Source of the DNA: an uncultured Dysosmobacter sp.
GTDB lineage: Bacteria; Bacillota; Clostridia; Oscillospirales; Oscillospiraceae
Length of the DNA stretch: 10,056 nucleotides
Assembly (NCBI GenBank): GCA_934504065.1
Contig: CAKSVQ010000078.1
Location: forward strand, 1 to 10,056
Direction of reading: 5' to 3'
A program made the position numbers and the translations under genes. The number at the start of each line of letters is the position of its first letter. The stretch's first letter is position 1. This document shows positions 1 to 10,056 of the stretch, one piece after another. The notes below the pieces were generated by a model. That model ran no database searches and had not been told where the DNA came from. It was given only the letters and a program-made list of their open reading frames with translations.

Positions 1-1560
1 CGGCTTTACGCCTTTGTTTTCGTAATATCTGTACCCGACGAAAACGCCCTCGTTATAATCGACGGTTTTGCCGTTTCCGACCGCCAGAGAATAAGTCGAT
101 AATTGTTTTTCGTTTTTTACCCACGTTTCGGCAAGTTTACCGCACGGCGAGTATTTTCCCGCAAGCAAATCCGCAATGCCGAAGCAGCCGTTTTCACCGG
201 GAAGTCCGCATAACATAATGCCGTCCGTTTTGCCTGCCCACGGCAATTCGATCACTCCGCCGACAAACAGTAAAACCCCGACTCTTTTTCCCGATTTTAT
301 CGCAGACGAAACGAGTTTGTTTATTGCAGGTGGCAATTTCAGGTTTTTCCTGTCGTAACCTTCGCTTTCGTCTGCTTCGCGCAGTTTACAAGATACGATT
401 ATCTTATCGTAAGGGGAAAAGTCTATATCGCAGGTCGTTCCGCTCTCGGTGTCGCACCCGCGAACGTACTCGTAATCGAGTTTTGTTTCTTTTAACGCAT
501 TTAACAGAGAAATTGCGTTTGCGTTGTTGACGTGCGAACTTCCGCCGCCCTGATAGGGAGTGTCTTCCGTCGCGTCGCCCGTAAACAGTATTTTTTCGCC
601 GCTTTTAAGCGGAAAGAAATTATTTTCGTTTTTCAAAAGAACGACGCTTTCTCTAGCGGCGGTTTTTACTAATGCGAGCGCGGAATCCCTGCTAAAATGT
701 TCGACGGTTTGTTTTCTGTTATCGACGCAATCGAGAACGAATTTCGCAATGCGATCCGCCGCCGTAGATATTTCCGTTTCGGTTATTTCGCCTTTATCGT
801 AAGAGAGTTTAAGCCTTTTATAAATTTCGCCTTCGGGCATCGCAAGGTCGAGTCCCGCTTTAACTGCGGCCGCTTCGTTTACCACCGCACCCCAGTCGGA
901 AACGACGATTCCGCCGAAGTTCCATTCGCCCCTTAATACGTCCGTAAGAAGTTTTCTATTTTCGGAGCAAAAAACGCCATTTACGAGGTTATAGGCGCAC
1001 ATAATCGCTCTTGGAGACGCTTTTTTAACGATAATTTCAAACGCTTTAAGATATATTTCCCGGAGCGTTCTTTCCGTCATTCTCGAATCGGAAAAATTCC
1101 GTCTGTATTCGATATTGTTGCACGCAAAATGTTTTACGCAACAACTTACGCCGACAGACTGCAACCCGTTAATAAAAGCCGCGCCGAGTTCTCCGCTTAC
1201 GACGGGATCTTCCGAATAGTATTCGAAATTTCTTCCGCAAAGCGGCGTTCTTTTAATGTTTACCCCCGGACCTAAAACCATGTCCGAAGAGTTGGCGCGT
1301 GCCTCTTTTCCGAGTGTTTTTCCGAGCCTGAAAAGCAGTTCTTTATCAAAAGAGCAGGCGATCGTGCTTTCCGTCGGATAACAGACGGAAACGTCGCTTT
1401 CGTTTATGCCGAGATGGTCGCCCGTTTTCCGCTGGATTCTAAGTCCGTGCGGACCGTCGCACATAAAAATTGCGGGCAGTAAGCCTTCGATTTCGTAAGT
1501 ATGCCACCATCCGTCGCCCGACAGAAGCCTAATCTTTTGTTCGATTGTCAAATTTTCCAT
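1..1560 (-). CDS. Glycoside hydrolase family 3 beta-glycosidase (beta-glucosidase-like), C-terminus cut by window edge
   Basis: Retaining exo-acting beta-glycosidase that releases a terminal sugar, probably glucose, from an oligosaccharide or glycoside. The reading frame is open from ATG at 1560 to base 1 (520 residues seen). Seen: a TIM-barrel domain with FEYYSEDP (about 112-119), KHFACNN (143-149) and SDWGAV, where Asp222 is the expected catalytic nucleophile. The alpha/beta sandwich domain follows with QGGGSSHVN (337-345) and ESEGYDR (398-404). Glu400 of that motif is the likely acid/base by analogy with GH3 enzymes carrying this motif. The window ends in NEGVFVGYRYYENKGVKP, so the FPFG-type loop and the fibronectin-III-like C-terminal domain usual in about 700-800-residue members should lie outside. 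There is no signal peptide, and 16 cysteines are present in the visible part, which fits a cytoplasmic enzyme. AAGGA lies 7 nt before the start, just after a terminator-like hairpin. The exact sugar specificity (glucose, xylose, other) cannot be read from the sequence. Confidence 0.96.
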   Translation of the reverse strand, partial: MENLTIEQKIRLLSGDGWWHTYEIEGLLPAIFMCDGPHGLRIQRKTGDHLGINESDVSVCYPTESTIACSFDKELLFRLGKTLGKEARANSSDMVLGPGVNIKRTPLCGRNFEYYSEDPVVSGELGAAFINGLQSVGVSCCVKHFACNNIEYRRNFSDSRMTERTLREIYLKAFEIIVKKASPRAIMCAYNLVNGVFCSENRKLLTDVLRGEWNFGGIVVSDWGAVVNEAAAVKAGLDLAMPEGEIYKRLKLSYDKGEITETEISTAADRIAKFVLDCVDNRKQTVEHFSRDSALALVKTAARESVVLLKNENNFFPLKSGEKILFTGDATEDTPYQGGGSSHVNNANAISLLNALKETKLDYEYVRGCDTESGTTCDIDFSPYDKIIVSCKLREADESEGYDRKNLKLPPAINKLVSSAIKSGKRVGVLLFVGGVIELPWAGKTDGIMLCGLPGENGCFGIADLLAGKYSPCGKLAETWVKNEKQLSTYSLAVGNGKTVDYNEGVFVGYRYYENKGVKP

Positions 1561-1578
1561 AAAATATCCTTAAAATAA

Positions 1579-1604
1579 AACCGCCGCGAGAAATTGCGGC
1601 GGTT
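1579..1604 (-). terminator. Intercistronic intrinsic terminator or attenuator between permease and GH3 gene
   Basis: In the 51-nt gap after the second permease, the minus strand reads AACCGCCGC, loop AATTTCTC, then GCGGCGGTT: a perfect 9-bp GC-rich stem. It is followed at once by a U-rich tail, so that the transcript reads GGUUUUAUUUUAAGG. This is the shape of a Rho-independent terminator, although the U tract is broken by one A. The GH3 Shine-Dalgarno (AAGGA) lies directly after the tail. Read-through could give lower GH3 than transporter expression; the stem could equally protect the 3' end of the transporter mRNA. Confidence 0.75.
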
Positions 1605-1611
1605 AGTGTGT

Positions 1612-2499
1612 TCAGCCTTTCACTCCGCCGATTACAACCGCTTTTTCGAAAAATTTCTGAATAAACGGATAAATGCAAAGAAGAGGCAATGAAGAAATCA
1701 GAATCGTTACCATCTGAATACTCGGTCCGTATTCTTCGAGTTTGTTTATGCCTATGCTCATACCGCCCGTTCCTTCCGTCTGCTGAATCATATTGTAAAT
1801 GATAAGCGATAACGGATAAAGGTTTTCGACTTCCTTGGAGAGATAAATTTTAGGCAACATCCAGGAGTTCCACTGCGTTATTACCGAAAACATTACCACT
1901 ACGGAAACATAAGGAATAACGAGCGGCAGAACGATTTTGAAAAGGGTCTGCAAATGTCCTGCGCCGTCGATCTGAGCCGCTTCGCAATAAGCGTCGGTCG
2001 CCTGCATGCCTACGCGAACCATAAGCACGTTAAGCGCGGTGCAGCATCCCGGCAAAACCAAAGCCCAGATTGTATTCGTGAGTCCGAGTTTGTAATTTAC
2101 GACGTATTGCGGAATCATTCCCGCATTTACGAACATCGGCAGCAACATAAATACGAATATAAGATTTCTGAACAGAAAATCTTTTCTCGAAAGAACGTAC
2201 GCGCCGAGCAATGTAAGCAAAAGACCTATCCCCGTATATAATACCGTATAAAGAATCGTGTTAAAATAACTGCGAAGTATCGGATAGTTCTTCCAGACGA
2301 TAGACCACGCTTCGAAAGATACCCCGCCGACGGGTCTGAACAAGAAATCGGACGACGCGTATAAGTCCTTCGGTTTGGATATAGCCGCCATAATAACGTG
2401 CCACATCGGCAGAATGCATACGAGCGCGATTGCGATAAGTATGACGGCGATGATTCCGTCGGCAATAATATCCGACGACTTTTTTTTGATTTTCAACAT
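1612..2499 (-). CDS. Carbohydrate ABC transporter permease, YtcP/CarB-like (CUT1 family, MalG position)
   Basis: Second membrane subunit of a carbohydrate ABC importer, 295 residues. About six hydrophobic segments are seen (near 15-38, 80-104, 111-131, 143-163, 192-211, 262-283). The cytoplasmic EAA loop, which contacts the ATPase, reads EAAQIDGAGHLQTLFKIVLP at 173-192. The C-terminus ending in VVIGGVKG is typical of YtcP-like subunits, which pair with LplB-like permeases and LipO-like binding proteins. GGGAGG sits 6 nt before the ATG and overlaps the stop codon (TAG) of the preceding permease gene, 11 nt upstream, so the two subunits are likely translated together. Known relatives import complex oligosaccharides, for example in rhamnogalacturonan loci of Bacillus. 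The substrate here is inferred only from the neighbours. Confidence 0.95.
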   Translation of the reverse strand: MLKIKKKSSDIIADGIIAVILIAIALVCILPMWHVIMAAISKPKDLYASSDFLFRPVGGVSFEAWSIVWKNYPILRSYFNTILYTVLYTGIGLLLTLLGAYVLSRKDFLFRNLIFVFMLLPMFVNAGMIPQYVVNYKLGLTNTIWALVLPGCCTALNVLMVRVGMQATDAYCEAAQIDGAGHLQTLFKIVLPLVIPYVSVVVMFSVITQWNSWMLPKIYLSKEVENLYPLSLIIYNMIQQTEGTGGMSIGINKLEEYGPSIQMVTILISSLPLLCIYPFIQKFFEKAVVIGGVKG

Positions 2500-2510
2500 C
2501 TTTCGCCTCC

Positions 2511-3452
2511 CTAAATCAACCCGTAAGAAGTTACTTTCTTGTTGAGTTTATTCGAAATCACAAGCAGTATCAGCGTTGCGACCGAATTGAACAAACCTAT
2601 CGCCGTGGTGTAACTGTATTCGGGCGAGTTGGAAGTAAATCCGAGACGGTAAACGTAAGAGCCGATTGTTTCGCCGACTTCCCACGTTTCGCCCGAATAA
2701 AGAACGACTATCTTATCGTACCCGATGGACAGTATCATACCCATACGCAGGGTAAGCATCATCATAATGGTCGGCAGAATAGACGGAAGTGTGATATGGA
2801 ATAGTTTTGCGCATCTACCCGCGCCGTCGAGTTCCGCCGCCTCGTAAAGAGAGGGGTCTATCGAAGACAGCGACGCGACGTAGATAATACTGCCGAAACC
2901 AAGCCCTTGCCAGATATCGGAAATAATAATTATCGCGCGGAAATAACGTTTATCGCCGAGAACGCTCATATCTTCGCCTATCCAGCCCATTTTACCGAAC
3001 CACGAACCGATAAAGCCGTAAGGATCGCAAAAACTCTTGATAAGTCCGCAAACGACTACGAGAGAGATGAAATACGGCATATACGCGCACGTCTGAATCG
3101 AACGTTTGAAGAATTTGTTTTTTACGGAATTAAGTAAAAGCGCGAATATGATCGGCGCGGGGAATGAAAAAATCAATCCCCACAATCCGTAAATCAAGGT
3201 GTTTCGTATCGTCCTTAAAAAGTAAGGATCCTGAAAAAACCTGATAAAATGGGCAAGTCCGACGAATTCGCTTTCAAAAAAACCGTTGCCGAGTTGATAA
3301 TTCTGAAACGCGAGCGCGATACCCGCCATAGGCAGATAACTGAAAAGAACGAAATATACGATAACCGGGAGTATCAGAAGATACAACATTTTATTCTTTT
3401 GAGCGTCGCGTTTCAGTTTACCGAAAAACGTCGATTTTGTTTGCGTTTTCAT
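2511..3452 (-). CDS. Carbohydrate ABC transporter permease, LplB-like (CUT1 family, MalF position)
   Basis: First membrane subunit of the importer, 313 residues. It has a basic N-terminus (KLKRDAQKNK) and about six membrane segments (near 22-42, 83-108, 121-141, 171-193, 222-245, 285-300). The EAA loop is EAAELDGAGRCAKLFHITLP at 204-223. FSYLPMAGIALAFQNYQ after the first helix is characteristic of LplB-type permeases. The large periplasmic insertion of enterobacterial MalF is absent, as is usual for this subgroup. A GAAGG Shine-Dalgarno lies 7 nt before the ATG, inside the 13-nt gap after the binding-protein gene, which supports one transcript. No ATP-binding subunit gene is adjacent. Systems of this kind usually share an MsmX/MsmK-type ATPase encoded elsewhere, which is an inference here. 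Confidence 0.95.
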   Translation of the reverse strand: MKTQTKSTFFGKLKRDAQKNKMLYLLILPVIVYFVLFSYLPMAGIALAFQNYQLGNGFFESEFVGLAHFIRFFQDPYFLRTIRNTLIYGLWGLIFSFPAPIIFALLLNSVKNKFFKRSIQTCAYMPYFISLVVVCGLIKSFCDPYGFIGSWFGKMGWIGEDMSVLGDKRYFRAIIIISDIWQGLGFGSIIYVASLSSIDPSLYEAAELDGAGRCAKLFHITLPSILPTIMMMLTLRMGMILSIGYDKIVVLYSGETWEVGETIGSYVYRLGFTSNSPEYSYTTAIGLFNSVATLILLVISNKLNKKVTSYGLI

Positions 3453-3465
3453 AATGATACCTTCG

Positions 3466-5130
3466 TTAATTTTTCCAGTCGTCGGGAATCGTTCTCGACA
3501 AGAACGCCCTGTAAGACTTTTCGCTTATTTCTACCGCTTTGCCTATATCGTATTGCGAACTTTTAAGCGTGGAGACGTAACTGTCGAACTCTTTCAAAGA
3601 GCGCGTGCCTTTCACGAATTTAATCAGATTTTCGCTGACGTAAGTGTTTACCGCGTTCATGATCTGCGTGTGAGTCGCTCCGTCCGAACCGGTATAAGCG
3701 GCTGTCGCCCTCAGATTATACGCGCCGTCGTTTTTGTACGTCCAGATATTTTCCGCAGATAAAGCTTTTTCGCCTTTGAACACGTCCGTCTTCGTGGTGT
3801 CGTTTTTCGTGGGGAATCCGAACGAAATATACTCGTAAAACCCTTTATCGGGGTTATTTTTTATCTCGTCCGAGAAGTTTTTGCTGCCGTCGGGGTTAAG
3901 CGTATAAGTCTGCCCTTCTACGCCGTAATTCATTAAAGCCGCGCCTTCGTCGGTGTATAAATAGTCGAACCACTCTACGATTTCTTTGGCTTTTGCCTCG
4001 TCGCATTTCGTCGTTACAAACGCGCTCATTCCCAACTTTCCGTTATTGCACACAAGATGATTGACGTCCGTTTTGCTTATTCTCGGCTGAGGAATCGCCA
4101 TAAGATCATAACCCGAAATGCCGTTTGCTTTGCCAAGTTCTATCTTGGAATCGATATAAGTGGACATTTCCGCCCATACCATGGAAAGCGGTTTCGTGCG
4201 GGAAGTTCCTACGGAGTTTTTGTTTTCCGTGGTAAGCCCGTTTGCCGACTGCGCGAAATTCGGATCGATAAAGCCCGCCTTATACCATGCGTTCATCTGT
4301 TCGAGATAATCTTTAAGCCCGTCTTCGACGTAACCGATTTTAAGCGAACGATTGCCGCTTTCGTCAACGTAATCGTAATATGCCGTATCGCCGAGAGCAA
4401 AGCCGAAACCGGCGTTAAGCGTGTCGAGAGAATCTCTGCCCGTAGCGGGGAAACAGAGCGGATATTTAACCGCTGTTTCTTTATCGCCGTCGTTATAAGC
4501 CTTTTTTACTACGGTGAATATATCCGTCCAATGGGAATATAAAGTCGGGGTTAAAAGCGTTTGCCCCTTGCTGTCTTTCTCTCCGAGGTCTTCCCAATCG
4601 GAATAAGTCGTGAACGAATTTTTGTATTTTTCGATTATGTCTTTGCGCATAACCAGTCCGCGCCACGGCTTTTCGATGGGATCGTTTACTACGTAAAATC
4701 CGCCGATTCTGTCGCCGTCTATCGTAGTGCCTTTCCATATATCTTCGTCGGAAGTTATGAGTTTTTTATAGTTTGGCGCATAATTTTTAACAAGATCCGT
4801 TATATCGTAAACGTGTCCGTTATTGATACCCGCCGCGTATCCGTTCGGATAACCGAGCAACAACACGACTTCTGGATACGACTTTGTGGAAAGCATTGTG
4901 GTATAATCGTCGCCGAGAACGAATTTTACTTTTTTACCCGTACGCTTTTCGAGTTCTTTGAACGCATACGAAGTTTCACCGTAGTTTCTTATAGAACTGT
5001 CGGTCTGATAACACCAGATAGTAAAATCGTATTTTTCCTCGTTTTTCTTACAGCCGGCAGCCGAAAAACCCACGGTTGCGGCGACGGCAAAAGCCGCCGC
5101 GCATCCGATCATTCTTTTTAATAATTTCAT
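3466..5130 (-). CDS. Extracellular solute-binding lipoprotein of a carbohydrate ABC importer (LipO/YtcQ-like)
   Basis: Captures the sugar ligand outside the membrane and delivers it to the two downstream permeases. It has 554 residues, long for a family-1 binding protein but normal for LipO-type proteins. Seen: a signal peptide with a basic start, a hydrophobic stretch and the lipobox SAAGC, so Cys27 would be lipid-modified. Then come KYDFTIWCYQTDSS (33-46, first strand), WYKAGFIDPNF (282-292), and TDEGAALMNYGVEGQTYTL (393-411), a motif typical of LipO/YtcQ proteins. AGGTG lies 5 nt before the ATG. It follows the repeat lipoprotein by 14 nt and precedes LplB by 13 nt, so all four genes look like one operon. 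The ligand is probably a plant-type oligosaccharide or rhamnoside, judged by the neighbouring enzymes only. Confidence 0.95.
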   Translation of the reverse strand: MKLLKRMIGCAAAFAVAATVGFSAAGCKKNEEKYDFTIWCYQTDSSIRNYGETSYAFKELEKRTGKKVKFVLGDDYTTMLSTKSYPEVVLLLGYPNGYAAGINNGHVYDITDLVKNYAPNYKKLITSDEDIWKGTTIDGDRIGGFYVVNDPIEKPWRGLVMRKDIIEKYKNSFTTYSDWEDLGEKDSKGQTLLTPTLYSHWTDIFTVVKKAYNDGDKETAVKYPLCFPATGRDSLDTLNAGFGFALGDTAYYDYVDESGNRSLKIGYVEDGLKDYLEQMNAWYKAGFIDPNFAQSANGLTTENKNSVGTSRTKPLSMVWAEMSTYIDSKIELGKANGISGYDLMAIPQPRISKTDVNHLVCNNGKLGMSAFVTTKCDEAKAKEIVEWFDYLYTDEGAALMNYGVEGQTYTLNPDGSKNFSDEIKNNPDKGFYEYISFGFPTKNDTTKTDVFKGEKALSAENIWTYKNDGAYNLRATAAYTGSDGATHTQIMNAVNTYVSENLIKFVKGTRSLKEFDSYVSTLKSSQYDIGKAVEISEKSYRAFLSRTIPDDWKN

Positions 5131-5144
5131 ATCGCACCTGCTAC

Positions 5145-6422
5145 TTATTTAACTTCCGTAACGGTTATATCGCCGAGCGAAGCGTTGGGATAGCCGAAGC
5201 TCATCAGACCTTCGGTTACGGCAACGGTCCTTTCGGCAATTTCTTTTCCCTCGCCTTCTTCGAGAAGTTTTATTTTAAGCGTTTCGCCGTCTTTGACGAG
5301 ATTATAATGACCTTTAAACGTCATGGAAAGAGCGGCTATCGTCATTTCGTATGCGCCGTTTACCCTCATCGTGATAACGACTTCGGCGTTACCGAGAGCC
5401 GCTACGGTTGCCTTGAAAACCGTCTTTTTTTCAAAAGCGTTGAGCGTTCCGAGCGCTTCGGGATAAGGCGTAGTCGCGGGGATTTTTTCAACGTCGTTAT
5501 AAAGCGTATACGTGCCGAGCGTAGCGTTTACGTAGGTCATCGTGATATAAGAACTTTCGCCTTCGGGAACAACCGCCATAGCGTATTTTACTATATCGGT
5601 TTTTCCTTCTTCGAGAAGAGAAATTTCGGTGGGGTTTTCTGCGTTGTCGAGTTTATACGCGCCTTTGCTTTCTACTTTCGCGCTCGTCGGCTTACCGTCT
5701 TTTTCTCCCGATAACGAAACGGAGCAAGCGTACTGTCCGTCGTCCGTAAACGAATAGATTATTTCCGTTACTTTGCCGAGCGGACCTGCTTCCGCTTCGC
5801 TAACGTCCGCAACGAAATTCTGAACGCTTGCGAAAACGACCTTTTCGCCGAGAGCGGCGGGATATTCGAATTCTTTTAACGAACCCCAGTTTGCGCTGTT
5901 GCTGTAATAAGGCATTGCAAGTTTACCGTTGAAGATATGCGTAAACTTGTAACTTCCGTCGTCGAGAGTTTCAAGATCGTAAGTTACCGTTTTTGCCGCG
6001 TCGGGATCTTCGAGAGCCGCGCCGTCTTCCGACTGATTGCCGTAGAATTTCTGCGCAACGGTAAGGGTAACAGCCGTCTTGTCGTCGTTAAGTTTGTACG
6101 TGCCGTTTACGTTAAGGAAAACGGGGGCAAGCACCGCGCCCATCGCGTTAAACGAATGTTCTACGGTGAAAGTTCCGTCTTTCTTCATCGTGATAACGCT
6201 GCTCGTAAATCCTGCGCCAAAGGTGGGGACTACGGCGTAATCGAGATAAAACGCGGTGTCGCTTTCAAACGCGTCCGTTTTTGCTGCAGGCGGTTCTGCG
6301 CTATTACCGGAACCCTGCGAATCCGATCCGTTTCCGCCGTTACAACCGACGAGCGAAAAACTAAGCGCTAAGGCTAAAATTAACGTGAGTATTGAAACAA
6401 ATTTTCTTTTTGACGATTTCAT
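5145..6422 (-). CDS. Putative lipoprotein with three internal beta-rich repeats, function unknown
   Basis: I do not recognise the family. From the ATG at 6422 the protein has 425 residues. That start is preferred over in-frame codons further upstream (to 6485) because it begins a classic lipoprotein signal peptide: MKSSKRK, a hydrophobic stretch, then LVGC with Cys27 as the expected lipidated residue. AAGGAGG precedes it, though the spacing is long (about 11 nt). The upstream codons overlap the promoter. A Gly/Ser/Pro-rich linker (28-48) follows. The rest alternates hydrophobic and polar residues and shows three related units: VITMKKDGTF with NGTYKLNDD (76-122), IIYSFTDDGQY with KGAYKLDN and LLEEG (221-273), and VVITMRVNGAY with KGHYNLVKDG and LLEEG (348-390). 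The pattern resembles lipocalin-like or other small beta-barrel/sandwich repeats. As first gene of a sugar importer operon it may be a surface glycan-binding partner; this is inference. Confidence 0.85.
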   Translation of the reverse strand: MKSSKRKFVSILTLILALALSFSLVGCNGGNGSDSQGSGNSAEPPAAKTDAFESDTAFYLDYAVVPTFGAGFTSSVITMKKDGTFTVEHSFNAMGAVLAPVFLNVNGTYKLNDDKTAVTLTVAQKFYGNQSEDGAALEDPDAAKTVTYDLETLDDGSYKFTHIFNGKLAMPYYSNSANWGSLKEFEYPAALGEKVVFASVQNFVADVSEAEAGPLGKVTEIIYSFTDDGQYACSVSLSGEKDGKPTSAKVESKGAYKLDNAENPTEISLLEEGKTDIVKYAMAVVPEGESSYITMTYVNATLGTYTLYNDVEKIPATTPYPEALGTLNAFEKKTVFKATVAALGNAEVVITMRVNGAYEMTIAALSMTFKGHYNLVKDGETLKIKLLEEGEGKEIAERTVAVTEGLMSFGYPNASLGDITVTEVK

Positions 6423-6448
6423 TTTATCATCGTCCTCCTTATTTTCAT

Positions 6449-6465
6449 CGAGCGTTTGCCGCTCG
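6449..6465 (-). promoter_or_regulatory. Perfect inverted repeat: 5'-end stem-loop of the importer mRNA, or an operator
   Basis: The minus strand reads CGAGCG GCAAA CGCTCG, a perfect 6-bp inverted repeat around a 5-nt loop. If transcription starts at A6469, seven bases after the -10 box, the hairpin begins at nucleotide +5 of the RNA and ends before the AAGGAGG. It could stabilise the 5' end of the mRNA. As double-stranded DNA just downstream of a strong promoter, it could instead be a repressor operator. The sequence does not decide between these. Confidence 0.6.
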
Positions 6466-6475
6466 TGTTGAGACA

Positions 6476-6504
6476 ATTGTAACACTTCGTTTTTTCGGTG
6501 TCAA
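6476..6504 (-). promoter_or_regulatory. Near-consensus sigma-70/SigA promoter for the lipoprotein-importer operon
   Basis: On the minus strand the -35 box is TTGACA (6504-6499, perfect consensus). A 17-nt spacer follows, then the -10 box TACAAT (6481-6476, one mismatch), preceded by TGT, which makes an extended -10. The predicted start is A6469, giving a leader of about 47 nt up to the ATG at 6422. An A/T-rich tract (6510-6520) lies just upstream, where an UP element would be. The promoter sits between the regulator gene and the first importer gene, so it separates the rhamnosidase/esterase/regulator unit from the importer unit. Confidence 0.88.
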
Positions 6505-6566
6505 TAGCCTTTTTTTATTACGACAAAAACTGAAACAAACCGCAAAAATCGCCGCATACGCCGTTT

Positions 6567-8210
6567 TTAACCCCGTTTTTTATATCGCGACGGCGTAATT
6601 CCGTTGATTTTTTTGAATACACGCATAAAAGTACCGCGATCCGAAAAACCCGTTTTTACCGCCGTTTCTTCAACGGATAAGCCTTCTTCGAGCAAGCGTT
6701 CGGCGTTATTTATCCGCGTTTTATCAATGTAAATGGATAAACTTTCGCCCGTCGTTTCCTTGAACGAACGCGAAAAATGCGATAAACTGAAATGAAACTT
6801 TTCGGCAAGATACGCAACCGTAAGATTAGCGTCCGTATAGTTATCCGCGACGTATTCTTTAACGGCTTCGGTCCAATCGTTTTTATCCACTCCGTATTCA
6901 TCGGTATAACTTTGCAGCGCGGAAAAAACTTTATCGGTAGCGGAAATAAAATCGTCTTTCGACAAAGCGTTTGAAAAAACGTTTGTATAATCGAGTTCCG
7001 TTAAAAAACTTTCCTTAAAGTTTTTCGTCGCTTTATCGAGTTCGGCATTTAACCTGCCGCTTAAAGACAGTAATCTCGCGGCGACTTCGTTCTCACTCAC
7101 GTTATCCGTCATCGGCAAAACGAATTTTTTTAATTTTTCGCCCGCTTCGGAAAAATCTTTCGTTTTTAATAAATTGAAAAACGCTTTTACGTCTTCTACG
7201 TTGATTACCGCTATGCCTTTTATTATCGCGTCGCGATCCGATTTCGCTTTTTCTTCCGCAAAGCGTTTCTGCTCTATTATTTTGTCTATTCCTTTTTCTA
7301 TCGAGTCGAATTCGCCCTTTTCCGACAAAACGTCGCCGTCGTTTAGTTTTTTTGCGATTTTTTCAATCGGCTTATAACCGCGTTTTGCGTTTTTTACGAT
7401 AAGAAACGCCGTTAAAGCAACGCTTAAAACGAGCGACGCGGAGAAAAATATCCATAATGGTATGAATATATAAGAATATTCGCCGCCCGGAATCGACATT
7501 GAGTAATTTATGCCCGTAGATTTTCCGATTATTGCGTTTTTGAATGCGTTTTCGCTCGGTCTGCCTTTCGTAATTTCTATTTCGCCTATCGACAAAACGA
7601 AATTACCGTAACCGAAATAATCGATAACGCTTTTTTTAAGTTTACCGTTATCGATAATCCAGACCGCTTTTTTATCGGCAACGTAATCGACGCTCAATAT
7701 CGCCGCAGAATACTCTCCGAAGTCAATCAGACGAATTTTCTCGGCGGAGTATTCGCCGTACGTTTTTTCGAGTTGCTCCGCGCTCTTTCCGACGAGTCGG
7801 GATATAGTATCGGCAAAATAAGTTTTATCGTCCAACCCCGCGTCGGTTATAAAAAATCCGTCGGAAACGGGCAACGCAACTCTCGTTACGAAAGGCGTTT
7901 CGCTTTTAATCGCAACCAGCTTGTCTTTTACCGACGTGAATTTATCGTCGTCGACGCCGAGCGATATATCGGAGCGATCGAGAGAAATATAGTCGTATCC
8001 GTAAACGATTTTATGAGTTTTTTCGATTGCCGTTTCAAGCGACGCTTCAAAATATTCCGTAAAAGCGGAAAAAACGCTTTGCTCGGTTTTTTTAATCGCC
8101 GAGGAGAGCGCGCTGAAAGTAACGGCGTAAACCGCTATGCTTGTAATTAAAGGTATAAGCGTGATAAGTAAGTATGTTCGGACTCTGTTTTTAACGTAAG
8201 TTTTCATCAT
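6567..8210 (-). CDS. Membrane-anchored AraC-family transcriptional regulator (YesS/YtdP-like one-component sensor)
   Basis: Transcription regulator that probably senses an extracytoplasmic signal and controls this sugar locus. It has 547 residues. Seen: a membrane helix at about 12-34, an extracytoplasmic region of about 210 residues, a second helix at about 247-272, then a charged, HAMP/coiled-coil-like stretch (about 275-325) and a helical linker. The C-terminal AraC domain (about 450-547) has two helix-turn-helices, near 464-486 (LTVAYLAEKFHFSLSHFSRSF) and 512-534 (SVEETAVKTGFSDRGTFMRV), and ends ITPSRYKKRG. Two ATGs occur in a row at 8210 and 8207. GGGGGA lies 3 nt from the first and 6 nt from the second, so the second may be the real start. 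The gene follows the esterase by 29 nt. Bacillus YesS and YtdP have similar layouts in pectin-related loci. The ligand is unknown. Confidence 0.93.
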   Translation of the reverse strand: MMKTYVKNRVRTYLLITLIPLITSIAVYAVTFSALSSAIKKTEQSVFSAFTEYFEASLETAIEKTHKIVYGYDYISLDRSDISLGVDDDKFTSVKDKLVAIKSETPFVTRVALPVSDGFFITDAGLDDKTYFADTISRLVGKSAEQLEKTYGEYSAEKIRLIDFGEYSAAILSVDYVADKKAVWIIDNGKLKKSVIDYFGYGNFVLSIGEIEITKGRPSENAFKNAIIGKSTGINYSMSIPGGEYSYIFIPLWIFFSASLVLSVALTAFLIVKNAKRGYKPIEKIAKKLNDGDVLSEKGEFDSIEKGIDKIIEQKRFAEEKAKSDRDAIIKGIAVINVEDVKAFFNLLKTKDFSEAGEKLKKFVLPMTDNVSENEVAARLLSLSGRLNAELDKATKNFKESFLTELDYTNVFSNALSKDDFISATDKVFSALQSYTDEYGVDKNDWTEAVKEYVADNYTDANLTVAYLAEKFHFSLSHFSRSFKETTGESLSIYIDKTRINNAERLLEEGLSVEETAVKTGFSDRGTFMRVFKKINGITPSRYKKRG

Positions 8211-8239
8211 TTTCCCCCGATGAATATTTAAACCGACGG

Positions 8240-9223
8240 CTAAAAATCAAACGCTTCGCCGAGCCAGCCGCAAAGGTCGGTATTCGAGCCCAAACCGAAT
8301 CCGTGTCCGCCTTTTTCCGCCGTTTTTAATTTCGCGCTTACGCCCAAAGAGTTAAGCCTTTCGACAAAGGCAGCGCTCTTGATCGGATTAACGGTATTGT
8401 CGTCGTTTGCCTGAACGATAAATGTTTCGGGATACTTATCCGAAAGGTGTTCGAGCGGAGAATACCCGTCTATAAGTCGATTATCGAAGTTTTTCCCGAA
8501 CAATCCCGTAAGCATATACGCGCCGATTTCCCCCGTCAGATCTTTAAGATCGACGAGCGGATACGCAAGAATTACTTTTGCGGGATTTTTAAGCCCGTAT
8601 TTTTTCAGCCCGATATTTTCGCAGGCTACACTCGCGCAAAGATGACCGCCCGCCGAAAAACCGCATACGCTGTAATCGCTCATATCGACGTTCAAGTCGT
8701 CCGCGCAATTTGCGATAAGCCTGATCGCCGCGGCAAAATCTTCCATCGGCTTAGGCAAAAGCCCCGATATAAAACTTTCGGGCGTTGCCGTGCGATAACG
8801 CAAACAAAAACAATCGTACCCGTTTTCCGCAAGAACCGTCGCAATGGGAAAGCCTTCCGCAAGATTGCACACCGAGCCGTACGCTCCGCCCGAAGCGATA
8901 AACGCCGTTTTTCTTTTTTTGTTTTTCGCCGGGAAAAAGACGAGTTTAACTTTGCGTTTATCCTCGTCGCTTTCGATTTCTTTCTCGCCGTAAACGGGAA
9001 TAACCTTTCCGCCGCGGGCAAAAGCGTCGCGAACGCCGAAAATTCCCGTAAGCATATCGGCATAGCCCCACGTCGGCTGCACTTTCTCGTTAAACTCTTT
9101 CAAAGAAAGTTTGCCCGTTTCGCCGAGAAAGAAATTTTCTCCGCCCGCGATAAGGCAATCTTTTATTTCCGAAAGAGATACGTCGTTATAAAGGTCGTAA
9201 AGAGTCGTGTTTTCGTTTATCAT
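8240..9223 (-). CDS. Alpha/beta-hydrolase, putative carbohydrate esterase (acetyl-esterase/lipase-like)
   Basis: Serine hydrolase that probably removes acetyl or other acyl groups from a sugar substrate in the cytoplasm. It has 327 residues from the ATG at 9223. That start is chosen over an in-frame codon at 9280 because it overlaps the rhamnosidase stop codon as ATGA and has GGGGGC 5 nt before it. Seen: the oxyanion-hole motif SGGAYG (111-116), nucleophile elbow GFSAGGH with Ser190, the acid in NDDNTVNP (probably Asp275), and His307 in KGGHGFG. There is no signal peptide. The first 90 residues or so, which include EFNEKVQPTWGYADMLTG (44-60 region), precede the hydrolase core and I cannot assign them to a domain. 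The tight coupling to GH78 suggests that the two enzymes act on the same acylated rhamnose-bearing molecule. Peptidase or lipase activity is less likely but not excluded. Confidence 0.92.
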   Translation of the reverse strand: MINENTTLYDLYNDVSLSEIKDCLIAGGENFFLGETGKLSLKEFNEKVQPTWGYADMLTGIFGVRDAFARGGKVIPVYGEKEIESDEDKRKVKLVFFPAKNKKRKTAFIASGGAYGSVCNLAEGFPIATVLAENGYDCFCLRYRTATPESFISGLLPKPMEDFAAAIRLIANCADDLNVDMSDYSVCGFSAGGHLCASVACENIGLKKYGLKNPAKVILAYPLVDLKDLTGEIGAYMLTGLFGKNFDNRLIDGYSPLEHLSDKYPETFIVQANDDNTVNPIKSAAFVERLNSLGVSAKLKTAEKGGHGFGLGSNTDLCGWLGEAFDF

Positions 9224-10056
9224 TCGTTGCCCCCGAAAACGTAATCGCCGCTGCCTATTTCGTAAGTTTTTCCCTGCCATTCTACGATTGCAGTCGTGTT
9301 TACGGGAATGCTTACCGAAAGCGTATCGCGGTTTCTCGCGACTTTTATTTCGCCCGCTTCCGCAACGAGCGTGCGGGAGAATTTTTCAAAACCGTAATAG
9401 GTATCGGGCGCGATTTTAATCTTTTTGAACCCCGCTTCGATAAAATCGATACCGCAAACTCTTCTTCTGAACCATTCGTCTATTACGCCGAACGCATAGT
9501 GATCGAAACTGACTTTTTCGGGATTTCCGTTTTCGTCCATAGCCGTCCACGATTCCCACATACTCGTCGCGCCTTTTTCGACTTCGTATAACCAAGAAGG
9601 GCTTTTCGTCTGATAAAGTATCGCCTTAGCGAGATCTTTTCTGCCGATTTTTTCGAGCGCGTCCATAAGAAAAGGCGTTGCGAGAAAACCCGTCTGCAAA
9701 CAATATCCGTGTTCTTCCACAAGCGATATAAGCCTTTGTTTATATTCTTCGCGGTGAATATCGTCTACGAGATCGAACGCGAACGCAAGGACGTACGCGC
9801 CCATTAAATGGCGTGGGAGCATGTCGTTTGCAAAAAGTCCGTTTTGAATGGCAGACTTCATTTTTTTTGCGTAATCGCTGTAAAATTCCGCGCTTTCGTC
9901 GCCGATAACTTTACCGAGTTCGGAAAACATGGTTAAAGTTTTATAACCGAAAAACGACGAGATATACAACGCGGATTCTTTGCATATTTCAAAGCCTTCG
10001 CCCGTCCTTCCGGGAACGAGCCATTCGCCGAACTGAAAGCCCGTATCCCATAAATA
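9220..10056 (-). CDS. Alpha-L-rhamnosidase, glycoside hydrolase family 78, C-terminal part
   Basis: Inverting exo-enzyme that releases terminal alpha-L-rhamnose. The gene enters from beyond base 10056 and ends at TGA 9222-9220, leaving 278 residues in view. Seen: the (alpha/alpha)6-barrel part of the GH78 catalytic domain, with WDTGFQFGEWL at the very edge (window residues 3-13), CLQTGFLATPFLMDAL (119-134), PSWLYEVEKGATSMWESW (153-170) and SFDHYAFGVIDEWFRRRVCGI (183-203). The Glu in ATSMWESW (window residue 168) is a good candidate for the catalytic base by family analogy. From about 220 a C-terminal beta-sandwich domain follows (RTLVAEAGEIKV, LSVSIPVNTTAIVEW). The N-terminal beta domains and the general acid are outside the window, so intactness and any signal peptide cannot be judged. 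Its stop overlaps the esterase start (ATGA). Confidence 0.95.
   Translation of the reverse strand, partial: YLWDTGFQFGEWLVPGRTGEGFEICKESALYISSFFGYKTLTMFSELGKVIGDESAEFYSDYAKKMKSAIQNGLFANDMLPRHLMGAYVLAFAFDLVDDIHREEYKQRLISLVEEHGYCLQTGFLATPFLMDALEKIGRKDLAKAILYQTKSPSWLYEVEKGATSMWESWTAMDENGNPEKVSFDHYAFGVIDEWFRRRVCGIDFIEAGFKKIKIAPDTYYGFEKFSRTLVAEAGEIKVARNRDTLSVSIPVNTTAIVEWQGKTYEIGSGDYVFGGNE

What the first reader, a model, noticed from the sequence alone, without database searches (positions are those of the whole stretch)
5145..6422. Unrecognised triple-repeat lipoprotein as first gene of a sugar importer operon
A CUT1 importer operon normally starts with its binding protein. Here a 425-residue lipoprotein (LVGC lipobox, Cys27) comes first, 14 nt ahead of the binding protein and directly behind the promoter. 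It has three related beta-rich units, each with a strand of the form VITM..DG.(F/Y) followed by (K/N)G.Y.L...D and a further strand. It matches no family I can name. It could be a surface glycan-binding or docking protein working with the importer, analogous in role only to accessory glycan-binding proteins of Bacteroidetes.
Basis: partly seen in the sequence, partly recalled or inferred. Interest (0 to 1): 0.7.

Follow-up and report, generated by a model that had tools for sequence, protein, structure and literature searches.

The report
Lipocalin-like lipoprotein heading sugar importer operon
An uncultured bacterium puts a lipid-anchored protein, built of three similar barrel-shaped units, at the head of the operon for a plant-sugar importer, possibly to help catch or sense the sugar at the cell surface; the units resemble a common barrel fold, while the protein family itself looks rare and unstudied.

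The parts
5145..6422 (-). lipoprotein gene, 425 aa, three lipocalin-like units
6342..6422 (-). signal peptide and lipobox LVGC, Cys27
   Evidence: Cys27 invariant in 15 of 15
5847..6278 (-). unit 1 (residues 49-192), most conserved, next to the lipid anchor
   Evidence: separate AF2 model of residues 48-195, pLDDT 88.7, pTM 0.82; 48-56% identity to the six distant relatives in alignment A1
5469..5855 (-). unit 2 (residues 190-318)
   Evidence: AF2 model; related to unit 3, hhalign score 53.8; 38-54% identity to the six distant relatives
5148..5468 (-). unit 3 (residues 319-425), least conserved; present twice in four relatives
   Evidence: 26-50% identity to the six distant relatives; two unit-3 matches in P0011, P0012, P0042, P0043
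6476..6504 (-). sigma-70-type promoter-like site, 11 of 12
6446..6467 (-). hairpin near the predicted 5' end of the mRNA; ribosome-binding site left unpaired
   Evidence: -11.1 kcal/mol, z -4.88, 0 of 200 shuffles as stable; the mRNA start is assumed from the promoter-like site
6434..6439 (-). AGGAGG ribosome-binding site
   Evidence: sequence
3466..5130 (-). solute-binding protein of the importer (554 aa)
   Evidence: profile matches to Smon0123 and AlgQ1/AlgQ2 entries
2511..3452 (-). permease, LplB-like
   Evidence: PF00528, 54.2 bits
1612..2499 (-). permease, YtcP-like
   Evidence: PF00528, 50.9 bits
1579..1604 (-). terminator-like stem between the YtcP and GH3 genes
   Evidence: 9 pairs, 7 G-C; the number of such sites in the window is near chance (20 found, 17.7 expected)
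1..1560 (-). GH3 glycoside hydrolase, cut by the window end
6567..8210 (-). AraC-type regulator with two membrane-spanning stretches and about 210 residues between them
   Evidence: HTH_18 75.5 bits; hydropathy peaks at residues 10-34 and 246-274
8240..9280 (-). BD-FAE type esterase
   Evidence: PF20434, 63 bits
9220..10056 (-). alpha-L-rhamnosidase (GH78-type), cut by the window end
   Evidence: PF17389, 138.7 bits

Best explanation
An accessory cell-surface lipoprotein of an oligosaccharide ABC importer. Shown from sequence: a lipobox, three related units, and a place directly ahead of the binding protein and both permeases. Predicted: one transcript from the promoter-like site; units of lipocalin-like barrel fold. 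Inferred: the protein stands on the outer face of the membrane, its conserved first unit near the importer and its variable outer units reaching outwards; the outer units bind a rhamnose-containing plant glycan, or fragments of it, and raise the local concentration for the solute-binding protein. It would work like the accessory glycan-binding lipoproteins of Bacteroidetes, without being related to them.
For: First gene behind the best promoter-like site, 14 nt before the binding protein. Same-strand neighbourhood of rhamnosidase, esterase and GH3 genes. The importer's binding protein is nearest, among solved structures, to Smon0123 and AlgQ1/2. Equal longest-contig lengths for lipoprotein and binding-protein clusters in two distant relatives: 14,181 (P0014/P0017) and 181,273 (P0015/P0019, 3 contigs each). 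In those pairs the binding protein is 75% and 67% identical to the window's, the lipoprotein 39% and 38%, so the lipoprotein diverges faster. Conservation falls from unit 1 to unit 3, and the unit-3 type is present twice in 4 of 16 homologous clusters. Related barrels occur at the C terminus of GH43 arabinanases.
Against: No profile match to a carbohydrate-binding module. Lipocalin-like barrels serve many purposes. The 7 distant importer operons seen lack it, so this importer type works without it. Contig sharing rests only on equal contig lengths; for 14 of 16 lipoprotein clusters no listed binding-protein cluster has the same longest-contig length. No residue could be mapped onto a binding site, because the model coordinates were not among the files.
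Confidence: 0.45

Rival explanations
1. An NlpE-like co-sensor. The lipoprotein reports the sugar, or the state of the envelope, to the outside part of the membrane-bound AraC-type regulator encoded just upstream, and so tunes the operon.
Against: The window protein has only Cys27 and one other Cys, so no cysteine pair within a unit. The lipoprotein has its own promoter-like site and is placed with the importer, not with the regulator. Whether relatives also keep the regulator could not be tested.
Confidence: 0.2
2. A general envelope lipoprotein or spacer that sits in the operon by chance or for expression level, with no part in sugar uptake.
For: Fast divergence and variable number of units; absence from 7 distant importer operons; DUF5640 matches occur away from such importers in an order-level sample (0 of 40 regions).
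Against: Probable shared contig with the same binding-protein subfamily in two distant relatives; conserved unit 1 with invariant VPTFG and SLKEFEYP stretches (within SLKEFEYP all eight letters invariant); 14 nt spacing to the binding protein.
Confidence: 0.25
3. A carrier or scavenger for a small hydrophobic ligand, such as the aglycone of a rhamnosylated plant glycoside, held in the barrel in the manner of classical lipocalins.
For: Unit 1 aligns with lipocalin-like proteins, lipocalins and avidins; rhamnosidase and esterase neighbours fit phenolic glycosides as well as pectin.
Confidence: 0.1

Closest known systems
Lipocalin-like domains (Pfam DUF5640, Lipocalin_4, DUF4923, DUF5004) and the C-terminal domain of GH43 arabinanases (GH43_C)
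   Same: Weak profile matches in several members and fold matches for the units
   Different: Three or four units in tandem on one lipid anchor, with highly conserved unit-1 motifs; the window protein stays below every curated cut-off
Surface glycan-binding lipoproteins of Bacteroidetes (SusE/SusF, SGBP)
   Same: Several beta domains on a lipid anchor beside a glycan importer (role only; recalled)
   Different: No SusC/SusD-type gene among the eight genes called in the window; the importer is an ABC type; the SusF_SusE profile matched one of 15 members, at E 0.73
NlpE
   Same: Lipoprotein with a lipocalin-like barrel
   Different: No cysteine pair within a unit; three barrels; lies in a sugar importer operon
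AlgQ and Smon0123-type oligosaccharide importers
   Same: The binding protein of this window has its best solved relatives there
   Different: The passages read of the Smon0123 paper (12 of 51 places) describe a binding protein and transporter subunits and mention no accessory lipoprotein; the rest of that paper was not read

Membership tests
Lipocalin-like barrel domain | profile match above the curated cut-off | tested here: inconclusive
   Window protein below all cut-offs (best DUF5004, 20.3 of 21.6 bits). 2 of 12 homologues scanned singly pass one: P0012 DUF5640 29.2/28.5 and P0010 NlpE 22.7/22.0
Lipocalin-like barrel domain | eight-stranded antiparallel barrel in each unit | tested here: inconclusive
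CUT1 solute-binding protein | two-lobe alpha/beta binding-protein fold | tested here: not met
   Units are all-beta apart from short helices in the model; no binding-protein family match for this protein
SusE/SusF or SGBP | gene beside a SusC/SusD pair | tested here: not met
   Neighbours are ABC permeases and a binding protein; no SusC/SusD among the eight genes called; beyond the window not tested
NlpE | cysteine pair in the N-terminal barrel (PMC6593411, passage) | tested here: not met
   Only Cys27 (the lipid anchor) and one further Cys in the window protein
Accessory importer lipoprotein | binds the sugar or the importer | not testable with these tools
   needs protein work
Accessory importer lipoprotein | homologues lie next to the importer | tested here: inconclusive
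   Equal longest-contig length with a binding-protein cluster for 2 of 16 lipoprotein clusters; no DNA context was reachable for homologues

The most novel reading that the evidence does not exclude
A counterpart of the Bacteroidetes surface glycan-binding proteins on an ABC importer: an unrelated, modular lipoprotein family of three to four lipocalin-like barrels that captures a rhamnose-containing plant glycan and hands it to the importer's binding protein, with the number of outer barrels changed by duplication.
Probability: 0.3. Interest if true: 0.6.

Novelty: new variant of a known kind. Interest (0 to 1): 0.35.

Why it matters
ABC sugar importers are usually pictured with one binding protein (recalled). 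A dedicated second, multi-barrel lipoprotein made in front of it would mean that some of them gather glycans at the surface in two steps, and would give a first function to a lipocalin-like domain that Pfam lists as unknown (DUF5640; no paper in the searched library holds that name). If it is instead a co-sensor, it would be an NlpE-like device in a sugar operon. Either reading can be tested with one purified protein and one deletion in a laboratory host.

Tried and rejected

Relatives in genomes. The scan of GTDB r220 contigs matched 69 stretches, none a relative by tblastn. Viral contigs: none for the lipoprotein or the binding protein. The genome search with the lipoprotein profile: 1 of 3 genomes at E <= 0.1, 4 of 391 in a class sample and 16 of 396 in an order sample at E <= 1e-4, 0 of 1 at 1e-3, 0 of 198 at 1e-5. 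In some searches as a rule only four first-look candidates per genome were scored. The 26 matches listed end at or before profile position 131 of 416, and 17 of them before position 60; I read them as signal-peptide or single-domain resemblance and counted none as a relative. No genome known to hold the family was in these samples, so they show rarity only within the sample. The protein searches scored about 8,000 candidates each, so 16 clusters is a lower bound. Binding-protein profile: 4 of 291 (class) and 1 of 327 (order) at E <= 1e-40, 1 of 6 (family) at 1e-20; all distant. The two compared by BLAST, L002 and L001, are 32% and 28% identical.

Seven operons. L001, L002, L003, L015, L016, L017, L018. 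The lipoprotein profile met three ORFs there at E 0.0009 to 0.003, all three the binding proteins themselves. L004 (permease 23% identical) had no binding-protein match and was left out. L014 is the same operon as L002 and was counted once. L015 to L018 have only about 1.5 kb on each side of the match, and ORFs under 100 residues were not examined.

General link of lipocalin-like domains to importers: tested with DUF5640 and rejected. 40 regions, covering 43 of the 44 listed places in all 37 matching genomes (one second place in G551 was not fetched), had no LplB or YtcP match at E <= 1e-5; flanks were up to 8 kb, shorter where contigs ended. More than half of those places are below the Pfam cut-off or at its edge; 19 of 200 genomes have one above it. 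As a control the two permease models found 5 of 5 known permeases, of which one (L014, same as L002) was in the training set.

Papers: ten searches. Searches returned no paper. In the listed titles and abstract starts of the others I saw no such lipoprotein; these lists were cut to 6 to 15 papers. Only PMC6593411 and PMC5430744 were opened, and only passages read. No claim is made that such a protein is absent from print.

Full report
What is there. The eight genes called in the window all lie on the - strand. In order of transcription: rhamnosidase (GH78-type, cut), BD-FAE type esterase, AraC-type regulator, the lipoprotein, solute-binding protein, LplB-like and YtcP-like permeases, GH3 hydrolase (cut). 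The lipoprotein runs from 6422 to 5145, 425 residues, with LVGC and Cys27. A promoter-like site with 11 of 12 consensus bases lies at 6504-6476, between regulator and lipoprotein; it is the best of 17 such sites found where 12.7 are expected. If transcription starts just behind it, the leader begins with a hairpin (z -4.88, 0 of 200 shuffles as stable) and leaves AGGAGG unpaired. The gap to the binding protein is 14 nt.

Three units. Sub-alignments of residues 49-192, 190-318 and 319-425 were compared with hhalign: scores 24.0, 40.4 and 53.8 for pairs 1-2, 1-3 and 2-3, each above all 100 column shuffles (best shuffles 20.1, 22.1, 19.9). Pair 1-2 has only 11% hhalign probability, and single-sequence BLASTP sees only pair 2-3, so the kinship of units 1 and 2 rests mainly on both being related to unit 3. 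The units are 48-56%, 38-54% and 26-50% identical to those of the six distant relatives in alignment A1. P0011, P0012, P0042 and P0043, 4 of 16 clusters, have a second copy of the unit-3 type.

How rare. Two searches of 5.8 billion proteins, each scoring about 8,000 candidates, found 16 clusters in all, none with a precomputed Pfam domain or a name. No relative was found in the GTDB r220 contig scan or, beyond signal-peptide-like or single-domain resemblance, in samples of 391, 396 and 198 genomes.

Link with the importer. P0014 (lipoprotein) and P0017 (binding protein) both have a longest contig of 14,181 bases; P0015 and P0019 both 181,273, each with 3 contigs. I infer the same contigs; adjacency is not shown. 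14 of 16 lipoprotein clusters have no such partner in the lists; P0042 (26,046), P0043 (26,004) and binding protein P0021 (26,026) are near but not equal. In the other direction, none of 7 operons with distant binding proteins (L001, L002, L003, L015-L018) has a relative of the lipoprotein next to it. L002, a Clostridiales MAG, has the same SBP-LplB-YtcP-GH3 order (32, 45, 41 and 40% identity) without it, so the lipoprotein looks like an addition at the head of an existing cassette, or a loss there. DUF5640 matches occur in 37 of 200 genomes of that order, 19 of them above the cut-off; 0 of 40 regions around them carry LplB or YtcP permeases (models checked on 5 known permeases, one of them a training sequence). 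So the barrel domain as such is not an importer part.

What is imported. The binding protein passes no Pfam cut-off, but its profile finds 5gub and 5gx8 (Smon0123 by the accession list in PMC5430744) at E about 1e-20, 5xs8 at 1e-21, and AlgQ1/AlgQ2 entries at E 1e-14 to 4e-12. Smon0123 binds hyaluronan and chondroitin disaccharides (PMC5430744, passages); that AlgQ binds alginate is recalled. With rhamnosidase, esterase and GH3 beside it, a rhamnose-containing pectic or glycoside fragment is the likely cargo; this is inference.

Mechanism. I favour an accessory capture protein: anchored by Cys27, conserved unit 1 near the membrane and importer, fast-evolving outer units towards the substrate. 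In the two inferred pairs the binding proteins are 75% and 67% identical to the window's while the lipoproteins are 39% and 38%. A co-sensor for the neighbouring regulator, which has about 210 residues between two membrane spans, is a rival by analogy with NlpE and CpxA (PMC6593411, passages). A plain envelope role is not excluded and I give it 0.25.

Verdict. The host could not be named; its best permease matches are in Clostridia MAGs (48% and 45%), with a Treponemataceae MAG at 37%.

Noticed in passing
window 9220-9280: The listed esterase start (9280) overlaps the rhamnosidase end by 61 nt; the next ATG, at 9223, would give a 4-nt overlap and may be the true start, suggesting translational coupling.
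   Followed up: no
window 6446-6467: Stable hairpin near the predicted 5' end of the operon mRNA (z -4.88); no Rfam match at gathering score in the window. Perhaps a transcript stabiliser.
   Followed up: partly
window 3466-5130: The binding protein passes no Pfam cut-off although its profile finds AlgQ and Smon0123; 8 of the 26 relatives listed are above 45% identity.
   Followed up: partly
window 1579-1604: Terminator-like stem between the YtcP and GH3 genes: importer and hydrolase may be made in different amounts.
   Followed up: no
window 6567-8210: AraC-type regulator with two membrane spans; its N-terminal part has no Pfam match above cut-off.
   Followed up: no
L002:1651-3412: In the Clostridiales MAG with the same cassette, two ORFs lie ahead of the binding protein where the lipoprotein would be; the first looks like a PHP-type phosphoesterase by eye (not scanned).
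   Followed up: no
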